Source of the DNA: Flavobacterium jejuense | GTDB lineage: Bacteria > Bacteroidota > Bacteroidia > Flavobacteriales > Flavobacteriaceae | Assembly (NCBI RefSeq): GCF_006491595.2 | Contig: NZ_VEVQ02000003.1 | Coordinates: forward strand, 1-64,000 | DNA length: 64,000 nucleotides | Reading direction: 5' to 3' | Translations under genes and position numbers: made by a program | The notes under the pieces: generated by a model | What the model was told of the DNA's origin: nothing | Seen by the model: the letters and a program-made list of their open reading frames with translations, nothing else | Database searches by the model: none | Shown: piece after piece, positions 1-64,000 of the stretch | How positions within the stretch are numbered: the first letter of the stretch is position 1 | Layout: each line of letters opens with the position of its first letter

Positions 1-122
1 CGCAAGTTTTATATGTACAACAAGGAAAAGTACACACTTTTCTAAAAACACAATTTTATGAGTTAAAAATAGCTTTTTTAAGCCTATCAATTTTTGTAAA
101 ATTGTCCTTTAATCAAAAAAGA

Positions 123-160
123 AACCTCGCTTAAATCACTTTAAATGAGGTTACTTTTTT
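123..160. terminator. Bidirectional intrinsic terminator
   Basis: The arms AACCTC (123-128) and GAGGTT (147-152) form a hairpin followed by a T run on the plus strand. An A run just before the hairpin gives a T run on the minus strand. It can end minus-strand transcription from the HEPN gene. The first 120 bases hold only short open frames that I cannot assign, though one could be the tail of a plus-strand gene cut by the window edge. Confidence 0.6.
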
Positions 161-195
161 TATTTATTTAGAAAATTTAACTTTTTGGAGAGGTT

Positions 196-220
196 GTGCA
201 ACAGCTACCGCTGTTAGGCG
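196..220 (-). other. attC-like core end after the HEPN gene
   Basis: On the minus strand the stop codon of the 408-aa gene is followed within a few bases by GCGCCTAAC and then a small hairpin with arms AACAGC and GCTGTT. GCCTAAC is the usual core (RYYYAAC type) that opens an integron attC site directly after a cassette gene. I cannot find the matching distal half before the terminator at 123-160, so this is either a truncated site or a chance match. Confidence 0.3.
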
Positions 221-224
221 CAGT

Positions 225-1451
225 TTATTGAAAATTTATTGCAACCTTTTCAGCAATTCGTCTAAGTACAAATAGATAAGGAAGTAATTTGTTATTATTA
301 GCTTGAGAAGGTAGTATTACTTTATTCTCTCTAGACTCTCTAAGATGAACTAAAACATTTCGAATTTTTTCAATATTTTTTTTAATTAAAATTAGGTCAT
401 CATCTTTTAAATTTTCAACAGAATTTGCGTCTTTCAATATTCGATTGATTTTTAAACCACCTTCAAATTCTAAATCTTGACAAAAGAAATCTTTATTTGC
501 AGAAATTTCATTTTTAATATCCTCGATATTAACATTCTCAGTTATTGTTTTTTCTAATTTTATAGAATCATCTTTTTGTGAAAAATGGTCTTTTAATTCT
601 TCTATAAGTGATTTCGAAAAATCTTCTGGTTTATCATAAATTGCAGGGTTTTTGAAGGTTTTTAAAATTTTATTTTGAATTTTTCCATCTAAATAATAAT
701 AAGAAGCATATTCTAAAATTTGGAAGTAGAATATGAATTTTAATCTTATATTTTCAGTTTGATTAGCTACCATAAAAGTATCTAAAAGAGTAGAATCAAT
801 ATTGACTGCGCTAATTAGTCCTGGAAACGTATCAAATAACTCATAAAGACAAGCTTTGTCGTGTTTCTCTTCTTCAAAATTCTTTGCGTGAATTAATATT
901 TTAGGAGTATTCCTATCAAAATATGCCATGTAAAAATTTAAAGATTTTGATAGCCCAACATAATCATGGTCTATATTTTCAAAATTTCCTTTTACATAAA
1001 AGCTTGCAATAAAATGTTCCTTAAAATATTCTTTATAAAAACTATCAGTTAAAACGTCTCTTAGAAATCTTAAATTTCTGTAGTCAGTACTACTGTCGGC
1101 TGTTCTTTCCTTGAATGATTTAGCAAGTAAGTTTAGTGAATTTGAAATTTTACCAAAACGACATTTAAAAATATTTCCTTTGTATAAAAAATCAAATTCT
1201 CGGTCCTTTAATTTACTTTCTTTTTCAATAATACCATATATGAATTCTAAACTTTTACTTTCACTGTCAAATAATGCAACCAACTGTTCGGGAAACTGTA
1301 AATTTTTGATTGAAGTTAAATTTTTCCCTTTTTGAAATTTAAATGATACAGATTTATCATTCCATGGATTTAAAATTTCATATTCTTCATTCAAATCATT
1401 TATCTCAATTTGAGAATTATTTGCTAAAAGATGAATAAGATTCTGGTTCAT
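225..1451 (-). CDS. HEPN-type protein of unknown specificity, 408 aa
   Basis: I do not recognise the family by overall sequence. It is a soluble protein with no signal peptide or membrane segment, rich in Lys, Asn, Phe and Ile. The informative part is the last 60 residues: an Arg-Asn followed by three residues and His (R364 to H369, RNVLVH) lies in a predicted helix. This is the R-x4-H signature of HEPN-fold RNases, with the polar residue after the Arg that the family prefers. HEPN proteins act as toxins, abortive-infection nucleases or defence effectors, so an RNA-cutting or RNA-binding role is an inference. The roughly 330 residues before it could sense or bind a target. The gene stands alone between attC-like core sequences and beside higBA, which points to an accessory gene. 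Confidence 0.6.
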   Translation of the reverse strand: MNQNLIHLLANNSQIEINDLNEEYEILNPWNDKSVSFKFQKGKNLTSIKNLQFPEQLVALFDSESKSLEFIYGIIEKESKLKDREFDFLYKGNIFKCRFGKISNSLNLLAKSFKERTADSSTDYRNLRFLRDVLTDSFYKEYFKEHFIASFYVKGNFENIDHDYVGLSKSLNFYMAYFDRNTPKILIHAKNFEEEKHDKACLYELFDTFPGLISAVNIDSTLLDTFMVANQTENIRLKFIFYFQILEYASYYYLDGKIQNKILKTFKNPAIYDKPEDFSKSLIEELKDHFSQKDDSIKLEKTITENVNIEDIKNEISANKDFFCQDLEFEGGLKINRILKDANSVENLKDDDLILIKKNIEKIRNVLVHLRESRENKVILPSQANNNKLLPYLFVLRRIAEKVAINFQ

Positions 1452-1468
1452 AAATGTGTATTTAAATT

Positions 1469-1610
1469 GCGCCTAACGTTCTCGCGCTACACGCAGGCTG
1501 GGATTAAGAAAGCCTAAACTTTCGGTTAAAAACTATTTTTCCAAATACAAAACCATCTTCAAATTAAGCCAATTGCCCAGCTTGCTTGTAGCGTGTGTTA
1601 CAGGCAGGCG
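1469..1610 (-). repeat. 142-bp attC-like imperfect palindrome
   Basis: The two ends pair: 18 bases at 1485-1502 match the reverse complement of 1576-1593 at 16 of 18 positions (CGCTACACGCAGGCTGGG against CGCTACAAGCAAGCTGGG). Outside these arms lie GCCTAACG at one end and GTTACAGGC at the other, and the middle is an AT-rich loop. On the minus strand it reads GCCTGTAAC, arm, loop, arm, AACGTTAGGC. That is the layout of an integron attC recombination site, and the length fits the long attC class. It follows the higA gene and precedes the HEPN gene, where a cassette junction would lie. No integrase is in the window. Confidence 0.45.
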
Positions 1611-1710
1611 ATCTTTCGGATGTTGCTTTCTATTGATTTATTCGTAAAGTCTCCGAAAATTATTTAGAAACTTGGATACTCAGACGAATTGAGAAACAGC
1701 ATCAATATAC

Positions 1711-2805
1711 TTAGTTATCTGAAAAATCAAGTTTTACAAAAAAATCTCTTCCTTTTGAGTAATGAAGTAATTCCTTTTTATGAAAACGACCTATAATCAT
1801 TGCAGGATGTGTATTAAACTTTTTAGCAAATTCCTGAATGCTTTTGATAGTTAATGGAATAGCATTTAACACTTCTTCTTCTTGTTCTTTTGAAAATGTC
1901 CATTCAACAGCAAATTCATTTGCCTGAGCTTCTTTTTCTAAGTCTGCATCTGAATATTCAATATCTTCTAAGAAAATATCTTTTTTTCCATGCAATAATA
2001 TATGACCAGCTTCGTGAAAGAAAGTAAACCAAAAACGGTCATTTTGTTTGTATCTTCCTGTCAATTGTATCAATGGATTATCGTCTATCCAACGAGTTGC
2101 CCCACTCAAAGGTGCTTTTTTAATACATGGTGTATAGACTACTTTTACACCACAAGCCAAACATATTTGTTGCAACTGCTCAAAAAAATCGTTAGGCTGT
2201 GTAGCCATTATGGTTTTAATTTCTTTCAATGCTTTTTTGAATTTAGCTTCTGAATATTCTCCACATTGAAGATGGCTAGCTTGTATTTCACCTTGCCGTA
2301 TCCAAGCGGAAATAGCATAAGGTTCTTTTGTGTGTGCTAATGATATACGAAATGCAACTTTCAACTGTTGATTGAAAAAATAATCTTTCCAAGCATCTGG
2401 AGAACTCACTCCAAAAAAATGAAATAATTCTGCTACTTTTTCTTCAGCTTTTGTTTTTGCGTTTAGCCACCCACATTTCACCATATCGGCAATTGGGAAA
2501 TATTTTGCCCAGTCTTTTGCTTCCTCTATAACTAAAGCTCTTTTTTCTCTAGCTTTATATTCGTCAAAACTAAACTGTCGTTTAATCCAAAAACTGGCAG
2601 GAATTTTTAATACACTTTCAAAAAGAACCGCCATTTCGGGTGTGATGGAACTATCACCTTTAATAATAGCAATGATTGTTTTTTCGGGTTTACCTGTACG
2701 GATTGCAAATTCTTTAGGTCCCATTTTCAGCTCTTCCAATTTCTCAGCCAAGGTTTCACCTGGATGGAATGCTATGTCTGTATAAAATTCGTTTACAGTT
2801 GCCAT
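1711..2805 (-). CDS. higA: HigA-type antitoxin fused to ImmA/IrrE metallopeptidase
   Basis: Residues about 10-80 form an XRE-type helix-turn-helix domain of the HigA family (the N-terminal FHPGETLAEKLEEL stretch is typical). The C-terminal half carries HEAGH at residues 264-268, the zinc-binding motif of ImmA/IrrE-like peptidases, with a downstream Glu-rich helix that could give the third ligand. At 364 aa it is over three times the size of a standard HigA of about 100 aa. It follows the HigB-like toxin gene by 13 bp, in the higB-higA order typical of this family. Expected role: bind and neutralise the toxin and repress the operon; the peptidase could cleave a repressor or the antitoxin itself, which is inference. 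Confidence 0.85.
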   Translation of the reverse strand: MATVNEFYTDIAFHPGETLAEKLEELKMGPKEFAIRTGKPEKTIIAIIKGDSSITPEMAVLFESVLKIPASFWIKRQFSFDEYKAREKRALVIEEAKDWAKYFPIADMVKCGWLNAKTKAEEKVAELFHFFGVSSPDAWKDYFFNQQLKVAFRISLAHTKEPYAISAWIRQGEIQASHLQCGEYSEAKFKKALKEIKTIMATQPNDFFEQLQQICLACGVKVVYTPCIKKAPLSGATRWIDDNPLIQLTGRYKQNDRFWFTFFHEAGHILLHGKKDIFLEDIEYSDADLEKEAQANEFAVEWTFSKEQEEEVLNAIPLTIKSIQEFAKKFNTHPAMIIGRFHKKELLHYSKGRDFFVKLDFSDN

Positions 2806-2818
2806 AATTGCTGTTTTT

Positions 2819-3151
2819 TTAATGGTAATCTACTATTTCAATAATCTCCACACCTATAATTTCGAACCAAATATATTGTCCATTTTCATTAGTAGGTATA
2901 GGGTTTTCTTGTGGTATAAAAATAAGGCGATAAGGGTGGTCAAGGTCGCAAGCCCATTGTCCTTTGCGTGTTTCTTTGAGCTCGTGATACCGACCGGGTA
3001 GGTGTCTTACTTCTTCCAGTGTTTCGGCATCTCGTAAATCAGTCAACCTTTTTAAAAAGAGATTTGCTCTTCTTTCACCCATTTCTTGTTTACACTTTCT
3101 CGGGTCGTTAGCTAATTTTCCTAATTTCTTATGTCCAAATTTTATATCCAC
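2819..3151 (-). CDS. higB: HigB/RelE-family toxin
   Basis: This 110-aa protein has the RelE/ParE-superfamily pattern of HigB: a basic N-terminus, LRDAETLEEVRHLPGRYHEL in the middle and WACDLDHPYRLIF near the end. HigB toxins are ribosome-dependent mRNA endonucleases that cleave codons during translation. It is the first gene of a two-gene operon with the antitoxin gene 13 bp downstream. The length fits the family. The assignment rests on the motif pattern and on the adjacent HigA-like gene. The promoter should lie in the AT-rich stretch just upstream of 3151. Confidence 0.85.
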   Translation of the reverse strand: MDIKFGHKKLGKLANDPRKCKQEMGERRANLFLKRLTDLRDAETLEEVRHLPGRYHELKETRKGQWACDLDHPYRLIFIPQENPIPTNENGQYIWFEIIGVEIIEIVDYH

Positions 3152-3687
3152 TGCAAAAGTACTGTATTTATTTTTAATTTACACCAAATGTAAGTTGTTT
3201 TTATTTTAAAACAAAATAATATTGTTTGAGCATATAGCTCTGTTGGTTTCTAGTTTGGTAGTTATGTTGTTTAAATTCTCTTTTTGATTTTGTAGAACTT
3301 TGAAGATTTTTCTTCTATTGTAAGTCATGAAGTTGATTGTTTTACGGTTGTCATACGCTTGCCTGTAACTTGTTTATATGTATAACAAAATCATACAAAG
3401 CCATCCAAAAATAGGTAGATATGTATGATAAATTACATTTTTATACATACAAATCTAAACCATCCATTTCAATCACACAATACGTATAAATACGTATTTT
3501 TCATGGTTTTTTGTACGTATTTATACTGATAGGATTATTTTCTTATACGTATTTATACGTACAAAATGGGTTTTCTTGTTTGGTAAAAGTAAGAAGTGTT
3601 GGGTTTAGTTTTTTACAGGAAACCGTAGGAAAATGAAAAACGCTTTTGAGGTGGCTGGTTTTGTAACTACTATATATTAGCAGGGCT
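3152..3687. other. 536-bp gene-free stretch with palindromic repeats
   Basis: No credible coding region is present. It holds the higBA promoter side (near 3152-3250), the right-hand 14-bp inverted repeat at 3356-3369, a TATGTATGATAAA/TTATACATAC inverted pair around 3420-3450, and the ACGTATTTATACGT cluster at 3481-3562. The part after 3565 shows nothing I can name. Confidence 0.6.
3481..3562. repeat. Three ACGTATTTATACGT-type palindromic words
   Basis: Near-identical palindromic words occur at 3481-3496 (TACGTATAAATACGTA), 3513-3526 (GTACGTATTTATAC) and 3544-3562 (built on TACGTATTTATACGTA). The first and third are close to perfect dyads around an AT core. Spacing is about 31 bp from start to start, three helical turns, so bound proteins would lie on one face. 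This looks like an operator array, but which gene it serves is unclear. Confidence 0.5.
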
Positions 3688-4128
3688 TTAGTGGTTCTTA
3701 TGCCATTTTTCAAATGTCATTTCAAACTTTATTTCTCCATTGCCATGGGTGCCTATTTCTGTCCATCCTGTTTTTCTGTAAAATAGTTCGGCTCTTGTAT
3801 TGGGTGCTGTTCCTAACCAAATATTTTCTTTGGTTTGCTCAAAATACCAATCTAACATTCTATTATGCAATTTTCTTCCGATACCTTGCTTTTCGAATTC
3901 AGGTTTTAAAAAGAGTGCCCAAATGTTTTTCTCTTTTAAGTCTACAATTGAAAATCCTACAATTTCATTGTCAATTTCGCAAACCCAACCTTTTCCTCTT
4001 TGGGTAATAAATACTTCACAGTCTTCATCGGTAACTAAGTTAGGATTCGATAAGGTGTTTTCTTTTACCGAATTTCTAACCTTTTGAATTTGCTTAATAT
4101 CGCTTACTTTTGCTTCTCTAAAAATCAT
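3688..4128 (-). CDS. GNAT-family N-acetyltransferase
   Basis: This 146-aa protein has the single-domain GNAT fold: an N-terminal strand-helix opening, a central strand ending WALFLKPEFEKQGIGRK that carries the QxxGxG acetyl-CoA pyrophosphate loop (QGIGRK), and a C-terminal AELFYRKTGWTEIGTHGNG strand that is common in small-molecule acetyltransferases. The reaction is transfer of acetyl from acetyl-CoA to an amine; the acceptor cannot be read from the sequence. It is monocistronic on the minus strand with a second GNAT gene 127 bp upstream. Confidence 0.85.
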   Translation of the reverse strand: MIFREAKVSDIKQIQKVRNSVKENTLSNPNLVTDEDCEVFITQRGKGWVCEIDNEIVGFSIVDLKEKNIWALFLKPEFEKQGIGRKLHNRMLDWYFEQTKENIWLGTAPNTRAELFYRKTGWTEIGTHGNGEIKFEMTFEKWHKNH

Positions 4129-4254
4129 TTTTTTGAATATTAGTCTTGTTATTGTATTGTTTCTCTATAGTTTTAATTTCGTCCTTTACAATATCCTCTA
4201 TAAAATATGCTTCTATTTTTTATAGTAGTACTATTTCAGCAATTTATCTCTTTT

Positions 4255-4758
4255 TTAAATTTCTACTTTCCAATTAAATAATGTATCGGTCTCTCCAATT
4301 TTAATAAAATTGTTTTTTTCAAGAACTTTAAAAGAAGCTTTATTCGTTTTCTCTGTTGAGGCAACTATTGCTTTTATTTCTGGTTGCGTTTTAGCCCAAG
4401 TAATTATTCCGTTTACAGCTTCAGTCATAAAACCTTTATTCTGAAATTCGGCATAAGTTCCGTATCCAATTTCAATTTCTCCGTTAGCATTTGGTTCACC
4501 GATAATACATAAATCGCCTACCATTTTGTTTTCGCTTTTTGAAATTGCAGTCCAAAGAGTTGAATACAAGTAATTTTTACTTTTGTTGGCTACGTTTGGA
4601 AGAATTGTTTGTTCAAATGCTTCTTTTAATTCTGGTGACATTGTTTTTGAAGTTTCTTTCAAGTTTAATTCTTTCTCCAGAGAGTTGTCGCATTTTGCAT
4701 ATTTTATTAATTGTTCGTAGGTAAGTGGTTTTAAAACAAGACGTTCCGTTTCTATCAT
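4255..4758 (-). CDS. RimJ/RimL-type GNAT acetyltransferase
   Basis: The start IETERLVLKPLTYEQL is the classic opening of RimJ/RimL-like acetyltransferases. The region GYGTYAEFQNKGFMTEAV contains the acetyl-CoA binding loop, here QNKGFM, and ASTEKTNKASFKVLEKNNF is the C-terminal motif in which the Asn-x-x-Ser helix helps catalysis. The family acetylates N-termini of ribosomal proteins or small amines; the substrate here is unknown. The length of 167 aa is normal. It follows the lipoprotein gene at 38 bp on the same strand and may share its transcript. Confidence 0.88.
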   Translation of the reverse strand: MIETERLVLKPLTYEQLIKYAKCDNSLEKELNLKETSKTMSPELKEAFEQTILPNVANKSKNYLYSTLWTAISKSENKMVGDLCIIGEPNANGEIEIGYGTYAEFQNKGFMTEAVNGIITWAKTQPEIKAIVASTEKTNKASFKVLEKNNFIKIGETDTLFNWKVEI

Positions 4759-4796
4759 TTTTATAATTTATAGCTTTTGTATGGGTTTGCTCTTAT

Positions 4797-5552
4797 TTAA
4801 TAGTAAATTGTAGTTTCTGAATTTGGAAATTTCACTTCGTTATTACCTGGATAAAAGCCATTCATAGTTGGTAAAGTTTTCCTTTTCATTACCATTTCTT
4901 CTTTCTCTACTTTTGAAGTATCATTTTCACAATCTTCTGTTTCTTTTTCATAATTGATTTTACCGTTTGAAAGATTATAGTCCATAGTCTCAAAATAATC
5001 ACAAGGAGAACCAAAATTCACTGTTGCTCCAATTAATTGAAAATCTCCTCCTTGATACCTAAATCTATGTGTATAATTCCATTTTTGACGGCTTCCTCCA
5101 AAATGATTAATTACAATACAATTTCTTTCTATTGAGATTTCATCAAAAGGATCGCCCATCATTCCTCCATGTTGACTTGGTAATACTGCTCCAATTGCTT
5201 TTTTCCAGAATTCCCATTTGCCATTGTTATTCTTGTAAATGTATATTTGTCTTTCTGTTCCCAAATCTGTTTCCTTTTCGGTATCGTACACAATAACTTT
5301 TTCTGGAATTCCATCTTTGTCTAAATCTCCTTCTGTTTCATCCAGAATTTTAAATGTCTTTGGAATTTGGATTTTTTCAGTTTTTTCTAAGGTATCTTGT
5401 ACTAGTGCTTCTGTAGTGTTTTCTTCTGTTTCGTCAGAAGTTGCAGCAGTTTCTACTGTTTGGGTTTCCGTTTTTTTATTTTCTTCTTTTTTACATGATA
5501 GTATCGAAAAAAGAAATAGCACTAACAGGTATTTGGACATACTTTTTTTCAT
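4797..5552 (-). CDS. Secreted lipoprotein of unknown function
   Basis: The protein opens with a lipoprotein signal: basic N-terminus, hydrophobic core, then a lipobox ending at Cys20, followed by a low-complexity Glu/Thr linker to about residue 65. The rest (DLDKDGIPEKVIVYDTE, then KNNNGKWEFWKKA) resembles proteins with an integrin-like DxDxDG calcium-binding loop that compare a measured quantity with a stored one. Bacteroidota have many such envelope lipoproteins. I cannot assign a function. It is 251 aa and apparently transcribed towards the RimJ-like gene. Confidence 0.7.
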   Translation of the reverse strand: MKKSMSKYLLVLFLFSILSCKKEENKKTETQTVETAATSDETEENTTEALVQDTLEKTEKIQIPKTFKILDETEGDLDKDGIPEKVIVYDTEKETDLGTERQIYIYKNNNGKWEFWKKAIGAVLPSQHGGMMGDPFDEISIERNCIVINHFGGSRQKWNYTHRFRYQGGDFQLIGATVNFGSPCDYFETMDYNLSNGKINYEKETEDCENDTSKVEKEEMVMKRKTLPTMNGFYPGNNEVKFPNSETTIYY

Positions 5553-5688
5553 TTGGTTACCAACTAATAAAATAGGTTATAATTGAATTGAAATTTTAAT
5601 TTATACTTTTTTAAAAGTATAAAAGTAAGCAAATTTAAGTTTTACTTCTTTGAAAGATTTTTGAAAAGGAAATTGGATAGTTTTTTCT

Positions 5689-6189
5689 TTACTTTTTAAA
5701 CTCAGCTAGCGTTTTATCTATTAAATAAGCAATACTCATAAAATTATTTGCTAATGCTACTATATCCTCTTGAGCTTTATCATTGTCTAATTTTATCCAT
5801 CCTTCCATTAAGGTTAATGGACCAAAATTAGTGCTTACATTTTGCCAATTTACTTCTTGCTTTTTAAATTCGTTTCTAAAACTAGTAGCAAACTTTTTGC
5901 TTTCAATGGCATATCCACTTAATTTGCGAAGTTTTAATGCGTGGATATTATAAAATATTTTGTTCTTTTTTATGCTTTCCTCATTTACCCAAACTGCAAA
6001 AAAGATTCTTGTTGTTGCGTTTACTGGATCTATTTCATCATTTGTCCATTCCTTTTTGTACAATTTTAAAACAACAGAGTTCAAAGTAACACCTACATGC
6101 ATCTGAAGTTGTTTTGCAGTCCTCTTTTTCTTGTCAAGCTGGTTTGCTGCTTTTTGGAATTTCTCTATATAATATTCAAAGTCCATCAT
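5689..6189 (-). CDS. Conserved-looking hypothetical protein, 166 aa
   Basis: I do not recognise this family. The protein is soluble, basic and without signal peptide. The first 30 residues form a charged helix, followed by a mixed alpha/beta part with FFAVWVNEESIKKNKIFYNIHALKLRKL, and a helical C-terminus. Composition and codon use match neighbouring chromosomal genes. It is monocistronic, with about 135 bp to the lipoprotein gene downstream and about 210 bp to the GH51 gene upstream. Confidence 0.6.
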   Translation of the reverse strand: MMDFEYYIEKFQKAANQLDKKKRTAKQLQMHVGVTLNSVVLKLYKKEWTNDEIDPVNATTRIFFAVWVNEESIKKNKIFYNIHALKLRKLSGYAIESKKFATSFRNEFKKQEVNWQNVSTNFGPLTLMEGWIKLDNDKAQEDIVALANNFMSIAYLIDKTLAEFKK

Positions 6190-6336
6190 TTCAAATTTAA
6201 TTGTGAGCTAGAATGAATGTAAACTAATAATAAGCTTCATAAAGATACACTAATTTTAGTTATTGGTATTTAATCAGCTCTTTTTTAAGTAGTTACTTTT
6301 AGAAGTTTCTATTTTATTTTCTTCTTCTTACAAACT

Positions 6337-6371
6337 AAAAAAGCTATTTCTTATGGTTGAAACAGCTTTTT
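6337..6371 (-). terminator. Terminator of the hemicellulase operon
   Basis: AAAAAGCT (near 6338-6345) pairs with AGCTTTTT (6364-6371). On the minus strand the hairpin is followed by a T run, 30 bp after the GH51 stop codon, so it closes the four-gene operon. Confidence 0.55.
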
Positions 6372-6402
6372 AGTAGTATTAAATTTTATTGTTTACAATC
6401 TA

Positions 6403-7953
6403 TTATTCTAATTCTAGAACTATAATAGAAAACGGAGGAATGGTTAAATTTACCTCTTTATTTTTCTTTTTAAAATCAGAAAATGGTTTAGGTGTAATTA
6501 CATTTGGATTACTAAAAGAATTAAAATCATTTATTTGTTTAGAAGTAAGAATAGTTCCTTTAATTGATTTGTATTTTTTAGTAGAAAGATCAATCTTTAT
6601 ATCTTGTTCTTTTTTAGAATCGATATTCACTATTGATAAGTGTGTCTTATTATTTTTATCAATAGAAGCCGAAACCGAAAGAGCTGGCAATTTTTCATTG
6701 TTAAAAACATAGTCATTACAAGTTACTTTTAAAGGAAGTAAAGTTGCTTCTTGATGTACTTTATACAGGTTCATTACATGATAAGTGGGTGTCAATATCA
6801 TTTTATCACCTTCAGTTAAAATAATAGCTTGTAGCACATTTACTGTTTGTGCCAAATTAGCCATTTTTACTCGAGCTGCATGATTATTGAATATATTTAA
6901 ATCAAGACCTGCAATTAAAGCGTCTCTCATTGTATTTTGTTGATAAAGAATACTTTGTTTTTGATTAGGCTCTGGGTCATACCATGCTCCCCATTCGTCA
7001 ACCACTAGAGCAATCTCTTTTTTAGGATCGTATTTATCCATAATAGCACTATGCTTGTTTACCAATTCTTCCATAAACCAAGCTACTTTCATTGTTTTAA
7101 AATACTCTTCATCTGTAAAATGTATGGCAGATCCTTTTTTTTCCCAATCAATGACTGTGTAATAATGTAATGCAAGTCCTTTGACTAAAGTTTTTGGGAT
7201 TTTTTTCATGAGTGTTTCTGTCCATTCATAATTATCACTATTGGCTCCAGAAGCAATCCTAAACAGTCCTCCATTAGTATAATCAGACATAAAAGTGGCA
7301 TATTTCTTAAAAATATCTGCGTAATAATCGGCTGTCATATTTCCACCGCAACCCCATGCTTCATTACCTACTCCCCAAAATTTCACTCCCCATGGCTCTT
7401 CTTTCCCATTTTGTCTCCTTAAGTTTGACATTGGACTTGATCCAGAGAAATTAACATATTGTACCCAATCGGCTAATTCTTGTACTTCTCCACTGCCTAC
7501 ATTTGCTGCTAAATAAGGTTCTGTTTGAAGCAATTCACATAAATTTAGAAAATCATGTGTTCCAAAACTATTGTTTTCAGTTGTTCCTCCCCACCAAGTA
7601 TTTACAATAGCTGGTCTATTTTCTTTTAATCCGATACCATCTTTCCAATGATAAGTATCTGCAAAGCAACCTCCTGGCCATCTTAAATTAGGAATTTGCA
7701 ATTCTTTTAGAGCTGAAATTATATCATTTCTAACTCCATTTGTAGTAGGTATTGTTTTATGATCTTCTCCTACATATATCCCATCATAAATGCATCTACC
7801 AAGATGTTCTGCAAAATGACCATAAATATGTTTACTAATAACAATTGTGTCTTCACTATCTTGAATAAAGGAAATTGTATTTTGACTCCACACAAAACTA
7901 AACGATAGTAATGTGAGCAAAAAAGGGATACTGGTTTTAGATAAGTTGTTCAT
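6403..7953 (-). CDS. GH51 alpha-L-arabinofuranosidase, secreted
   Basis: The enzyme removes arabinofuranosyl side chains from arabinoxylan or arabinan. A signal peptide covers residues 1-23. The GH51 landmarks are present in order: SKHIYGHFAEHLGRCIYDGI near the start, PNLRWPGGCFADTYHWKDGIG, the acid/base Glu in GVGNEAWG, and the nucleophile Glu in VVDEWGAWYDP. The C-terminal jelly-roll part ends at FSIIVLELE. The 516-aa length is normal. The start codon shares one base with the GH3 stop (TAATG), so the two are translationally coupled. It is the last gene of the operon. No lipobox is seen, so it is probably periplasmic. Confidence 0.92.
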   Translation of the reverse strand: MNNLSKTSIPFLLTLLSFSFVWSQNTISFIQDSEDTIVISKHIYGHFAEHLGRCIYDGIYVGEDHKTIPTTNGVRNDIISALKELQIPNLRWPGGCFADTYHWKDGIGLKENRPAIVNTWWGGTTENNSFGTHDFLNLCELLQTEPYLAANVGSGEVQELADWVQYVNFSGSSPMSNLRRQNGKEEPWGVKFWGVGNEAWGCGGNMTADYYADIFKKYATFMSDYTNGGLFRIASGANSDNYEWTETLMKKIPKTLVKGLALHYYTVIDWEKKGSAIHFTDEEYFKTMKVAWFMEELVNKHSAIMDKYDPKKEIALVVDEWGAWYDPEPNQKQSILYQQNTMRDALIAGLDLNIFNNHAARVKMANLAQTVNVLQAIILTEGDKMILTPTYHVMNLYKVHQEATLLPLKVTCNDYVFNNEKLPALSVSASIDKNNKTHLSIVNIDSKKEQDIKIDLSTKKYKSIKGTILTSKQINDFNSFSNPNVITPKPFSDFKKKNKEVNLTIPPFSIIVLELE

Positions 7954-10238
7954 TATTTCAATTCAAAATTACTTTTTAAACCCTCTTCTGAATTTCCACC
8001 CACCATGATAGTGAAAGTACCTGGTTCAACTAAATAGTTACCTTGATTATCATAAAAGCCTAATTCAGCATCTGTTAGGGTAAAAGTAATGGTTTTGGTT
8101 TCTCCTTTTTTAAGATGTACTAATTCAAAACCTTTTAGCTCTTTTATTGGCCTTATTAGACTAGCGGTTACGTCATGAACATATAATTGTACAACTTCTT
8201 TACCATCATAGCTTCCTGTATTAGTTACTTCTACCGAAATTTTTACAGGTTCGTTTTTATCAAATTCTTTTTTATTTATTTTTAAATTTTTATATTCGAA
8301 AGTAGTGTAACTTAATCCGTGACCAAAAGCATATTGTGGTGTTTTTTCAACATCAATATAATGAGACCAAAATACATTTTTATCTGCATTTACAGGTCTT
8401 CCTGTGTTGTAGCTGTTGTAATAGATAGGGCATTGCCCAACATTTCTAGGAATAGATATCGGTAATTTTCCGCTTGGATTGTAATCGCCATATAATACTT
8501 CAGCTACAGCATTTCCTGTTTGTGTTCCTAATTGCCATGCTTCTACAATTGCAGGAATATGCTCGTAAGCCCATGGTAATGCTAAAGGTCTTCCATTATT
8601 CAATACTAAAACGATATTTGGATTTACTTTAAAAACAGCTTCTAGTAGTTCTTGTTGGTTTCCTGGCAAATTCAAATCTGTTCTACTTCTTCCTTCTCCA
8701 GTTTGAAAACCATGTTCTCCTAAAACCATTACTACAACATCTGATTTCTTAGCTAATTGAATAGCAGCCTCAAACCCTGATGTATCATTTGTATTAAACA
8801 CTAGTTCTGCTGTAAAAGTTGTTTCCCCAACAGTCAAGTCCGTTCCTTTTTCAAAAGTTAATTGATTATCCTTATATTTTTGCATACCTTCTAAGACCGA
8901 AACAGCTGTATTATCATCTGAAGCAATTCTCCAACTACCTAAAGGACTGTTTTTATCATTGGCTAAAGCTCCAATCAAAGCAATCTTCTGTCCAGATTTC
9001 TTTAATGGAAGCAATTGCTTTTCATTTTTTAACAAAACAATCGATTTTTTAGCCATGTCTAAGACCGCTTCATTGTTTTCTTTACTTCCAATTACTTTTT
9101 TCTCTCTTTCCTCATCACAATATTTGTATGGATTTTCAAATAAACCCAACTCAAATTTCACACGTAATATTCTTTTAACAGCATCATCTACTACACTCTC
9201 TTTTACTTTTCCAGATTTCACTAAATTCACTAATTCAGCTACATAAAAATGAGATTCCATGTCCATATCTGAACCAGCATTCACTGCTTTTGTAGTAGCT
9301 TCTGCAGCGTCTTTTGCAAAACCATGATTGATCATCTCTTTAACGGAAGCCCAATCTGAAATAACAAATCCATCAAAGTTCCATTTTCCTTTTAAAATGT
9401 CTCTTTGCAAATAAGTACTTCCAGTTGCAGGAATACCATTTAAAGTATTAAAAGAGTTCATAAAAGTACGAACACCCGCATCTTTAGCTGCTTTGAATGG
9501 TGGTAAAACTAAATTATGCAAATTAGAGATACTCATATCAACAATATTGTATTCTTTTCCTGCTTCTACAAAACCATATGCCGCAAAATGTTTAGCACAG
9601 GCTGCAATCGTGTTTACTTTTGCTAAATCTTCTTTTGTTTCTCCTTGAAAACCTTGTACTCTTGCTACAGCAATTTTACTTCCTAAATAAGGATCTTCAC
9701 CTGCTCCTTCCATAACTCTACCCCATCTTGCATCACGAGTAATATCTACATTAGGTCCAAAAGTCCAGTTGATTCCTGATGCTGAAGCTTCATCCGCAGC
9801 TACTTGTGCAGATTTTTTTATTGCTTCTAAATCCCAACTTGCTGCTTCTGCCAATGGAATTGGACTTAAGGTTTTATATCCATGAATCACATCAAACCCT
9901 ATAATAAGTGGAATTCCCAAACGGGTTTCTTCAACCACAATTTTCTGTACGGCTTTCACGTTGGCAACACCACGAACCGTTAACATAGAACCTACCCAAC
10001 CTTTTCGTAAATGAGCATATTTTTTTTCAGCATCACCATTTTTTGGAGCTGGGCCAGTCACTTCCCAAAACCCGTTATACTGATTCATTTGTCCGACTTT
10101 TTCTTCTAAAGTCATCTCTTTTAATAATAATTTTATTCTTTCTTCAATTGGTTTCTTAGTATCTAAATAAGGTTTCTTTTGTGCGTTCATAGTTGTGATT
10201 GCAAAAGTCGTAAGTATTGTTATTATTTTTAGTTTCAT
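7953..10238 (-). CDS. bglX: GH3 beta-glucosidase/beta-xylosidase (BglX-like)
   Basis: This 761-aa protein has a signal peptide (residues 1-20), an N-terminal GH3 TIM barrel, the alpha/beta sandwich domain and a C-terminal fibronectin III-like domain (EVVQLYVHD onward). The nucleophile lies in GFVISDWAS. The start KPYLDTKKPIEERIKLLLKEMTLEEKVGQM and the motif GINWTFGPNVDI are typical of BglX. It hydrolyses non-reducing terminal beta-linked glucose or xylose from oligosaccharides in the periplasm. It is the third gene of the operon; the esterase gene ends 24 bp upstream. Whether glucose or xylose is preferred cannot be read from the sequence. Confidence 0.92.
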   Translation of the reverse strand: MKLKIITILTTFAITTMNAQKKPYLDTKKPIEERIKLLLKEMTLEEKVGQMNQYNGFWEVTGPAPKNGDAEKKYAHLRKGWVGSMLTVRGVANVKAVQKIVVEETRLGIPLIIGFDVIHGYKTLSPIPLAEAASWDLEAIKKSAQVAADEASASGINWTFGPNVDITRDARWGRVMEGAGEDPYLGSKIAVARVQGFQGETKEDLAKVNTIAACAKHFAAYGFVEAGKEYNIVDMSISNLHNLVLPPFKAAKDAGVRTFMNSFNTLNGIPATGSTYLQRDILKGKWNFDGFVISDWASVKEMINHGFAKDAAEATTKAVNAGSDMDMESHFYVAELVNLVKSGKVKESVVDDAVKRILRVKFELGLFENPYKYCDEEREKKVIGSKENNEAVLDMAKKSIVLLKNEKQLLPLKKSGQKIALIGALANDKNSPLGSWRIASDDNTAVSVLEGMQKYKDNQLTFEKGTDLTVGETTFTAELVFNTNDTSGFEAAIQLAKKSDVVVMVLGEHGFQTGEGRSRTDLNLPGNQQELLEAVFKVNPNIVLVLNNGRPLALPWAYEHIPAIVEAWQLGTQTGNAVAEVLYGDYNPSGKLPISIPRNVGQCPIYYNSYNTGRPVNADKNVFWSHYIDVEKTPQYAFGHGLSYTTFEYKNLKINKKEFDKNEPVKISVEVTNTGSYDGKEVVQLYVHDVTASLIRPIKELKGFELVHLKKGETKTITFTLTDAELGFYDNQGNYLVEPGTFTIMVGGNSEEGLKSNFELK

Positions 10239-10262
10239 TTAATTTTAATTCTATTATTAAAG

Positions 10263-11636
10263 CTATTCAGTTATAAATGACGATGCTGGTAAATTAGCTT
10301 TATTAAATAATTGTGCTTGAGCAGTGTTTGACCATGCAAAACGTACTTTAAGTGGTTTTTTAACTTTATTTGAAGTTAAAACTACTTTATCATTTTTTAT
10401 GACTGCTTTAGCTTGATAAAAAACATTGTCAGCACCTGCTATTTCAAATTGGTTTCCTTTTTTATCTTTAAAATAAAGTCCATCATTATACTTAAAATGT
10501 ACTACGACTTTATTTTTATCGGTTGTAATTGTATCGAAAAGTGGGCCATTTACTAGATTATTGTTAGTTTTATAATACTCTGCCAAAGCCAAATTTGCTA
10601 AACGTATTCCTACTGTTTTTTTGTCTTTTGGGTGAATGTCATCAATGGGTGAAATATCACTAGTTAAAACCATTCCTGTTTTTGGAAGTACCAAAGTCTT
10701 TCTTTGAAAATTTCTAATTTCTACTCCTCCAAAATGGTTTTCTCCATATTGATAAGGTGCAATTTGCACAAAATAGAATGGAAAATTATCTTTCCAAAGC
10801 GCTCTCCAAGAAGTTATTAAGGCCGCAAATGTTTTATCGTAAATAGTAGACCCTACATTACTTTCACCCTGATACCAAAGTGTTCCTGCTATTTTATAGC
10901 CTACTAATGGATTAATCATAGTATTGAACGTTCTACCTGATTTCACTGGACAATATTCTGAGGGAGATCTTTTATTAGCTTCTTCAAGTAGTTCTCTATC
11001 AGTTTCAATCACCTTTTCTGGAATCCAAACCTCTGCTGGTGTTCCACCCCATGCAGAAACTAATAATCCAATAGGCACATCTTTTAAGTCTTCTTGTAAT
11101 CGTTTACCAAAAAAATAAGCTAACGCACTATTGTACTTCATAGTCTCAGGTGTGCAGGTTTGCCAACTTCCCATTAGATTGTTTTGTAATGAAGAAGCGG
11201 CTGCTTTTTCTACAGAAAAAAATCTAATTAATGGATAATTTGCATTTTTTATTTCTTCTTCTCCATTTTCTATTCCCCAATTAGCCGACATTTCCATATT
11301 AGATTGTCCAGAACAAAGCCACACTTCTCCTATTAAAATATCCGAAAGTACTACTTCATTGTATCCTTTTAAAATAATTGTATATGGTCCTCCTTCTTTT
11401 GGTGTTGGAATGCTTATCTCCCAGTTCGCTTGATTGGTTCCTGTTACTTTATATTCTTTATTATTCCAACTAGGTTTAATTGTTATCTCTTCCTTTGGAT
11501 TTGCCCAACCCCATATTTTTACTTCACTATTTCTTTGCAAGACCATTCCATTTGAAAAGATACTAGGTAATGAAATATTTGCCATCAATAGATTGGAAAA
11601 AAACAGTAATATATATAAGGTGAATTTATTTTTCAT
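10263..11636 (-). CDS. Sialate O-acetylesterase-like carbohydrate esterase
   Basis: This 457-aa SGNH-type esterase has a signal peptide (residues 1-19), an Ig-like N-terminal part (SNGMVLQRNSEVKIWGWANP) and the catalytic Ser in VWLCSGQSNMEM. Downstream are TLWYQGESNV and the catalytic Asp-x-x-His region DDIHPKDKKTVGIRLANLAL. Annotated as sialate O-acetylesterase in many genomes, members of this group in plant-polysaccharide loci remove acetyl groups from xylan or other hemicelluloses. The operon context (CE2-like, GH3, GH51) favours that role over sialic acid use, an inference. It overlaps the upstream CE2-like gene by 11 bp. Confidence 0.88.
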   Translation of the reverse strand: MKNKFTLYILLFFSNLLMANISLPSIFSNGMVLQRNSEVKIWGWANPKEEITIKPSWNNKEYKVTGTNQANWEISIPTPKEGGPYTIILKGYNEVVLSDILIGEVWLCSGQSNMEMSANWGIENGEEEIKNANYPLIRFFSVEKAAASSLQNNLMGSWQTCTPETMKYNSALAYFFGKRLQEDLKDVPIGLLVSAWGGTPAEVWIPEKVIETDRELLEEANKRSPSEYCPVKSGRTFNTMINPLVGYKIAGTLWYQGESNVGSTIYDKTFAALITSWRALWKDNFPFYFVQIAPYQYGENHFGGVEIRNFQRKTLVLPKTGMVLTSDISPIDDIHPKDKKTVGIRLANLALAEYYKTNNNLVNGPLFDTITTDKNKVVVHFKYNDGLYFKDKKGNQFEIAGADNVFYQAKAVIKNDKVVLTSNKVKKPLKVRFAWSNTAQAQLFNKANLPASSFITE

Positions 11637-12738
11637 GTACTATTTTTTTAAAAAAAGGTTCCAATTGTGCTGCCATTATTTTGTGGTCTTCAATATCTGG
11701 ATGATAGCCACAGCCTTTAGGTTCCATTGGTTTATATTCAAACAAAGCTATCTTTTTATGTGTTTTATCTTTTTCAAAATAAGCCATTACTTTCATCAAA
11801 CAATTTACAAGAGTTTCGTTTCTTTTTCCAGACACCATAGGACTCGTTAGTAAAGCGATCTTAACTTTTGGATTGTGTTTATAAATTGTTTTTATAAAGT
11901 TAATATAATTAGTAACATATTTTTCTTCGTTAAATGGTAATCTTGGTTTGGTTCCATCTCCTTCTGAAAGATCATTTGTCCCTAAACATATGCTAACAAT
12001 ATCTGGATGAAAATTAAAATCATAAGGTTTAGAATTATCTTTATTAAGGTATAAATTTTCGTACACATCTGGCATTATAGCTTCTTCTAAGTGTTCATCA
12101 TTCCAGTTTCGGTACATCCCAATTCCTGATACTGAACTTAATTGAAAATCTACCTTTAAACTTCTTGAAAGAATAGATCCATAAGCCCAATATGCATTAT
12201 GTTGGTCATACCATTCTCCTGTTCCGCAAGGTATTTCTTTGGTATCATTTCCCATACCACAAGTGATAGAATTTCCTATAAATTCAATTCTTTTTCTAGT
12301 TTTATTTTTGCATTTATTCTTTACAACTTCAGCAGTTGTACCTGAAAACAAAACGGAACCATTTGCTGCTTCTGTAGCTTTATATATTGTAAGATGATGT
12401 TTCTTCTTCTTTTCAGAGATAGCTATTGGATAAGCTTTAGATTCTCCTTTTTCAACTTTTAATCTTCCTATATATTTACCGTCTAATTCTAAAGAAACAT
12501 AATTATGATGTTCATAAGTATCGTCACTTTTTAAATACACACTACAATTATTACCTTTAAAATTAAATGAGATAGATGAAGCTGAAGAAATGAGTTTTAC
12601 ATTTCCGTTTGGTACTCTTTCTATTCTACCACTGCATATAAATTCTTTTTCTTTTGGATTAGTATTTGTTTGCTCTTTTTGAAAAGAACATAAAGTTAAA
12701 CCTATTAAAAAAGGATAGAAAAACGAGGATAATTTCAT
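11626..12738 (-). CDS. CE2-like acetyl esterase (SGNH hydrolase)
   Basis: The protein starts with a signal peptide whose LTLCSFQ stretch may be a lipobox. An N-terminal jelly-roll domain covers about residues 30-140, followed by an SGNH hydrolase domain: the Ser nucleophile in EFIGNSITCGMG, the Asn in ICLGTNDLSEG and the His in GCGYHPDIEDH. This two-domain order is that of carbohydrate esterase family 2, which deacetylates xylan and glucomannan oligosaccharides. It is the first gene of the operon, divergent from the GH5-type gene; the 223-bp gap must hold both promoters. The 370-aa length fits. Confidence 0.87.
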   Translation of the reverse strand: MKLSSFFYPFLIGLTLCSFQKEQTNTNPKEKEFICSGRIERVPNGNVKLISSASSISFNFKGNNCSVYLKSDDTYEHHNYVSLELDGKYIGRLKVEKGESKAYPIAISEKKKKHHLTIYKATEAANGSVLFSGTTAEVVKNKCKNKTRKRIEFIGNSITCGMGNDTKEIPCGTGEWYDQHNAYWAYGSILSRSLKVDFQLSSVSGIGMYRNWNDEHLEEAIMPDVYENLYLNKDNSKPYDFNFHPDIVSICLGTNDLSEGDGTKPRLPFNEEKYVTNYINFIKTIYKHNPKVKIALLTSPMVSGKRNETLVNCLMKVMAYFEKDKTHKKIALFEYKPMEPKGCGYHPDIEDHKIMAAQLEPFFKKIVHEK

Positions 12739-12961
12739 TTAGATTTTAGTATTTCAAATTAGTAAAACAAACTTATTTCAATTTACAAGAAAAGAGTAAT
12801 ACAATTGCATCAAATTATAATAAAAATAGTTCATTTCCTTTTTTTATGCCTTTTTTTTATAGCATATAGACAATTAAAAGTACTCATTTTTGATGAAATA
12901 GTATTAAATTTAAAATAACACTCCAAGTAATTTTACAACATAAAAACTAAGCCAATAAATT

Positions 12962-14386
12962 ATGAAACTAAAATTATTAGCATTCCTTACACTTTTTTTT
13001 CATTTTACATTGGGACAAACTCAAGAACCTTGGCACAATCATAAAAACTACAAAGAGGAAATAATTAAAAGTATTAAAGAAAATTCTGAATTTAATTATA
13101 ATAATAGCATTATTAGCCCACAAAAAAATAATACAAGTAGTTTACCTGTTACTAAATCTAGTAATTTCCAATTTATCAACGGAATTAATATTGCTTGGGT
13201 CAATTATGGTAGAGATATTGGTAAAGAAAGTAACGGTACTGAATATCATCCTGACCTAACTACTTTTTCAAACATTATGGATCAAGTAGTAAATGCTGGT
13301 GGTGACGTAATTCGATGGTGGTATCATACTAATGGGTCTACAAATCCCGTTTTTGATACTAATAATGATTTTGTTGCACCAAATCCTACTTTTTTTGCTA
13401 CAGATTTAATTGCCATTTTAGATTTAGCAGCTTCTAAAGGTTTAAAAATACAAATTTGTTTGTGGTCATTTGATATGTTGAAAGGAAGTCAATGGAATGT
13501 AAATTCCTCTAGAAATAAAAAAATCATTACTCAAGATGCTTATTTACAGGCTTATTTAAACAATGCTTTGCTTCCTTTGGTAAATACAGTTGGTAATCAT
13601 TCCGGTTTATATGCATGGGAAATTTTTAACGAACCTGAGGGAATGACGCTACAATATGCTTCTGGTTGGCCCGATTTTACTGATAGGGTAACAATGACTA
13701 ACATTCAATGGATGATAAACAAGACTACTGCTGCTATAAAAACAGCTCAACCGAATGTAAAAGTTACCAATGGAGCTCTTGGTTTCATAACTGCTATAGA
13801 TAATAGTTCTAATGGATTTATCAATGAATATACGGATCAAAAGTTAATTGCTGCTGGTGGACAAACGAATGGTACTTTAGATTATTATAATTTACACTAT
13901 TATAATTGGGCTGGAACCAATGGTTCTCCTTTTCACAATGATTATAGTGCAATGAATTTAGATAAACCTACTGTTATTGCCGAATATTATCCAATTGACA
14001 CTTTTGGTGTTACGGCTTCTAATCTAGGGACTACTTTACTACAAAGAGGCTGGGATGGTTCTTTAGTTTGGTCATGGACTGACAAACCTTGGAATGAAAT
14101 AGAGCCAGTTCTTTTAAATTTATCTAGCTTTCTTTCCATTAGCTCTTTTGCTAATCAAAATGAGTTAAATTTATACCCAAATCCTGTAAAAGATAGAATT
14201 ACCATTACTGGATTAGTTACTAACACTACGATTGAAATTTATGATTTAATGGGTAAAAAAATCTTAACTAAAACTGCAAGTCTAAACCATGATAGTATTG
14301 ATTTATCTTATCTGTCAAAAGGAATTTATGTATTGTTTTTAAAAAATGATTCACAAACGAGAGGAATAAAAATTAGCAAAGAATAA
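12962..14386 (+). CDS. Secreted GH5-type glycanase with T9SS type A tail
   Basis: A signal peptide covers residues 1-19. The catalytic part (about 70-390) is a TIM barrel of clan GH-A: the acid/base Glu is E224 in IFNEPEG and the nucleophile Glu is E341 in VIAEYYP. GINIAWVNYG near residue 75 and LWSFDML near 170 are typical of GH5-like endo-mannanases and related enzymes. Residues about 400-474 form a type A sorting domain (LNLYPNPVKDRI, IYDLMGKKI, LSKGIYVL), so T9SS should export it to the cell surface. It would cut the polysaccharide backbone outside while the divergent operon trims fragments in the periplasm. Subfamily and exact substrate are uncertain. Confidence 0.85.
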   Translation: MKLKLLAFLTLFFHFTLGQTQEPWHNHKNYKEEIIKSIKENSEFNYNNSIISPQKNNTSSLPVTKSSNFQFINGINIAWVNYGRDIGKESNGTEYHPDLTTFSNIMDQVVNAGGDVIRWWYHTNGSTNPVFDTNNDFVAPNPTFFATDLIAILDLAASKGLKIQICLWSFDMLKGSQWNVNSSRNKKIITQDAYLQAYLNNALLPLVNTVGNHSGLYAWEIFNEPEGMTLQYASGWPDFTDRVTMTNIQWMINKTTAAIKTAQPNVKVTNGALGFITAIDNSSNGFINEYTDQKLIAAGGQTNGTLDYYNLHYYNWAGTNGSPFHNDYSAMNLDKPTVIAEYYPIDTFGVTASNLGTTLLQRGWDGSLVWSWTDKPWNEIEPVLLNLSSFLSISSFANQNELNLYPNPVKDRITITGLVTNTTIEIYDLMGKKILTKTASLNHDSIDLSYLSKGIYVLFLKNDSQTRGIKISKE

Positions 14387-14420
14387 AAGTTCGTTACTGT
14401 TTATTAACCCTGTTTTCTTA

Positions 14421-14458
14421 AAAAGAACTGTCACAAAATTGATGGTTCTTTTTTTTTG
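14421..14458. terminator. Bidirectional terminator between convergent genes
   Basis: AAAAGAAC (14421-14428) pairs with GTTCTTTT (14445-14452), followed by more T residues. It ends the GH5-type gene on the plus strand and can also serve the LysM/NlpC gene, whose stop lies 13 bp away. Confidence 0.7.
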
Positions 14459-14470
14459 AAAAACTACTAT

Positions 14471-15616
14471 CTATTCATTCAAAACCCTATTTACTTGAAT
14501 AATTCTAGAGGCAAAATAAGGTTCTTTACTTGATGAAATCATTACACCAGAAGAGGTTGAAGCATGAATAAACTTAATTTCGTCTTCATTTACTTCTGTA
14601 ATCATACCTACATGAGAAATACGATTTTTTCTTCCAGTAGCAAAGAAAATTAAATCTCCTTTTTGAGATTCTTTCATTTTAATTTTTTCACCATAGTTTG
14701 CTTGTGCAGAAGAGGTTCTTGGCAAACTTAAATCGATTTCTTTAAAAGTAGTACACATTAAACCAGAACAATCAAAACCTTTTGGAGTTGTTCCTCCATA
14801 TTTATATTTGATTCCAATATATTGCGAAGCCTTTTCCACTAAAAAGTCTGCTTTTGAATTAAAATCATTAGACATTTTTTCTACCATTTCTTCCTCATCA
14901 TAAGAAAGACTTGTAGTATCTTGTTCTGTTGAATTATGAGCAACAACAACTTGTTGGTCTTTTTTAATAATCAATTGGTAACCTACTGGAAAATCAGAAG
15001 GTAGATTTGGATTTAAAGTTTCTAATTCATGAATACTTATTCCGTATTGTTTAGAAACACCATATTTTGTTTCTTTACGTTTAATTATGTGAAGTACTGT
15101 GAATATAGAATCTTTGTTTATTAATTCATTATCAATCTCATTTTGTTGATTCTCATCCTCTTTATTATTCGCAACAATTTCAACAGTTTGTGTTTTTTCA
15201 GTTGCAACTACTTCCTGTGCATTCGGTTTTTGAATATTTAAACGAGTTCCTTTTTTTAGTTTATTGGGTTTGATAGTTGGGTTTAAGGATTCTAAATCTG
15301 TAATACTCAATCCATATATTTTTGAAATACTATAAAACGATTCTCCTTTTTTAACTTTATGAAATTGAGGTTTTTCAGTTGTAGCTAGTGTTTTATTTTC
15401 CTCTTGTGTTGGTAGTGATAAAACTGCATTTATTTGTAACGTTTTCCCTTTAATTTTGGGGTTTAATTGGTAAATCGTTTCAACTGAAGTATTGTATTTT
15501 CTAGCAATGGCATAAATTGTTTCCCCTGCTACTACTTTGTGTTCCAATGTATTTTGCCCAAAAGCAAACGTATTTATCAATACTAAAAGAAAGGTTATTA
15601 ACTTAATTTTATTCAT
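14471..15616 (-). CDS. LysM-NlpC/P60 cell-wall endopeptidase
   Basis: I chose the Met at 15616 as start because it is followed directly by a signal peptide (KLITFLLVLINTFAFGQ); an upstream Met at 15634 is possible. Three LysM peptidoglycan-binding modules follow at about residues 25-70, 85-130 and 175-220. The NlpC/P60 domain covers the last 130 residues, with the catalytic Cys in GFDCSGLM and the His in RISHVGMITE. Such enzymes cut gamma-D-Glu-diaminopimelate or related stem-peptide bonds in the periplasm for wall growth or daughter-cell separation. It is monocistronic. Confidence 0.9.
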   Translation of the reverse strand: MNKIKLITFLLVLINTFAFGQNTLEHKVVAGETIYAIARKYNTSVETIYQLNPKIKGKTLQINAVLSLPTQEENKTLATTEKPQFHKVKKGESFYSISKIYGLSITDLESLNPTIKPNKLKKGTRLNIQKPNAQEVVATEKTQTVEIVANNKEDENQQNEIDNELINKDSIFTVLHIIKRKETKYGVSKQYGISIHELETLNPNLPSDFPVGYQLIIKKDQQVVVAHNSTEQDTTSLSYDEEEMVEKMSNDFNSKADFLVEKASQYIGIKYKYGGTTPKGFDCSGLMCTTFKEIDLSLPRTSSAQANYGEKIKMKESQKGDLIFFATGRKNRISHVGMITEVNEDEIKFIHASTSSGVMISSSKEPYFASRIIQVNRVLNE

Positions 15617-15804
15617 TCTCAACATTCTATACACTATATTTTGTCTCTAAAAGTTAGAAACAAATATAAACAATATTTATTTTAATCTGTTTTTAGTAGA
15701 ACTTAACTCTAGTTAAATAAAATGTAATTTATCAAAACCACTCTATATTTACTATTATCTATAGCTTAAAAGGGACTAATTACAATTTAAAAAACTAATT
15801 CTTT

Positions 15805-17913
15805 CTATTTTTTGATATACTTTTTTATTATAAAATAAAGTTTCTCTTTATCAATTGGTTTAGAAATAAAGTCGTTAAAACCTGTATTATTTATCTTATC
15901 TATTTCCTCAGGGAACGAGTAGGACGTTTGAGCTATAATTGGAATATTTTTATTAAACTCTCTTATTTTTGCAAATGCTTCATGACCATCAACACTTGGC
16001 ATTTTAATATCCATCAAAATTAAATCGATTTCTTTATTATTTTTACAAATAGCTACAGCTTCTTGTCCGTTTTTTGCTCTAATTACTTTAAAATTTAATA
16101 AATTCAATAACTTTTCAATTAATAAGAAATTGATATTATCGTCTTCGGCTACTAAAATAATTTCTTCCTCACCCAACTCTGTCTCATTAAAAATTTCCTT
16201 AGCGACTTCATTTGCCTCATTGTCAAATTGAAAAGGAATTGAAAAGGTGAATGTAGAGCCTACACCTAACTCAGATTTTAAAGAGATAGTGCCTCCTAAC
16301 ATTTCAATGTAAGCCTTTGAAATAGCCAAACCTAAGCCTAAGCCTTTGTTATCTCTATCTGAAATAAAATCGACTTTATTAAACCTTGAAAAGATTTTCT
16401 CTTGCAAATCATCTGGAATTCCTTTACCGGAATCTTTTACCGAAAAATGAATTATACTATTCTTTAAATCTAAATGATAGTCTAGAACAATAAAACCTTC
16501 ATCTGTAAACTTAATAGCATTGGTCAACAAATTAGTAATTACTTGGCTTAACTTGACGACATCTGTAATTACATTACGTTTGGAAATCCTCTTAGGACCA
16601 ATTAGTTTGAAATCTATATTCTTATAAGATGGAACCGTTACTTTGATAGATTCGAAAGTAGCATGAATCATATTGTTCAAATCAATACTACTGTACTTAG
16701 GCTCAATTAAATCGGAATCTATTTTTGACATTTCTACCAAATCATCAATGATATCAATTAAGTTTCTCCCACTTATTTGAATGATTTTTAAATATTCATC
16801 CTTTTCTGTATCATTTAAGTTCTTTTTTAGTAACAAATCCGAAAAGCCCATAATAGCGTTCATGGGTGTTCTAATTTCGTGAGATAAATTCATTAAAAAA
16901 GCTGATTTCAATTTATCACTCTCTTCTGCCTTTTTTTTTGTTTTCTCTAATTGTATTTTTTGATTGTAATTTTGTTCAAAAAGTTTTCCAATATGTCTAA
17001 ATTCTCCCCTTATACTTTTTAGCGAATCAATTGCTGACATATTTCCTTTTTCTAGAACTTCTTTAATTAATCTTATAGGTTTTTGTGCCCATTTTTTTGC
17101 ATAATAAAGAAAAATTAATATTGATATACAAAAAGCAACTAACATTATATATAAAATGTTTCTTGTATTTGTAAAATCTACTTTTGCTTCTCTTTCAAAA
17201 AATAAAGAGGCTATTTTCTCTCCTTTTATATTTTTTAAGTCTTTAATGTAATAAATACTCTTTTTACTAATTTTCTTTTCAGGGTCATAAAATACTACAG
17301 ATGCACTACTTACATTATGAATGTTTAAAAAATATTTTTCGTCTAATAATTTTGCTATAAAAAAATAGCCTTGAGGTGCCGTTTTGTTCTTAAAAGGATC
17401 TATTGAAGAATGAATAGTTGCTCCATAAACAGCTACAATTCCTTCTGGAATTTTGGTGTAAAATTTTATTAATTTTTCATTCTTTAATTTCGGAAAAACT
17501 TCTTTAGGAATAAAATTTTTAGAATTTATTTTTGTAGTGGAAGCTTTAGATACAAATTCTTCTTCCATCGTGTAAACGTCTATGTAATCTACCTTATAAG
17601 AATCAATTAAATATACCACAGAATTATCAAACCATTCTATATCCTTTGTTTGCACAAAATCTACTAAATCATCCCAATAAGTAATTTCATTGATTAATGA
17701 AATATAAGAATCTGAATTTAAATCTATTAATCCATTAATTTCTCTTTCAAGACCTGATGAGGAAGTAGTATAAAACTCTTTCTCTTGTTTTTGATTATAA
17801 TAAAATAAGGAAGCAAAAAGAAGAAGAAAACCAATAGACACAATTAATAATACAAAAACTACTTTTGAATAAGTGGTAACCCTTAGGTTTTTTCTAGCAG
17901 CAGTAAATGACAT
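15805..17913 (-). CDS. Hybrid sensor histidine kinase with CHASE4-like sensor
   Basis: The order is: membrane segment at about 18-38, a periplasmic sensor of about 210 residues resembling CHASE4 (YWDDLVDFV near residue 80), a second membrane segment at about 252-271, HisKA with the phospho-acceptor His345 in NLSHEIRTPMN, an ATPase domain with DSGKGIP and GLGLGLAISKAY, and a C-terminal receiver with Asp635 in LILMDIKMP. An output DNA-binding domain is absent, so the signal must pass to another protein or stay in the receiver. No partner regulator is adjacent. The ligand is unknown. The 702-aa length is typical. Confidence 0.92.
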   Translation of the reverse strand: MSFTAARKNLRVTTYSKVVFVLLIVSIGFLLLFASLFYYNQKQEKEFYTTSSSGLEREINGLIDLNSDSYISLINEITYWDDLVDFVQTKDIEWFDNSVVYLIDSYKVDYIDVYTMEEEFVSKASTTKINSKNFIPKEVFPKLKNEKLIKFYTKIPEGIVAVYGATIHSSIDPFKNKTAPQGYFFIAKLLDEKYFLNIHNVSSASVVFYDPEKKISKKSIYYIKDLKNIKGEKIASLFFEREAKVDFTNTRNILYIMLVAFCISILIFLYYAKKWAQKPIRLIKEVLEKGNMSAIDSLKSIRGEFRHIGKLFEQNYNQKIQLEKTKKKAEESDKLKSAFLMNLSHEIRTPMNAIMGFSDLLLKKNLNDTEKDEYLKIIQISGRNLIDIIDDLVEMSKIDSDLIEPKYSSIDLNNMIHATFESIKVTVPSYKNIDFKLIGPKRISKRNVITDVVKLSQVITNLLTNAIKFTDEGFIVLDYHLDLKNSIIHFSVKDSGKGIPDDLQEKIFSRFNKVDFISDRDNKGLGLGLAISKAYIEMLGGTISLKSELGVGSTFTFSIPFQFDNEANEVAKEIFNETELGEEEIILVAEDDNINFLLIEKLLNLLNFKVIRAKNGQEAVAICKNNKEIDLILMDIKMPSVDGHEAFAKIREFNKNIPIIAQTSYSFPEEIDKINNTGFNDFISKPIDKEKLYFIIKKYIKK

Positions 17914-17997
17914 ATTAAGGATTTAATTTAATAAACTTAGTTAAAAAATTAAATATTACAAAAATAAAAAACTAATTAATTACAAATAACGAAACTA

Positions 17998-20193
17998 TTA
18001 AAGAGTAATCAATCCGTTATTCCTAATAATTTGTAATGGTTTTGAATGCCAAAATAATTCAAAATCTTCAAAATTTTCTTCAAATTCTTTTTTAAGTTGT
18101 CCTAGTGTTAGGTTAGCTATATTTTTGACATCTATTTTATCTAAAATTGCATAAAACCATTCTCCTTTTTCTTTATCAAGAGTAATTTCAAATGAATGTA
18201 TTTTATCATGAAAAATCATTTGTACCATTTCCCAAGAATTTCCCTTTTTAGATTTTGTAAACGTTTTAATTATTGGACTTGTTCCTAACCAAACCACTTT
18301 TGCATTTGATTTTAATGAGAAATCTTGTTCTTTTTCTAAACAGTTTGAAATATACTTAGCAGCAATTTTAGTTTTAGGAACTTTAAAATCAAACCAGTCT
18401 TGTAAATCATAGTCAAAACAAATCCCATGCATATAATTGAATAATGATTTCTTTAATCCGAAACTAAATTTATCATGATTAATACCCGTTTTATCTTTGA
18501 AAACAATATCATTATTTGCAAAAGTCACTTCATTCTGTTGTGGAATAACTCCAAAAGCATCTGGATCTAGTCCAACAGGACTATGTGCTGTCATGGCAAA
18601 TTGATGCCAAAAACCGGATTGTAAAACTCCTAATTCAAACAATTGACGTACCATTTCTAAACTATCAATAGTTTCTTGAATCGTTTGTGTAGGATAACCG
18701 TACATCAAATACGCATGAACCATTATCCCCGATTCAGTAAAATTGCGGGTTACTTGAGCTACTTGTTCTACTGTAACTCCTTTTTTAATTAATTCTAAAA
18801 GTCGATCAGAAGCTACTTCTAAACCACCAGAAACGGCAATACAACCAGAAGCTTTTAATACAACACATAGATCAGCAGTGAAACTCTTTTCAAAACGGAT
18901 ATTGGTCCACCAACTCACCACTAAATCTCTTCTTAAGATTTCCAAAGCTACTTCACGCATCAAAGCAGGTGGAGCAGCTTCATCTACAAAATGAAATCCA
19001 GTTTCTCCTGTTTGAGCGATGAGTTCTTCCATTCTATCAACCAATAGTTTTGCAGCAACTGGTTCGTACAATTTTATGTAATCCAATGAGATATCGCAAA
19101 ACGTACATTTTCCCCAATAACAACCATGAGCCATAGTTAGTTTATTCCATCTACCATCACTCCATAAACTATGCATTGGATTCGCAATTTCAATTACTAA
19201 AATGTAATTATCTAATTGCAAATCAGAATAATTTGGAGTCCCAACTTCACTTTGCTTATAATCTTTTTTTAAAGTATTGTTTTTATAGACTACTTTGTTG
19301 TTTTCTAAGAGAAAAGTACGCTTGAACTCTTTCTCAACACCGCTCGAAATGACAAAATTATATAAAAGCTCAACAGGGAGTTCTCCATCATCGAGTGTAA
19401 TGAAATCAAAGAATTCGAAGACGCGTTTGTCTTTTAAATCTCTTAATTCGGTATTAGGAAAACCACCACCCATTGCGATTTTTATGTCTGAATAGTTGGC
19501 TTTAATAAATTGGGCACAACGAAAGGCACTGTATAAATTTCCTGGAAAAGGAACTGAAAATAATACTAATTTTGGTTGGACCTCTTCTACTCTATGCTTT
19601 AGAATGTTTAAAGTAATAGTATCAATGTAAGTTGGTTTATTTTGTAATTCAGCATACAAATCATCAAAGGAGTTTGCACTTCTACCTAAACGTTCTGCGT
19701 ATCTACTAAAACCAAAATTAGCATCAACACAGGCAACAATAAAATCAGATATATCTTCTAAATATAACGTAGCTAAATGTTTGGCTTTGTCTTGCATTCC
19801 CATAGATCCAAAAGCATATCCTAAAGCATCTGGGTCTTCATTAAATAAATCGAAACGAGAAGCTTCAGGTAGAAAATTTCCGCTACATATTTGACGAGCT
19901 AAAGAAGGATTTTTTCCTTGTAAGAAAGCAATAACGGCATCAATTGTTTTAATATACTCGTTTTGAAGCGTGAAGATACGCTGTATGTTGTCGGTTTTGG
20001 GTTGTTTGTTTTGGGTTGAAAAAATAGCAGTTAAGCCATGTTTGGAAAACAATTCTAGTATTACTTCTATTCCTAAATCCATTTGGAAGGCTGTAATATC
20101 TTTGGTATTTAAAAAACCTTTTATATAGGCTGTTGCTGGATACGGAGTATTCAGTTGGGTAAAAGGTGGAGTGATTAATAGAATGTCTTTCAT
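17998..20193 (-). CDS. Cobalamin-binding-type radical SAM protein
   Basis: This 731-aa protein has an N-terminal B12-binding-like Rossmann part (GGGFPNTEL near residue 243) and a radical SAM core whose cluster cysteines are C358, C363 and C366 (HGCYWGKCTFCDIS). Downstream, GGLEVASDRLLELIKKGVT and MVHAYLMYGYPTQT follow the usual barrel layout. The C-terminal 150 residues form a separate domain. The reaction is not known. An odd feature is residues 280-290 (FVISSGVEKEF), encoded by a short sequence that resembles a common flavobacterial interspersed repeat. The gene follows the XRE gene at 24 bp and may be cotranscribed with it. Confidence 0.87.
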   Translation of the reverse strand: MKDILLITPPFTQLNTPYPATAYIKGFLNTKDITAFQMDLGIEVILELFSKHGLTAIFSTQNKQPKTDNIQRIFTLQNEYIKTIDAVIAFLQGKNPSLARQICSGNFLPEASRFDLFNEDPDALGYAFGSMGMQDKAKHLATLYLEDISDFIVACVDANFGFSRYAERLGRSANSFDDLYAELQNKPTYIDTITLNILKHRVEEVQPKLVLFSVPFPGNLYSAFRCAQFIKANYSDIKIAMGGGFPNTELRDLKDKRVFEFFDFITLDDGELPVELLYNFVISSGVEKEFKRTFLLENNKVVYKNNTLKKDYKQSEVGTPNYSDLQLDNYILVIEIANPMHSLWSDGRWNKLTMAHGCYWGKCTFCDISLDYIKLYEPVAAKLLVDRMEELIAQTGETGFHFVDEAAPPALMREVALEILRRDLVVSWWTNIRFEKSFTADLCVVLKASGCIAVSGGLEVASDRLLELIKKGVTVEQVAQVTRNFTESGIMVHAYLMYGYPTQTIQETIDSLEMVRQLFELGVLQSGFWHQFAMTAHSPVGLDPDAFGVIPQQNEVTFANNDIVFKDKTGINHDKFSFGLKKSLFNYMHGICFDYDLQDWFDFKVPKTKIAAKYISNCLEKEQDFSLKSNAKVVWLGTSPIIKTFTKSKKGNSWEMVQMIFHDKIHSFEITLDKEKGEWFYAILDKIDVKNIANLTLGQLKKEFEENFEDFELFWHSKPLQIIRNNGLITL
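19331..19353 (-). repeat. Interspersed-repeat-like word inside a coding region
   Basis: On the minus strand the sequence begins GTCATTTCGAGCGGTGTTGA and encodes part of a loop in the radical SAM protein. It closely resembles the GTCATTTCGAGCGGAGTCGAG word that I recall as a frequent intergenic repeat in Flavobacteriaceae. Here it keeps the frame open. Confidence 0.4.
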
Positions 20194-20216
20194 TATAATT
20201 TAAAATGAGGACAAAA

Positions 20217-20561
20217 TTACTCCATCTCTTTTAGAATATTATGTATTTGTTGAATTTTATCTATTGGTAAGGCATTTATTTTATTAATGAGTTCGTTGTC
20301 AATTTGTTTTTTAGTTAGTGTGTGGAGCGCATGATCTTTAGGAATGGTATCATTTGCGTCAGGTCTGAAATCTAAAATGTCGTTTGGAGTACAATTAAAA
20401 TCCCTGCAAAATTTTTCTAGACGTTCTAGATTTATTTCCTGTACTCTATTATTTGATAGTTTCGTTGCGTATCCTGATGAGTACCCGTTTTTGGTTAGAT
20501 AACTAAAGGGTCTAGCGATTCCTTTTAGTTTAAAAATGCGTGCAAAATTGAAATAGATCAT
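20217..20561 (-). CDS. Small XRE-family transcriptional regulator
   Basis: The first 75 residues form a Cro/C1-type helix-turn-helix of the degenerate type common in Bacteroidota (IARPFSYLTKNGYSSGYATKL, then LERLEKFCRDFNCTPNDILDFRPD, where the last part is the typical XRE ending). The remaining 40 residues form a helical tail. At 114 aa it is a single-domain DNA-binding protein. It lies 24 bp upstream of the radical SAM gene on the same strand. Its own start is 28 bp from a 252-bp tandem repeat array, so autoregulation through that array is an attractive but unproven idea. Confidence 0.82.
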   Translation of the reverse strand: MIYFNFARIFKLKGIARPFSYLTKNGYSSGYATKLSNNRVQEINLERLEKFCRDFNCTPNDILDFRPDANDTIPKDHALHTLTKKQIDNELINKINALPIDKIQQIHNILKEME

Positions 20562-20588
20562 GATTTTTTATTTCAAAAATACTAAAAA

Positions 20589-20840
20589 AGTAATAAGATG
20601 TAGAAATAAAGTCTCAATTAGTATTAATGTAGTCATAAGAACACACTATAAAATCGTAAGTAATATTTATTCAGTCGTAAGAATATTATATAAAATAATA
20701 AGTAGTATTCATTTAGTCGTAAGAATACGCTATAAAGTCGTAAGTAGTATTTATTTAATCGTATAGATACTCTATAAAGTCACAAGAAGCATTAATAAAA
20801 TAATAAGTATTAATAACTAAATCACAAGATGTATGAAATA
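20589..20840. repeat. Twelve tandem copies of a 21-bp repeat
   Basis: Twelve contiguous 21-bp units fit the stretch exactly, beginning at 20589, 20610, 20631, 20652 and so on to 20820. The unit has a conserved head (AGTCGTAAG, or AATCATAAG-like variants) and an AT-rich tail ending in TATAA or TTATT. Units 3-9 are the best conserved; alternate units are more alike, giving a 42-bp higher-order period. 21 bp equals two helical turns. A 68-aa open frame across it is an artefact of the frame-preserving period. The rest of the 20562-21005 gap holds the XRE promoter on one side and, at about 20960-21000, the promoter of the large surface protein. Confidence 0.85.
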
Positions 20841-21005
20841 ATTAGCGAGATCTCTAAAGTACTTAATTGTCTTTTAATTTCTTCTTGCTGTTATTATGGC
20901 ATTATTGAGCTATTATTTATTAGAAATAGTTTTAAAATAATGCATTGGTAAAACTACTTCTATATTTAAATACTATTTTTGCCGGATTATTTTAAAGTTT
21001 AATAT

Positions 21006-24000
21006 ATGAAGCCATTTTATGTTTTATTTTTATTGGTTAGCAATTTAACCGTTTTCTCACAAAAGCAAACTAGTTCTATTGGTTTTATTGAAAACAAAGG
21101 ACAGATTGTTGACCAAAAAGGGAAAGAGAATAGAAACGTAAAATATCTATTAAACACTAACGGACTAAATGTTCAGTTGAGAGCTACTGGTTTTTCTTAT
21201 GATGTTTATGAGACAGAGCGCATACCATTAACAAAAAAGGATAGAGAATTTAATGGGGCTAACCCAAATTTTGATACTGGAATAAAAACTCCTGATTACT
21301 CTCTAAAATATAATTTTCATAGAATTGATATTGATTTTTTGAATTCTAATAAAAATGGTAAGTTCGTTTTAGATGAAAAATCTTCAGATTATGATAATTA
21401 TTACAATGTAGCTCATGCTCCTAATGGGATAACGAATGTTCATAAATATCAAAAAGTAACGTATCAAAACATTTATAGTAATATTGATGTCGTTTTCTTC
21501 ATTCCAAAAGATAGTACAAAAGTGGTGGAATATAATTTTATTGTTAAACCTGGAGGAAAAATATCTGATATTCAGTTAAAATTTAATGGTGGAAAAACGG
21601 AATTGGTTGATAACAAAATAAAGATGAACCTTCGTTTTGGACAAATGGAAGAAACGTTGCCTTTGAGCTGGGTTGAAAATGATAATTTAAAAGAAGAAAT
21701 TGCGATAAGTTATAAAAAAATTAAGAAGAATGTTTATGGTTTTGAAGGGGAAGTAAATCATTCTAGTAAGGTGATTGTTATTGATCCTGTTCCTGTGCGA
21801 TTGTGGGGGACTTATTATGGAGGGGCTGGTTCAGAATTTCCTAATGAAATTACATCCGATGTTAATAATAACATATATATTTCAGGATCAACAACAAGTT
21901 TAAATAATATTGCAACAGCAGGTACACATTTATCTTCAATTCAAAACTCAGCTGGTTTTATTGCTAAATTTGATACTAATGGAGTTAGAATATGGGGCAC
22001 TTATTATTTTGCAAATGTTATTAGACTTAAAGTAGACAATAATTTTAATGTCTATTCAACTGGAAATGTATTGAATCAATTAAACCTTGGAACACCAGGT
22101 TCGCATCAACCTACAAAAAACAATTATAATGATGCATACTTAATAAAACTTAATAGTGCTGGAATTCGTGAATGGGCAACGTATTATGGAGGTGAAAATA
22201 ATGAAAATGGCTCTGATATAGCATTTGACAATTCAAATAATGTTTATTTATGTGGAGGAACTAATAGCAATACAAATATTTCAACTCCAAACTCACATCA
22301 AGAAACAAGAAATTCCTCAAATCAAAATTATGATGGTTTCATAGTAAAATTTAATGAGAATGGTGTTCGTCAATGGGGCACATATCTTGGTGGAGATCAG
22401 CCAGATGGACTATTCAATTGCTTTGTAAATGACGATAATTTTCTATATATAACCGGAGTAAGTTCTAGTAGCAATAACATAAGTACAACTAATTCATATC
22501 AACCAAATAAAATAGGCACTACTGATGCTATTATTCAAAAATTTGATTTAAATGGGTCAAGAATTTGGGGAACATATCTTGGTGGTGAAGGTTCAGAAAA
22601 TTTTTCATTCAAAGGTGATTTAGTAAATAATTTTATCTACCTAATTGGTGCAACAACTAGTCAAACAAATATAGCTACTTCAGGAGTATTTCTTGAAACT
22701 TTCCAATCAGTTCCAAATAGTTCTGAATCGTATGCAATTATAAAATTTGATATCCTAAATCAAGTAAAAGTTTGGGGAACTTATGTTAATGATCGTGCTG
22801 GACAATTATCTGTCAGCAATTTAAACGAAGTGTTTTTTACAGGTGAAGCTCATTCAAACTCTGTAATAGTATCAACACCTAACTCATATATGCCAATAAA
22901 AAATGCATATCATAATGTTTTTTTAATTAAACTTAATGAAAATGGGCAAAGAGTTTGGGGTACTTATTACTCAGGAGATAAAGCAACTCAAAATTCTAGA
23001 ATAGAATTAGACAATCAAAATAATATATATTTATACGGAAATTCTAATAGCAATGTAATAGGTATTGCAACTCCTAATGCTCATCAAACAACTCAAGGAT
23101 CAATGCCTGAGCAAGATAATTTCATCGTTAAATTTCGAGACTGTCAATCAGTAACTGTTGCAAATTCCAACTCTCCTATATGCATAGGAGGTAACCTTGA
23201 ATTAACCGCTTCTGGTGGTACAAATTATTCATGGACAGGACCAAACGGATTTACATCAACTGACCAAAACCCAATTATTCCTAATGCAACTGCTATAAAT
23301 AATGGTCAATATTCTTGTACTATTACAGGAACCGGTGGTTGCGATGACACTGTTACAGTAGATGTAATTGTAGGTGATAGTGAAGCTCCAATTCCTACGA
23401 TTACAAATTTACAGACTCTTACTGGAGATTGTAATACAACTATTGCTATTCCAACAGCTAATGATAATTGTGCTGGAATAATTAATGCGACCACTACAAA
23501 TCCTCTTACTTATACAACTGCTGGAAACTATGTAATTACTTGGATATATGACGATGGCAATGGGAATAGTAGCAACCAAACACAATCCATAATAATCACA
23601 GCTACACCTGTTCCAGTAACAAATCAAAATTTTTATTTCTGTCCTGGACAAAGTCTTACTATAAACGACATTCAAATTACAGGACAAAATATTATTTGGT
23701 ACAATGCTCAAACTGGTGGAACTACTTTACCAACTTCTACTCTATTACAAAATGGAGTTACTTATTATGCAAGTCAGACTATCAATGGATGTGAGAGTGA
23801 TCGTGTTCCTGTAACTGTTACTATTCAAAATATATTAGCACCTACGGGTAATAACAATCAAAGTTTTTGCAGTACTGCTAATGCCACTTTAAATGAGATT
23901 GTTCTTACTGGAACTTCTATAACTTGGTATGATAGCTTAAATGGAAATGTAATTTTACCCAATAACACAATGTTAATAGATGGAACTACTTATTATGCCA

Positions 24001-25040
24001 CACAAACGATTAACAGTTGTGAGAGTATCGCAAGGTTTTCAGTAACTATTAGTTTAATCAATACTTTAAATGCTATTGATTATTCGGAATCTTTGTGTGA
24101 TGATTTAAATAATGGTTTTGAAAGTATTAATCTTACTTCTTACAATTCTAATTTAATTACTTCAATAGGAAATACATTTAGCTATTACAATTCGTTGAAT
24201 GGAGCAGAAAACGAAATTACTTCTGATGAAATCACAAATCCAACGAATTATAATCTAACTATTGGCAATCATATCATTTATGTTAGAATTGATTCTCCAA
24301 GTACTTGTCATCAAGTGGTTACTTTAGATTTTACACTTTACAGTAAACCTTTTTTAACTATTAATGATATTATGCCTATTTGTGAAGGCAGTTACATTAC
24401 TATTTTTGCTGGAAATGGATATGATAATTACCTTTGGTCAACAGGAGAAATAACTCCTTCTATTACTGTTTTTCAACCTGGAAATTATTCAGTAAATGTT
24501 TCAGAAAATCATGGTAATCTGACTTGTTCTACATCTAAAAATTTTACCGTTGTTAATTCGAATATTGGAACTATTTCTCAAATTATTTCTTCTGATTGGA
24601 CGGATAATGAAAATACGATTAGTGTTTTATTACAATCTAATAGTGAAGGTAATTACGAATATTCTTTAGATGGTATTACTTACCAAGATAATCCTGTTTT
24701 CAATGGATTACCAAATGGTGAATATACTGTTTATGTGAATGATAAAAATGGTTGTGGTGAAGTAAAAGAGGAAGTATACCTACTAATGTATCCAAAGTTT
24801 TTCACTCCAAATGGTGATGGTTATAATGATTTTTGGAAGATTAAGTTTTCTGAAAACGAACCTAATTTGAGTATTAAAATCTTTGACCGTTATGGGAAAT
24901 TTCTAAAACAATTTGGATCCAATTCACAAGGTTGGGATGGTACTTATTTAGGCCAACAAGCTTTTTCAACAGATTATTGGTTTACCGTCACACGAGAAAA
25001 TGGAAAAGAATACAAAGGTCATTTTACTTTAAAACGATAA
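21006..25040 (+). CDS. Large SBBP-repeat surface protein with T9SS type B tail
   Basis: A signal peptide (residues 1-18) is followed by an N-terminal beta domain to about residue 260, common in SBBP proteins (GFIENKGQIVDQKG opening). About eight SBBP beta-propeller-like repeats follow, marked by VRIWGTYYGG or RQWGTYLGG words (about 265-700). Next come Ig/PKD-like domains (about 715-785, 790-865, two near-duplicates at 870-1020, then others). The end (FTPNGDGYNDFWKI, IFDRYGKFLKQF, GWDGTYLGQ) is the gliding-motility-associated type B sorting domain. The 1344-aa protein is expected on the cell surface, with an adhesin-like or binding role. It is monocistronic with its own terminator. Confidence 0.9.
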   Translation: MKPFYVLFLLVSNLTVFSQKQTSSIGFIENKGQIVDQKGKENRNVKYLLNTNGLNVQLRATGFSYDVYETERIPLTKKDREFNGANPNFDTGIKTPDYSLKYNFHRIDIDFLNSNKNGKFVLDEKSSDYDNYYNVAHAPNGITNVHKYQKVTYQNIYSNIDVVFFIPKDSTKVVEYNFIVKPGGKISDIQLKFNGGKTELVDNKIKMNLRFGQMEETLPLSWVENDNLKEEIAISYKKIKKNVYGFEGEVNHSSKVIVIDPVPVRLWGTYYGGAGSEFPNEITSDVNNNIYISGSTTSLNNIATAGTHLSSIQNSAGFIAKFDTNGVRIWGTYYFANVIRLKVDNNFNVYSTGNVLNQLNLGTPGSHQPTKNNYNDAYLIKLNSAGIREWATYYGGENNENGSDIAFDNSNNVYLCGGTNSNTNISTPNSHQETRNSSNQNYDGFIVKFNENGVRQWGTYLGGDQPDGLFNCFVNDDNFLYITGVSSSSNNISTTNSYQPNKIGTTDAIIQKFDLNGSRIWGTYLGGEGSENFSFKGDLVNNFIYLIGATTSQTNIATSGVFLETFQSVPNSSESYAIIKFDILNQVKVWGTYVNDRAGQLSVSNLNEVFFTGEAHSNSVIVSTPNSYMPIKNAYHNVFLIKLNENGQRVWGTYYSGDKATQNSRIELDNQNNIYLYGNSNSNVIGIATPNAHQTTQGSMPEQDNFIVKFRDCQSVTVANSNSPICIGGNLELTASGGTNYSWTGPNGFTSTDQNPIIPNATAINNGQYSCTITGTGGCDDTVTVDVIVGDSEAPIPTITNLQTLTGDCNTTIAIPTANDNCAGIINATTTNPLTYTTAGNYVITWIYDDGNGNSSNQTQSIIITATPVPVTNQNFYFCPGQSLTINDIQITGQNIIWYNAQTGGTTLPTSTLLQNGVTYYASQTINGCESDRVPVTVTIQNILAPTGNNNQSFCSTANATLNEIVLTGTSITWYDSLNGNVILPNNTMLIDGTTYYATQTINSCESIARFSVTISLINTLNAIDYSESLCDDLNNGFESINLTSYNSNLITSIGNTFSYYNSLNGAENEITSDEITNPTNYNLTIGNHIIYVRIDSPSTCHQVVTLDFTLYSKPFLTINDIMPICEGSYITIFAGNGYDNYLWSTGEITPSITVFQPGNYSVNVSENHGNLTCSTSKNFTVVNSNIGTISQIISSDWTDNENTISVLLQSNSEGNYEYSLDGITYQDNPVFNGLPNGEYTVYVNDKNGCGEVKEEVYLLMYPKFFTPNGDGYNDFWKIKFSENEPNLSIKIFDRYGKFLKQFGSNSQGWDGTYLGQQAFSTDYWFTVTRENGKEYKGHFTLKR

Positions 25041-25060
25041 AATTACAAATAGAAATCTAC

Positions 25061-25100
25061 AAAAAAGAGAGACTGCCTTTTCAGGTAGTCTCTCTTTTTG
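25061..25100. terminator. Strong bidirectional terminator
   Basis: AAAAGAGAGACTGCC pairs with GGTAGTCTCTCTTTT across a short loop (25063-25099), followed by T residues on the plus strand and preceded by A residues. It closes the SBBP surface-protein gene 20 bp after its stop. Confidence 0.85.
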
Positions 25101-25158
25101 TATCTTGTAGACTTTATTTTTAGCCTAATTTGCTAAAAAAGATTCCAGAGTACACCAC

Positions 25159-26091
25159 TTAAAAGGCTTTAATTGCTCTTACGGACTTAAGATCGGTTTT
25201 TGCTCTTCCACCTGTACCGCCAGACATATAGACTGTTTGAGCGTGTCCATCAGTAGTTTGTCCTCCTTCACGTGAAGTCCAATATTCTCCAACTAAATTG
25301 CTACCTCCCATCGTTGTAGCAGTGGCATTGATTACGTCTTTGCTACCTTGCATAAGTTGAAGTTCAACTATGTTAGGTAAGTACCAATTACCATATACTA
25401 GACCTAGACTAGTACTATAGGTATAGTATCTTGAACATAACTTTGCAGCGTAATTAGCATCGTAGTCCCCTCTTTGAGATGCAATAATTAGCATGGTATT
25501 CGCATATCCCCCACCAATTCCATAGAATTGCGCTCCAGTCATTTCGTTGCTAGTAATCTGCCATGGAGCACCAGTACTTTGGTCTTCAATGGCACATAGT
25601 AAGCCATGTTGACCACTTTCATCAACGTAAAACACAATACCTCCTTGCAATTGATCCCCTATTGCATACGTAGTGTAGTTTCCAACACTTTCAGCAGTTT
25701 TAGCATGTAAAGCATAAGGCACACTCATTAATTGACTCGTACCAGTAATGGTATAATTTGTGCCACCATCAGGGTCAGTCTCCGTTTTTATAAAAAAGGT
25801 ATCACTTCCCCAATTAATAGTACTAAATACTCCAGATACATTGGTTCCAGAGCCAATCTCTATACTAATTAAACCATTATTGTTAGTTGTAGGATTTTGT
25901 GTTTCTACATATACTGCTGTACCAGTAGTAGAACCTTTAAGAATACTTATTTGCACACCTACAGATTGATTTGTTATTAAAGCATTACTGGCATCTCTAA
26001 TGACTGCTTGATAGCTCATTTTTTCTGGTGCTTGTGCCAATGCAATTGTATTAAGCAATAATACAGCGATAAGAGTAATTATTTTTTTCAT
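25159..26091 (-). CDS. Secreted protein with Lcl/DUF1566-like C-terminal domain
   Basis: A signal peptide covers residues 1-19, and the mature protein begins QAPEKMSYQAVIRDASN, a frequent N-terminal domain of Bacteroidota surface proteins (about 20-130). The C-terminal 170 residues resemble the Lcl (legume-lectin-like, DUF1566) fold: GIVFYVDESGQHGLLCA, then GNWYLPNIVELQLM, GEYWTSREGG and the ending DLKSVRAIKAF. It is predicted to be a cell-surface or adhesive protein. The upstream secreted protein gene ends 5 bp away, so the two form one operon. No separate sorting tail is visible. Confidence 0.8.
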   Translation of the reverse strand: MKKIITLIAVLLLNTIALAQAPEKMSYQAVIRDASNALITNQSVGVQISILKGSTTGTAVYVETQNPTTNNNGLISIEIGSGTNVSGVFSTINWGSDTFFIKTETDPDGGTNYTITGTSQLMSVPYALHAKTAESVGNYTTYAIGDQLQGGIVFYVDESGQHGLLCAIEDQSTGAPWQITSNEMTGAQFYGIGGGYANTMLIIASQRGDYDANYAAKLCSRYYTYSTSLGLVYGNWYLPNIVELQLMQGSKDVINATATTMGGSNLVGEYWTSREGGQTTDGHAQTVYMSGGTGGRAKTDLKSVRAIKAF

Positions 26092-26096
26092 ATTTT

Positions 26097-26585
26097 TTAT
26101 TTTTTGATAATTTTGAAAGTTTTGATAATGGTGTTGTTTTGAGTTACAGTAAGCATGTAAATCGCTTTTTGATATGCTGCCATAGGAATAGTAGTACTTT
26201 GATTTGAAATTGTACTACTTTTAATCACTCTGCCATTAAAATCAATAAGTTGATAGGACATATCCGAAAGTACGTCGTTTTCTTCAATTGTTAAATTTAA
26301 AACGTCTGTAGTTGGATTTGGGTAAGCCAACATTTTTAATTGAATTGAAAACAAGTCGGTTCCTAATACCTCTTGAATTTCAAAAGGCTGTTGCACACCT
26401 TGTGCTACTGAACCATTTGTACCAGTACTAGTGGTGTAAAATGGTTGCCCTACTGAATAAGCAACACTTCCTTGTGCAGCAGAAGCATCTCCTCCTGAGC
26501 TAACGGTTCCATTTTGAGCATTTACAATGGAAAGTCCTAAACTAAAGAGCAAGGCAACATAATACTTGGATTTTTTTTGATCCAT
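26097..26585 (-). CDS. Small secreted protein with T9SS type A sorting domain
   Basis: A signal peptide covers about residues 1-23. The mature part starts with a short stretch often seen as a Bacteroidota secretion marker (GTVSSGGDASAAQGSVAYSVGQ, then GSVAQGVQQPFEI). The last 75 residues are a type A sorting domain (KMLAYPNPTTDVLNL, LIDFNGRVIKSS, AIYMLTVTQNN). The protein is therefore little more than a linker and a T9SS tail, and may act as partner or anchor of the Lcl-like protein encoded 5 bp downstream. The 162-aa length is usual for this class. Confidence 0.83.
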   Translation of the reverse strand: MDQKKSKYYVALLFSLGLSIVNAQNGTVSSGGDASAAQGSVAYSVGQPFYTTSTGTNGSVAQGVQQPFEIQEVLGTDLFSIQLKMLAYPNPTTDVLNLTIEENDVLSDMSYQLIDFNGRVIKSSTISNQSTTIPMAAYQKAIYMLTVTQNNTIIKTFKIIKK

Positions 26586-27065
26586 AATTTTAGTTTTTTT
26601 GGTTAGACATTAATTTATTATTTAAAAAAGACGTGTTGTAAAAACTAACCTGTCTAATTAAAAAAAAAGAATCAATATTAATTATAACAGTAATTAATTC
26701 TCATCAAAGATATTTAAAAACTGATGGGATAAATAAAAAAATGGAATAAGAAGGTAAATTTTAGGAACAAGAGTATCAAACTTTCTCTTAAGCACATGAC
26801 AAAAATCACGTTTCATTGACATTCAAAAAAAAATTAAGATTAATTAATTTACAAAAAGAATCGACATTTCGTACATTATAGAATTATTACTATATCATTT
26901 TTAAAATGAAGAATACCAGTCTCGAAGGTAAAAAACACAGTACTTATTTCAGTTTTTATTAACTCACTTAAACAAAAAAAGAGGCAACTTTATTGTAAAA
27001 GTTAAACCTCTCTTCTATATATTTTATTCTTTCGTAGATAATAAGAACCTTATTAAAATGTCGAC
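26586..27065. other. 480-bp gene-free stretch
   Basis: It holds the promoter side of the 26097-26585 gene, the terminator of the next gene (26972-27012) and an inverted pair GGTTAGACA (26601-26609) with CTAACC-TGTCTAA (26645-26657) that could form a hairpin in the leader of that gene. Between about 26700 and 26960 I see only AT-rich sequence without a credible gene. Confidence 0.5.
26972..27012 (-). terminator. Terminator of the 27066-27467 gene
   Basis: On the minus strand GAGGTTTAACTTT pairs with AAAGTTGCCTC and is followed by seven T residues. It lies about 55 bp after the stop codon. Confidence 0.75.
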
Positions 27066-27467
27066 TTACTCTACAAGTAACCTTCTTTTTACACCATTAA
27101 TAGACAAAAAATAAGTGCCCGATTCTAAAAACTCGATAGGAATAATCTCAACTTCAGCTTTCGCTTTTATTTGAACTCTATTTTTTCCTTTATTATCTGT
27201 TATCATAATCACATCGTCCACTTTTACTCCTTGGAGAGTTACTAAATCACTAGCAGGATTTGGATACATTTTAATGTCATTAACAATAGTAACTTTATCT
27301 GAATTTTTCTTATTCCTATTTTCAGATTTTAGTATAGGAACAAGCGTTTTTTCTGAAGTGTTTGAAGTTATTTCAAATTTATTATCATCCATCGAAACCG
27401 ACTGTTGAGCCATCGAGAAAGATGTCACAACTAGGGCCATAATAAGGCCTAATTTAACTTTTTTCAT
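27066..27467 (-). CDS. Small secreted protein with T9SS type A-like tail
   Basis: I set the start at the Met at 27467, since it begins a signal peptide (KKVKLGLIMALVVTSFSMAQQ); an upstream Met at 27518 would put 17 extra residues before it. The mature protein is short: a charged linker, then a type A-like sorting domain (KMYPNPASDLVTLQG, IMITDNKGKNRVQ, LESGTYFLSINGVKRRLL). It is probably exported by T9SS. Function is unknown. It has its own terminator and is not in an obvious operon. Confidence 0.8.
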   Translation of the reverse strand: MKKVKLGLIMALVVTSFSMAQQSVSMDDNKFEITSNTSEKTLVPILKSENRNKKNSDKVTIVNDIKMYPNPASDLVTLQGVKVDDVIMITDNKGKNRVQIKAKAEVEIIPIEFLESGTYFLSINGVKRRLLVE

Positions 27468-27738
27468 AATCTTTTTTTTATAGTTATTGTTTGTACTTGC
27501 AAAAGTATCTTTTTTCATAACGCAACAATTTGCCCATTTATTTTTTTATTAAGAAAATTTGTTAATAAGTTTAACTTTTCTTTAATAAATCATTAAAAAA
27601 AGTATATTTCTTTTACATTTACAACAAAAAAAGAAGAAGTACAAGGTTCTTATTTAAAAGCAATAATTTTAAATTTAACAACAAAATAAGTTCACTTCCA
27701 TGCAATTAAATCATTTTCATCATAGCTATCCAACAAAT

Positions 27739-27772
27739 TAAAACTAAAAAAAAGGACGCTTTTTAGCACCCT
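27739..27772 (-). terminator. Terminator overlapping the TPR-like gene end
   Basis: On the minus strand GGGTGC and GCGTCC pair (with two G-T wobbles) around a loop that contains the stop codon, followed by seven T residues. It closes the prfH operon. Confidence 0.6.
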
Positions 27773-28302
27773 TTCTTCTTCTTGTTTTTCTTGGATCTCT
27801 TCTCCTTTTTCTTTTTGGGTTTTAAAAGTTCTAGTTTTCCTTTAATTCTTGCTTTAGTCTCATCCAAATAATAATTATACTCATTATTCACAACGGTTAA
27901 CTTCATTTCTTTTAAAAGTTCTTTTACCTCTTTGAATGCTCTCTTAGCTTCAAAAAGTTGGATCTTCTTCATTAAAACATCGGCTTTGTTGATTCCTTTT
28001 ACGGTTAGAGCAAAATCGATTAACTTTTCTGCTTCTTCAAAATCTTCATTGGCTAACAAAGTTTGAATATAGTAAGGATACACTTCGATAGCATTGATGT
28101 TGATTCCTAATGCTTGCTCGAAATAATTTTTTGCTTCTTCATAATTGAATAATTGCTCGGCTTGTATTCTTGCATACAAACATAAAGCTGTAACATTCTT
28201 ATCATCATACGATAAAGCATAATCTAAGGATTCTATGGTTTCTTCCAAACAATATGGATAGTTATCCATGGCTTGAAACAAGTATTTATCTATTGACTTC
28301 AT
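27763..28302 (-). CDS. TPR-like protein with basic tail
   Basis: The 179-aa protein is all-helical, with tetratricopeptide-like repeats between about residues 15 and 150 (ALSYDDKNVTALCLYARIQAEQLFNYEEAKNYFEQAL spans one and a half repeats, quoted here in parts: NVTALCLYARIQ and YEEAKNYFEQAL). The last 25 residues are almost all Lys, which suggests RNA or ribosome contact. It is the last gene of the operon, 18 bp after prfH. A scaffold role in the RNA-repair module is a guess based on this place. Confidence 0.75.
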   Translation of the reverse strand: MKSIDKYLFQAMDNYPYCLEETIESLDYALSYDDKNVTALCLYARIQAEQLFNYEEAKNYFEQALGININAIEVYPYYIQTLLANEDFEEAEKLIDFALTVKGINKADVLMKKIQLFEAKRAFKEVKELLKEMKLTVVNNEYNYYLDETKARIKGKLELLKPKKKKEKRSKKNKKKKGC

Positions 28303-28320
28303 ATGTCTAGTAATTAGTAA

Positions 28321-29046
28321 TTAGTTACTATTTCGTAATTCATTTTTATATTTTAATCGTTCTTTTTTGTAGCTTTTATCTACTTTTTGTTTTTTAAAAT
28401 CAGAACCTTGAAACACTCTTATAGGATTGCCTCTTTCAATTTGCATTTGGTTGTTCCAAGTGTTTTGTTCTTGGTTTTTAAACTGATTCAAATTGTTTGC
28501 TTCAATCTTTTGTTTTAAGCGTTCGGTTGCTAACTTTTTGTTTTGGTGTTGCGAACGGGAATCCATAGCAACGACTGCGATTCCTGTTGGAACGTGAGTC
28601 GCTCTAATTGCCGAACTCACTTTATTCACATGTTGGCCACCAGCTCCTGAACTGCGCATGGCTTGGTATTGGACATCCTTTTCATGAAACTTAGTTTCGT
28701 TTGATTGTTTAATTTCAAAAATTCCGATGAACCAATTTTTACGTTGGTGAAATTTTCGAAACGTACTTTTTCCAATCCATTGAATAGTACCTAACCAAGA
28801 CGTTACAAATTCGTTTGCTTTTTTGCCTTCTATTTGTATAATAGCTGTTTCTACGGTTCCGTTTTCGCTACCTGATTCTCTTTGCAAAACGGTTGCTTTT
28901 AATTGTAACTCGTTTGCTTCTTCCAACACTTTTTTAAGCACTTGAGCTACGACCCAAGTGCATTCTGCTGGTCCTCTTCCTGAGGTTATTTGTATGAGCC
29001 TATACTCCGAAGAGGGAGAAAATGACCCGTTTTTATTATTGTTCAT
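28321..29046 (-). CDS. prfH: Peptide chain release factor H (RF-H)
   Basis: RF-H is a release-factor paralogue that lacks the codon-reading domain. GGQ at residues 136-138 (SSGAGGQHVNKVSSAIRATH, the peptidyl-tRNA hydrolysis motif) is intact. The opening IQITSGRGPAECTWVVAQVL and the C-terminal KKERLKYKNEL tail are as in PrfH. The length of 241 aa compares with about 200 for the E. coli version. PrfH with RtcB-type ligase is a known pairing that rescues ribosomes after damage to 16S rRNA at the decoding site. Here the nucleotidyltransferase-like gene ends 7 bp upstream and rtcB lies upstream of that. Confidence 0.93.
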   Translation of the reverse strand: MNNNKNGSFSPSSEYRLIQITSGRGPAECTWVVAQVLKKVLEEANELQLKATVLQRESGSENGTVETAIIQIEGKKANEFVTSWLGTIQWIGKSTFRKFHQRKNWFIGIFEIKQSNETKFHEKDVQYQAMRSSGAGGQHVNKVSSAIRATHVPTGIAVVAMDSRSQHQNKKLATERLKQKIEANNLNQFKNQEQNTWNNQMQIERGNPIRVFQGSDFKKQKVDKSYKKERLKYKNELRNSN

Positions 29047-29053
29047 AATTTTA

Positions 29054-29599
29054 CTATTTTGGAATTTCTGAGAGTTCTTTTCTTCCTATTGGATTGACTC
29101 CTTTCTCTAAAAACTCTTTTGCTTTTTTTACTGCCCAACATTTATCACTTGAATGTATATTGGAATAAAAACTTAAAAGCATTGCTGGTGAAACGACAGT
29201 AAATCCATTACAGTTTTCTGTTTTTAAATCGGCTTTTTCGAAAAAATCTATGGTTACTCTAAACGGCTTTTCTCCATTTGGTTCCACTGTTTTTTCATAT
29301 CTTCTAAAGTTTTCTTCACTATACAAATGATCGTATCTTGTCCATACTTTTTCAAAGTGATTTTCCAATAAAATTTCCATTACTTTTGAAACGTTATTTG
29401 GATGGACAAAAATGTCGATATCTTTATGATCGTGAGCGTGTTTGTATTCTTTGTGATTGGGTACACTCATGAAGTGCCAAGCCCAACCACCTGAAATAAC
29501 TATGAAATCTTTAAGTAGTTCAAGAATTTTTAATCCTTCGTCTATTCTATTTTGATTCCATAGTTCTCCATATCTATTTTTATTATGTGGTGCTCCCAT
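29054..29599 (-). CDS. Nucleotidyltransferase-fold protein between rtcB and prfH
   Basis: The 181-aa protein has the signature of the polymerase-beta-like nucleotidyltransferase superfamily: GGWAWHF near residue 38 as the glycine-containing first helix, then HDHKDIDIFVHP, the DxDxF-type metal-binding pair, and a third acidic residue likely in RVTIDFFEKADL. It resembles small aminoglycoside or tRNA-type nucleotidyltransferases in fold only. Its stop is 7 bp from prfH, so the two are coupled. In this setting it could modify an RNA end before or after ligation; that is inference. The start is placed at the only Met before the conserved part. Confidence 0.7.
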   Translation of the reverse strand: MGAPHNKNRYGELWNQNRIDEGLKILELLKDFIVISGGWAWHFMSVPNHKEYKHAHDHKDIDIFVHPNNVSKVMEILLENHFEKVWTRYDHLYSEENFRRYEKTVEPNGEKPFRVTIDFFEKADLKTENCNGFTVVSPAMLLSFYSNIHSSDKCWAVKKAKEFLEKGVNPIGRKELSEIPK

Positions 29600-29608
29600 A
29601 TATACATG

Positions 29609-29662
29609 TCGCTCCTCTGGAGCTAGTTTTTAGTTATAAACCTATCGCTCCTCTGGAGCTAG
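29609..29662. repeat. Two copies of an 18-bp hairpin word
   Basis: TCGCTCCTCTGGAGCTAG occurs at 29609-29626 and again at 29645-29662, 36 bp apart. Each copy is a small hairpin (GCTCC, loop TCT, GGAGC). They lie just upstream of the nucleotidyltransferase-like gene start, between it and rtcB. Confidence 0.8.
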
Positions 29663-29715
29663 ATTAATTTACTTTGCTATTTTATTACATGACAAAAATT
29701 CCAATGGTTTCCTAT

Positions 29716-29819
29716 CTAGCCCCGATTGTAGAAAGTAGCTCCCGATTTCATCGGGACTACTTCGTAAAGCGGGAAAATGGTTGGCTGAAAATGCCCAAGC
29801 CATTCGCTCCTAGAAAAAC
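29716..29819. repeat. Interspersed structured repeat, copy A
   Basis: It begins CTAGCCCCGAT, contains a strong hairpin (GTAGCTCCCGAT pairing with ATCGGGACTAC), continues AAGCGGGAAAA and ends CAAGCCATTCGCTCCTA. The same order of conserved ends and a hairpin of different sequence is seen at 57777-57885. It lies between rtcB and the nucleotidyltransferase-like gene. Confidence 0.55.
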
Positions 29820-29833
29820 AATTCTCCTTTTTA

Positions 29834-31225
29834 TTATCTATCCATTCGCACTATTTTTGGAGTAAACGTACCTAAAACCTCTACTAATTCGGTTTGCAAA
29901 GCCATTACTTTATTGATGTCTTTGTAAGCCATAGGTGCTTCATCGATGCCTCCTCCTATCAACGTTACTTCATTATCTGCCAAGACTTTTTTAATCTGAC
30001 TTTGCGTGAAACTAGTCTTACACTTGGCTCTCGAAAACAAACGTCCAGCACCATGAGAAGCGGAATTGAGACTTTCTTCGTTGCCTTTTCCCATCACGAT
30101 AAATCCTGGAGCCGTCATAGAACCTGGAATGATTCCCAAAACACCTTTTTGTGCTGGTGTCGCTCCTTTTCTATGCACAATACATTCTTTGCCGTCCACT
30201 TGTTCTTTCCAAGCAAAATTGTGGTGATTTTCTATAGTAACCACTACTCTTTTCCCTAATGCTTTAGCAATTCTGCGGTGAATGTCATCGTGACAAGCCT
30301 TTGCGTAATCTCCTGCTAAGTTCATTGCCAACCAGTATTCTTGTCCGTCATGAGTGTTCAAGTCGAGCCATGCTAGATGTTGGACATTCTTAGGCAACGG
30401 ACATTGTTTGGTTGCCAAATACGTGTAATGTTTCGCAATATTAGCCCCTAAACCTCTTGAACCACTGTGTGATAACACTGCTAAATATTCTTTTGGTTCT
30501 AGTTTCCATTCTGGTAACGGGTTATCTAATTTTACGATACCAAATTCCACAAAGTGATTCCCTCCTCCTGACGAACCTAATTGTTTGTAGGCTTTGTCTT
30601 TTAGTCTTTTCAACAAAGGAATGTCATCAAACTCGTTGCGATAAAAGACCTCGTGATCGGCTTTTATTTTGTGCGTTTCGGTCATACCAAATTTAGTATT
30701 GTCTTTTAAAATCGCTTGCAACTGATGGTCCTTTCCTTTTAAAAAAGAAGCTGGTAAATCGAAAATGGACAAGCTCATTCTACAGCCGATATCTACTCCA
30801 ACTCCGTAAGGAATCACTGCATTTTCAGTGGCTAAAACTCCTCCAATTGGCAAACCGTAACCCGAATGTGCGTCAGGCATTAAAGCTCCTTTGACTGCGA
30901 CTGGTAGTTTTAAAGAATCATACAATTGAAACTTGGCTTGTTCGTCGATTTCGTTTTCTCCAAAAATTGAAAAGGGTGCTCTTGTGTTTCGTAATTGGTT
31001 GAATTTCACTTGAACTGGATTGACTAATCCTTCTGCTACTTTTCCCCAAGTACCGTGCATTTTAAAATTTTCTGGATGCAACAAAACTTCTTTGGCTTCG
31101 TTTAAAATGCTTTCCTTTTTTTCTCTTTTTCTATATCTATTAATTTGCCCTAAAGCAATATTGATTGAATTGTTCTTTGGGAAACCCAATTTGATTAGGT
31201 CTTTCCCAGATAATTTATTTCCCAT
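29834..31225 (-). CDS. rtcB: RNA-splicing ligase RtcB
   Basis: RtcB joins RNA 2',3'-cyclic phosphate (or 3'-phosphate) ends to 5'-hydroxyl ends with GTP and Mn2+. The landmarks are present: GVDIGCRMS with the metal-binding Cys, GSSGGGNHFVEFG, GGDYAKACHDDI-type helix, HRKGATPA, and LNSASHGAGRLFSR with the His that takes GMP. The 463-aa length is somewhat above the E. coli 408. Downstream on the same strand, after 234 bp filled with repeats, come the nucleotidyltransferase-like gene and prfH. This setting suggests the stress-rescue type of RtcB rather than tRNA splicing. Confidence 0.94.
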   Translation of the reverse strand: MGNKLSGKDLIKLGFPKNNSINIALGQINRYRKREKKESILNEAKEVLLHPENFKMHGTWGKVAEGLVNPVQVKFNQLRNTRAPFSIFGENEIDEQAKFQLYDSLKLPVAVKGALMPDAHSGYGLPIGGVLATENAVIPYGVGVDIGCRMSLSIFDLPASFLKGKDHQLQAILKDNTKFGMTETHKIKADHEVFYRNEFDDIPLLKRLKDKAYKQLGSSGGGNHFVEFGIVKLDNPLPEWKLEPKEYLAVLSHSGSRGLGANIAKHYTYLATKQCPLPKNVQHLAWLDLNTHDGQEYWLAMNLAGDYAKACHDDIHRRIAKALGKRVVVTIENHHNFAWKEQVDGKECIVHRKGATPAQKGVLGIIPGSMTAPGFIVMGKGNEESLNSASHGAGRLFSRAKCKTSFTQSQIKKVLADNEVTLIGGGIDEAPMAYKDINKVMALQTELVEVLGTFTPKIVRMDR

Positions 31226-31357
31226 GAAATTTTTAATTATTGTATAACTGTTCCTTTTTCAAAATGAAATACATCACAATGAATTAGGTAAAATCAGCAT
31301 CCTCTTAAAAAGACGATGTAAAAGTTCGTGTATCGGGAATTTCTGAAGGGTCTAGAA

Positions 31358-31395
31358 TTAAAAAAGCCCGAATCTAATTAGCTTCGGGCTTTTTC
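31358..31395. terminator. Bidirectional intrinsic terminator
   Basis: AAAAAGCCCGAA pairs with TTCGGGCTTTTT, with further A residues before and T residues after. No annotated gene ends near it, apart from the tiny minus-strand frame at 31417-31500. Confidence 0.85.
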
Positions 31396-31416
31396 ATATA
31401 TTCTTAACTGAATTTT

Positions 31417-31500
31417 CTATGAATGAAATAAGCCACGAAGAAAAGCATAACCAGTATCAACTGATGTGTTGCTTTGGAAGTATGAATTGTATAATGTCAT
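31417..31500 (-). CDS. Possible 27-aa small protein or leader peptide
   Basis: An ATG on the minus strand opens a 27-codon frame (start MTLYNSYFQ, end FLRGLFHS) that stops 21 bp before a strong terminator. No other gene can account for that terminator. The peptide has aromatic and basic residues but no clear membrane segment. It may be a real small gene, or part of a small RNA with its own terminator. I know no family for it. Confidence 0.35.
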   Translation of the reverse strand: MTLYNSYFQSNTSVDTGYAFLRGLFHS

Positions 31501-31678
31501 TTTTTCTTCGTTTTTAAAATTGTTATTTTTTCTGAGCACAAATTTTTGTAATTATTTTTTACATTTCCAAATTTATTTTCAAAAAAATATTTTTTAATAG
31601 TATAAAACTATATTAAGTGAATGTTAAAGCGTTTACTCACTTGTTTTAATTTCTCTATTTTTACAAAAAATTTAACCT

Positions 31679-33268
31679 ATGCCAACCGACTGTATCAGCT
31701 ATCAAAATTCAGGATATTTTTCTAACTTAATGATTGATTATTTAAACGAAAAAGAGGAACTGAAACAACTGTACAATCGTTTTCCAAAGTTGGAGAATTT
31801 CAAAGCACAACTCACTGAAAAACAAGGTAATTTTCCTATTGAAAATAGAAAAATTTTAGTTACTACCTTAGAAAAACAATACGAGAATTTTGAGGTTTCT
31901 GAAACTACTTTAAACCACATTAAACTTTTAAATAACACAAACACTTTTACAATCACAACTGGTCACCAATTGAATTTATTTACGGGTCCGTTGTACTTTT
32001 TGTATAAGATTATTTCTACTATAAATTTGTGTAAAGCATTACAAAAAAAATATCCAGAAAATAACTTTGTACCTATTTATTGGATGGCTACTGAAGACCA
32101 TGATTTTGAAGAAATCAATTATTTTAACTTAAATGGGAAGAAAATCCAATGGAAAAAAGACAGTTTTGGCCCTGTGGGACGATTGTCAACGGAAGGTTTA
32201 GAAGTTGTTTTTGAGGAATTTTCGAAAGCCATTGGAATTAGTGATAATGCTAACCATTTAAAAGAGTTGTTCCAAAAAGCCTATTTAGAGCATTCGAATT
32301 TGGCAGCTGCTACTCGTTATTTGGCAAACGAATTGTTTAAAAATGAAGGTTTGGTTATTGTAGATGGTGATGATAAAAGTTTGAAGCAACTATTTATTCC
32401 TTATGTAAAGGAAGAATTATTGCATCAAACGTCTAGTGAGGAAGTTTTAAAAACGAATGCACATTTAGCCGATTATAAAATTCAGGTCAATCCTAGAGAA
32501 ATTAACTTGTTTTATATTGAAGATGATTTAAGAGAAAGAATCGTCTTTGAAAACAATCAATACAGTGTTTTGAATACCAAAATGACTTTTTCGGAAACAG
32601 AAATTCTTGCCGAATTAGAAAATCATCCAGAAAAGTTTAGTCCGAATGTGATTTTGAGACCTTTGTATCAAGAAGTGATTTTACCTAATTTATGTTATAT
32701 TGGTGGTGGTGGTGAGTTGGCTTATTGGTTGGAACTCAAATCCAATTTTGAAACGAATAAGGTTACTTTCCCGATGCTTTTACTGCGTAATTCTGTTTTA
32801 TTGGCCACAGAAAAACAAGCTCAAAAAGCAGATAAATTAGAGTTAAGTTGGGCTGATTTATTTAGTACTCAACATGATTTGGTAACCAATAAAACAAAAG
32901 CCTTATCTCAATTTACAATTGATTTTTCAGAGCAAAAATCCCATTTACGAGAACAATTTGTTGGTCTACGAGCAATGGCAAAGCAAACCGATAAATCCTT
33001 TATAGGAGCTGTAGAAGCACAAGAGAAAAAGCAATTAAAAGGTTTAGAAAACCTAGAAAAACGTTTATTAAAAGCTGAAAAAAGAGTTTTAGCAGAAAAA
33101 CTAGAACGAATGACCGCTTTGCAAAATGAGTTGTTCCCTGGGAAAAGTTTACAAGAACGAAAAATTAATTTTGCTGTGTTTTATGCAGAATTTGGACCAA
33201 CATTAATTGAGAAACTTTTGAAAGAGTTGAAACCTCTGGAACAGGAGTTTAGTGTGGTGGTTTTGTGA
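31679..33268 (+). CDS. bshC: Bacillithiol biosynthesis cysteine-adding enzyme BshC
   Basis: BshC joins cysteine to glucosaminyl-malate in the last step of bacillithiol synthesis, the main low-molecular-weight thiol of Flavobacteria. The family hallmarks are TTGHQLNLFTGPLYFLYKI near residue 95, VPIYWMATEDHDFEEINYF near 138 and ELAYWLELKSNF near 350. A long coiled-coil stretch around 440-495 (KGLENLEKRLLKAEKRVL) is typical. The 529-aa length is normal. The gene is alone; bshA and bshB are not in the window. The start is an ATG shortly after a TATTTTTAC promoter box. Confidence 0.95.
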   Translation: MPTDCISYQNSGYFSNLMIDYLNEKEELKQLYNRFPKLENFKAQLTEKQGNFPIENRKILVTTLEKQYENFEVSETTLNHIKLLNNTNTFTITTGHQLNLFTGPLYFLYKIISTINLCKALQKKYPENNFVPIYWMATEDHDFEEINYFNLNGKKIQWKKDSFGPVGRLSTEGLEVVFEEFSKAIGISDNANHLKELFQKAYLEHSNLAAATRYLANELFKNEGLVIVDGDDKSLKQLFIPYVKEELLHQTSSEEVLKTNAHLADYKIQVNPREINLFYIEDDLRERIVFENNQYSVLNTKMTFSETEILAELENHPEKFSPNVILRPLYQEVILPNLCYIGGGGELAYWLELKSNFETNKVTFPMLLLRNSVLLATEKQAQKADKLELSWADLFSTQHDLVTNKTKALSQFTIDFSEQKSHLREQFVGLRAMAKQTDKSFIGAVEAQEKKQLKGLENLEKRLLKAEKRVLAEKLERMTALQNELFPGKSLQERKINFAVFYAEFGPTLIEKLLKELKPLEQEFSVVVL

Positions 33269-33398
33269 TTTTTTATATTTTAGCTGAATATAATTTGGTC
33301 ACATAATAGTAAAATACTAACCAAAAAAGGTTAGATTATTTTAGAATTAATGACTTAAATAAAAAAAGCAAACAGTAATAATCAGAAAATTGAAATTA

Positions 33399-34022
33399 AT
33401 GAACCAATATATTTCGGATACAGAATTTGCCACCAAAGCATTAATTGAAATAATATATAGAGAAGAAATCCAACAAAATGAGCTATTTTTAAAGTATCGA
33501 TCTTTGGAAAAAATCTTTGAAGATTTATTTCTAAAATTCACAATCGGAAATGAAAAAGATGATATTTATGGTTCTCAAATGAAACAGAAACTATTAAAAG
33601 TTGCTGAATTTAGTCGAGATAACAATTTAAATGACAAAAAAAATGAATTAACAAACATTGAAAATTCAATTATTGCAAAAAAGCAATCAATAAATTCTCT
33701 ATCAATGAGTCTACTACAAATTGCAAAACAAGGTATTTCTGCATCATATGGAAATCTAAACGATTGTCCAAGCGGTAGGACATTAGGAACAGAAACATTA
33801 AAAAATATTATTTGGCAAGCTAGAAATCAATCTCTTCATTGTGAAGAAGGTAGTCCACATAATGCTGTAAAAAATTGTTTTCAAAATTTGCAAAATGATT
33901 TTGGTGAAAAATTTAATTTGTCGAATGACTATAAAGATAATAAAGCAAAAAATATTATTGATTTATTATGTTGGAATAAATATGAAAACTATAAAAGAGA
34001 TCTAATATACCTAATTGGTTAA
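33399..34022 (+). CDS. Second HEPN-type protein, abortive-infection-like
   Basis: I do not know the exact family. The protein (207 aa from the ATG at 33399; a TTG 9 bp upstream is possible) is helical and soluble. At residues 142-147 it has ARNQSLH, an Arg-Asn-x3-His that fits the HEPN RNase motif, placed in a stretch ending TLKNIIWQARNQSLHCEEG, close to the pattern of HEPN proteins annotated near defence genes. An RNase or RNA-binding role follows from the motif only. It stands between bshC and an unknown secreted protein, with no partner nucleotidyltransferase adjacent. The AT content is high even for this window. Confidence 0.65.
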   Translation: MNQYISDTEFATKALIEIIYREEIQQNELFLKYRSLEKIFEDLFLKFTIGNEKDDIYGSQMKQKLLKVAEFSRDNNLNDKKNELTNIENSIIAKKQSINSLSMSLLQIAKQGISASYGNLNDCPSGRTLGTETLKNIIWQARNQSLHCEEGSPHNAVKNCFQNLQNDFGEKFNLSNDYKDNKAKNIIDLLCWNKYENYKRDLIYLIG

Positions 34023-34126
34023 ATTACTGCTACTAACAAATATTTTATTTATTAAGAAATTTCTGATTTTTATAGTAGTTTAGTTGAAAATCCTTTTTCT
34101 AATATTAATCAAATAAAAAAACAAAA

Positions 34127-35122
34127 TTGTCAAATAAAATCACCCTTATTTTAGTCTTTTTATGTACTCAATTTATTTGTTCTCAAACAATAAGACCAGA
34201 AATTCAAAAATTAGTTGATGAAATTCAAAAAGAGAATATAATTACTTCAGAGTTTATTAATTATGAAGGTAGTAAATCTTTACAATTTGATCGTTGTTTT
34301 TTATTTGATTCTTTAGTTTCAAAAAAAGAGACTTTAGAATTAATTAAGCACAAATCATCAATAATTCGAAGCATTAGTTTTAAAAAATTATGCCAAATAG
34401 ATTCTGAATTAGCGAAAAAATTTCTACAAAATAATCTTTATGATTATGAAACAATTAGAATTAAACAAGGATGTATTGTATCTTATATAAAAGTTAGTGA
34501 TGATTTTATAAAGTCTTTTCTTTATTATTCTCCAAAAGAAAATTATGAAAGTAATAAAGAATTTTTTGAAAAATTAAAGACTCAAATATTACTAGATTCA
34601 AATTGTCACTTAGATTATAAGTCTTCATTAATAAGACATTTAGAGATAAATGAGAATAATTATGAATTAATTAGAAGACTAGCTATCGAAGGCAAAGAAC
34701 CAGATGCAATAATTTTAATTGCTAAATACAAAAAACAAGAAGATAAATCTATCATAATTAATTGTTTTGGAGAAGAAGATATTGAATCGTATGCAATCCA
34801 TGCAGTAAAATATTTTCCTGACAAAGATTTTTTTCCTTACTTAATAAAAGTATTTAAAAATGAATGGAAAGAACGATATTATTCATATCCAAAATGGAGA
34901 AATTTATATCAATCTTTAGCACAATATCCTGATGAAATTGAAACCCTAAACATATTTAATAAAACTATATCAGCTAGAAATAAATTTAGGAAAAGGACAT
35001 TAGGTAAATACCTTTGGATTGCTACTACAAAATATCCAAATCCAAAATTTGAAATTTATAAATCTCAGATTAAAATTGAAGAAGATAAATATTTACTTCA
35101 AAGAGAAATGGAAATTGATTAA
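34127..35122 (+). CDS. Secreted helical-repeat-like protein, unknown function
   Basis: The frame begins with TTG; a signal peptide follows directly (LILVFLCTQFICSQ), which supports this start. The 331-aa protein is helical, with a spaced pattern resembling HEAT-type repeats (SIIRSISFKKLCQIDSELAKKF, quoted from residue about 80). I cannot assign a function. It is very rich in Lys, Ile, Glu and Asn. It ends about 20 bp before the sulfurtransferase gene on the same strand. Confidence 0.65.
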   Translation: MSNKITLILVFLCTQFICSQTIRPEIQKLVDEIQKENIITSEFINYEGSKSLQFDRCFLFDSLVSKKETLELIKHKSSIIRSISFKKLCQIDSELAKKFLQNNLYDYETIRIKQGCIVSYIKVSDDFIKSFLYYSPKENYESNKEFFEKLKTQILLDSNCHLDYKSSLIRHLEINENNYELIRRLAIEGKEPDAIILIAKYKKQEDKSIIINCFGEEDIESYAIHAVKYFPDKDFFPYLIKVFKNEWKERYYSYPKWRNLYQSLAQYPDEIETLNIFNKTISARNKFRKRTLGKYLWIATTKYPNPKFEIYKSQIKIEEDKYLLQREMEID

Positions 35123-35142
35123 ACTTTATTATATTGTTTTTT

Positions 35143-35994
35143 ATGAAACAACAACTCTCACCTCTACTAACCGCAACCCAACTTTTAACTTTACACCAAA
35201 CCTCATCTATCATCTTAATAGATGCCAGCAATGGTAAAAATGCGTATGACAATTATTTAGCAAATCATCTTCAAGGGGCTTTGTTTGTCGATTTGAATAC
35301 GCAATTGGCAGACATAAAAGAAGACGTGGCTTTTGGTGGTCGTCATCCTTTGCCTACTCTAGAACAATTTTCAAAAGTACTTTCTGATTTAGGCATTTCT
35401 CCTCAAAGTCATGTGGTGGTTTATGATGATAAAAATGGAGCAAATGCTTCGGCTCGTTTTTGGTGGATGCTGAAAGCAGTTGGTTATGAAAAAGTACAAG
35501 TTTTAAATGGTGGAAAAAGTACTGCTGAAGCTGTTGGCTTTCCATTGGCACAAGGAATTGAAAAAGTGGAAAAAGTGGAACTTTATCCCATTACGAATTG
35601 GCAATTACCACAAGTTACTATAGATGAAGTAGAAAAAGCGACCACAAATACTGATGCAATTATAATTGATGTTCGAGAAACGGCTCGTTATAAAGGTCAT
35701 GTAGAGCCTTTGGATTTAATTGCAGGTCATATTCCAAATACTGTGAATGTTCCTTTTTCGATTAATTTAGATGAAAACGGTTTGTTTTTGTCTCCTTCCC
35801 TATTAAAAGAAAAATACGAAACGGTTTTTCAAAATATTCCTGTTGAAAATCGGATTGTGCATTGCGGTTCTGGTGTTACGGCTTGTCATACCCTTTTAGC
35901 GATTGCTAGTGCTGGTTTGGAAATTCCAAAATTGTATGTCGGTTCGTGGAGTGAATGGTCGAGAAATGGGAAGGAAATTGTGACGGAGGAATAG
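35143..35994 (+). CDS. sseA: Two-domain rhodanese sulfurtransferase
   Basis: This 283-aa protein has the tandem rhodanese fold of thiosulfate/3-mercaptopyruvate sulfurtransferases. The first domain is non-catalytic (GGRHPLPTLEQFSKVLSDLG; VVVYDDKNGANASARFWWML). The second carries the active Cys241 in CGSGVTACH, the loop typical of 3-mercaptopyruvate sulfurtransferase. DVRETARYKGHVEPLDLIAGHIP is the usual entry of that domain. I chose the ATG at 35143 over a TTG 9 bp upstream. It moves a sulfur atom to cyanide or thiol acceptors in the cytoplasm. The next gene starts 5 bp after its stop. Confidence 0.92.
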   Translation: MKQQLSPLLTATQLLTLHQTSSIILIDASNGKNAYDNYLANHLQGALFVDLNTQLADIKEDVAFGGRHPLPTLEQFSKVLSDLGISPQSHVVVYDDKNGANASARFWWMLKAVGYEKVQVLNGGKSTAEAVGFPLAQGIEKVEKVELYPITNWQLPQVTIDEVEKATTNTDAIIIDVRETARYKGHVEPLDLIAGHIPNTVNVPFSINLDENGLFLSPSLLKEKYETVFQNIPVENRIVHCGSGVTACHTLLAIASAGLEIPKLYVGSWSEWSRNGKEIVTEE

Positions 35995-35999
35995 GTTTT

Positions 36000-36458
36000 A
36001 TGAATAAGGAAATACAACTAACTGATCTAATTAAATCATTGCAAGTTAAATCAACTTTTGCAAAGGAATGTTTATATTGTATTCAAAATAAAACGATTTT
36101 ATTTAATGCTGGAATTAAAAAAGACAAAATTGAACTCGCTACCCTTTATAAATTAAGATTAAATTTTGCTAAACATAATGATTCATTTAAAGAAGATGAG
36201 ATCTTATCTTGGAAAAAAGCGATTACAACTTTAGAAGCCTCAAAATCAGTAGCTTTATTTTTAAGTATAGTAACATCTGAAAGAAAAACTTATTTTATAT
36301 TTTCTGATGTTTCGACAAAAACAGTAGAAGCTATTTATTTTTTAAACAATATTACTTCTATTGAAGAACAAGAAAAGAATAATGACCAAATAATTGAAAA
36401 AGGATATAGTGTAAGTACAATAAAATATTCTAAAGGAGAAGAAGTTAGAAGATGGTAA
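36000..36458 (+). CDS. Hypothetical protein downstream of sulfurtransferase gene
   Basis: I do not recognise this 152-aa protein. The ATG at 36000 lies 5 bp after the sulfurtransferase stop, so I preferred it to an earlier TTG that overlaps that gene. The N-terminal half is helical; the C-terminal half has a strand pattern (ESKTYFIFSDVS-like region, ETVEAIYFLNNI-like region). There is no signal peptide or membrane segment. It is likely cotranscribed with the sulfurtransferase gene, but no functional link is visible. Confidence 0.6.
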   Translation: MNKEIQLTDLIKSLQVKSTFAKECLYCIQNKTILFNAGIKKDKIELATLYKLRLNFAKHNDSFKEDEILSWKKAITTLEASKSVALFLSIVTSERKTYFIFSDVSTKTVEAIYFLNNITSIEEQEKNNDQIIEKGYSVSTIKYSKGEEVRRW

Positions 36459-36663
36459 TAGTCTAAAACACACTCATTATTCACTTTTATTAAATTTACT
36501 AAAAACGATACAGTAAAGTAAAATTACTATCTAACATAACAATTCACAAATAAACATCTAATTATCAATACAAAACAGGTAATTCTACCTGTATTTCTTA
36601 TTCTTTTATGAGTTAATTTTGAATGGTAAAATTTTCAATAACAAACATTTAAAACCAAACATC

Positions 36664-37416
36664 ATGAATGCAATCATTAAAAAAACAACATTTTTAGTAC
36701 TAAGCTTATTACTTGTAAGCTGTGGTGACTCCAAAAAAGAGGAAGAACAAAATAAAGAAACTTCAACTTCAGAGATTGTTCAACCTGTAGAGACTGTCTT
36801 AACCCAAGAACAACAACAAGCATTAACTCCAGTGGAAGTAATCCAACGCTTAAAAGATGGAAATCTACGTTTTGTAACTAATGATAGAACCTCTCGAAAT
36901 CATTCTGCTCAAATAAGAAATAGCATTACTAGTCAATTTCCAAAAGCTATTATCTTATCTTGTGTAGATAGTAGAGTGCCGATAGAAGATGTATTCGATC
37001 AAGGAATTGGAGATTTATTTGTTGCTAGAATTGCTGGTAATTTTGCTAATACTGACATCTTAGGTAGTATGGAATTTGCTTGCAATGTATCTGGGTCAAA
37101 AGTAATCTTAGTTTTGGGCCATGAACATTGTGGTGCTATTAGACATGCCATTATGGATACAAAGTTAGGAAATATCACTAGTATGCTTGCAAATATAAGA
37201 CCTGCAGTTAATTTAGTTACTGATTTTGAAGGAGAAAGAGTTGCTACAAACCAAAAATTTGTACATGAAGTGTGTATTAGCAATATTAAAAACACTATCA
37301 ACTACATTAGAGACAATAGTGTTATTTTAAAACGTATGGAAAAGAGTGCTGATAGTTTAAAAATTATTGGAGCAGTTTATAATATGAGTACTGGTGAATT
37401 AGATTTTATGGAATAA
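36664..37416 (+). CDS. Lipoprotein beta-class carbonic anhydrase
   Basis: The ATG at 36664 is followed by a lipoprotein signal with the lipobox Cys at residue 20 (LLLVSC), then an acidic linker. The catalytic domain is a beta carbonic anhydrase: C100, D102 and R104 in SCVDSRVP and H153 and C156 in GHEHCGAI, giving the full zinc site and the Asp-Arg dyad. It converts CO2 and water to bicarbonate. Most beta-class enzymes are cytoplasmic, so the lipid anchor places this one in the envelope, probably facing the periplasm. The 250-aa length is as expected plus anchor. It is monocistronic. Confidence 0.92.
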   Translation: MNAIIKKTTFLVLSLLLVSCGDSKKEEEQNKETSTSEIVQPVETVLTQEQQQALTPVEVIQRLKDGNLRFVTNDRTSRNHSAQIRNSITSQFPKAIILSCVDSRVPIEDVFDQGIGDLFVARIAGNFANTDILGSMEFACNVSGSKVILVLGHEHCGAIRHAIMDTKLGNITSMLANIRPAVNLVTDFEGERVATNQKFVHEVCISNIKNTINYIRDNSVILKRMEKSADSLKIIGAVYNMSTGELDFME

Positions 37417-37498
37417 TTTAATAAAAATAATAAGGTTTAAAGTTTAATAGCTATTAAATATTGTACTCTATTGCCAATTTATAGAATATTAAAAAAAA

Positions 37499-37539
37499 TA
37501 AAGGATACTTTTGTCCTTTATAAAAAAATTATATCTTTG
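37499..37539 (+). promoter_or_regulatory. Rrf2 operon promoter with inverted repeat
   Basis: TAAAGGA (37499-37505) and TCCTTTA (37514-37520) form a perfect 7-bp inverted repeat with an 8-bp spacer. A TTTTG (37509-37513) lies inside it and TATCTTTG at 37532-37539 matches the Bacteroidota -7 box (TAnnTTTG). The spacing between these boxes fits the -33/-7 rule. The operator therefore covers the -33 element, as expected for repression by the Rrf2 protein encoded next. Confidence 0.65.
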
Positions 37540-37559
37540 CAGTATTAAATCAATAAGCT

Positions 37560-37994
37560 ATGTTTTCTAAATCATGTGAATATGGATTGAGGGCAATAAT
37601 TTATATTGCCCAACAAACCGAGCAGAATAATAAGGTAAGTTTAACTACTATATCTGAAGCTATTGATTCTCCACAAGCATTTACAGCTAAGATTTTGCAA
37701 CAGCTTACAAAAAACAATGTTATTACGTCTATAAAAGGTCCTTATGGTGGTTTCATTATAGAAAAAGAGAAAATGAAAACTGTTACACTTGGTGAAGTTG
37801 TCAAGATTATAGATGGTGATTCTATTTATACAGGTTGTGGTTTGGGTTTGACACAATGCAATGCAAATTCTCCTTGCCCTCTCCATTTTAAATTTATAGC
37901 TATTAGAGAGCAGCTAAGAAAAATGCTTGAAAGTACTTCTTTAGAAATGCTAGTTAAAGATATGAATACTCAAAATTTCTGTTTAAAAAGATAA
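37560..37994 (+). CDS. Rrf2-family regulator of the NO reductase operon
   Basis: This 144-aa Rrf2 protein starts with the usual FSKSCEYGLRAIIYIA helix. The winged helix includes SPQAFTAKILQQLTKNNVI and GPYGGF. Three cysteines in GCGLGLTQCNANSPCPLH (about residues 97-112) are spaced as the iron-sulfur ligands of NsrR-like regulators, which lose repression when nitric oxide attacks the cluster. The downstream quinol NO reductase supports an NsrR-like role. It probably binds the inverted repeat at 37499-37520. The name NsrR is not given since orthology cannot be shown here. Confidence 0.9.
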   Translation: MFSKSCEYGLRAIIYIAQQTEQNNKVSLTTISEAIDSPQAFTAKILQQLTKNNVITSIKGPYGGFIIEKEKMKTVTLGEVVKIIDGDSIYTGCGLGLTQCNANSPCPLHFKFIAIREQLRKMLESTSLEMLVKDMNTQNFCLKR

Positions 37995-38042
37995 TTTTTT
38001 AAAAAACAAATAAAAGATAAAAAGATCTTTTACTATTTTAAT

Positions 38043-38474
38043 ATGAAAACTAAATTAAAAATAACAATTGCTACCCTCTTTATTTGGATAGGTTTTGTTT
38101 GTGCAATTAGCTTCATGGAAGCTTGGTTAAAATTTAGAGCACCAAACATTACAACAGCTCTAGGCTTAGGAATTGGGCAACTTGTATTTGCCGCACTCAA
38201 TAAGGTTGAATTATTCTTAAGTAGTAGTATTATAATTTTATTTCTACTCCAATTAAAAAATAGTAGAACAATCAATCTCTATTTTGGTATTGCTTATACA
38301 ATTCTTTTATTACAAACCTTTTGGATATTACCTGAATTAAATGAAAGAGCTACCAAAATTATACAAGAAATTATAGTCCCAAAAAGTCAACTTCATTTTG
38401 TTTTCGTAACATTAGAAATCATAAAAGTAGTCTGCCTTTTTTTATTTGGTAAAAATCAATTTAAACAATTATAA
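38043..38474 (+). CDS. Four-helix membrane protein in NO reductase operon
   Basis: This 143-aa integral membrane protein has four predicted segments (about residues 7-25, 38-60, 62-80 and 118-138). The first segment is followed by EAWLKFRAP, and [16 protein letters not shown] leads into the second. I recognise the type as a small conserved Bacteroidota membrane protein but not its function. It lies 48 bp after the Rrf2 gene and 2 bp before the cupin gene, so it belongs to the operon and may help NO reductase assembly or quinol supply; this is inference. Confidence 0.75.
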
Positions 38475-38476
38475 TA

Positions 38477-38812
38477 ATGAAAAAAACGTCGCTTATAGAA
38501 AACTGTGTCTATAATGAATTAAAGCCTGTAATAACGGTACTCTTAGAAACAGAGTCTTCAAAAGAAATTAGAATTTTACTTCAAAAAGATCAAATAATGA
38601 AAGCACATAAAGCTCCTTTCCCTATTGTGATAGAACTGTTTGAGGGCGCAATTCAATTTGGTGTAGACACTACAAAACATCATTTAAAAAAAGGAGACAT
38701 CATTTCGCTTGAAGCCAATGTAGCTCATGATTTAACTGGTATTGAAAATTCAATTATTCGATTAACATTACACAAAAAAGACACCGTAGAGCGTGTTAAC
38801 AAAGTACTTTAA
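38477..38812 (+). CDS. Cupin-domain protein
   Basis: This 111-aa protein is a single cupin barrel: [22 protein letters not shown] is the first conserved strand pair (His and Glu as possible metal ligands) and [21 protein letters not shown] the second (His). Such small cupins bind a metal or small ligand and often act as sensors or detoxifying oxygenases. It starts 2 bp after the membrane protein gene and ends 18 bp before the NO reductase gene. A role in NO or iron handling follows only from this place. Confidence 0.83.
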
Positions 38813-38830
38813 AAACTTAAAAAGAAGAAA

Positions 38831-41053
38831 ATGAAAAAAATATGGCTTGCATTTATTAGTGTTGTTGTGCTATCCTTTATTGCACTAATTTGGGTGGGAA
38901 CTGAGATCTATCAAACCCAACCTCCTATTCCTGAAAAGGTAATCATAAAAAACTCTAAGGAAGTAGTTTACACCAAAGAAGATATACAAATAGGTCAAAA
39001 CGTTTGGGAATCTATTGGTGGTATGGAAGTGGGTTCAATTTGGGGACATGGTAGTTATGTGGCTCCAGATTGGACAGCAGACTGGATTCATAAAGAAGCT
39101 GCTTTTATGCTAGAGGCATGGGCTAAAAGTAATTTTAACATGTCGTATGAACAATTAGATACAGAAAAAAAAGCTGCTTTAAAAGCTAGGTTAATTCAAC
39201 ATATTAAAACGAATACTTTTGACACTTCCACTAATACTATTACAATATCACAAGAACGTTATGAAGCTATTCAAAATAACATAAAACATTATACAAAAAT
39301 ATTCTCAGAAGGAAAAACTGAATATGCTATTCCAAAAGGAGCATTAGTTGACAAAGAAAAATTAGCTCAATTGAATGCTTTTCTTTTCTGGACGTCTTGG
39401 GCAGCAAGTACTAATAGACCTAATCAAGACTATACTTATACTTCCAATTGGCCACACGAACCATTAATTGATAACAATATTACGGATGATTCTATAATTT
39501 GGTCAGGATTATCAATCGTTTTGTTATTGCTCTTCATTGGAATACTTACCTATTATTATCTATTAAATCATGAAAAAGGAGATTTAATAACCAAACCTGA
39601 AAATGATCCGTTGATTAATTTGAAATTATTCCCTTCACAAAAAGCTATTTTAAAATATTTTATTGTAATCTCCTTATTAATTGGCTTACAAGTCATTTTA
39701 GGAATAATTACTGTACATTATACTGTAGAAGGCCAAGCGTTCTTTGGGTTTAACTTGGCCAACTATCTTCCCTACTCTATTTCTCGTACTTGGCATACAC
39801 AATTAGCCGTATTTTGGATTGCAGCCACTTGGCTAGCTACTGGCTTATTCTTAGCTCCAATGATTTCAGGTAAAGAAATGAAATATCAAGTTTTTGGTAT
39901 CAATTTCCTTTTCGTAGCCTTATTAATTATTGTTTTAGGTTCTATGTTAGGAGAATGGTTAGGTGTACATCAATTTTTAGATTTAACTACTAATTTCTTC
40001 TTTGGTCATCAAGGTTATGAATACATGGATCTAGGACGCTTTTGGCAGTTATTTCTTGCGGTTGGATTAGTGCTTTGGGTTGTAATGGTTGGTCGTCATA
40101 TTTTTTATGCAATTCGTAAGAATGATGAATCAAAAGATTTATTAATTATCTTATTGGTATCGGTAATAGCTATTGGAATGTTCTTCTTTTCTGGGTTAAT
40201 GTATGGAGAAAATAGTAGTTTGCCTGTTATTAATTATTGGAGATGGTGGTTGGTCCATTTATGGGTAGAAGGTTTCTTTGAAGTATTTGCTACTGTAGTT
40301 ATTGCTTTTATTTTTTCACGAATGAAAATTATTGCAACTAAAACAGCTGGAAGAGTTTCTATTGCTTCTGCCACAATTTTTCTAGCTGGTGGAATTATTG
40401 GAACATTACATCATCTATATTTTTCTGGAACACCAATACAAGCCATTGCTTTAGGTGCCACATTTAGTGCTTTAGAAGTAGTTCCACTTACCTTAATGGG
40501 TTTTGAAATTAGAGAAAACTGGAATCTCTTAAAAAGTAAAGCTTGGATGCAAAAATACAAATGGCCAATCTTTTTCTTTATAGCTGTTGCTTTTTGGAAT
40601 TTTATAGGTGCTGGAGTTTTTGGTTTCTTAATTAATCCACCTATTGCATTATATTATATTCAAGGGTTAAATACAACCGCTGTTCATGCACATACTGCAT
40701 TATTTGGGGTTTATGGAATGTTAGGAATGGGATTTATTCTTATCTGCTTACGTTTCTATTCAGATCGTGTATGGGAAAGTACAAAACTGAAAAGGGCTTT
40801 TTGGTGTTTAAATATTGGACTTGTTGCTATGGTAATTTTTAGCTTACTTCCTATTGGTATTATTCAAGCTTATACATCAATAACAATAGGATACTCTTTT
40901 GCAAGAGATTCAGAATTGTTATATTCACCTACTGTGCAAACCTTAAAATGGTTACGCATGATTGGTGATATTATTTTCTCAGTGGGTATTTTCTACTTCA
41001 GTTGGTTTACCATAAGGGAAACTATTTATAACTTTAAAAGGAAAGAAAAATAA
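38831..41053 (+). CDS. norB: Quinol-dependent nitric oxide reductase (qNOR)
   Basis: The enzyme reduces two NO to N2O with electrons from menaquinol. At 740 aa it is the single-subunit form: the N-terminal membrane helix and periplasmic domain (YTKEDIQIGQNVWESIGGMEVGSIWGHGSYVAPDWTADWIHKEA, cited by its landmark HGSYVAPDWTADW) replace the cytochrome c subunit, and about 12 more helices form the NorB core. Heme and iron ligands appear as SRTWHTQLAVFWIA, HLWVEGFFEVFA and HHLYFSGTP (His pair) and VHAHTALFGVYG. It is the last gene of the Rrf2-controlled operon and is followed by a bidirectional terminator. It protects against NO. Confidence 0.94.
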   Translation: MKKIWLAFISVVVLSFIALIWVGTEIYQTQPPIPEKVIIKNSKEVVYTKEDIQIGQNVWESIGGMEVGSIWGHGSYVAPDWTADWIHKEAAFMLEAWAKSNFNMSYEQLDTEKKAALKARLIQHIKTNTFDTSTNTITISQERYEAIQNNIKHYTKIFSEGKTEYAIPKGALVDKEKLAQLNAFLFWTSWAASTNRPNQDYTYTSNWPHEPLIDNNITDDSIIWSGLSIVLLLLFIGILTYYYLLNHEKGDLITKPENDPLINLKLFPSQKAILKYFIVISLLIGLQVILGIITVHYTVEGQAFFGFNLANYLPYSISRTWHTQLAVFWIAATWLATGLFLAPMISGKEMKYQVFGINFLFVALLIIVLGSMLGEWLGVHQFLDLTTNFFFGHQGYEYMDLGRFWQLFLAVGLVLWVVMVGRHIFYAIRKNDESKDLLIILLVSVIAIGMFFFSGLMYGENSSLPVINYWRWWLVHLWVEGFFEVFATVVIAFIFSRMKIIATKTAGRVSIASATIFLAGGIIGTLHHLYFSGTPIQAIALGATFSALEVVPLTLMGFEIRENWNLLKSKAWMQKYKWPIFFFIAVAFWNFIGAGVFGFLINPPIALYYIQGLNTTAVHAHTALFGVYGMLGMGFILICLRFYSDRVWESTKLKRAFWCLNIGLVAMVIFSLLPIGIIQAYTSITIGYSFARDSELLYSPTVQTLKWLRMIGDIIFSVGIFYFSWFTIRETIYNFKRKEK

Positions 41054-41081
41054 ACACACTTATTATTTATAAAACCATTAT

Positions 41082-41123
41082 AAACACAACCTCATTTTAA
41101 AAAAATAAGTGAGGTTGTGTTTT
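41082..41123. terminator. Bidirectional terminator between norB and DUF4494 gene
   Basis: AAACACAACCTCA (41082-41094) pairs with TGAGGTTGTGTTT (41110-41122), a perfect 13-bp stem. It serves both convergent genes. Confidence 0.85.
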
Positions 41124-41134
41124 AAATTCTATTA

Positions 41135-41704
41135 TTACATCTCCATATCTTCCTCTACAACAACCTCATTATCTACTTCTTCAATATCTAAAGGATCTTC
41201 CATTTCATCAACTTCAATTTTAGATGCTTTAATTGTGTTGAATTTTTCTAGAGCAGCTAAATCTCCTTCTTCTCCACTAAAATAAGGAAAAACATCTATA
41301 ATAGGTGATTCTGAAATAGCAGGAATTGTATAATCGCCCATAGTGTCTTTCATCGCATGAACCGTATTATCATACGCTTCTTTTACATCATTAGCTTGCA
41401 CTAATAAATACATGCTTGTTTTTCGTTCTTTACCACTTTCTTCATCATAAGCCACTAAAGAGACTTTGGATTTAAACCATCGATCTGCTTTTTCAAAAGG
41501 ATGAATTTCTGCATAGTTAGCAAATTTTATATTCGTAATCTTAAATTCTTCACTAACATAAGCTGCCATTTCTTCATTGATTCTTTTTTCTGCTTCTGTA
41601 TAAGAAATAGCATCTACTAAATAAGGTTCGGTAGTTACTTTTTGTACTCCGTTCTCATCAATTTTTCTATACTTCACTTTACATTCATACCAAATTGCAC
41701 TCAT
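41135..41704 (-). CDS. DUF4494-family protein
   Basis: The 189-aa protein starts IWYECKVKYRKIDENGVQKVTTEPYLVDAISYTEAE (recognised by its opening WYECKVKYRK), the pattern of DUF4494, a family common in Bacteroidota with no known function. It is cytoplasmic and acidic; the last 30 residues are almost all Asp, Glu and Val. It is monocistronic, convergent with norB and divergent from ndk. I can add nothing on its role. Confidence 0.8.
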   Translation of the reverse strand: MSAIWYECKVKYRKIDENGVQKVTTEPYLVDAISYTEAEKRINEEMAAYVSEEFKITNIKFANYAEIHPFEKADRWFKSKVSLVAYDEESGKERKTSMYLLVQANDVKEAYDNTVHAMKDTMGDYTIPAISESPIIDVFPYFSGEEGDLAALEKFNTIKASKIEVDEMEDPLDIEEVDNEVVVEEDMEM

Positions 41705-41888
41705 AATTCTATTTTTTTAAGGATGCCAAAGATAAATTTTAATGAAAAAGAATCGTTATTTTTTTAGAAATAGATATTCACAATTTTTGTTTTTCGATTT
41801 ATTACAAAAATTTTATTCCTAATTAAATTCATCCTAATAAAAATGTAAATAGTTTGTACAAAACTTTTTAAACTAAAAACAAAAAGAC

Positions 41889-41896
41889 TACTTTTG
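41889..41896 (+). promoter_or_regulatory. -7 promoter box of ndk
   Basis: TACTTTTG matches the Bacteroidota -7 consensus (TAnnTTTG) and lies 30 bp before the ndk start codon. Confidence 0.6.
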
Positions 41897-41925
41897 CACC
41901 AAATTTAAAAAAATAGATAAACGTT

Positions 41926-42345
41926 ATGGCAACGAATAGAACTTTTACAATGATTAAACCAGATGCTGTTGAAAACGGACATATTGGTGGTATTTTAAAC
42001 ATGATTACTGAAGGTGGTTTTAAAATTGTATCTTTAAAATTAACACAATTAACAGTAGCAGATGCTCAAAAATTTTATGCTGTTCACAGTGAAAGACCTT
42101 TCTATGGTGAATTAGTAGCATTTATGTCAAGAGGACCTATTGTTGCTGCTATCTTAGAAAAAGACAATGCTGTAGAAGATTTCAGAACCTTAATTGGTGC
42201 TACTAATCCTGCTGATGCTGCTGAAGGAACTATTCGTAAAAAATATGCTAAATCAATTGGTGAAAATGCGGTTCATGGTTCAGATTCTGATGAGAATGCT
42301 GCTATTGAAGGTGCTTTTCATTTTGCTGGAAGAGAGCAGTTTTAA
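41926..42345 (+). CDS. ndk: Nucleoside diphosphate kinase
   Basis: This enzyme transfers the gamma phosphate of ATP to nucleoside diphosphates through a phospho-His. The active His117 lies in [12 protein letters not shown], the classic motif, and FTMIKPDAV at the start binds the nucleotide. The length of 139 aa is exact for the family. It is monocistronic with a clear promoter box and a strong terminator 30 bp after its stop. This is a core housekeeping gene. Confidence 0.97.
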
Positions 42346-42375
42346 TTTAGAAATTAGAATTCAAAAATTATATAT

Positions 42376-42413
42376 AAAAAATCCCGTTTTGAAATTTCAA
42401 AACGGGATTTTTA
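42376..42413. terminator. Bidirectional terminator after ndk
   Basis: AAAAATCCCGTTTTGA pairs with TCAAAACGGGATTTTT around a three-base loop. It is shared by ndk and the convergent beta-barrel gene. Confidence 0.9.
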
Positions 42414-42430
42414 TTATGACCTTTTCTCGA

Positions 42431-43126
42431 TTACAATTTATAGGTTAAACCAAAAGAAGTCGCGTTAAAGAAATTATTAAATATATTTAAATCACCCCCA
42501 AAGCCAGAACCTCTTCCTTCTGTTTCATTTAATTTATCTTTATATTTATTGGAACTAAAATAAAAGAGATTGGTTAAACTAAAATTTATTGCCATTCTAG
42601 ATGTTAGAAAGTATTGAATTCCTAAATCTAAGCTTGTATTGAAATATTTATAAGAATTATCATCAATTAAAATAGGATTTCCAATCTCTGAAGTTTCAGA
42701 TTTAGAAGAACCAAAAATAACTCCAAGTTCAGTATAGGTTTTAAACCTTTTACCTAATTCCAAGAAGTAGTAACGGCCAAACAATCCTCCACTAAAAGCA
42801 TTACTTTTAGTTTCGCGCACTAAATTAGGATTAGTAAATTGAGTACTTTCAAAATTAGAACTGATAAGATTTAATCTAAGCCCTATTGCTAATTTATCCG
42901 TAACAAAATAACCCACTTTAGGATTGAAATTAATTGAATTACGTTTATTCTCATTGTAATCTCCAATAACATCAGAATTAGTATTTTTTGAGCTTGAAAA
43001 ACCAAAGTTCCCTTCCACAAAAATATCTTTTTGTTGAAAACCAAATTCTTGAGGTTGAGCTTCCTCTTGTGCGCTAGCAAATGTGAACGTAAATACTGTA
43101 AATACAGTAACTAAAAAAAATTTCAT
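42431..43126 (-). CDS. Outer-membrane beta-barrel protein
   Basis: A signal peptide covers residues 1-19. The mature part (about 210 aa) has the alternating strands of an eight-stranded OmpW/OmpX-like barrel: FVEGNFGFSSSKN, NFNPKVGYFVTDKLAIGLRLNL and the C-terminal NFFNATSFGLTYKL, which ends in an aromatic-Lys-Leu signal seen in barrel proteins. A small outer-membrane protein without a known ligand is the most that can be said. It is monocistronic. Confidence 0.85.
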   Translation of the reverse strand: MKFFLVTVFTVFTFTFASAQEEAQPQEFGFQQKDIFVEGNFGFSSSKNTNSDVIGDYNENKRNSINFNPKVGYFVTDKLAIGLRLNLISSNFESTQFTNPNLVRETKSNAFSGGLFGRYYFLELGKRFKTYTELGVIFGSSKSETSEIGNPILIDDNSYKYFNTSLDLGIQYFLTSRMAINFSLTNLFYFSSNKYKDKLNETEGRGSGFGGDLNIFNNFFNATSFGLTYKL

Positions 43127-43242
43127 TGTTTTTGTTTTAAAAATTAATTCCTCAAATATATTTGCGAAACAACTATACTTGAATCGGTCTTAACTTTTAA
43201 TTACAAAAGATTAACTATAAATTATTATACTTAACTTTTCCT

Positions 43243-44640
43243 TTACATATTTAAAATTTTCCCAGGATTCATAATATGATTTGGATCGAATACCTTTTTT
43301 ATTCCTTTCATTAAGTCTAATTCCATTTGAGTAAAAGCGATAGACATATAGTCTTTTTGTACATAACCAATTCCATGTTCGCCTGAAAGTGTTCCTTTTA
43401 ATTTTACAGTCAATTCAAAAATTTCGACAATACCTTTTGGAACTTCTGTTTTCCAATTTTCGTCAGTCATATTTCCTTTTACAATATTGATGTGTAAATT
43501 ACCATCACCAGCATGACCATAACATATAGTATGAAATCCATATTTTTTTCCTGCTTCTTTTACTCCCTTTAGTAAAGTTGGCAATTCATATCTTGGCACA
43601 ACAGTATCTTCTTCTTTATAAACCGAATTGGATTTCACTGCTTCACCAACAGCCCTACGCAATTTCCACAATGCATTTTTTTGTTCTTCGGAATCCGCAA
43701 ATAAAACCTCATCAATTTCAAATTTCTCTAATACTTCTGCAACTTTTTCAGCTTCTTGAAATAAAACTTCTGGATAATTGCCATCCACTTCAATTAGTAA
43801 ATGAGCTTCAATAGTCTCTTTTATGGGTACACTAACTCCATCCACATACTTCATGGTCCAATCAATTGCATCTCGTTCCATAAATTCCAAAGCACTTGGT
43901 ACAATTCCTGCTCTAAAAATTGCAGAAACTGCTTCACAGGCCTGTTCGGATTTATAAAAAGGAACCAACATTAATACATTATGACTCACTTTGGGAATCA
44001 ATTTCAATACAATTTTAGTAATTACTCCTAGTGTTCCTTCACTACCAACCATTAATTGCGTTAAATTATAGCCTGTTGAATTTTTTAAGGTATTAGCCCC
44101 TGTCCAAATGATTTCTCCATTTGGTAAAACCACTTCTAAATTTAAAACATAATCTTTCGTTACACCATACTTCACTGCTCTTGCACCACCAGAATTTTCT
44201 GCAATGTTACCACCTATCCAACAACTTCCCATACTACTTGGATCAACTGGATAAAACAACCCTTTTTCCGCAACTGCTTCTCTTAAAACTTGTGTAATTA
44301 CTCCAGGTTCAACTAGTACTTGTAGATTTTGTTCATCAATAGTCAGAATTTTATTAAAACGTTCCATAGATAAACCAATACCTCTATGAATACTCAAAGC
44401 ACCACCACTCAAACCTGTTCTTGCTCCAATAGGTGTAACAGGAATTTGATGTTTGTTAGCCAATTTCATAATGGAAGAAACTTCTTCAACTGTAGCTGGT
44501 TTTACAACAACTTGAGGAGGAAAATTATAGTCTTCCGTTTCATCATGACCGTAATTCCTCCTAGTTTCTTCATCTGTAAAAATATTTTTACTACCTACAA
44601 TTTGTTCAAGTTTATTAAGATATTCTGATATAATTTGCAT
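43243..44640 (-). CDS. glcD: FAD-linked D-2-hydroxyacid dehydrogenase (GlcD-like)
   Basis: This 465-aa flavoprotein oxidises a 2-hydroxy acid such as glycolate or D-lactate. The N-terminal FAD_binding_4 domain includes PVTPIGARTGLSGGALS (pyrophosphate loop) and GGNIAENSGGARAVKYG. The C-terminal FAD-oxidase domain has the metal/substrate residues in CYGHAGDGNLHINI and SGEHGIGYVQ. No iron-sulfur part is fused and glcE/glcF are absent nearby, so glycolate or D-lactate cannot be told apart. It is monocistronic. The opening KNIFTDEETRRNYGHDETEDY is typical for the Bacteroidota form. Confidence 0.9.
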   Translation of the reverse strand: MQIISEYLNKLEQIVGSKNIFTDEETRRNYGHDETEDYNFPPQVVVKPATVEEVSSIMKLANKHQIPVTPIGARTGLSGGALSIHRGIGLSMERFNKILTIDEQNLQVLVEPGVITQVLREAVAEKGLFYPVDPSSMGSCWIGGNIAENSGGARAVKYGVTKDYVLNLEVVLPNGEIIWTGANTLKNSTGYNLTQLMVGSEGTLGVITKIVLKLIPKVSHNVLMLVPFYKSEQACEAVSAIFRAGIVPSALEFMERDAIDWTMKYVDGVSVPIKETIEAHLLIEVDGNYPEVLFQEAEKVAEVLEKFEIDEVLFADSEEQKNALWKLRRAVGEAVKSNSVYKEEDTVVPRYELPTLLKGVKEAGKKYGFHTICYGHAGDGNLHINIVKGNMTDENWKTEVPKGIVEIFELTVKLKGTLSGEHGIGYVQKDYMSIAFTQMELDLMKGIKKVFDPNHIMNPGKILNM

Positions 44641-44924
44641 TTTATAAGGAATTTTAGGTTATAAAAGTAGAAAAAAAACGTGGTTTTTACGAGAAAACGA
44701 ACAATTTCAACTTTAAATTTAAAAAAGCACAAAAATAAGCTAAACATTCACAAAACCCACTAAATAATTGATAACAAACCACTTATCAACTAAAAAACAA
44801 TAGAGAGTATTTTGACAAAATGACATTTCAAAGAAAAATTGTGATGCTATTGAATATTTTTTCAACATTTTTTGGTTGATATTTTTTTTTGATTAAATTT
44901 GGATAACCCAAAAAAAACTTAAAA

Positions 44925-45125
44925 ATGTCAAACACAATGATTAATCGTACAAAATTAACTTTAGAAAAACTTAGTTTTGACCCTGCTTTATTTAGTAGAG
45001 AATTAGTAAAAGCAATAAAATTTTTATTAGTTAATGAATTAGAAGAACTAGCTGTATGGTTTGTGAATTTCACAAAAGAAAGACCTGAATTAAGAAATGT
45101 AAAATTCTCTGCTAATGAGTTATAA
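44925..45125 (+). CDS. Small conserved-looking protein, 66 aa
   Basis: The 66-aa product is a soluble helical protein (SNTMINRTKLTLEKLSFD at the start, ELEELAVWFVNFTKERPEL near the end) with composition like a real protein. It starts after AAAACTTAAAA, typical of flavobacterial start regions. An opposite frame of 81 aa overlaps it but has poor composition. I know no function. It lies between divergent glcD and the AEC transporter gene. Confidence 0.6.
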   Translation: MSNTMINRTKLTLEKLSFDPALFSRELVKAIKFLLVNELEELAVWFVNFTKERPELRNVKFSANEL

Positions 45126-45188
45126 AATTACTTTAAAAGCTTAACGATATAAAAAATACACATAAATTATTTTATTGTGTATTTTTTT

Positions 45189-46100
45189 TTAAAAACAACT
45201 TAAAATATAATACCAGAAAGCCAATGTTAAAAATGACAATGGAATGCCAATTCCTATCATCATACTAGCTAACTTTGGTTTTAAACCATAACTTGATGCT
45301 AAAATGGTTCCTGTAATCATTGGTGCCATAGCTGCTTCTATAATTGAAACATCAATCATCAAGCCAGATGCATTAAATAATTTTCGATATAAAATATAAA
45401 AAAACAAAGGAGTAAATAGTAATTTGAATCCTAAACCTAGCCAAAGAAATTTCCAATGCTTACTTTCTCTTTCTATCTTCAATTGTAATCCTACAGCTAC
45501 TAAGGCAATTGGAGTTACTGTCTCTCCTATTCGTTTGAAAACACTTTGCAATATTAGTGGAAAATCGATTTGAACAAAATTCATTAATAAAGCGATTGAA
45601 AATGCTAAAAAAGGAGGAAATAAAGCAATTTTCAACACCATTGCTTTAGTACTTAAACTTTCTCTAGAAAATAAAGTGGCTACAATAATTCCTAAAGTTG
45701 CCATTACTACAAAAGACCCTGGTTGGTCCACAATAATAGCCGTCTCCATTCCTTCACTTCCATATAAAGCTTCAATGACAGGAAAACCAACAAAAGATGT
45801 ATTTCCTAAACCAGCGGTTACAATTAAACAACCCGTTAATTTTTTAGACCAACCGTACTTTTTTCCTATTGAATAAAAAAACAAAAATGACAATCCAAAT
45901 CCTAACCAAGCAATTCCTAAAGGATACAATAAAGCTGTTGAAATTTGAATTTTAGGAATATAGTATAAACCTAAGGCTGGTAATGAAATATAAATAACAA
46001 ATTGATTTAAAGACAAATGCATATTTTTAGGAAATGCTTTTACAAATTGAAAAGCTACTCCTACAAACAAACAAATGAAAATTAAAAGAATATTACTCAT
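45189..46100 (-). CDS. AEC-family auxin-efflux-like transporter
   Basis: This 303-aa membrane protein has ten predicted helices in two groups of five, as in the AEC (auxin efflux carrier) family. The GLGNTSFVGFPVIEALYG stretch holds the conserved Asn-x-x-Phe-x-Gly-x-Pro motif of the first broken helix, and EAAMAPMITGTILASSYG its counterpart in the second half. Family members carry malate, other organic acids or unknown anions; the substrate here is not known. It is monocistronic and divergent from meaB. Confidence 0.88.
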   Translation of the reverse strand: MSNILLIFICLFVGVAFQFVKAFPKNMHLSLNQFVIYISLPALGLYYIPKIQISTALLYPLGIAWLGFGLSFLFFYSIGKKYGWSKKLTGCLIVTAGLGNTSFVGFPVIEALYGSEGMETAIIVDQPGSFVVMATLGIIVATLFSRESLSTKAMVLKIALFPPFLAFSIALLMNFVQIDFPLILQSVFKRIGETVTPIALVAVGLQLKIERESKHWKFLWLGLGFKLLFTPLFFYILYRKLFNASGLMIDVSIIEAAMAPMITGTILASSYGLKPKLASMMIGIGIPLSFLTLAFWYYILSCF

Positions 46101-46201
46101 ATTTTGAAATGAAACACAAAGGTAAAAGCATTATTTGATTATTGATTGTAAAGTCGTTTTTTTTCAAAAAAATTGTACTTTTACACAAAGACTTATTTTC
46201 A

Positions 46202-47284
46202 TTGGAAGACAAAAAAAACAAATCGGCTTTATCAGAAATTAATGGAGTGAATCAACCAGAATCCATTAGTAATACTGTTGCCAAAAACATTCAGCAATTT
46301 AGAAGAAAACAACCTTCTGCTACTGAATTAATTGATTCGATTTGTAGCGGTGACAAAATTGCTTTAAGTAGAGCTATTACCTTAATTGAAAGTACCAATG
46401 TGAATCATTTGACAAAAGCTAATGAAGTAATACAAGGTTGTTTACCTTTTGCTAATAAGTCAGTTCGAATAGGAATAACAGGTGTTCCAGGTGTTGGAAA
46501 AAGTACTTTTATTGAAGCTTTTGGGAAACACTTAACCTCTTTAGGTAAAAAAGTAGCTGTTTTAGCAGTTGACCCAAGTTCGTCTATAAGTAATGGTAGT
46601 ATTTTAGGTGACAAAACTAGAATGGAAGAACTAGTTAAAGATGAAAATGCTTTTATTCGTCCGAGTGCCTCTGGTGACAGTTTAGGAGGTGTTGCAAGAA
46701 AAACTAGAGAATCAATCATTTTATGTGAAGCTTGTGGTTTTGACACCATCATTATAGAGACTGTAGGTGTTGGCCAAAGTGAAACTGCTGTTCATAGCAT
46801 GGTAGATTTCTTTTTACTATTGAAAATTGCTGGTGCTGGTGATGAATTACAAGGTATAAAAAGAGGAATTATGGAAATGGCAGATACAATTGTAATCAAT
46901 AAAGCAGATGGTGATAATATTTCCAAAGCTAAGTTAGCAAAAACTGAATTTAACAGAGCATTGCATTTATTTCCTGCTAAAAAAAGTGGTTGGGTTCCTA
47001 AAGTAACTACTTGTAGTGCTATTACCAAAGAAGGAATTGACGATGTTTGGCAAATAATTTCAGCCTATTTAGAAATGGCAAAAGCCAATGTTTATTTTCA
47101 GGTTAAACGTAAAGAGCAGAGTCAATTTTGGATGTTAGAAACGATTAACGAACAATTGAAAACTCGGTTTTACAGTCATCCTGATATTATTCCTTTATTA
47201 GAAAGCAATAAAAAAGCAGTGCAAAACAATGTCATTTCACCTTTTGCAGCTGCTCAAATTTTATTGGAACACTATTACAAGTAA
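46202..47284 (+). CDS. meaB: Methylmalonyl-CoA mutase-associated GTPase MeaB
   Basis: MeaB is the G3E GTPase chaperone that loads and protects the B12 cofactor of methylmalonyl-CoA mutase. The Walker A loop GVPGVGKS is at about residues 94-101, followed by AVDPSSSISNGSILGDKTRM, DTIIIETVGVGQSE and VINKADGDN. I placed the start at the TTG at 46202, after a TACTTTTAC promoter box near 46172; a longer frame opens with a TTG at 46142 but would read through that promoter. The mutase genes are not in the window. The stop codon abuts that of the convergent lanB gene with no gap or terminator. Confidence 0.93.
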   Translation: MEDKKNKSALSEINGVNQPESISNTVAKNIQQFRRKQPSATELIDSICSGDKIALSRAITLIESTNVNHLTKANEVIQGCLPFANKSVRIGITGVPGVGKSTFIEAFGKHLTSLGKKVAVLAVDPSSSISNGSILGDKTRMEELVKDENAFIRPSASGDSLGGVARKTRESIILCEACGFDTIIIETVGVGQSETAVHSMVDFFLLLKIAGAGDELQGIKRGIMEMADTIVINKADGDNISKAKLAKTEFNRALHLFPAKKSGWVPKVTTCSAITKEGIDDVWQIISAYLEMAKANVYFQVKRKEQSQFWMLETINEQLKTRFYSHPDIIPLLESNKKAVQNNVISPFAAAQILLEHYYK

Positions 47285-50200
47285 TTATACCACTTGTTCT
47301 TTTACCTCATATTTTTTTCTAGCTATTTGTCCTTTGTAATATCTGGACAATAATTCGTATACAACAAATTCATTCGTTCTATTTTTTCCCATAAATAATC
47401 GGTCTAAATTCATGTGTAATAAACTTGCTATTAAATTATTGATAGTTACTTGTAGTCTTTTCTCTTTTTCAATTTGCAGTAATTGCTTCACTAAAGGCTT
47501 ATTTGACAAACTTCTATTTTCTATTAATTCAATTATTGGATAATACTCTTCTTGCGCTTCACTACTTTTGTCTAAAAGCTGTTCCATCTGTTTTCTTAGA
47601 TTTCTATATTTAGTATTTAAGGAGACTTTTAACATTTGTTGTCCTCCATGTTCTTTAAAAAAAGAATCACTAAGAACATCAATAAGCTCATATTTTTGAT
47701 TTAAATCAAATCCAAAATCATCTAGAAAAGCATCTACTGATCTTATAGCCATTTGCCATCGAATAGTTCCACCGTTTTCTGTATCGAGTAAATCTAACAT
47801 TTCTACGACAAATTTACTATCGTTATAAAAAAACAGCTCAGCAAGTTCTATAGTATTATCACCATATCTATATAGTTCGCGTTTATAAGTTTCATTTTGA
47901 ATTTTAGAAATCCTATTTTCATTGATAAGTGGTTCTAATTCTGTATTAATATAGTGTAGAATATAACCATATTTTACTATATCTTTAATATGTAATCTAA
48001 ATCTTAAATGTGTCTCTGGGTCAGAATATCGAATAAAAAACCAATGATCTATTACTTTCTCCTCAATCAGTTTTTTAGTGATTTTTTTTATTTTTTCAGT
48101 CAATATATAATCAGCAGTTTTTGCTCCACTATATATTTTATAGTATAGCCATTCACTTCCTATAGAGAATTGCTGTTTAGTAATATTTTTTAACTGAAAA
48201 TCATTCTGGATTTGATGTCTTTCTTTTTGTTCATTTAAAACAATTGCGATACACTCATTGGTAAACATTTCATTATTGGTATCTTGCACTAATGCTTTTT
48301 TACTTGTGAATAAATATTCTTCAAGTATAACTTCGTTACTTTTCTTAATAATGTCTATGAAAGTATCAACTGCAATAGGGTTATTAGTATCAATTAATAA
48401 TTCATTATCACTTTGCACAATTAGGAAAAGATCTGGAAGTTCTATTTTATTTTTCAACTCGAAAAAATAGTGATGTTTTTCAACATTACTTTTCTTCTTA
48501 TTTTGTAATGGTGCTAAATCTTTTTGTTTTAATTGCCATTTTGCTGCACTTAGTATTGAATTTTGATATTCCACTCTTGGCAAAAAATCAAATTGATTCG
48601 CTAATATTCCCCAGTGAAAACCTACAAAAGATTTTGAGAAATATTGAGTTTGTAAATCACATAAAAAATGATAAACTGGTAAACTATTAAATCCGAAATT
48701 ATGCGCATTTCCTAAACGAGGAATAATTTCTTTTTGTAATCTTTTATCGAATAATATGATTTTATTATTTCTTATTTTAATAAAGAGGTCTTCCATTTTT
48801 ATTTGAAAATCATCTGCTACTGCACTTTTTGCTAAATAGGGAATTTCATATTTTCTAAAAGCTGATCTAGCCAAAATATTCCCTGTTCTACTTTCTGGTA
48901 AATGTACTATTTCAGCGAGAATTTTATTGGGAAACTGTTCTTGTTCAAATTTTGAGATTGTATTTACTATTTCGTTTACTGTTTCATTTCCTACTGCAAA
49001 TCTTCCTAATAAATTTATAGCACTACTTCCTCCTGCTCCACTTATATATATATTATTGGTTTCTGCATCCAATAACTTAAACATAGCTGAAAAAGAAGAT
49101 GGTAAATTATTTTCTGAAAAATCTATTAATGGAAAATCTTTTTCTGATATTTCAATACATTTTTTCTTTTCTTCTCTACTTTTTGTAAGTAAATGTAATA
49201 AACAAGATTGTAATGCGTTCCATTTCAATTCGCTTCCATAGTTTGCATTTGGAATATAAACATCTTCAATTAAATCATTAATTCCATGATTTCCTGTTTC
49301 CATATAACCAACACCTGTTTCTACATCAAGTGCCAACAATAAAGGAACTGTATCATCTTCAAACCTATTTAGAAAACGTTTTTTAAAACTTTCTAGTTTC
49401 TCATTAGTGTTTACTGGTGTAATTTTATTTAAAAATTGTAGTGTCTCTTTTAATTGTTCTTGCACTTTACTATCTATTTCTGATTGTACGGTTTGTTTGT
49501 ACAAATCGGTTTGGAATAAATTGGTTTCTGCCAAATCAGGTAAAATCGTTTTTAGTTGTTCATGAATTTGCCTATATGATTCCACTTCATTTAAAATAGT
49601 TACATCTATTTTCTTTATTGAATGATTTACTGAAATTAATGTATTCAATACTTGAAATAAATTAGCATCTTTATTTAACTCGTATATTTTTTGCAGTTTA
49701 TTTAATACAGAATTAAAATAGTCTGCTCCTGTAACAGTAGGCTCGAGTTCGTTTATTAAGATTTGAGAATCTATCAATTCCTGTATGAATTCTGATGCTT
49801 CTTCAATTGTAATTTCATCATCAACGAGTAAATTTATTAATTCAATAGTAGTCAAACCTTTACTTGATTGATTCAAAATATACTCTAAATATTCTGAATA
49901 ATCTACTTTACAAATTTTATGAAATCGTTTAGCATTACTATAATAATATTCAATATATCTATAATTCTCTCCTACTTGATAAATACTTGTATTAGGGAAA
50001 AATTTCAAATATCTCTTTACACTTTCTAATTTAGTTAATTCTTGTACTAATGAATTTAAGACATTCATATCTAATCTTGTACTACGAATTAGTGTTTCAT
50101 TTAAATCTGAATTTATTACAATTTGATTTTTATCTTTCCATTCTCCTATACTTAATCCTGCAAACAAGCCAAATGGTGTACAACGCTGACTAGCTCTAGA

Positions 50201-50395
50201 TTCGTATTTGTATAACGAAACGTTAAGTTTTTTTAGTCCTTTTTCAGTCTCAATCGGTTTAATAATATGTTTTTTATATTCATCATATAAAACAGGTGTT
50301 GATAAATATAATGCTTCAGAAAAAATAGCTTCATCTGTTTTGTTTCCAAATGACACTAATGGTGTTCTAACGATAAATTGTGGTAAAAACTTCAT
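47285..50395 (-). CDS. lanB: Class I lanthipeptide dehydratase LanB
   Basis: LanB glutamylates Ser/Thr of a precursor peptide with glutamyl-tRNA and then eliminates glutamate to give dehydroalanine/dehydrobutyrine. At 1036 aa it is the fused full-length form. The glutamylation domain opens with SRASQRCTPFGLFAGLSIGEW (in parts, SRASQRCTPFG and LFAGLSIGEW, about residues 67-86). The C-terminal elimination (SpaB_C) domain covers about residues 765-1030, with WLYYKIYSGAKTADYIL, HWFFIRYSDPETHLRFRL and ERELYRYG-like KRELYRYGDNTIELAE. It is the last gene of the precursor-lanC-lanB set, 6 bp after lanC. Confidence 0.93.
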   Translation of the reverse strand: MKFLPQFIVRTPLVSFGNKTDEAIFSEALYLSTPVLYDEYKKHIIKPIETEKGLKKLNVSLYKYESRASQRCTPFGLFAGLSIGEWKDKNQIVINSDLNETLIRSTRLDMNVLNSLVQELTKLESVKRYLKFFPNTSIYQVGENYRYIEYYYSNAKRFHKICKVDYSEYLEYILNQSSKGLTTIELINLLVDDEITIEEASEFIQELIDSQILINELEPTVTGADYFNSVLNKLQKIYELNKDANLFQVLNTLISVNHSIKKIDVTILNEVESYRQIHEQLKTILPDLAETNLFQTDLYKQTVQSEIDSKVQEQLKETLQFLNKITPVNTNEKLESFKKRFLNRFEDDTVPLLLALDVETGVGYMETGNHGINDLIEDVYIPNANYGSELKWNALQSCLLHLLTKSREEKKKCIEISEKDFPLIDFSENNLPSSFSAMFKLLDAETNNIYISGAGGSSAINLLGRFAVGNETVNEIVNTISKFEQEQFPNKILAEIVHLPESRTGNILARSAFRKYEIPYLAKSAVADDFQIKMEDLFIKIRNNKIILFDKRLQKEIIPRLGNAHNFGFNSLPVYHFLCDLQTQYFSKSFVGFHWGILANQFDFLPRVEYQNSILSAAKWQLKQKDLAPLQNKKKSNVEKHHYFFELKNKIELPDLFLIVQSDNELLIDTNNPIAVDTFIDIIKKSNEVILEEYLFTSKKALVQDTNNEMFTNECIAIVLNEQKERHQIQNDFQLKNITKQQFSIGSEWLYYKIYSGAKTADYILTEKIKKITKKLIEEKVIDHWFFIRYSDPETHLRFRLHIKDIVKYGYILHYINTELEPLINENRISKIQNETYKRELYRYGDNTIELAELFFYNDSKFVVEMLDLLDTENGGTIRWQMAIRSVDAFLDDFGFDLNQKYELIDVLSDSFFKEHGGQQMLKVSLNTKYRNLRKQMEQLLDKSSEAQEEYYPIIELIENRSLSNKPLVKQLLQIEKEKRLQVTINNLIASLLHMNLDRLFMGKNRTNEFVVYELLSRYYKGQIARKKYEVKEQVV

Positions 50396-50401
50396 AACTC
50401 C

Positions 50402-51580
50402 TTAACTTAATAATAAACATTTATCCCAATTCAAATCTTCTATATCCTCTGTTAGAAATCCTAACATGGCCAACCCAATTCCTGCAATTCCATCTAACAA
50501 ACTATAATCTAAAGTCCAACCCTTTATTCCGTGAAATGATTTAAAATTTTCTAAATTATTTTCATCTTCAAGTTTTACAAATGTTTGTTCTAACCAATAC
50601 CAACGTGCCTCATCAAAATCTTGAATTCCTGTTTCTTTATAAAACCTATTAAAAATATGAGCTAACCCTGAAGTCCCATGACAGAACGCTGCATCAACAA
50701 CTAAATTGTCTTTTAAATCTCTTCTTTTTGAAGCATGTAGCATGATTTGAATAGCTTCATTTTTCCATTCTTCATTATTAAATAACTTGCCAGCTTGCCA
50801 AAAAGCAAATGCTACACCAATATCTCCATAACACCAAGCCAATCTTGATTTATATTCAATTTCATGACCCACTTTTATAACACTTGGATAAAGTGAAAGA
50901 GTATGAGATGTTGATTCATAAGATTTAATTAATTTTAAAATATTGCCAACAATTTCTTTGCTTTCTGGAATATTTATCTGAGACAAAATGATTACAACTG
51001 AAGGTAATCCATGTGATAAACTCAAATTGATATCCGTATTATCGGCAACTCTTTTGTTCACTTCAAAGACACTCAACCAATTGTTATAATAACTTCCCCT
51101 TTCATTGGATTTTAACCCTTTCAAAAAATCTGTTGTTAAATCCATTACAAATTTTTCTCCTAACAGTTTTTTACAACTATTTGTTACAAATAATAATCCT
51201 AATGAACCATGTAAAAAGTCATAATTTGTTATTTGATTAAAGTTTTTACTATTCAAAGACAACAAATCCTGTATTTCTTTATTTATTGTTGGCAATAAAT
51301 CTTCAATTAATTCATTCTGTACCAAATAATTTAATAACCAAATGTTTCCTGAAATACCTTCGCTAAAAGTAATTTCTTTAGACTCTTGAAAGTGTTCTAA
51401 AAAATCAATTAGCTTATTTTCAAAAACATCATGACTCTTCTCTGCTACTCCTAATTTGGTAAACAAAAACTGAAACAACAAAAAACCTCCATGAGTATAA
51501 TATAAATTATACTCTACTTGATTTTGCAATTGCAATTTGCTTTCAATTAGTGAAACTGAATCTTTGACTTTTTGTAACAT
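50402..51580 (-). CDS. lanC: Lanthionine synthetase C-family cyclase LanC
   Basis: LanC joins Cys thiols to dehydrated residues to make (methyl)lanthionine rings. The zinc ligands are present: C250 in RLAWCYGDIG, C300 and H301 in AAFCHGTSGLAH. The repeated GxxG helices of the alpha-alpha toroid occur as FSEGISGNIWLL, DFLHGSLGLLF, SHGLPSV and LLDGIAGIGLAMLGFL. The 392-aa length is normal. The gene starts 103 bp after the precursor stop, behind a hairpin, and ends 6 bp before lanB. With LanB it gives a complete class I modification pair. Confidence 0.94.
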   Translation of the reverse strand: MLQKVKDSVSLIESKLQLQNQVEYNLYYTHGGFLLFQFLFTKLGVAEKSHDVFENKLIDFLEHFQESKEITFSEGISGNIWLLNYLVQNELIEDLLPTINKEIQDLLSLNSKNFNQITNYDFLHGSLGLLFVTNSCKKLLGEKFVMDLTTDFLKGLKSNERGSYYNNWLSVFEVNKRVADNTDINLSLSHGLPSVVIILSQINIPESKEIVGNILKLIKSYESTSHTLSLYPSVIKVGHEIEYKSRLAWCYGDIGVAFAFWQAGKLFNNEEWKNEAIQIMLHASKRRDLKDNLVVDAAFCHGTSGLAHIFNRFYKETGIQDFDEARWYWLEQTFVKLEDENNLENFKSFHGIKGWTLDYSLLDGIAGIGLAMLGFLTEDIEDLNWDKCLLLS

Positions 51581-51610
51581 AGTATTTTATTTAATAGAAG
51601 ATTAAAATAA

Positions 51611-51640
51611 AAGAGACTGACATAAATATCAGCCTCTCAT
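51611..51640 (-). terminator. Hairpin between lanthipeptide precursor and lanC
   Basis: On the minus strand GAGGCTGA pairs with TCAGTCTC (one G-T pair) around an eight-base loop and is followed by a T-rich run. It is a leaky terminator or processing hairpin, of the type that keeps precursor mRNA more abundant than lanC/lanB mRNA. Confidence 0.7.
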
Positions 51641-51683
51641 TATCTGATTTATTTTAACAAATCATTTAACTAAATAGTTCTTA

Positions 51684-51959
51684 CTATTTTTTTACAGCTG
51701 CTCCATTACCAACTGCAACAGTTGCATCTCCTCCAGAAGGACCAGCAACATTACCGCCACAATTCATTCCTTCACAATTACAAGTATTTCTTCCACTTGT
51801 ACCAACAGCCCATTCCATAGTTCCTCCTAAATTTTCAATATTTGATGGAATACCCAAAATAGGATAACCACCACTAATATTTTTCATTTGATCTTCTGTC
51901 AATTTTGCCACTGTCTCTTTGTTCAAGTTTAATTTTCCTGAGAATTTAAGTTTTTTCAT
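51684..51959 (-). CDS. lanA: Class I lanthipeptide precursor peptide
   Basis: The 91-aa peptide has a Bacteroidota-type lanthipeptide leader: FSGKLNLNKETVAKLTEDQM followed by a double-glycine end at G30-G31. The core is about 60 aa with three cysteines, C60, C62 and C67 (RNTCNCEGMNCGGN), preceded by T47, T54, S55 and T59 and followed by S75 and T80. This allows up to three thioether rings, though a Cys-x-Cys pair so close to T59 would make tight rings. The tail after C67 is rich in Gly, Ala and Val and ends in Lys-Lys. It lies directly upstream of lanC and lanB. The product is a probable antibacterial or signalling peptide; its target is unknown. Confidence 0.9.
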   Translation of the reverse strand: MKKLKFSGKLNLNKETVAKLTEDQMKNISGGYPILGIPSNIENLGGTMEWAVGTSGRNTCNCEGMNCGGNVAGPSGGDATVAVGNGAAVKK

Positions 51960-52356
51960 GATTAAAATTTTTTAAAATTAATATTGTTTATTTCATTACG
52001 TGAACTAATCGGATTATAAGGTTTACTCCCAAACATGTATGTGCACTTACATGTATTTTTATAATCGTTCTATTATTATATCAATAATAAAGACTAAATG
52101 TTACCTTATTTAGTCGAATAAAAGATTCATAATATCATTCAATATTAATAAGTGTAGCATTTAAAAAAACATTACCCGATTTTCTTCATTTTTTAACATT
52201 CCTATTTTAAAAACAGAAATAATCTAAGAAGGAATCTTTAAAATGGGTGATTTAACCCTAACTAAAAGCGTTTATCAACTATTTAAAAAAAATCAGAAGA
52301 GTTGTTTCTTTGTAATGAATAAAAAAAGTAATTTCATAAACTTAAAAACAAACAAT
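51960..52356. promoter_or_regulatory. Divergent control region of the lanthipeptide cluster
   Basis: This roughly 400-bp stretch separates the precursor gene from the plus-strand kinase/regulator genes. It holds the 22-bp palindrome at 52033-52054. The plus-strand side has a TTTCTTTG box around 52305-52312 that could be a -7 element for the 52357 gene. Two further in-frame ATG codons (52243 and 52318) exist upstream of the start chosen for that gene. Confidence 0.55.
52033..52054. promoter_or_regulatory. 22-bp palindromic operator upstream of the precursor gene
   Basis: The sequence runs ACATGTA-TGTGCACT-TACATGT and matches its reverse complement at 20 of 22 positions. It ends against a TTTG (minus strand), a possible -33 element of the precursor promoter, about 75 bp before the start codon. 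The adjacent NarL-type regulator is the natural candidate to bind it. Confidence 0.6.
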
Positions 52357-53103
52357 ATGATAACTGGAATTTTAATCGCTGTACTATTTGCCTTTGGAGT
52401 TTATATTTATAAATTCCCGCCAAGAAAAACAACTTCAACACCTTGTCCATGCTCAAACAAAATATGTATGGATTATCCTGATGATTCTATAAGTAAATTA
52501 TCTGTAGATTTAATTCATACTATGGTTAAAGGTTATAAAAAAAATCAATTAGATTTCATAAATACACATTCCCGCTTTGTTCCTAATGATGATGCACATT
52601 CTATTTGGTTTGATTTAGAAACTTTAAAAAAGTTTATTTATCATATTGAAAAAACTACACTTAATAAAGCAGCAACAGTAGAAGATTTAAAAAGCATGGA
52701 CATCACTAAAGAAAAATTAGGTATTAGAATCTATTATACTGCTTACCCTGAAAACAAAATTTGGAGCAGATTTAATGATTTAATGGCATTTCTTGAAGTT
52801 AAAGATGAAAAATTAAAAAAAGAAAGATTAGCATATGGGAATTTACATAGCCTAGTAATGGTTCCCACTTTAGATGCTAAAGGTAACGGAACAAATTCAG
52901 ACTTTAATCCTTTAGACCCTATTACTTATCCTAATGGTCTTTTTGATCGTCTAGGTTATACTTTTGATCCAAACAATCTTAACTCATTAAATAGAACGAT
53001 GGGCTTATCTGGTCTTACTTCCAATCAAAATTTAAGTACGGGTGCTCAAAATCACGGAAGCTTAATTCCTCCAGCAACCTCAAATGGTGTAGAAGGCTTT
53101 TAA
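52357..53103 (+). CDS. Membrane-anchored protein near lanthipeptide cluster
   Basis: I do not know this family. I chose the ATG at 52357, because it puts a single hydrophobic anchor at residues 2-20 (ITGILIAVLFAFGVYIY); starts at 52243 or 52318 would add 38 or 13 residues. After the anchor comes a Cys-rich linker (STPCPCSNKICMDYP) and a domain of about 150 residues (WFDLETLKKFIYHIEKTTL, GIRIYYTAYPE), then a Gly/Asn/Ser-rich tail. It starts a plus-strand set with the membrane protein 3 bp later. A sensor or signalling input to the kinase two genes on is one possibility. Confidence 0.7.
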   Translation: MITGILIAVLFAFGVYIYKFPPRKTTSTPCPCSNKICMDYPDDSISKLSVDLIHTMVKGYKKNQLDFINTHSRFVPNDDAHSIWFDLETLKKFIYHIEKTTLNKAATVEDLKSMDITKEKLGIRIYYTAYPENKIWSRFNDLMAFLEVKDEKLKKERLAYGNLHSLVMVPTLDAKGNGTNSDFNPLDPITYPNGLFDRLGYTFDPNNLNSLNRTMGLSGLTSNQNLSTGAQNHGSLIPPATSNGVEGF

Positions 53104-53106
53104 TAT

Positions 53107-53754
53107 ATGTATCAATATCAACCAGAAATAAGTACATTGCTACTATGGATTCAATTTTTGACAGCCATAATAGCAATTGTATATTATAAAAAAGTTAAAG
53201 AATCTTATTGGAAGTGGTTTATTCTCTATCTTATCTATGTATTTCTAATTGAAAAATTTGGTGATACATTTTTTAGACTTGTCCATTTAAAAAAAGAAAA
53301 ATATTTTGCTTTTATTGGAATCCCTATAGAATTCATTTTCTTTTATTGGTTATATGCAATGCAATCATTAAAAAACAAAAAAATATTTTATAGTTTTTCA
53401 TTTTTATACTTTTTATCTTTCATTCCAGTTGAATTATTTTTTGAAAAAATAAAAATCGTTTATTCTTTCAATTATACTATTGGTTCATTTTTACTAATGA
53501 TACTCGTTTTTTTAGAATTTAAGAAACAAATACAAAATGATGATATATTAGCATTCAAAAAGAATAAAATGTTTTATATTAATATTGGAATAATGTTATT
53601 TTATGTTGGAACATTACCTTTTTTTAGTTTGTACTATCTCTTATTGAAAGAACCTGATATATGGAATATCTATTACCTTTATTTTTTAATTTCTAATTGT
53701 ATTATGTATATATTATTCACAGCATCTTTTATATGGGGAAAACCGAAATCATAG
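53107..53754 (+). CDS. Multi-helix membrane protein
   Basis: This 215-aa protein has seven predicted membrane segments (opening LLLWIQFLTAIIAIVYYKK, then WFILYLIYVFLIEKFG, and so on), with large aromatic content. I know no family by name. It overlaps the histidine kinase gene by 22 bp and follows the anchored protein by 3 bp, so the four genes 52357-55149 form one operon. It may act as a membrane sensor for the kinase, whose own sensor is only one helix. Confidence 0.75.
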   Translation: MYQYQPEISTLLLWIQFLTAIIAIVYYKKVKESYWKWFILYLIYVFLIEKFGDTFFRLVHLKKEKYFAFIGIPIEFIFFYWLYAMQSLKNKKIFYSFSFLYFLSFIPVELFFEKIKIVYSFNYTIGSFLLMILVFLEFKKQIQNDDILAFKKNKMFYINIGIMLFYVGTLPFFSLYYLLLKEPDIWNIYYLYFLISNCIMYILFTASFIWGKPKS

Positions 53755-54509
53755 TTACTATCATTCTTTTTAATTTATTCTTTATCTTATTTCTTATAGG
53801 TATAGTCGTTTTTATCAAACAATATAAATTAAAAAAGAAAGAGCACGAAGATAAGTTACAGCATCAACAAAGGGAACACCAACAAGAATTACTAACGACA
53901 CAGTTAGAAATTCAAACTCAGACGATGCAATATATAGGAAGGGAAATTCATGATAATATTGGTCAGAAATTAACTTTGGCTAGTTTGTACACCCAACAAT
54001 TAGCTTATGAAAACAAAGCTCCTCATATTAACGAGAGTATTGAAAATATTAGTACTATAATTAATGACTCATTAAGTGAATTAAGACAATTATCTAAATC
54101 CTTAACCGATGACAGTATTGAACAAAATCCAATTGCTGAATTACTAGAAGAAGAATGTAAAAAGATTAATGAACTAAAGAAATGTAGCGTTCATTTTTTA
54201 TATATTCCAAAAATTGAACTGCAAAGTTATCAAATCAAAAGCATCTTATTAAGGATTACACAAGAGTTTTTACAGAATAGTATTAAACATTCTAACTGCA
54301 AAAACATTAAAGTTACATTTAAAAAAAATAACGGTTTTATAGAGTTGCAATTGGAAGATGATGGAAAAGGTTTCGATACTATTAAAATGCAGTCTAATGG
54401 AATAGGGTTGCTTAATATGAAAAAAAGAGCTGAAATAATTGGAGGAACATATGTTTTTGAAAGTTCAATTGATAAAGGCACAAAACTAACTATAAAAATA
54501 CCTCATTAA
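53733..54509 (+). CDS. Sensor histidine kinase, HisKA_3 (NarX/DesK-like)
   Basis: I set the start at the ATG at 53733, which overlaps the upstream gene by 22 bp; a TTG at 53697 would overlap more. A membrane helix covers residues 6-28, followed by a charged coiled coil and HisKA_3 with His73 in REIHDNIGQKLTLASLY. The ATPase has ITQEFLQNSIKHSNC (N box), DDGKGFD and GIGLLNMKKRAE. There is no separate sensor domain. It is paired with the NarL-type regulator that starts 1 bp after its stop. The partner operon is on the other strand. Confidence 0.92.
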   Translation: MGKTEIIVTIILFNLFFILFLIGIVVFIKQYKLKKKEHEDKLQHQQREHQQELLTTQLEIQTQTMQYIGREIHDNIGQKLTLASLYTQQLAYENKAPHINESIENISTIINDSLSELRQLSKSLTDDSIEQNPIAELLEEECKKINELKKCSVHFLYIPKIELQSYQIKSILLRITQEFLQNSIKHSNCKNIKVTFKKNNGFIELQLEDDGKGFDTIKMQSNGIGLLNMKKRAEIIGGTYVFESSIDKGTKLTIKIPH

Positions 54510-54510
54510 A

Positions 54511-55149
54511 ATGAAAAAAACGATAGTTGTAGTTGATGATCATCTTTTAATCGCAAATGCATTGAGTAGCATCATATCAAATTTTGAAGCGTTTGAAGTG
54601 TTATATGTTTGCGAAAATGGATTAGAATTACAAAATAAAATCAATCAACATCCAATACCTGATATTGTTCTACTAGATATTAGTATGCCAATAATGGATG
54701 GTTTTGAAACGGCCAATTGGTTAAAAAAAGATTATCCAAATACTCTAATTATGGCTTTGAGCATGCAAGATGACGAACAAAGTTTAATTAAAATGATAAA
54801 AAATGGTGCTAAAGGATATATGCTAAAAAATGCACATCCAAAAGAACTAGAAGAAGCCTTACAAAAAATTTTAAAAAACGGACAATATTTTCAAGAATGG
54901 GCTACTAGTAAAGTCCTTTCTACCTTACATTACAACCACAATAATTCAAACGAAATAAAAATCTCAGATAGAGAAAAAGAATTTCTTAAATATACTGTTA
55001 CTGAAATGACCTATAAGGAAATCTCGGAAAAAATGTTTTGCAGTCCTAGAACCGTTGAAAATTATAGGGATAGCCTTTTTGAAAAATTAGAATTAAAAAC
55101 TAGAGTTGGTCTTGCTGTATATGCTATAAAAAATGGATATGAAGAGTAG
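54511..55149 (+). CDS. NarL/LuxR-family response regulator
   Basis: The receiver domain covers residues 1-120, with Asp56 (IVLLDISMP) as phosphate acceptor and the acidic pair D9-D10. The C-terminal LuxR-type helix-turn-helix covers about 147-207: ISDREKEFLKYTVTEMTYKEI and SPRTVENYRDSLFEKL. It starts 1 bp after the kinase stop. Its likely target is the lanthipeptide promoter, with the palindrome at 52033-52054 as a candidate site. This link is inference from place. The 212-aa length is normal. Confidence 0.93.
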   Translation: MKKTIVVVDDHLLIANALSSIISNFEAFEVLYVCENGLELQNKINQHPIPDIVLLDISMPIMDGFETANWLKKDYPNTLIMALSMQDDEQSLIKMIKNGAKGYMLKNAHPKELEEALQKILKNGQYFQEWATSKVLSTLHYNHNNSNEIKISDREKEFLKYTVTEMTYKEISEKMFCSPRTVENYRDSLFEKLELKTRVGLAVYAIKNGYEE

Positions 55150-55165
55150 TTTTACTCTTCATATC
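55136..55165. terminator. Hairpin formed by two convergent gene ends
   Basis: GATATGAAGAGTA at 55136-55148 pairs with TACTCTTCATATC at 55153-55165. Both genes finish inside the stem, each encoding Tyr-Glu-Glu-stop. No long T run follows, so it may work as an mRNA 3'-end stem or weak terminator. Confidence 0.55.
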
Positions 55166-55379
55166 GTTCCATTTCTCTATCGTAAAATTCACCTGCAAGT
55201 GTAATTAAATGTTCCATTTCAGACTCTAGTTCTTTCTCATCTTCTTCTTCTATATCATCTAAAAACTCTACCTCATCATCTTTCAAGTTGATAATGAATT
55301 GAGGGAAATCTAAATGGATGATAAAAATATCATCCGGAAAATCGGAGTTGTCTGCAATGACAAATTTTGGTAAAGTCAT
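55152..55379 (-). CDS. Small acidic protein, 75 aa
   Basis: The 75-aa protein has a short structured start (MTLPKFVIADNSDFPDDIFIIHLDFPQFI, in parts) and a highly acidic C-terminal helix. I recognise no function. It lies 9 bp after the prohibitin-like gene on the same strand and may be the third gene of the MATE operon. Composition and coupling support a real gene. Confidence 0.7.
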   Translation of the reverse strand: MTLPKFVIADNSDFPDDIFIIHLDFPQFIINLKDDEVEFLDDIEEEDEKELESEMEHLITLAGEFYDREMERYEE

Positions 55380-55387
55380 ATTTTTAA

Positions 55388-56296
55388 TTATTTATCTGAA
55401 AGTAAAATGGGTACATTTCCTTTCCCGTTCATTAGTATTACTTTTGAATTAGTTGATTTAGCTAATTCTAATTGTGCTTTGATGGACTCATATTGTAATT
55501 GTTTATCAGTTAAGCCAGAAGAGATAATTTTTTGATAATCTGCAATTCCTTGAGCTTCCACTCTTTTACGTTCTGCCTCTTGTTTTTCTTTTTGCAAAAC
55601 AAACTGCATTTTTTGAGCTTCTTGTTCGGCATTAATTTTTGATTCGATAGTCGTTTTAACAGAAGCAGGTAAGTTAATATTCCTGATTAATAAATCCTCT
55701 AAAATAATACCTCTTTTCTTAAAGTCATTTTCAATAGATTTATAAATTTTATCTTGAAATTCATCTCTTTTTGAAGAATATAATGCCACTGCATCATAAA
55801 AAACAGCGTTGTCTCTAATTCTTGTTCTTGTAACTGGTCTAACAATTTTATCAGAATAAGTTACTCCTAATTTTTTAAAAATCACTGGTGCTTCTACTGG
55901 ATCAACCCTGTAAAGTACGGTTAAATCTATCACTACTTCTAAACCATCTGCAGAAAGTACTCTTATAGCATCGTCTCCTTGTTTTGCTCCTTCTTCATTT
56001 AGAGCAGACATAGTATAGTTTTGCGTTTGAATATCAAAAGGAGTTACCTCTATCATTGGATTTACAATATGTAAACCACTTTCCAAGATAGTGGGTTTTA
56101 CCTCTCCAAATAACGATTTAACACCAACAGTTCCTGCTTCTATTTGTACAAAAAGTGAAGATAAAACACCTATTATAATTATAAATAAACCAATAAACTT
56201 TAAAGGATTAACCAATTTATTAAAAGCTCCATTTTGAGATTTAATAACAAGGCTTATTACCATTAATATGATTCCAAATATTGCTGCTACTATCAT
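55388..56296 (-). CDS. Prohibitin-family (SPFH) membrane protein
   Basis: This 302-aa protein has two N-terminal membrane segments (about 3-16 and 33-52), then an SPFH/prohibitin domain: VEAGTVGVKSLFGEVKPTILESGLH is the family opening and SVKTTIESKINAEQEAQKMQFVLQKEKQEAERKRVEA the coiled coil (cited as ESKINAEQEAQKMQF and KQEAERKRVEA). Such proteins form large rings in the membrane that hold proteases or organise lipid domains. The start codon overlaps the MATE stop codon by 4 bp (ATGA), so the two are coupled. Confidence 0.9.
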   Translation of the reverse strand: MIVAAIFGIILMVISLVIKSQNGAFNKLVNPLKFIGLFIIIIGVLSSLFVQIEAGTVGVKSLFGEVKPTILESGLHIVNPMIEVTPFDIQTQNYTMSALNEEGAKQGDDAIRVLSADGLEVVIDLTVLYRVDPVEAPVIFKKLGVTYSDKIVRPVTRTRIRDNAVFYDAVALYSSKRDEFQDKIYKSIENDFKKRGIILEDLLIRNINLPASVKTTIESKINAEQEAQKMQFVLQKEKQEAERKRVEAQGIADYQKIISSGLTDKQLQYESIKAQLELAKSTNSKVILMNGKGNVPILLSDK

Positions 56297-57666
56297 TTTT
56301 GTAAAATTAATTTTTTGGTTAAATAATTAAAGCGAATATACAATAAAATTGCAGCTACTGATAATCCTGCTAAAAGTCCTATCCAAATTCCTGATGCTGC
56401 AAGTGATGTATATAAGCCTAAATAAATTGAAATTGGAAAACCAATTACCCAATAGGCAATAAAAGTAATATACATAGGTATTTTAACGTCTTGCAAACCT
56501 CTTAAGGCTCCTAAAACAACTACTTGTATACCATCTGAAATTTGAAAAACAGCAGCTACTAATAATAATTGAGCTGCAATAGCAACCACCTCTGTGTTTT
56601 TAGTTAAATCTTCTAAATTATTTAAATCAACGAATAAACCTGGTAATTTTTCATGGAAAAGCACAAAGAAAGTGGCGAAAATGATCTCTAGAAAAATAGC
56701 CAATAAAAAGATAGAAAAAGCAACTAATCGTAACTTCTTATAATCTTCTAACCCTTTCTGATTCCCAACACGAATCATTGCTGCAACACTCAATCCCATA
56801 GCAAACATAAAAGTAAAGGAAGCTAAACTTAAAGCTATTTGATTGGCTGCTTGACTTGTAGTTCCTAAATTTCCTGAAAGCCAAATAGCACCTGTAAATA
56901 ATGCCACTTCGAAAAACATTTGCATGGCTGAAGGCGATCCTAATTTGATTATTTTTATATTGACCTCTCTTTTAATTTCTTTTAGCGAAAAACCTTTAAA
57001 GTAAGGATGAAATTTCTTTTTTAAATTCATCATGTAATGCATATACCCTAACATTACAAAACGAGAGGCAATAGTTCCAATGGCAGCACCAACAATACCT
57101 AATTTAGGAAAAAACCAAATTCCATAGATTAATAAGTAGTTTAAAACAACATTTACTACGTTTGCCAAAATGGTTGCCCACATAGAATATTTTGTTTCAC
57201 TCATTCCATCAGCAAATTGCTTATAAGCCTGAAACATGATTAGTGGAATCAATGAAAAAGCTACAATATCTAAATAAGGTTTTGCTAATTCCACTACATG
57301 GCCAGGTTGTCCCATAAAAGCAATTAATGGCTTTGAAAAATAGATAATTGTAAAAAGGAATACTCCTAAAATTGTGCACAAATACAAACCGTGATGAAAA
57401 GCACTTCTACCCTTTTCAACATTTCCTTTTCCATCTGCTTCAGCAACCAACGGTGTTATAGCTGTTGAAAAACCAATTCCAAGTGACATAGCAATAAAAA
57501 CGAAGCTATTACCTAAAGATACCGCTGCTAATTCTGTTGGACCTAGTTTACCTACCATAATGTTATCCACAATACCAACAACAGTATGACCTAACATTCC
57601 TAAAATAATAGGATAAGCCAATTTTAAATTATATGAAAATTCTTTCGTATAGGTCGACAGTGTCAT
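56293..57666 (-). CDS. MATE-family multidrug efflux transporter
   Basis: This 457-aa protein has twelve membrane segments in two halves, the MATE layout: PIILGMLGHTVVGIVDNIMVG at the start, then LGPTELAAVSLGNSF, and the second-half counterpart GNLGTTSQAANQIALSLASF. NorM-type members expel drugs or metabolites using Na+ or H+. It is the first gene of an operon with the prohibitin-like gene. It lies about 1.1 kb from the lanthipeptide regulator gene, but on the other strand, and is unlikely to export a peptide of this size. Confidence 0.92.
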   Translation of the reverse strand: MTLSTYTKEFSYNLKLAYPIILGMLGHTVVGIVDNIMVGKLGPTELAAVSLGNSFVFIAMSLGIGFSTAITPLVAEADGKGNVEKGRSAFHHGLYLCTILGVFLFTIIYFSKPLIAFMGQPGHVVELAKPYLDIVAFSLIPLIMFQAYKQFADGMSETKYSMWATILANVVNVVLNYLLIYGIWFFPKLGIVGAAIGTIASRFVMLGYMHYMMNLKKKFHPYFKGFSLKEIKREVNIKIIKLGSPSAMQMFFEVALFTGAIWLSGNLGTTSQAANQIALSLASFTFMFAMGLSVAAMIRVGNQKGLEDYKKLRLVAFSIFLLAIFLEIIFATFFVLFHEKLPGLFVDLNNLEDLTKNTEVVAIAAQLLLVAAVFQISDGIQVVVLGALRGLQDVKIPMYITFIAYWVIGFPISIYLGLYTSLAASGIWIGLLAGLSVAAILLYIRFNYLTKKLILQK

Positions 57667-58018
57667 TTTTTTGCAAATTTGAATGCAAAGGTAGGAAATT
57701 GAACGTTAGAAACTAGAAGTTAAAAATCAGAAATAAATCATTCTACTTTTTGTTTTACAAGAAAACAATACAAAACCTAGCTAGGCCCTGATGGGAACAG
57801 CATCCTTTTATAAGTTGAAAACTTGTAAAAGATAACGTGAACAGCAGGAAAAGGGACAACAAAAAAAACAAGCCATTCGCTTCTAAAAATCACTCTATTT
57901 TTTCATAATATTGGTTTAAATCTTCAAATAATATAATTCTTGGATTTCCAAAAAACCAACTTCTTTTTATAATAGTATTAAAAAACTATCTATTAGAGAA
58001 GCTAATTTCTTCATCTTT
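57667..58018. other. 352-bp stretch with interspersed repeat
   Basis: It holds the MATE promoter side and repeat copy B at 57777-57885. Between 57890 and 58018 I see only AT-rich sequence, with no credible gene. Confidence 0.55.
57777..57885. repeat. Interspersed structured repeat, copy B
   Basis: It begins CTAGCTAGGCCCTGAT, has a hairpin (CCTTTTATAAGTT pairing with AACTTGTAAAAG), continues AACAGCAGGAAAAGGG and ends CAAGCCATTCGCTTCTA. The order of conserved ends around a hairpin matches copy A at 29716-29819, while the hairpin sequence differs. Confidence 0.55.
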
Positions 58019-59800
58019 TTAGTCTAAAGGACTTGTCCCATTTGTAGTTTCAATAAAAAATATTGTATCAAACATTACAAAAGGGTTAAGTTTATAATAA
58101 TCCAAATCACTTTCTTTTCCATATCCTACAAGCTTTAAATTTTCTATAACTTCCTCTTTTTGCAAATTTTTTGTATTAAAATAATATGGTTTTTTATTTA
58201 ATTCATTAAAAATAAGTTCCCATGAAGTTTTAGGCTGATTTTTAATAGTGTTCAATAAAAGTTTTTCGCTAAAATCGTGATCTCCATTAATAAATTTATT
58301 TTCTATATAAGAATGTGTTCCTTTTAGAGAACTTAATCCAATTGAATAATAATTTTCTTTAAATTCATTTTTTAAATCCCTACCCATAATTCCAATTTCA
58401 TTTCCAATGATTATTTTATTAGATATATGAGCATTATGAGCCCAAATAATTATTTTTGCATTTGGATCTTTAGCTAAGTAAGATATTCTTTTTGCCATTA
58501 CTTCATCCCTAGATTGAATTTCTTTATTTTTAGTCATATTCAAAAAATTCACATAACTTGTTTTTGCATTAAAAATTAATTCTTTTAATTTATCATTTAA
58601 AATATTTTCTTTATTTAAAATATTTTCAAGTTTCATTAAATCCTCATATATACTTGCTCCTAATCCATAATTATTTTTGGGTAAAATTAATGCATTTGGA
58701 TATTTATTTAAATAATCATCTACACTTAAAACTATTTTTTCTTCTATGCAATTAAATAATTTATTAATAGAATCATTATTTAAATTGAGAATTTCATCTT
58801 TTAACAAACTACTTAAAACCCAATAAGAATCATCACATCCTTTAAATTTTATATCTTTCTTAGACTTAAACCAATTTAAAAAAGAAAGCATCTCTTTAGT
58901 TTGGTATATTGAAAACAAATGCTTTTTCATTAAACTTGATATTTCTTCCTTTTTTAAACTTTGAGTTAGTAACTCTATATCATCATAAGGATTTTCTAGA
59001 ATAACAAGATTGAATCCTTTTTCATCTATTAGTTTTTTTGTAATTGCTTCTCTTAATTTATAAAACTCAGATGTACCATGAGTATCTTCACCAATAGAAA
59101 CTATTTTACTATCACCTATATCTTTAATTAATTTATCTAAGCTTCTGTCTAACTTTTTATCAGTTGCAAAACTTATATCAGACATATTTTTTACAATTTT
59201 ATTTGTCGTTTTCTTTAAAGTTTCTTGACTAACTGGCTTTTTTTCTTCTTTAGGCAATATTTTAAAATCCTTATCATCTATAGTTAATGTTAAATCATCA
59301 ATCCACATTTTCCCTTTTCCGACAAGTAATCCACCAATTAATATTTTTTCTGCAACTAATGAGTTATAATCTAATTCTATTTCATACTTTTTCCAATCTG
59401 TTGTTCCTACTATTCCTCTATTATTCATGTTGTCAAAACCAACTTCTGGATCAATTCTTAGCCATAAGCCAGCATAACCATCAGCAACATTTTCTGTTTT
59501 TACAAATCCTGTAAGTTTAATTTTTTTTCCTGAATAAGATGCTGGAATATTAAAAGAAAGTGCCTTAAAACCCTCTTTACCTTCTTTATATTCAATAATG
59601 GCTGAATAACGTCCATTATATTGATTTAATGAATCTTGAAGAATTACATAACTATCGTTTCCAAAGAGACTCCAATCTTTAAATCCTTTTTCTTTTAGTA
59701 TTTCAAAATCTAGATTATACTTTTCATCCGAAGTTTCTTGAGCAATTAAATTTCCATTAACAAATAATGAGAATAACAGTAATTTTAAAAATGTTTTCAT
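58019..59800 (-). CDS. Secreted erythromycin-esterase-like enzyme
   Basis: A signal peptide covers residues 1-20. A first domain of about 180 residues looks like a carbohydrate-binding jelly roll (SAIIEYKEGKEGFKALSFNIP; GYAGLWLRIDP). The catalytic domain (about 215-590) is of the erythromycin esterase type: IVSIGEDTHGTSEFYKLREAI gives the Glu-Asp-x-His motif and IIIWAHNAHISNK the second His pair. Ere enzymes hydrolyse macrolide lactones, but many members of this family have other, unknown substrates, and the fusion to a binding domain and export argue for that here. The AraC gene lies 66 bp upstream. Confidence 0.85.
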   Translation of the reverse strand: MKTFLKLLLFSLFVNGNLIAQETSDEKYNLDFEILKEKGFKDWSLFGNDSYVILQDSLNQYNGRYSAIIEYKEGKEGFKALSFNIPASYSGKKIKLTGFVKTENVADGYAGLWLRIDPEVGFDNMNNRGIVGTTDWKKYEIELDYNSLVAEKILIGGLLVGKGKMWIDDLTLTIDDKDFKILPKEEKKPVSQETLKKTTNKIVKNMSDISFATDKKLDRSLDKLIKDIGDSKIVSIGEDTHGTSEFYKLREAITKKLIDEKGFNLVILENPYDDIELLTQSLKKEEISSLMKKHLFSIYQTKEMLSFLNWFKSKKDIKFKGCDDSYWVLSSLLKDEILNLNNDSINKLFNCIEEKIVLSVDDYLNKYPNALILPKNNYGLGASIYEDLMKLENILNKENILNDKLKELIFNAKTSYVNFLNMTKNKEIQSRDEVMAKRISYLAKDPNAKIIIWAHNAHISNKIIIGNEIGIMGRDLKNEFKENYYSIGLSSLKGTHSYIENKFINGDHDFSEKLLLNTIKNQPKTSWELIFNELNKKPYYFNTKNLQKEEVIENLKLVGYGKESDLDYYKLNPFVMFDTIFFIETTNGTSPLD

Positions 59801-59866
59801 ATTTTCTAATTTTTATTTAGACAAATATTCATAAAATGCTAACGTAAAAATTGTACTAATTAGACA

Positions 59867-60679
59867 TTAACTTTTTTTTATAATTTTAAAATAAATGTTT
59901 TTTTGAGAAATTGATTGAGTCTTTTTAAAAAAATGTTTTGGTGTTTCTCCAGTCAATTTTTTAAATGCATTATTAAAATTTGCCTGATCATAATAATTTG
60001 AATCTAATGCTACTTCTGTTAAATTAAATTCTGGATTTACTTTTTTTATTTTTTCTAATGATTTTCTAAACTTAATTATTTTTTTAAATGTGATTGGACT
60101 TTCACCACATAAACTTTTAAAAAGTCTATAAAGCTTTTTCGGGCTACAATTACATTGTTTAGCAATTAAATCAATTGATAATTCATTTTTATCCATTAAT
60201 TCAATTGCTTTGATAACGATATCTGTCCCTTGCTTTTCAATTAATTTTTCAAGTAAAAAATTAGAAATATATGTTACTTTTTCATCTGAGTTTATACCTA
60301 AAAGAGGAAAATTAAAATTGTTAAAAAAATTTATCAAAAAAATATCTCTAGAACTTTTCCAATCTAAGGTATTTTCTAAAAATTGAACTAAACCATATGG
60401 TTTAAATACTATACAAAAATCATTTACTTTACCAATTATATTTATTTTTATAGGAAGAACAAACTTATTAACTGTAAAAAAACTATTATTCAAGTTTTCC
60501 ATGTTTTCTATAAAAACCTCATTATCGATTATTTTCACAATAGAATTATCTACATAAGAAACAGGTAAATTAAAATGTGGAAATGCAAAATAGCTTTCAT
60601 CTTCTAATTCAGTCTCATAAAAGTATTCTATATATTTTTTTAACCTAATATCTTTTGGTTCAAATATTCTTATTTTCAT
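59867..60679 (-). CDS. AraC-family transcriptional regulator
   Basis: The C-terminal 100 residues form the double helix-turn-helix of AraC/XylS regulators: LSIDLIAKQCNCSPKKLYRLFKSLCGESPITFKK and LTEVALDSNYYDQANFNNAFKKLTGETPKHFFKK (cited by parts SPKKLYRLFKSLCGESP and DQANFNNAFKKLTGETP). The N-terminal 150 residues form a divergent ligand or dimerisation domain. The 270-aa length is normal. It lies 66 bp upstream of the esterase gene on the same strand, so regulation of that gene is likely but not shown. Confidence 0.9.
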   Translation of the reverse strand: MKIRIFEPKDIRLKKYIEYFYETELEDESYFAFPHFNLPVSYVDNSIVKIIDNEVFIENMENLNNSFFTVNKFVLPIKINIIGKVNDFCIVFKPYGLVQFLENTLDWKSSRDIFLINFFNNFNFPLLGINSDEKVTYISNFLLEKLIEKQGTDIVIKAIELMDKNELSIDLIAKQCNCSPKKLYRLFKSLCGESPITFKKIIKFRKSLEKIKKVNPEFNLTEVALDSNYYDQANFNNAFKKLTGETPKHFFKKTQSISQKNIYFKIIKKS

Positions 60680-60686
60680 TTAATCT

Positions 60687-61568
60687 CTATTTCTCGCTAC
60701 TTAACTTATCATGATACATTTTTATATTATCTTTTACTTCGTCTTCTAGTTCTGGTTCTTTTATATCATTATATTTTTCTAGCGTTTCTAAAATAGTTTT
60801 AGCTACTAAATAACGGCAAGTTTCTTTATTATCTGCAGGAACGATGTACCACGGAGCATGCTCTTTTGAAGTTTTATTAATCGCTTCTTCATAACATTTT
60901 TGATAATCATCCCAAAGTTCGCGTTCTTTTAAATCACCAGGAGAAAATTTCCAATTGTGTTTTTCGGTTTCTAATCTTCTTAACAAACGCTGTCTCTGTT
61001 CTTCCTTACTTAAATGCAAATAGAATTTCAATACAATAACACCATTAGTCGTAATATGTTTTTCAAAGGCATTGATGCTTTCAAAACGGTTTTCCCAAAA
61101 TTCAGGAGTTATGTCTTCAACGGATTCAATACCAGGAATATTTTCATTTAAAATATAGTTAGGATGCACTCTTGTAACCAAAACATTTTCATAATGTGTT
61201 CTATTAAATACTGAGAATTTTCCTTTTTCTGGCAAAGCCAAATAATGTCTCCATAAATAATCGTGTTCTAATTCGATTAAATTTGGTGTTTTAAAACTGT
61301 GCACCACTACTCCACGCGCATTAAATTCTTTAAAGACTTCACGAATTAGACTGTCTTTTCCAGCTGTATCCATACCTTGTAAGCAAATCAATACTCCATA
61401 TTTGTTATGTGCATACAATGTGTCTTGAATCCTACTAAGTTTTTCTCTGATTTTCTGTAGTTTTTTCTCTTTCTTTTTTTCTGAAGTAGCTACATCAATA
61501 AAAGTTGGAATTGTATTAAGTTGAATAGCTTCGTTAGCTCTTAAATCTTCACAATTTATATTTTTCAT
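60687..61568 (-). CDS. ppk2: Polyphosphate kinase 2 family protein
   Basis: PPK2 enzymes move phosphate between polyphosphate and nucleotides. Walker A is GMDTAGKD at residues 65-72, Walker B lies in FSVFNRTHYENVLV and the lid Arg pair in EEQRQRLLRRLE. The length of 293 aa and the long basic N-terminal helix fit class I/III PPK2. Whether it makes ADP/ATP from AMP/ADP or GTP cannot be decided here. It is 7 bp upstream of the AraC gene on the same strand. A TATCTTTA box lies upstream in the divergent gap. Confidence 0.92.
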   Translation of the reverse strand: MKNINCEDLRANEAIQLNTIPTFIDVATSEKKKEKKLQKIREKLSRIQDTLYAHNKYGVLICLQGMDTAGKDSLIREVFKEFNARGVVVHSFKTPNLIELEHDYLWRHYLALPEKGKFSVFNRTHYENVLVTRVHPNYILNENIPGIESVEDITPEFWENRFESINAFEKHITTNGVIVLKFYLHLSKEEQRQRLLRRLETEKHNWKFSPGDLKERELWDDYQKCYEEAINKTSKEHAPWYIVPADNKETCRYLVAKTILETLEKYNDIKEPELEDEVKDNIKMYHDKLSSEK

Positions 61569-61631
61569 TTTATGAATTTTATTTATAAAGATAAATGTAT
61601 TTTTACAACCGAAAAAAATTATCGAAATAAA

Positions 61632-62450
61632 ATGGAAAAATTCCAGTTACAACTTTTTCAAGAAATTATTGGAATAGGTTCCGCATCTGGCATTTTATAT
61701 CATAATAATTTACTTTTTATCATTTCAGATAATAGTTCTTTTTTATATGAGCTGAATTTGGACAATGACCATTTTGAAAAACATGCATTGGACAACAACC
61801 CTCAAGAAAACATTCCAAAGAAAGACAAACCTGATTTTGAAGCTATAAATCTAAAAGACAATACAATCATTATTCTTAGTTCCGGTTCAACTGAAAAAAG
61901 AAATAAGGGTAAGATTTTTGATTTAAAATTTAAAAAAAGCAAAACTGTTGATTATACAAAACTTTTTGATCGTTTCAAAAAATTGACTTCACTTTCAAAA
62001 GAAGAATTAAATATTGAAGGATTAATTAATACTTCAGAAAAAACCTATTTCTTTCAAAGAGGGAATTCTATACATGCTGCAAATGGAATTTTTATTTTAG
62101 ATGAAATCACAAATTCTCTCACTTTTAAAGCCATTACCCTTCCTGCACTTAATGGAATTGAATCTTCATTTACTGATGCCATTCTTGTTACTGAAAACAT
62201 CTATTTTTTAGCAGCAGTTGAAAACACAATCTCTACTTATGATGATGGAGAAATACTAGGTACTTTTTTATGTAAAATGAGACTTGACGATTTTGTAATT
62301 ACAAAAACACTTTTTCTGTCAGAAAAACATAAATTTGAAGGTATCACATTATATCAACAAAATGAGACTCTACTCACTTTTCTTCTTTGTGAAGATAATG
62401 ATGATGAACAATTAAAATCAAAAATTTATAAACTAACAATAAATAAGTAA
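61632..62450 (+). CDS. Secreted-type beta-propeller-like protein (DUF6929-like)
   Basis: I set the start at the ATG at 61632, because the ATG at 61572 is only 3 bp from the divergent PPK2 start and lies before a TATTTTTAC promoter box near 61600. The 272-aa protein has repeated strands like a beta-propeller (ASGILYHNNLLFIISDNSSFLYEL, FEAINLKDNTIIILSSGST, EGLINTSEKTYFFQRGN, cited by fragments). It resembles phytase-like or DUF6929 proteins in layout. Function unknown. The next gene shares one base with its stop (TAATG). Confidence 0.7.
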   Translation: MEKFQLQLFQEIIGIGSASGILYHNNLLFIISDNSSFLYELNLDNDHFEKHALDNNPQENIPKKDKPDFEAINLKDNTIIILSSGSTEKRNKGKIFDLKFKKSKTVDYTKLFDRFKKLTSLSKEELNIEGLINTSEKTYFFQRGNSIHAANGIFILDEITNSLTFKAITLPALNGIESSFTDAILVTENIYFLAAVENTISTYDDGEILGTFLCKMRLDDFVITKTLFLSEKHKFEGITLYQQNETLLTFLLCEDNDDEQLKSKIYKLTINK

Positions 62451-63037
62451 TGAATCCAATTTTATCTAAAAATGTGTTTTTAGTAAAAGAACACGTAGGC
62501 ATCTTTAAAGCTTCCAATAATTATGACATCTACAATCCTGAAAGTGGTTCTGTAATGATGACTTGTAGAGAACCAAATCTAGGTTTCTTCACTAAACTAT
62601 TTCGCTTTACAGATTACAAAAGAATGACTCCTTTTCATATTGTAATTAGTGATCCTCAAGGAAAAAAAATCCTTTCAGTTAAAAGAGGTGTTACCCTTTT
62701 TAGATCAGATGTGGATGTTTTTGATGAAAATGAAAAATTAGTTGGTGTTTTCAAACAAAAATTCTTTTCTTTTGGAGGAAAATTTGAAATACATGATGCA
62801 AATGATAAACATCTTTGTACACTTCAAGGAAAATGGACAGGTTGGGATTTTAAATTTATGCAACAAAACAAAGAACTAGCTAATGTTTCTAAAAAATGGG
62901 CAGGAATAGGTAAAGAGCTTTTTACAAGTGCTGATAATTATGTACTCAACATCAATGCTTCTGTAGATCCAGAAGACAAAGTAAGACAGCTTATTTTGGC
63001 TGCTGTAATGTGTATTGATATGGTTTTTAAAGAATAG
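62450..63037 (+). CDS. LURP-one/phospholipid scramblase-like protein
   Basis: The 195-aa protein consists of a 12-stranded barrel-like pattern around a central helix, as in the Tubby/LURP-one/scramblase fold: YDIYNPESGSVMMTCREP, PFHIVISDPQGKKILSVKRG, DVDVFDENEKLVGVFKQKF and DKVRQLILAAVMCIDMVFK as the C-terminal helix. Membrane scrambling or lipid binding is known for relatives; the role in bacteria is unknown. It overlaps the previous gene by one base and ends before a terminator at 63058. Confidence 0.8.
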   Translation: MNPILSKNVFLVKEHVGIFKASNNYDIYNPESGSVMMTCREPNLGFFTKLFRFTDYKRMTPFHIVISDPQGKKILSVKRGVTLFRSDVDVFDENEKLVGVFKQKFFSFGGKFEIHDANDKHLCTLQGKWTGWDFKFMQQNKELANVSKKWAGIGKELFTSADNYVLNINASVDPEDKVRQLILAAVMCIDMVFKE

Positions 63038-63057
63038 TTTTAGAAAAACAAAAATTT

Positions 63058-63094
63058 AAAGGCATATGTAATAAAAAACGTATGCCTTTATTTA
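63058..63094 (+). terminator. Terminator after the LURP-one-like gene
   Basis: AAAGGCATA (63058-63066) pairs with TATGCCTTT (63081-63089), followed by a T-rich run. Confidence 0.75.
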
Positions 63095-63167
63095 TTTTTA
63101 AAAAATATTTAAAGGCTCTCCCAACCTTTTACCAACTTTTGCGCTCTATATAGAAAAGCAACCAATT

Positions 63168-63704
63168 GTGATGGATGAAAAAATAATACAAGCCTGTAAA
63201 AAGCAAAACCGCGAAGCGCAACGTAAGGTTTATGAATATATGGCTCCAAAGCTGTATCACTTATGCAAACGCTATCTTAAAAAAGAAGAAGAAATCGAAG
63301 AAGTCTTAGCGGATGGCTTTTTTATTCTCTTTACCAAAATTGATCAATTAAAAGAAATCTATGCTTTTGAAGCTTGGGCAAGAAAAATTGTAGTCAACCA
63401 ATGTTTGTTACAATTAAAAAAGAATCTCAACTTTAATTTATATTTAGAAGATGTAAGTTACAAATCCCAACCTTTAGCAGACAATGTGACCGATTTAGAA
63501 GAAGCTGATTTATTGAATTTACTCCTTTATATTCCAGAAGGTTGTCGAACGATTTTTAATTTATTTGTCATTGAAGGGTATTCGCATAAAGAAATTGCCA
63601 ATCAATTAGGTATTTCAGAAGGCACCTCTAAATCACAATTGAATGCTTCCAAAACGAAGTTAAAAGAATTGGTAAACACTTTTTACTATCAAAAAGCAAA
63701 ATAA
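63168..63704 (+). CDS. ECF RNA polymerase sigma factor
   Basis: This 178-aa sigma-70 factor of the ECF type has region 2 (REAQRKVYEYMAPKLYHLCKRYL, with VLADGFFILFTKIDQL and AWARKIVVNQCL) and region 4 (LLYIPEGCRTIFNLFVIEGYSHKEIANQLGISEGTSKSQL, cited as FNLFVIEGYSHKEIANQLG and SEGTSKSQL). It should direct polymerase to a small set of promoters under the control of the membrane protein encoded 2 bp downstream. The signal is unknown. Confidence 0.93.
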   Translation: MMDEKIIQACKKQNREAQRKVYEYMAPKLYHLCKRYLKKEEEIEEVLADGFFILFTKIDQLKEIYAFEAWARKIVVNQCLLQLKKNLNFNLYLEDVSYKSQPLADNVTDLEEADLLNLLLYIPEGCRTIFNLFVIEGYSHKEIANQLGISEGTSKSQLNASKTKLKELVNTFYYQKAK

Positions 63705-63706
63705 TC

Positions 63707-64000
63707 ATGGGAACAGAAGATAAATTATATAAAAAAATACAACAAGTAGCCGAAAAAGCTGAAACCAATACTTTCCCTGGAATGGAAAAAGTATGGGCGC
63801 GAGTTGAGGAGAAGTTGGAAACAAATGTTCTTAAGAAAGAAAAAAATAATTGGAAAAAAATTAGTGTCGCTGCTTCAATTATCATTGTTTTATCTATCCT
63901 TTACAATTTCAATAAAAGAGAATCCAGAATAGAAAGAGACTCAATTGTAATTAATGATTCTATGGTAAAAAAAGAATTATTAAAAGAAGAACAAATAATC
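63707..64000 (+). CDS. Anti-sigma-like membrane protein, cut by window end
   Basis: The reading frame starts 2 bp after the sigma factor stop and runs off the right edge (98 codons seen). The N-terminal cytoplasmic part (about 1-50) is helical and acidic/basic mixed (VWARVEEKLETN), like Bacteroidota anti-sigma domains, and a membrane segment follows at about 53-68 (ISVAASIIIVLSILYNF). The C-terminal part is periplasmic and missing. It most likely holds the sigma factor inactive. Confidence 0.8.
   Translation, partial: MGTEDKLYKKIQQVAEKAETNTFPGMEKVWARVEEKLETNVLKKEKNNWKKISVAASIIIVLSILYNFNKRESRIERDSIVINDSMVKKELLKEEQII

What the first reader, a model, noticed from the sequence alone, without database searches (positions are those of the whole stretch)
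47285..55149. Class I lanthipeptide cluster with adjacent two-component system
Precursor, LanC and a full-length LanB are complete and intact, in a Bacteroidota genome, where few class I products are known. A kinase, a NarL-type regulator and two membrane proteins of unknown type are divergent from them. The whole set looks like a regulated system of production and perhaps self-sensing of the peptide.
Basis: partly seen in the sequence, partly recalled or inferred. Interest (0 to 1): 0.85.

Follow-up and report, generated by a model that had tools for sequence, protein, structure and literature searches.

The report
Lanthipeptide genes beside unrelated sensor module
Three genes predicted to make a ring-bearing peptide sit back to back with a four-gene sensing unit, but related units lie without such peptide genes in 90 of 92 loci compared in Bacteroidota, so the two are likely neighbours by insertion rather than one self-sensing circuit.

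Summary
The genes are real and intact: a leader-bearing lanthipeptide precursor, LanC and full-length LanB on one strand, and four genes on the other. The chemistry is predicted, and class I clusters with this leader type are not rare in Bacteroidota (PMC7268733). The proposed link is not supported. The four divergent genes (a likely exported protein 'P4', a predicted seven-helix membrane protein 'P5', a kinase and a NarL-type regulator) form a conserved module; P4 and P5 match no Pfam family. It is complete in 79 of 80 database loci, none with LanB or LanC found nearby. In Flavobacterium sp. NRK F7 it stands at the same site, with meaB 143 bp from P4 and lanBCA absent. One other genome (G447, apparently F. 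sediminilitoris) keeps the whole arrangement, with a conserved 22-bp dyad before lanA that is unlike the dyad before P4. So shared control is possible but not shown. The more interesting object is the module: P4 and the first half of P5 vary far more than kinase and regulator, and one strain pair shows a sharp recombination mosaic inside P5. This resembles the comQXPA diversity pattern and makes a cell-cell signalling role worth testing.

The parts
51684..51959 (-). LanA: 91-aa precursor, L1a-type leader ending in GG (residues 1-31), core with three Cys (C60, C62, C67) invariant in 8 of 8 aligned precursors; hydroxyl residues kept at positions 47 (T or S), 54 (T) and 59 (T)
   Evidence: NF038153 46.7 bits against cut-off 22; alignment of 8 precursors; 10 matches besides itself, 3 of which share mainly the leader
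50402..51580 (-). LanC: 392-aa cyclase
   Evidence: PF05147 128 bits; WCYG and CHG motifs align with NisC 2g02 and with 8byk
47285..50395 (-). LanB: full-length 1036-aa dehydratase (glutamylation and elimination domains in one protein)
   Evidence: PF04738 432 bits and PF14028 220 bits; aligns with NisB 6m7y/4wd9 over 22-1020
51611..51638 (-). Hairpin with T-run between lanA and lanC; likely partial terminator that sets the precursor above the enzymes (inferred)
   Evidence: terminator-like site, 1 found against 1.2 expected by chance; in G447 two bases differ, both in the stem and both keeping the pair, G-U to A-U
52033..52054 (.). 22-bp dyad upstream of lanA (ACATGTATGTGCACTTACATGT), likely operator of lanA (inferred)
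   Evidence: inverted repeat I5; conserved in G447; only place in own genome at up to 3 mismatches, while the pattern read backwards, the tool's control, also matches once
52357..53103 (+). 'P4': 248-aa protein, one predicted N-terminal helix, one folded domain, variable linker and near-invariant tail NHGxLxPP; start corrected from 52243
   Evidence: 199 proteins at E <= 0.001, itself included; alignments A1, A3; model pLDDT 80.5
53107..53754 (+). 'P5': 215-aa membrane protein, seven long helices predicted
   Evidence: model pLDDT 90.4, pTM 0.87; no Pfam match in 58 members better than E 0.014
53733..54509 (+). Histidine kinase (HisKA_3 + HATPase_c), start corrected from TTG 53697 to ATG 53733
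   Evidence: G447 homologue of 260 aa begins at the equivalent Met; codon checked
54511..55149 (+). NarL/LuxR-type response regulator
   Evidence: Response_reg 80.2 bits, GerE 53.6 bits
52245..52258 (.). Dyad GGGTGATTTAACCC about 100 bp upstream of P4, likely operator of the module's own regulator (inferred)
   Evidence: similar dyads at a similar place, spelled otherwise in other genera, in lan-less loci
52302..52315 (+). Conserved element TTGTTTCTTTGTAA upstream of P4 (promoter role inferred)
   Evidence: identical in the window, L014, L015, L016 and L017, close in L020, L027 and G447

Best explanation
The interval holds two separable units that share one intergenic region: a lanBCA trio predicted to make a class I lanthipeptide, and a four-gene sensory module (P4-P5-kinase-regulator) that likely works without it. 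In the trio, LanB is predicted to glutamylate and eliminate conserved Ser/Thr of the LanA core, and LanC to close up to three thioether rings on C60, C62 and C67. The GG leader would then be cut and the peptide exported by one of the C39-type transporters encoded elsewhere in the genome, since no C39 gene was found on this contig. In the module, P4 is likely an exported partner held at the membrane. P5 would be the seven-helix receptor, passing a signal to the membrane-bound kinase, and the kinase to the NarL-type regulator. The regulator likely controls its own operon through the dyad about 100 bp before P4. Shown here: gene content, occurrence of the module without lan genes, the empty site, the two different dyads, and the variability of P4 and of the first half of P5. 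Inferred: all biochemistry, the topology, the operators and the direction of the change (gain of the trio rather than its loss).
For: Trio. Module on its own: 79 of 80 loci with all four genes in order (L046 ends at its contig edge), 0 of 80 with a LanB or LanC profile hit. The control loci were largely training sequences, so they show only that the search ran; G447, not in the training set, was found by both profiles. All 25 genus genomes with a strong P4 match (E <= 1e-30) are thus covered: 2 with the trio, 23 without. Empty site: L017/L144, meaB 143 bp from P4, mostly the same outer flanks as the window. Other content in the same slot: L014, L015, L016, L020, L027. Dyads. Transporters elsewhere: 9 C39 matches in own genome, 4 of them strong, none on the window's contig; neighbourhoods read.
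Against: Both genomes with this trio (own and G447) have it at this same place, divergent from the module, and LanB/LanC (87/83% identical) are kept better than P4/P5 (53/52%), so a working bond in this small group is not excluded. Trees of MeaB, HK, RR, P5 and P4 do not resolve whether the two lan-bearing genomes are sisters, so loss in the others is as open as gain. The 80-locus sample was seeded by P4 motifs, 10 of the 80 have less than 5 kb upstream of P4, and the added stretches also include cut contigs, so lan genes could be missed in a few. The lanA dyad is of the general kind bound by LuxR/NarL-type proteins (recalled), so the regulator could bind it. The G447 P4-side dyad has a mismatch.
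Confidence: 0.72

Rival explanations
1. One circuit: the module senses the lanthipeptide (or the state that calls for it) and its regulator switches lanA, like the kinase-regulator pairs of Gram-positive lantibiotic clusters (recalled).
For: Divergent layout over a shared 397-bp region; the layout recurs in G447; a 22-bp dyad lies before lanA and is conserved; its likeness to LuxR-type boxes is recalled.
Against: Module without LanB/LanC in 90 of 92 distinct loci; the dyad before P4 in many genera is not the dyad before lanA; empty site in Flavobacterium sp. NRK F7; two lan loci elsewhere that share part of the sequence before lanA (G103, G121) lie beside other kinase and regulator genes.
Confidence: 0.2
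2. The trio is ancestral at this site and was lost from the related lan-less species; the module then kept or lost a former role in its control.
For: The own MeaB is closest to that of G447 among nine (88%; G447's is equally close to G232's); lan genes are well conserved between own and G447.
Against: The slot holds different genes in different relatives, which fits repeated insertion better than simple loss; trees are unresolved.
Confidence: 0.25
3. The module is an envelope or nutrient sensor: P4 is a surface lipoprotein-like binding protein for a glycan or metabolite, and its variability reflects changing food rather than cell-cell signalling.
For: Several P4 homologues begin with a lipoprotein-like signal (alignment; reading of the signal is mine); such sensors are usual in Bacteroidota (recalled).
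Against: No neighbour shared across most genera that would supply such a function was found in 80 loci; the widest plausible one, an ABC ATPase gene (my reading), is in 18 loci, 15 of them Pedobacter. P4 has no clear match among solved folds, so no ligand class is suggested.
Confidence: 0.45

Closest known systems
Class I lanthipeptide clusters of Bacteroidota (Chryseobacterium ChmABC, Runella RuiABC; PMC9993889, passages read)
   Same: LanA, LanB and LanC; Bacteroidota origin
   Different: LanA core here (MxWxVGT..RNTCNCEGxxC) was found only in its own small family; its product has not been made here
Pinensin clusters (named in PMC7268733, passages read)
   Same: Bacteroidota class I lanthipeptide
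   Different: Pinensin dehydratase is split; LanB here is one full-length protein
comQXPA quorum sensing of Bacillus (PMC4008528, passages read)
   Same: HisKA_3 kinase plus, by recall, a LuxR/NarL-type regulator; diversity order regulator < kinase < further protein < exported protein; the N-terminal membrane part of the sensor is the variable one
   Different: No ComQ-like gene recurs beside the module; the membrane receptor is a separate 7-helix protein; P4 is mostly a 160-250-aa protein with an invariant tail, not a short peptide
NisRK-type lantibiotic regulation (recalled)
   Same: Kinase and regulator genes beside a lan cluster
   Different: Here the pair belongs to a module that also occurs without lan genes

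Membership tests
Class I lanthipeptide biosynthetic cluster | LanB with glutamylation and elimination domains | tested here: met
   PF04738 and PF14028 over cut-off; TPFGLF and RYxDPxxHxRxR segments align with NisB
Class I lanthipeptide biosynthetic cluster | LanC cyclase with its metal-site motifs | tested here: met
   WCYG and CHG align with NisC; their role as zinc ligands is recalled
Class I lanthipeptide biosynthetic cluster | Precursor with recognised leader and a Ser/Thr/Cys core | tested here: met
   NF038153 over cut-off; three Cys and three hydroxyl positions kept
Class I lanthipeptide biosynthetic cluster | Dehydration and thioether rings in the product | not testable with these tools
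   needs mass spectrometry
Class I lanthipeptide biosynthetic cluster | C39-type transporter or protease in the cluster (usual with GG leaders, not defining) | tested here: not met
   no C39 match on the window's contig; nine elsewhere in the genome. Other transporter families were not searched by profile
Lan cluster with its own regulatory two-component system | Kinase/regulator pair found with the lan genes, not without them | tested here: not met
   90 of 92 distinct module loci have no LanB/LanC hit
Lan cluster with its own regulatory two-component system | Regulator acts on the lanA promoter | not testable with these tools
   needs binding or transcript data; the two dyads differ in sequence
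comQXPA-type pherotype system | HisKA_3 kinase and LuxR/NarL-type regulator | tested here: met
comQXPA-type pherotype system | Exported protein and sensor part more variable than kinase core and regulator | tested here: met
   at 80-85% RR identity the medians are P4 47, P5 63, HK 72 (142 pairs); that P4 is exported is inferred
comQXPA-type pherotype system | ComQ prenyltransferase and ComX peptide | tested here: not met
   no extra gene recurs across most of 80 loci (ORFs of 100 aa or more); P4 is not a short peptide
7TMR-DISM receptors (recalled) | Pfam-recognised 7TM receptor domain | tested here: inconclusive
   no such match in 58 P5 members; a bundle of seven helices is predicted

The most novel reading that the evidence does not exclude
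P4-P5-kinase-regulator is an undescribed cell-cell recognition system of Bacteroidota. An exported P4 protein with an invariant NHGxLxPP tail would act on a bacterial seven-helix receptor split from its kinase, with allelic exchange of P4 and of the receptor's first half creating signalling types as comQXPA does in Bacillus. Gene sets such as this lanBCA trio would be inserted next to it and may come under its control.
Probability: 0.2. Interest if true: 0.85.

Novelty: new variant of a known kind. Interest (0 to 1): 0.48.

Why it matters
It corrects a tempting but likely wrong inference (adjacent two-component system = lantibiotic regulator) and gives a natural experiment, the same site with and without lan genes, to test it. 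More widely, it brings out a conserved Bacteroidota sensory module with two protein families that match nothing in Pfam, a predicted seven-helix receptor separate from its kinase, and a variability pattern like that of a known pherotype system. If it is a signalling system, a large phylum would gain a testable candidate for protein- or peptide-based recognition.

Tried and rejected

Pfam scans gave only scattered weak hits, mostly in one or two members each: best E 0.014 among 58 P5 members; among 73 P4 members one at 1.1e-4 (DUF677) and the rest of those shown above 0.002. PADLOC gave none for six proteins. Shared neighbours of the module: none across most genera. Mosaic structure: by a strict threshold only 1 of 335 pairs (RR identity >= 80%) is a clean mosaic (L014/L015); the replaced P4 of L016 is a weaker second case. 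So frequent exchange is not claimed. P4 and first-half P5 alleles are not strictly coupled (L014/L015: P4 96%, P5 first half 40%), which speaks against a simple ligand-receptor pair. Weak P4-domain matches are wider than the module: 92 of 398 genus genomes have a match at E <= 1e-5, most of them partial and some with stops; only the 25 strong ones were followed. In 150 relatives 13 matched P4, own included.

Literature: searches for class I lanthipeptide + Flavobacterium + two-component, three-component system terms, and quorum sensing/pherotype terms with Bacteroidetes listed no paper that I recognised as describing this module; only listings were seen, except passages of PMC4008528. Searches gave listings, from which passages of PMC9993889, PMC7268733 and PMC10734526 were read.
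Full report
What is there. On the minus strand lie LanB (47285-50395), LanC (50402-51580) and a 91-aa precursor (51684-51959); on the plus strand lie four genes up to 55149. LanB holds both dehydratase domains and LanC its family domain. The precursor matches the class I leader model NF038153 above its cut-off. LanB aligns with NisB over nearly its whole length, including the TPFGLF and RYxDPxxHxRxR segments. LanC aligns with NisC at WCYG and CHG. Eleven proteins, the window's own included, match the precursor; in the eight that share the core, C60, C62, C67, T54 and T59 are invariant and position 47 is T or S, which fits three rings. Ring pattern and chemistry are predicted only.

How common such a trio is. 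In 299 genomes of the genus, 30 have a LanC-like match at E <= 1e-10, own genome included, and the best outside it in that sample is 33% identical. In 398 genus genomes the precursor is matched in 6; only own and G447 match well into the core, the other four in the leader. PMC7268733 (passages) reports nearly a quarter of class I LanCs in Bacteroidetes, leaders of type LxLxKx5L that often end in GG, and a C39 protease often encoded in such clusters. Here no C39 match lies on the window's contig; nine lie elsewhere, four of them strong, and three of these four are in long transporter-like proteins beside other small peptide-like genes. Export would thus have to work in trans. The own genome has two more LanB-type loci. 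The trio is a new member of a known kind.

The four divergent genes are a module of their own. The first, here called P4, is matched by 199 proteins, itself included, none of the 120 listed with a Pfam domain. Most aligned homologues start at or near the equivalent of 52357; the 52243 start would run through a conserved upstream stretch. A search of named genomes with a P4 alignment gave 80 loci from Flavobacterium, Aquimarina, Tenacibaculum, Olleya, Kordia, Dokdonia, Chryseobacterium, Pedobacter and others. In 79 of 80 P4, P5, kinase and regulator follow in this order; the 80th ends at its contig edge. None of the 80 has LanB or LanC by BLAST with the window's proteins or by profiles built from 30 LanCs and 3 LanBs. 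The control loci were largely those used for training; the profiles also found LanB and LanC of G447, which they had not been trained on. Ten of the 80 have under 5 kb upstream of P4, the other 70 at least 8.9 kb. One Kordia locus has GG-type small ORFs 6-10 kb from P4. That makes 90 distinct loci without and 2 with (own, G447). All 25 genus genomes with a strong P4 match are covered by these.

The site with and without lan genes. In Flavobacterium sp. NRK F7 the order of the flanks is that of the window (by my reading a FAD-type oxidase, a permease and meaB on one side, a 75-aa ORF and a MATE transporter on the other; the gene at 55388-56296 is missing there), and meaB ends 143 bp before P4. 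In other relatives the same slot holds a P4-like lipoprotein gene, unrelated genes, or a second P4-like module. In G447, whose contig length equals that of F. sediminilitoris, the full arrangement recurs: LanB 87%, LanC 83%, LanA 69%, P4 53%, P5 52%, kinase 75%, regulator 80%, MeaB 89% identical. Trees of five genes leave open whether own and G447 are sisters, so gain and loss cannot be told apart.

Control regions. Between lanA and P4 (397 bp) two different dyads stand. A 22-bp dyad at 52033-52054, 74-95 bp before lanA, is conserved in G447 and is the only place in the own genome at up to 3 mismatches; the pattern read backwards, the tool's control, also matches once. A dyad at 52245-52258, about 100 bp before P4, has counterparts in lan-less loci. 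Elsewhere similar dyads at a similar place are spelled otherwise on both arms: GGGTCATTTAACCC, CCGTTGTTTAACGG, CCGTAAAATCACGG, GGGGAAAACCCC. Over 80 upstream regions (78 of the 80 loci, own and G447) the best dyad scores 7.9 on average against 3.9 in shuffles and beats the shuffled mean in 71. Nine, G447 included, have none by the strict rule, and not every best dyad is of the types named. This is what an operator read by the module's own regulator could look like; I saw no such dyad at lanA. Part of the sequence before lanA (GGAGnAAA..TTAnA, CCACGTnA) is shared with two other lan loci, G103 and G121 (in G121 only LanA and LanC were seen), which have other kinase and regulator genes beside them. 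A hairpin between lanA and lanC keeps its pairs in G447 through two G-U to A-U changes.

What the module may be. P4 is predicted as one N-terminal helix, one folded domain and a low-confidence tail region in which N232, H233, G234, P238 and P239 are invariant in 73 sequences. P5 is predicted with high confidence as seven long helices. Neither has a clear match among solved folds. Variation is uneven: where regulators are 80-85% identical, medians are 47% for P4, 63% for P5 and 72% for the kinase (142 pairs). Between L014 and L015, most of P4 is 96-100% identical in DNA, the first half of P5 falls to 44-65%, then identity returns to 96-100% into the kinase gene before settling at 72-93%: a recombination mosaic. 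By a strict rule it is the only one in 335 pairs. The order of diversity matches that reported for comQXPA (ComA most conserved, then ComP, ComQ, ComX; PMC4008528, passages). Against a simple ligand-receptor pair, P4 and first-half P5 alleles are not strictly coupled.

Verdict. The genes were read correctly; the lanthipeptide call is sound and ordinary; the proposed circuit is not supported by comparison, though it is not excluded in the two lan-bearing genomes. The unnamed sensory module is the part worth following.

Noticed in passing
own genome G000:C17:8806-13370 (locus L137): A second lan locus: LanC, LanB N-domain protein and separate C-domain-like protein (split dehydratase), with a divergent 72-aa, Cys-rich precursor-like ORF with a GG site.
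   Followed up: partly
own genome G000:C7:33485-36670 (locus L138, 6486-9671): A third, split LanB pair with no LanC seen among the ORFs nearby; small ORFs with GG sites lie some kb away.
   Followed up: no
own genome C8, C13, C18 (loci L139, L141, L140): C39 peptidase-type transporter genes beside other small peptide-like ORFs, one with a radical-SAM-like protein (my reading); candidates for export of this peptide in trans.
   Followed up: partly
L015 and L016, between meaB and P4: Three genes unrelated to lan fill the slot that holds lanBCA in the window, so the slot takes different content.
   Followed up: partly
L014:9258-9881, L192:8691, L020:2906-5588: P4-like paralogues just upstream of P4, and in L020 a whole second P4-like/P5/kinase/regulator module.
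   Followed up: partly
L057:283-3823 (Kordia): Five small ORFs with leader-like sequence and GG, some Cys-containing, 6-10 kb from a module.
   Followed up: no
G447:C1:2805376 (L157) and G232:C1:3581637-3587746 (L159): Another L1a-leader lan cluster with a luciferase-like monooxygenase gene (my reading of its sequence) between LanC and LanB; two precursors in G232.
   Followed up: no
window 51684-51959: The protein database lists PF28317 for this precursor and most relatives, a model that the Pfam scan did not return.
   Followed up: no
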